The notes beneath the pieces were generated by a model. The model was not told where the DNA came from. It was given only the letters and a program-made list of their open reading frames with translations, and did no database searches. From Acidobacteriota bacterium (GTDB lineage Bacteria > Acidobacteriota > Aminicenantia > UBA2199): DNA of 7,804 nt. The stretch lies in contig JAKAGC010000168.1 in assembly GCA_021817755.1 (NCBI GenBank), positions 1-7,804 of the forward strand, in the 5' to 3' direction. A program made the translations under genes and the position numbers. Shown here piece by piece: positions 1 through 7,804 of the stretch. Every line of letters begins with the position of its first letter. Position 1 is the first letter of the stretch.

Positions 1-237
1 GATATGTATAATGAAATGTTCAAGACCCTTAGCGGGACTTGTGAGGCCTGCCATATTCTTGAAATTTGCAGGCAGTGTGCGTTTTACCTAAGGGGGAAAG
101 AGGCTGAGACTGAGTGTAATCAATGTATAGGGGAGAAAGGATTTTCAAATTACCTCTCTTCGATAATGGAAAAATTTGAAGAAGATGGTTCTACGATTCC
201 CAGAATATTAGGCTATAAGGGGAAGGGTAAGGAATGA
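1..237 (+). CDS. C-terminal end of a probable radical SAM/SPASM peptide maturase (5' end outside the window)
   Basis: The frame is open at the left edge, so this is the tail of a longer gene; the ATG at position 4 should not be taken as its start. The visible 78 codons hold six cysteines arranged C-x2-C-x5-C-x2-C, then 12 residues, then C-x2-C (residues 13, 16, 22, 25, 38 and 41 counted from the ATG at 4). This spacing resembles the C-terminal SPASM domain that binds auxiliary 4Fe-4S clusters in radical SAM enzymes that modify peptides. A helical, charged tail follows. The stop overlaps the next gene's start as ATGA, which implies translational coupling. The next gene resembles the pseudo-rSAM partner of RiPP maturases, so a maturase is the natural reading. 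The catalytic N-terminal domain is not in the window, so the assignment rests on the cysteine pattern and the neighbour. Confidence 0.6.
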   Translation, partial: DMYNEMFKTLSGTCEACHILEICRQCAFYLRGKEAETECNQCIGEKGFSNYLSSIMEKFEEDGSTIPRILGYKGKGKE

Positions 238-1067
238 AAACCTATTGGTTTTATTTTGAGCCCACTGTATTCGTTTCGCTGAAATCGAACGGGTTGCTTC
301 TCTATGATACAATCACAGGAAAAATGCTGGAATACAGTGAACCCCGGATTTTGCGTTTTGTGAAAAAATTGGTTTCCCCTGCCAATAGGGGAGTAGTGGC
401 GATTCATGATGCCCTTCTGAATGATCATTTCTTGGGGCCTTTTATTCGGGAAATACGGGAATATTTTATGGGTGATCTTATCGATACCTCTTATTCAAAA
501 CAAAAACCGGTACGATTTATGGTTGAACCGGTTGTGGAATATGACTCCAAAGGGTTAAGATATGCGCCTTATCCGTCGATAGGTGAGGAATTTACCGGAA
601 CACTTCATAGTATATATGTATATATAAATAATACCTGTTCACAGAATTGTACAATATGTGGATATGCATACAGGCAGTTTCCCTGCTGTACCATGAGCAG
701 AAAAAAAAGGGAAAAGAGGCAAGAGCTGGATATTTCGCTTATGGATAAGATGCTGGATGAGCTCGGTTCCGATTCCATGGTTCGATGGCATATCCAGGGA
801 GGGAATCCCTTCGAGTATTCCATGTTTGGGGAATTAATAGAACGCATGAAGCGACTTAAAACCCCCATCGTTTTTTATTGCCATTACTTGAACCTGTGGG
901 GAAATGAAAAAAAAATAGACCGGTTAAATGAGGTAAAGGTTACATTGAAATTAATCGTGACATTTCCATTGGATAAGAAAAATTGGGTGAGGGGATTACG
1001 ATGCTTCGAGAGAGGGGAACCGAGTTTGAAATTCTTTTTCCGATTTCTGGCGAAAGCGATTTTGTAA
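234..1067 (+). CDS. Pseudo-rSAM family protein of a RiPP maturation system, N-terminal part (gene frameshifted)
   Basis: The N-terminus (MKTYWFYFEP, then a stretch of the type LLLYDTITGK) resembles the TIGR04150-type 'pseudo-rSAM' proteins that accompany radical SAM peptide maturases in the so-called GG-Bacteroidales RiPP systems; this is recognition from memory, not a search. Residues about 125-255 look like a radical SAM-type domain: a strand (IYVYINNTC), a C-x3-C-x2-C motif at C135, C139 and C142, extra cysteines C151-C152, and a later strand with QGGNPFEYS. Family resemblance stops near FPLDKKNW (about residues 244-251). The remaining residues, ending in FFFRFLAKAIL, look like out-of-frame translation. 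The rest of the protein continues in another frame (983-1492). A repaired gene, 234-1492 plus one base, would encode about 419 residues, which fits the family. The start overlaps the upstream stop. It probably assists the upstream maturase or binds the precursor peptide; its biochemical role is not settled. Confidence 0.72.
   Translation: MKTYWFYFEPTVFVSLKSNGLLLYDTITGKMLEYSEPRILRFVKKLVSPANRGVVAIHDALLNDHFLGPFIREIREYFMGDLIDTSYSKQKPVRFMVEPVVEYDSKGLRYAPYPSIGEEFTGTLHSIYVYINNTCSQNCTICGYAYRQFPCCTMSRKKREKRQELDISLMDKMLDELGSDSMVRWHIQGGNPFEYSMFGELIERMKRLKTPIVFYCHYLNLWGNEKKIDRLNEVKVTLKLIVTFPLDKKNWVRGLRCFERGEPSLKFFFRFLAKAIL
975..1004 (+). other. Frameshift site within the pseudo-rSAM gene
   Basis: The coding frame changes from codons starting at positions divisible by three to the frame one base back, equal to losing one base. 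The switch must lie after the in-frame TAA of the second frame (974-976) and before the MLRERG helix (from about 1001). The likeliest spot is the A-run at 978-982: one more A would read as LDKK, Lys, LGEGITMLRERG without a break. The bases there are AAG AAA AAT, not a canonical -1 slippery heptamer, since the base before the A-run is G. A sequencing or assembly error in the homopolymer or a real inactivating mutation is more likely than programmed frameshifting. Confidence 0.65.
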
Positions 1068-1492
1068 GTGCCGGTGAAATCGTTTCTGATTTGGGAATTA
1101 AAAAATATGAATATCATCCATTGTATACAGGGGAAAATCTTGAATTTTTCAGAGATGCGGTCTATATCGGAAGAGAGGATATCCATGGAATGAGGCCTTC
1201 TTTTAAAGAGATATACCGGAATAGGTTGATGAATATGCATTACTTCGGAAGGTTACTGGTATTTAGCGATGGGGTCATTCGTGCGCGTATCAATGGAAAA
1301 GTTTTGGGAAATATAAGCAATATAAGCTTATATGAAGGAGTAATAAAAGAACTGAAAAATGGGGAAAGCTGGTTAAGAATTCGAAAAAAGAGGATGCCCT
1401 GCGGTGATTGTGTTTTTGAAGCATTATGTCCCCCCCTGTCAAACTATAATGATATCTTTGGCGTGAACAATTGCTGCACTATTTTTCCCTGA
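983..1492 (+). CDS. Pseudo-rSAM family protein, C-terminal SPASM-like part (out of frame with its N-terminal part)
   Basis: This frame is open from 977, after a TAA at 974-976, and continues the protein begun at 234. The TTG at 983 is only the first possible start codon and has no convincing ribosome binding site, so independent translation is doubtful. It starts with a helix-strand unit (MLRERGTEFEILFPI). Then come a region of the type YHPLYTGENLEFF and a strand pair (FGRLLVFSDGVIRA) typical of the twitch/SPASM region. The end has cysteines as C-x2-C-x5-C followed by PPLSNYNDIFGVNNCC, which closely matches the terminal signature I associate with pseudo-rSAM proteins. The continuous family match across both frames is the reason for calling one broken gene rather than two genes. 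No terminator was seen after the stop. Confidence 0.68.
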   Translation: MGEGITMLRERGTEFEILFPISGESDFVSAGEIVSDLGIKKYEYHPLYTGENLEFFRDAVYIGREDIHGMRPSFKEIYRNRLMNMHYFGRLLVFSDGVIRARINGKVLGNISNISLYEGVIKELKNGESWLRIRKKRMPCGDCVFEALCPPLSNYNDIFGVNNCCTIFP

Positions 1493-1593
1493 AAGAAGTT
1501 CATTTATATTTCAAGGTAAAAATCGGGAGTGTGATGGAAAAAGGATTGACAAGCATTATTAATCCAACTATAATTACATGATAGGAGGTAATA
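1493..1593 (+). promoter_or_regulatory. Intergenic region with consensus sigma70 promoter (1546-1574) and strong RBS for the DUF1015 gene
   Basis: TTGACA at 1546-1551 and TATAAT at 1569-1574 match the sigma70 consensus at all twelve positions with the ideal 17-nt spacer. Transcription would start near 1580-1582. The ribosome binding site AGGAGGT (1583-1589) follows at once, 5 nt (from AGGAGG) before the ATG at 1594. The leader would therefore be only about 12-14 nt, leaving no room for a riboswitch or attenuator. This marks a new transcription unit separate from the RiPP genes on the left. A 15-codon ATG frame (1534-1581) lies across the promoter and is probably meaningless. Confidence 0.8.
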
Positions 1594-2832
1594 ATGGCAA
1601 GAATTGAACCATTCAAAGGGATAAGACCCCCCAAAAACCTGGCGCTGGCGGTGGCTGCTCCACCGTATGATGTTCTGAATTCACAGGAAGCGAAAGTACT
1701 GAGCGAAGGAAATTCTTATTCTTTTCTACACATCTCCAAACCGGAAATTGACCTCCCGGAAGATGTGGATCATTATTCTGATGCAGTATATGAAAAAGGT
1801 ATTGAAACCTTCAAACGGTTTATGAAAGAGAAAATCCTGGTCAAAGACATGACCCGGAATTTTTATTTATACAAGCAAATCTGGGGAGATCATGTGCAAG
1901 TTGGGCTGGTAGCAGGCTCTTCTTGTCAGGACTACCAGGACGGCATCATTAAGAAACATGAGTTGACCCGCGAAGATAAAGAAAAAGACCGCACCCGGCA
2001 TGTCAATGATTTGAATGCCAATACGGAACCTGTTTTTCTGACTTTTAAACAGCGGGATTCCATCGATGCATTGTTTGAAAAAGCAATGCAAAAAGAACCG
2101 GAATATGATTTCACCAAAGATGATGTACGAAATATTTTCTATGTAATCGACGAACCGGATATGGTCGCTGCGATAAAAGAAGAGTTCAGGAAAATCGATT
2201 ACGTATATGTTGCAGATGGTCATCACCGCTCGGCTGCTGCAACCAATGTCAAAATTCAACGGGAACAAGAAAATAAAAACCACACTGGGAATGAAGAATA
2301 TAACTTTTTCCTCACGGTTATTTTTCCTCATAACCAGATGAAAATTATGCCCTACAACCGTGTAGTCAAAGATTTAAATGGAATGTGCAAAGCAGAATTC
2401 TTCCACCGGATAGAAGAAAAATTCGATTACTCGGAAACGGAATTGAAAGCACCTAAAAAAACCACTGAATTTTGTATGTATATCGATGGGCGTTGGTTTC
2501 TATTAAAAGCGAAAGACGGTTCCTTCGATAAAAACGATGCAGTCGAAGCATTGGACGTATCGATACTACAGGCGAATTTACTGGATCCACTTCTGGGAAT
2601 CAAGAATCCCAGGAAAGATAAACGGATTGATTTTGTAGGTGGAATTCGGGGAACTGCTGAACTGGAAAGACTGGTAGATAGCGGCGAATTTAAAGTAGCC
2701 TTCTCCTTGTACCCGACTACCATCGAACAATTATTCAAGGTAGCGGATGCAGGAAGTATCATGCCGCCAAAATCGACCTGGTTTGAACCCAAATTAAAGA
2801 GCGGTCTGGTTATTCATTCCCTGGAAGATTAA
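1594..2832 (+). CDS. DUF1015 family protein
   Basis: The protein has 412 residues, the usual length for the DUF1015 (COG4198) family, and matches it from end to end: IEPFKGIRPP near the N-terminus, the APPYDVLN turn (about 22-29), KKHELTREDKEKDR (120-133) and the hallmark ADGHHR (207-212). No signal peptide or membrane segment is visible, so it should be cytoplasmic. The ATG at 1594 sits 5 nt after AGGAGG. The biochemical function is not established to my knowledge. The DGHHR motif recalls the ParB/sulfiredoxin-type fold, which also includes free-serine kinases, and DUF1015 genes often lie near serine biosynthesis genes; both points are inference from memory. The next gene is folD, and serine is the main donor of one-carbon units to folate, so a link to serine or one-carbon metabolism is plausible but unproven. 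Confidence 0.88.
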   Translation: MARIEPFKGIRPPKNLALAVAAPPYDVLNSQEAKVLSEGNSYSFLHISKPEIDLPEDVDHYSDAVYEKGIETFKRFMKEKILVKDMTRNFYLYKQIWGDHVQVGLVAGSSCQDYQDGIIKKHELTREDKEKDRTRHVNDLNANTEPVFLTFKQRDSIDALFEKAMQKEPEYDFTKDDVRNIFYVIDEPDMVAAIKEEFRKIDYVYVADGHHRSAAATNVKIQREQENKNHTGNEEYNFFLTVIFPHNQMKIMPYNRVVKDLNGMCKAEFFHRIEEKFDYSETELKAPKKTTEFCMYIDGRWFLLKAKDGSFDKNDAVEALDVSILQANLLDPLLGIKNPRKDKRIDFVGGIRGTAELERLVDSGEFKVAFSLYPTTIEQLFKVADAGSIMPPKSTWFEPKLKSGLVIHSLED

Positions 2833-2837
2833 CTATA

Positions 2838-2882
2838 TTCCCCTGTTCCTCTTTCTTATAACATGGGAATGGGACAGGGGAA
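2838..2882 (+). repeat. Intergenic inverted repeat (12-bp stem) between the DUF1015 gene and folD
   Basis: TTCCCCTGT (2838-2846) is the perfect reverse complement of ACAGGGGAA (2874-2882). A G-U pair and two G-C pairs extend the stem inward (2847-2849 with 2871-2873), leaving a loop of about 21 nt. No T-run follows on either strand, so it is a poor intrinsic terminator. It could partly terminate, stabilise or process a DUF1015-folD transcript, or be an operator. It ends 22 nt before the folD Shine-Dalgarno AGGAGG (2905-2910). Confidence 0.5.
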
Positions 2883-2916
2883 ATTAACCATGTATAGACC
2901 GTAAAGGAGGCAGCGA

Positions 2917-3828
2917 ATGACGATACTGGATGGCAAGCTGGTTGCCGCGGAATTGGAAGAACAAATGGGAAAAGAAATTCTTTCCCTGAAGGAAAAAACC
3001 GGCAAAGTCCCTGGACTGACAGTTATTATAGTCGGGGAGGATCCGGCTTCGCAGATATATGTCAGGAATAAAGACCGGATGGCTGCAAGCCTGGGGGTGA
3101 ATTCACATATCATCCGAATGAGTGAAGATGTAGGTGAAGCAGCAATAATTGCAGAGATCAACCGGTTAAATAATGATGATGACGTGGATGCCGTATTGGT
3201 TCAGCTTCCTCTCCCGGCCAGGTATGATACCTGGAAAATTCTGGATTACCTGGACCCCAGCAAAGATGTTGATCGTTTCCATCCAGCCAATATCGGAATG
3301 ATATCGGTTAACCGGACAAAGATTTATCCGTGTACTCCTTTTGGTATTTTAAAGATATTGGAGCGATATAATATTAATTTATCAGGGAAGCATGCCGTTG
3401 TTGTAGGCCGGAGTTTTATCGTAGGAAAACCAATGGCAGCAATGCTAACCAACCTGGATGCGACAGTAACATTGTGTCACTCGAAAACGAGTAATCTGGG
3501 AGAAATCATACGGCAGGGAGACGTGGTAGTTGCTGCAATAGGAAAACCGGGCTTTGTAACTGCCGATATGGTGAAAGATGGAGCAATATTAATCGATGTG
3601 GGTATGAATTACCTGGAATCGGAAGCGGACGTCATGGCTCTCTGTGAAGAAGACCAGATTAAGAAATTCAGAAAACGAGGGTACGGTATCACTGGGGATA
3701 TTCATAAAGACGCTTTTAAAAAATCATCGTACTATACACCGGTCCCGGGTGGTGTGGGGCTAACCACGGTTACCATGCTAATGTATAATACGATTCAATT
3801 ATTCAAACAACGCCGGGGAATCTCCTGA
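2917..3828 (+). CDS. folD: Bifunctional methylenetetrahydrofolate dehydrogenase / methenyltetrahydrofolate cyclohydrolase
   Basis: FolD oxidises 5,10-methylene-tetrahydrofolate with NAD(P)+ to the methenyl form and hydrolyses it to 10-formyl-tetrahydrofolate, supplying purine and formyl-Met synthesis in the cytoplasm. The 303-residue length is slightly above the usual 280-300. Visible hallmarks are Y48 and K52 in YVRNK (folate site and cyclohydrolase lysine), VQLPLP (95-100), KDVDRFHPANIG with D119, PCTPFGIL (138-145), the dinucleotide-binding GRSFIVGKP (164-172), and VPGGVG near the C-terminus. The normally conserved GVGPMT reads GVGLTT here (L282, T283). The ATG has AGGAGG at 2905-2910, 6 nt upstream. 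The outer membrane protein gene begins 16 nt after the stop, so the two are probably cotranscribed. Confidence 0.95.
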   Translation: MTILDGKLVAAELEEQMGKEILSLKEKTGKVPGLTVIIVGEDPASQIYVRNKDRMAASLGVNSHIIRMSEDVGEAAIIAEINRLNNDDDVDAVLVQLPLPARYDTWKILDYLDPSKDVDRFHPANIGMISVNRTKIYPCTPFGILKILERYNINLSGKHAVVVGRSFIVGKPMAAMLTNLDATVTLCHSKTSNLGEIIRQGDVVVAAIGKPGFVTADMVKDGAILIDVGMNYLESEADVMALCEEDQIKKFRKRGYGITGDIHKDAFKKSSYYTPVPGGVGLTTVTMLMYNTIQLFKQRRGIS

Positions 3829-3844
3829 AAGGACGGTTAAGCCA

Positions 3845-4762
3845 ATGAAAATAAAAATCAATCCATTAATGTTAACGGCATGCATAGGCATGTTGTTTTT
3901 TCTTATGGGAACATTCCCGGTTGAAGGTGCGAAAAATACCAAACCGCGTCTTTATATCAAGGGACTGGCAGGAATGCAAAACGCCAAAACGGGTGATTTT
4001 GATGATTTTTATACACAGAATTCACTCTTTTATAGTGAGTTCGAGAAAGCAAATACAGGGTATACCATTTCTTTTACACGCCCCAGGAAGGATTTTCGGG
4101 GATTAGGTGGGGAAATCGGCCTGGAAACAGACCGTTTTGCAGTAGGTATATCGGCTGACTTTATTGAAAAAGAATACAATCTGTTATTGGATTATAATGA
4201 TGCGACCACAGGCTATTCGGAGAAGAGAACCTGGAATTATTCATTAAAAGCAGTTCCAATCTTTGTTATGTTTCATTACAAATTGATAAATTCAGGTATT
4301 CTGACAATATCCTTATCAGTAGGAGAAGGTGTGTACCTTATCCGATACAGGGATATCCGGAATCAAACATTTGAAAATGCGGATTTAACATTCAGTAATG
4401 GTATTGTAACCAGTAAGAAATACCAGTTGGGATTTCACGGTGGAACATCTATCGAATTGAAAGTAATGCCTAATTTTTCATTATGTATCGATGCGGCGTA
4501 CCGCTTTGTGAAACTTGAAAATATGAATGCCACAAGCTATTTTGAAGATGACCTCGGAATTATTACCAAGAAAAACCAATTGTATTATTCCGTTAATCCG
4601 GATACAGGAGAAGCGCGTTTCAGTTCATCAAAATACGGGTTACCCTGGGATTCTCGATTAGCAAAGATGAGACTGGATGGTCTGACTCTGAGTGCAGGAA
4701 TTAAAATTATATTCGGTTCTGTAAAAAAATCCAATCCAACGAAGGCAGATTCGGGTGAATGA
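3845..4762 (+). CDS. Predicted outer membrane beta-barrel protein, function unknown
   Basis: The protein has 305 residues. The N-terminus is a classic Sec signal: lysines at 2 and 4, a hydrophobic core about 8-24, then PVEGA with likely cleavage after G28. The mature part alternates short amphipathic strands rich in Gly, Tyr and Phe (such as LYIKGLAGM, GGEIGLETDRFAVGISADFI, YQLGFHGGTSIELKV, FSLCIDAAYRFVKL) with polar loops. It ends with LTLSAGIKIIFG, the pattern of a final barrel strand, followed by a short charged tail. About eight to ten strands are plausible, as in OmpA/OmpW-like barrels; no particular family is recognised and no catalytic motif is seen. A moderate site (AAAGGA, 3828-3833) lies 11 nt before the ATG. 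It sits between folD and the SDR gene, overlapping the latter by 8 nt. No functional tie to folate metabolism is evident. Confidence 0.72.
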   Translation: MKIKINPLMLTACIGMLFFLMGTFPVEGAKNTKPRLYIKGLAGMQNAKTGDFDDFYTQNSLFYSEFEKANTGYTISFTRPRKDFRGLGGEIGLETDRFAVGISADFIEKEYNLLLDYNDATTGYSEKRTWNYSLKAVPIFVMFHYKLINSGILTISLSVGEGVYLIRYRDIRNQTFENADLTFSNGIVTSKKYQLGFHGGTSIELKVMPNFSLCIDAAYRFVKLENMNATSYFEDDLGIITKKNQLYYSVNPDTGEARFSSSKYGLPWDSRLAKMRLDGLTLSAGIKIIFGSVKKSNPTKADSGE

Positions 4763-5375
4763 TATTGAACAGTCCCGGCCCCACGTTTTTATAACCGGAG
4801 CATCGGGACTACTGGGAACTGCATTAATAAATGAATTGATTGGGGCGGGTTTTAGCATACTGGCTCATTATCATACACATAAACCCTTTGAAAATGAACA
4901 TTGTCATTGGGTAAAGGGTGATTTTTCAAGTGTTGGGAAAATTCGCGATTTTATTCGAATAAATAAAGAAGCGCTTTCATCTTGTAGTATTCTTATCAAT
5001 AATTATGGTCCCATAACCTCTACCCCTCTACCATCTTTAAAGGCCCGGGATATTCTCCATGACTACCATCACAATGTCATCCCGGTATTTGAATTCACCC
5101 GTTTTTTTATAAACAATGCCCCGCTCCTTGCAGTAGTCAATATATTATTCGATGGAGCAGGAAAATTCCAACCCTACAAGAAAATAGTCTCTTATGCAAT
5201 GGCAAAGAATGCGATTATAAGCCTTTCCAATTCCTTTGCATCGCAATATCCCGGCATTCGGTTTCATCTTGTCAAACCTTCGACTATGAAGGGAGCCAGG
5301 GTTAAAGCCAAAGATGGAGTGGAAGTCTCGCCTCACACGATTGCCTCTTATATTAGAGAGATATTAACACAATAA
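4755..5375 (+). CDS. Short-chain dehydrogenase/reductase-like protein
   Basis: A Rossmann-fold protein of 206 residues, somewhat short for the classical SDR family (about 250). It shows the nucleotide-binding TGASGLLG (14-21), the acidic GDF after the third strand (D56), INNYG (81-85, equivalent to NNAG), N107 of the catalytic tetrad, and YAMAK with Y147 and K151. The catalytic serine expected about 13 residues before the tyrosine is absent: the region reads FDGAG (132-136). Activity may therefore be altered or lost. The GTG start at 4755 lies inside the end of the preceding gene, with AAGG at 4742-4745 nine nt upstream; the frame supports no better start before the TGASG motif. It overlaps the beta-barrel gene and is probably translationally coupled to it. 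The substrate is unknown; a pterin or folate substrate can be imagined from nearby folD but has no sequence support. Confidence 0.8.
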   Translation: MNDIEQSRPHVFITGASGLLGTALINELIGAGFSILAHYHTHKPFENEHCHWVKGDFSSVGKIRDFIRINKEALSSCSILINNYGPITSTPLPSLKARDILHDYHHNVIPVFEFTRFFINNAPLLAVVNILFDGAGKFQPYKKIVSYAMAKNAIISLSNSFASQYPGIRFHLVKPSTMKGARVKAKDGVEVSPHTIASYIREILTQ

Positions 5376-5549
5376 TGGCGAAGCAGTAAACTTGTATTAT
5401 AAGATTGATTACATTACTGCGTCTTGGGTTGTTATAATATAGCTGGTAGGCGGTTTGAACATTTCAGGGAGTTGCATTTGTTAAAAAAAAATATTATAAT
5501 GAGTGGACAAAATGTCGTTTCTAATTCAATTGAAAAAACCGGAGGTCCA
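5376..5549 (+). promoter_or_regulatory. 174-nt leader with two candidate promoters for the thioredoxin-tgt-yajC genes
   Basis: An extended -10 element, TGTTATAAT at 5430-5438, has no good -35 at normal spacing. A second candidate is TTGCAT (5472-5477), 17 nt, TATAAT (5495-5500), whose -35 matches only half the consensus. Either would start transcription upstream of the thioredoxin gene, with leaders of about 105 or 43 nt. An inverted repeat, GCAGTAA (5383-5389) and TTACTGC (5414-5420), lies just upstream of the first element and could be an operator or a weak end signal for the SDR gene. In-frame codons from TTG 5424 and ATG 5499 run into the thioredoxin gene but lack ribosome binding sites. 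Confidence 0.4.
5541..5545 (+). promoter_or_regulatory. Ribosome binding site that fixes the thioredoxin/TPR start at 5550
   Basis: GGAGG followed by TCCA and ATG. In-frame alternatives at 5424 (TTG) and 5499 (ATG) would put a polar, uncleaved extension before the signal sequence and have no Shine-Dalgarno sequence. Confidence 0.7.
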
Positions 5550-7558
<2,009 letters not shown>

Positions 7559-7559
7559 G

Positions 7560-7804
7560 ATGTACTTATATGGTCAAGCAGCAGCAGGCGGGCAAGGGAG
7601 TGTTAACCCACTGGTTCAATTGATCCCCTTTGTATTGATTTTTGTAATCTTTTACTTAATCATTATTATGCCTGCGCGTAAAAAACAAAAACAGCATCAA
7701 AATATGTTAACCGCATTGAAAGGTGGTGAACGTATTATTACTGCCGGCGGGATTTATGGAACTATTACCCGTGTAATGGATGACCGGTTTGAAGTCCAGG
7801 TGGA
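7560..7804 (+). CDS. yajC: YajC, Sec translocon accessory subunit (3' end outside the window)
   Basis: The frame runs from the ATG at 7560 off the right edge (81 complete codons). A short Gly/Ala-rich N-terminus leads into one membrane helix (about residues 20-37, LIPFVLIFVIFYLIIIMP) followed by ARKKQKQHQNML. Then comes the signature LKGGERIITAGGIYGTITRVMDD, in two parts here as LKGGERIITAGG and IYGTITRV. This is the standard YajC layout, with the C-terminal part in the cytoplasm. YajC associates with SecD and SecF in the holotranslocon. The ribosome binding site AAAAGGAG (7546-7553) overlaps the end of tgt, with 6 nt to the ATG, so the two are an operon. secD and secF are expected next but are not visible. 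Confidence 0.95.
   Translation, partial: MYLYGQAAAGGQGSVNPLVQLIPFVLIFVIFYLIIIMPARKKQKQHQNMLTALKGGERIITAGGIYGTITRVMDDRFEVQV

Follow-up and report, generated by a model that had tools for sequence, protein, structure and literature searches.

The 3' end of a putative peptide-maturation operon encoding a TIGR04148/TIGR04150 protein pair in an uncultured Aminicenantes bacterium

The window analysed here is a complete contig of 7,804 bases, and the assembly holds no sequence to the left of its position 1. The contig belongs to a fragmented MAG of 811 contigs that total 4.74 Mb, with a completeness of 79.6%. At its left end lie the 3' part of one gene and a frame-broken second gene, with the following features.

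1 to 237, plus strand: TIGR04148 radical SAM/SPASM maturase, C-terminal 78 aa; the 5' end is open and the rest lies off the contig.
234 to 1067, plus strand: TIGR04150 partner, first frame (277 aa), with a predicted RRE-like N-terminal region and the first part of the radical SAM barrel.
636 to 659, plus strand: CSQNCTIC, an intact radical SAM CX3CX2C motif by alignment with relatives.
795 to 806, plus strand: QGGN, aligned with the SAM-binding GG(E) motif.
970 to 985, plus strand: frame-break zone, an A-rich run at which identity to the homologue P0002 switches frame.
983 to 1492, plus strand: TIGR04150 partner, second frame (169 aa), with the rest of the barrel and the C-terminal auxiliary-cluster domain; the stop is at 1490-1492.
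1400 to 1474, plus strand: C-x2-C-x5-C-x15-C, a predicted Twitch-type auxiliary [4Fe-4S] site with the same spacing in 56 of 57 relatives of at least 350 aa.

The open reading frame at 1-237 was aligned with positions 340-407 of the 411-position TIGR04148 model (E = 2.2e-9, 37 bits), the 300-bit cut-off of that model being unreachable for a 78-aa piece. Its six cysteine codons are located at 40, 49, 67, 76, 115, and 124 and comprise the C-x2-C-x5-C-x2-C-x12-C part of the SPASM cysteine set plus a sixth cysteine; the last five of the seven SPASM cysteines are present with the right spacing. The TIGR04150 partner adjoins the maturase through an ATGA overlap at 234-237, in which the partner ATG starts at 234 and the maturase TGA occupies 235-237. 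A sequence-only reading of the window had proposed a RiPP maturation locus built on this pair, with a six-cysteine SPASM-like piece, and both proposals are borne out by the profile matches, the cysteine codons, and the ATGA coupling. No precursor ORF was found in the window and the contig ends at position 1, in agreement with the earlier placement of the precursor outside it.

The first frame of the partner runs from the overlap ATG to a TAA at 1065-1067, its last part being out of frame, and was aligned with TIGR04150 model positions 1-258 (152.5 bits, E = 1.7e-44), and the second frame was aligned with positions 245-406 (167.7 bits, E = 4.1e-49). The frames were scored separately, and each falls below the 250-bit cut-off because the partner frame is broken. 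A match to TIGR04150, which had been set in advance as the test, was obtained with both pieces and, at 331 bits, with P0002, an intact homologue of 419 aa whose identity is 73% with the first piece and, across its full 169 residues, 80.5% with the second. Judging from the complementary halves of the model that they cover, the two frames at 234-1492 are read as one split TIGR04150 gene, as had been supposed for the frame-broken partner; one search of this region read through a single TAA. Since both parts are conserved relative to P0002, the break is either recent or a sequence error.

Beyond the pair, a TTGACA-17-TATAAT sequence at 1546-1574 agrees with the sigma-70 consensus at 12/12 positions, with a shuffling expectation of 0.6 weaker-or-equal sites. 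The canonical promoter noted from the sequence is real, but it stands upstream of a DUF1015 gene and serves that side, not the pair. The downstream unit encodes DUF1015, FolD, a barrel-like protein, an SDR, a thioredoxin/TPR protein, and Tgt, and is not counted as part of the locus. The SDR gene (4755-5375), near FolD, gave a weak match to NF012208 (dihydropteridine/dihydrofolate reductases; 4e-11, far below the cut-off), and by sequence may be a candidate stand-in for folate reduction. In three other genomes of the genus (G001, G002, and G003) the DUF1015 gene has different upstream genes, and the absence of the pair beside it marks the pair as accessory. This accessory status and the frame break both fit a locus that is a decaying, non-functional remnant, with a real frameshift and the pair on its way out, and broken copies also occur in relatives (the L113 maturase lies in two frames, and L138 and L158 contain a TAA). 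Set against decay, conservation relative to P0002 is no lower in the second frame than in the first, the second frame is free of stops, the cysteine motifs are all intact, and the break falls in an A-run of a fragmented MAG, where a sequence error is possible. Decay is regarded as a serious possibility, somewhat short of an even chance.

In the literal sense, a 'pseudo' radical SAM protein is catalytically dead and is without the CX3CX2C site. The window partner does not answer to that description, CSQNCTIC being present together with the GG position; the earlier designation of a pseudo-rSAM-type partner stands for the family and falls for the literal meaning. Because the three cysteines of a true radical SAM site are retained, the 'pseudo' name is likely misleading for the TIGR04150 partner, and on its sequence the window protein was not filed as dead.

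The partner alignment comprised 57 members of at least 350 aa (20 from Aminicenantia and 37 from Bacteroidota), eight metagenome proteins, and the first frame of the window; eight pieces shorter than 350 aa were left out. CX3CX2C was kept in 18/20 Aminicenantia versus 20/37 Bacteroidota members (Fisher p = 0.008), in 8/8 metagenome proteins, and in the window. It was also found in 18 of the 19 Aminicenantia proteins scoring above the TIGR04150 cut-off, so its lack is no criterion of the model. The GG motif was present in 36 of the 38 partners with CX3CX2C and in 3 of the 19 that had lost it, and the one exception to the C-terminal four-cysteine spacing runs off its contig. For the maturases, counted among proteins of 400-700 aa with nine shorter or fused ones skipped, CX3CX2C was found in 47/47 relatives and the seven-cysteine SPASM set, by a strict pattern, in 42/47. 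A partner tree built without the motif columns required about seven changes for the presence or absence of CX3CX2C and four for the phylum label, counts that are approximate because only 26 of the 63 inner branches are starred. The window partner was placed on a long stem, with P0002 as its sister (100/100), within the Aminicenantia rows.

The predicted fold of the partner resembles, among the matches listed, the RiPP maturases SuiB, CteB, SkfB, ChlB, and TigE, with 11-15% identity in the structural alignments, and the CX3CX2C of intact relatives aligns with CDLKCGFC of SuiB and CNLSCSFC of SkfB. One PDB match was returned by Foldseek at E <= 0.001 (BlsE), and many lower matches are unrelated TIM barrels. 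An RRE-like N-terminal domain is predicted in the partner, the protein for which the fold was modelled. The maturases of Aminicenantia keep their N-terminal domain in all 18 cases with a readable motif position, unlike 12 Bacteroidota maturases that lack it (L169, L171, L172, L175, L177, L179, L181, L184, L186, L187, L199, and L200), in which CX3CX2C appears between residues 28 and 67 of the open frame. These short maturases stand beside full-length partners, 10/12 of which keep CX3CX2C, and leader binding could thus come from the partner.

A full, paralogous row of the system was found on contig C461 of the same genome, consisting of a precursor (8456-8653), a TIGR04148 gene (8747-10294; 481.8 bits) whose product has a radical SAM domain (PF04055, 8.6e-15), and a TIGR04150 gene (10301-11593; 372.9 bits). 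The precursor is 65 aa long, with the leader ...KLTEKQEQAVKGG. A second precursor stands at the end of contig C442 together with a truncated TIGR04148 gene (N-terminal 157 aa), and the C-terminal 232 aa of a third TIGR04150 protein are encoded at the start of contig C354. The C442 peptide was considered as the substrate of the window pair and rejected, as neither C442 nor C354 has an overlap or a clear similarity pairing it to the window. The peptidase-containing ABC exporter anticipated beside the system is not adjoining the C461 genes, the only C39 match in this genome at E <= 1e-5 being alone on contig C129. Such an exporter does lie beside the pair in the fetched stretches of L100 and L116 (Aminicenantia) and of L090 and L094 (Bacteroidota).

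At E <= 1e-25, TIGR04150 was found in 10/142 genomes of the host class, in 28/393 genomes sampled from the order that includes Parabacteroides distasonis, and in 3/396 genomes sampled from the host phylum, the last all in the host's own family; some genomes have up to five matches. The system is thus found outside its namesake group, as had been suggested, though not as a one-off. A separate locus scan yielded 18 loci, nine from Aminicenantes/Acidobacteriota and nine from Bacteroidota. In several Aminicenantia loci a 6-bladed beta-propeller protein (PF17170) is encoded near the pair, at L100:4133-5257, L112:8332-9549, L114:2670-3926, and L116:5171-6175, with weaker matches, both below the gathering score, at L106:4014-5015 (PF15869) and L108:3576-4763; a Tannerellaceae locus likewise has one (L091:7211-8368).

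Leader models gave 60 precursor candidates in 47/61 loci (18 Aminicenantia and 29 Bacteroidota). A gapless core of 22 residues, C-x-C-x-C-x-[YW]-x3-GG-[SA]-[STA]-x3-N-x2-x-N (in summary CxCxCx[YW]xxxGGSSxxxNxxAN), was present in 17/60 candidates, as in CGCGCYYEGKGGSSTSANSSAN from L100 and CGCGCCYSGSGGSSSSANASAN from L181. It occurs in three Aminicenantia and nine Bacteroidota systems, 10/12 of which have a partner with CX3CX2C, and shuffled peptides never matched it. Other Aminicenantia cores have the form CACPxxNPRLAAYDYNVHH... or CxCGCLW..., or finish with CPCDSIFxxFG. The core on C461 belongs to none of these types and has four cysteines beyond the leader (CVLY, CTC, C...) and one more near its end. 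CxC was found in 50/60 candidates versus 11 in shuffles, a count that is only indicative because the leader seeds came from peptides picked partly for cysteine. Motif states in the precursor scans were labelled with a position-limited pattern; L197 (protein L138) was labelled 'lost' though the alignment shows the motif, and being without a precursor it enters no table. In L108, L113, and L114, and also in L106 and L115, the core is Cys-x-Cys followed by a hydrophobic C-terminus (e.g. CPCDSIFFEFGIAWG), and such cores go with one partner clade (A_L065, A_L073, A_L074, A_L077, and A_L078; 100/98).

As a precursor marker, the role given to it in the sequence-only reading, the TIGR04149 leader model performed poorly here: it gave no match to the C461 precursor, E = 0.2 for the C442 precursor, and values from 1.6e-10 down to no match for the peptides of relatives. 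It did pick out 29 places in the host genome at E <= 1 (L039-L058, with arrays on C408, C263, and C290). These scattered Gly-Gly peptides were considered as substrates of the present system and rejected because of their lanthipeptide-type leaders and the LanB matches in the genome (C50 and C743); four of the five tested exceed the NF038153 cut-off for class I lanthipeptide leaders and the fifth reaches 15.1 against 22. Most are without an obvious maturase within 1.5-kb flanks, and the genome possibly has few maturases for many scattered substrates.

On balance, window positions 1-1492 are probably the 3' end of an Aminicenantes peptide-maturation operon whose TIGR04148 and TIGR04150 products, the latter a proposed TrnD-type partner, are predicted to form a complex and introduce thioether crosslinks. 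The two proteins would act together on a Gly-Gly-leader peptide rich in Cys-x-Cys. TIGR04148 would perform the radical chemistry, in which a 5'-deoxyadenosyl radical leads to a thioether from a core cysteine to a backbone carbon; this chemistry is an assumption based on the maturase family and on how rich in Cys the cores are. The N-terminal RRE-like domain of TIGR04150 would hold leader and maturase, and its C-terminal four-cysteine site would carry one auxiliary cluster. The radical SAM site of TIGR04150 itself, intact in the window, would be accessory, which would allow lineages to lose the site and keep the protein. Cleavage behind Gly-Gly and release of the product would fall to an ABC exporter with a C39 peptidase.

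A close published parallel for the pair is thuricin CD (PMC12093266), in which neither TrnC nor TrnD alone modifies the precursors effectively, the radical SAM cysteines are essential in TrnC and dispensable in TrnD, and TrnD is needed for efficient modification. TrnC is described there with a seven-cysteine SPASM and TrnD with a shorter cysteine set, double auxiliary-cysteine mutants being dead. The likeness to the present pair lies in two adjacent radical SAM proteins with these cysteine sets, in RRE-like domains (here predicted from the fold of the partner), and in a partner radical SAM site less constrained than that of the maturase. Compared through published descriptions and cysteine patterns, TIGR04150 and TrnD share C-x2-C-x5-C, followed by x15 versus about x19 to the next cysteine, and TIGR04148 has x12-G and x38 where TrnC has x11-G and x36. 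Each locus here has one or more unrelated-looking cores, in place of the TrnA/TrnB pair of thuricin CD. SuiB, CteB, SkfB, ChlB, and TigE act as single maturases in their structures, unlike the paired system proposed here. The loss pattern, with the maturase site invariant, the partner site free to decay, and the partner auxiliary site invariant, would match the division of labour between TrnC and TrnD. We tentatively suggest that TIGR04150 is no dead family and contributes the TrnD-like member to a thioether synthase of two proteins, the state changes at the radical SAM site, at least seven in number, amounting to natural repeats of the TrnD cluster knock-out in which the auxiliary four-cysteine site and the RRE-like fold were kept throughout. 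Aminicenantes and Bacteroidales would use it to make, besides other products, a common scaffold from the gapless 22-residue core.

The TrnD-type, accessory-site reading has to contend with the differing cysteine spacing of TrnD, with the single Foldseek match at E <= 0.001, with the incomplete and frame-broken state of the window pair, and with the retention of CX3CX2C in 38/57 partners, by which the site may be catalytic in most of them. Its chief rival is that partners with the motif are second, independent radical SAM catalysts, acting for example on the GGSSxxxNxxAN part, and that members without it have dropped this step. The joint retention of CX3CX2C and GG speaks for such a catalyst, and, among systems in which a precursor was detected, motif-keeping partners accompany 12/14 GGSS cores and 17/30 other cores (Fisher p = 0.089), or 9/11 versus 5/16 in Bacteroidota alone (p = 0.018), both tests ignoring kinship. 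However, in a wider scan the near relatives L191 and L192 have a GGSS-type core immediately next to a partner without the motif, on which a strict link, suggested by a first scan, was rejected and a weak tendency stays, and the analogous site in thuricin CD is dispensable according to the text cited above (PMC12093266). A second catalytic step is considered rather unlikely.

That the contig is Bacteroidota contamination, an idea to which the Bacteroidales origin of the TIGR04148 and TIGR04150 model names lends itself, was rejected as highly improbable, since its downstream genes have counterparts at 69-71% DNA identity (best pieces) in each of the other three genomes of the genus, DUF1015, the barrel-like ORF, and the SDR are in the same order in all three, and the tree groups the partner with Aminicenantia. 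The host is an uncultured Aminicenantes lineage and not a Bacteroidete, as had been judged from the sequence. The three congeneric genomes measure 6.9-10.4 Mb, larger than the 2-3 Mb of most other genomes sampled from the family.

The reading of the locus as a paired maturation system also connects it to the TIGR04148/TIGR04149/TIGR04150 cassettes of Bacteroides and relatives, which (PMC4573289, PMC10352776) have the same maturase and partner families with ATGA-type coupling; they are also alike in an upstream Gly-Gly leader precursor and in a C39 exporter beside some loci. The Aminicenantia loci differ in phylum, in the more frequent retention of CX3CX2C by the partner, and in the C461 leader missed by TIGR04149. 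The alignment of a Bacteroides pair with TrnC and TrnD, with CX3CX2C in both, is already known from a 2011 survey, where the Bacteroides protein matched TrnD at E = 6e-5 (PMC3132745); new here are the phylum, the census, the asymmetry between maturase and partner, and the shared core. No report of Aminicenantes with a RiPP or lanthipeptide was found in the open-licence papers searched. A 2023 survey describes the TIGR04150 'pseudo-rSAM' proteins as having no assigned function. If these partners are of the TrnD kind, experiments in either of the two phyla could address the function of TIGR04150 directly, by comparing versions that naturally bear or lack the cluster, and paired-enzyme RiPP pathways would be placed in Aminicenantes, where a genome may have as many as five TIGR04150 matches.
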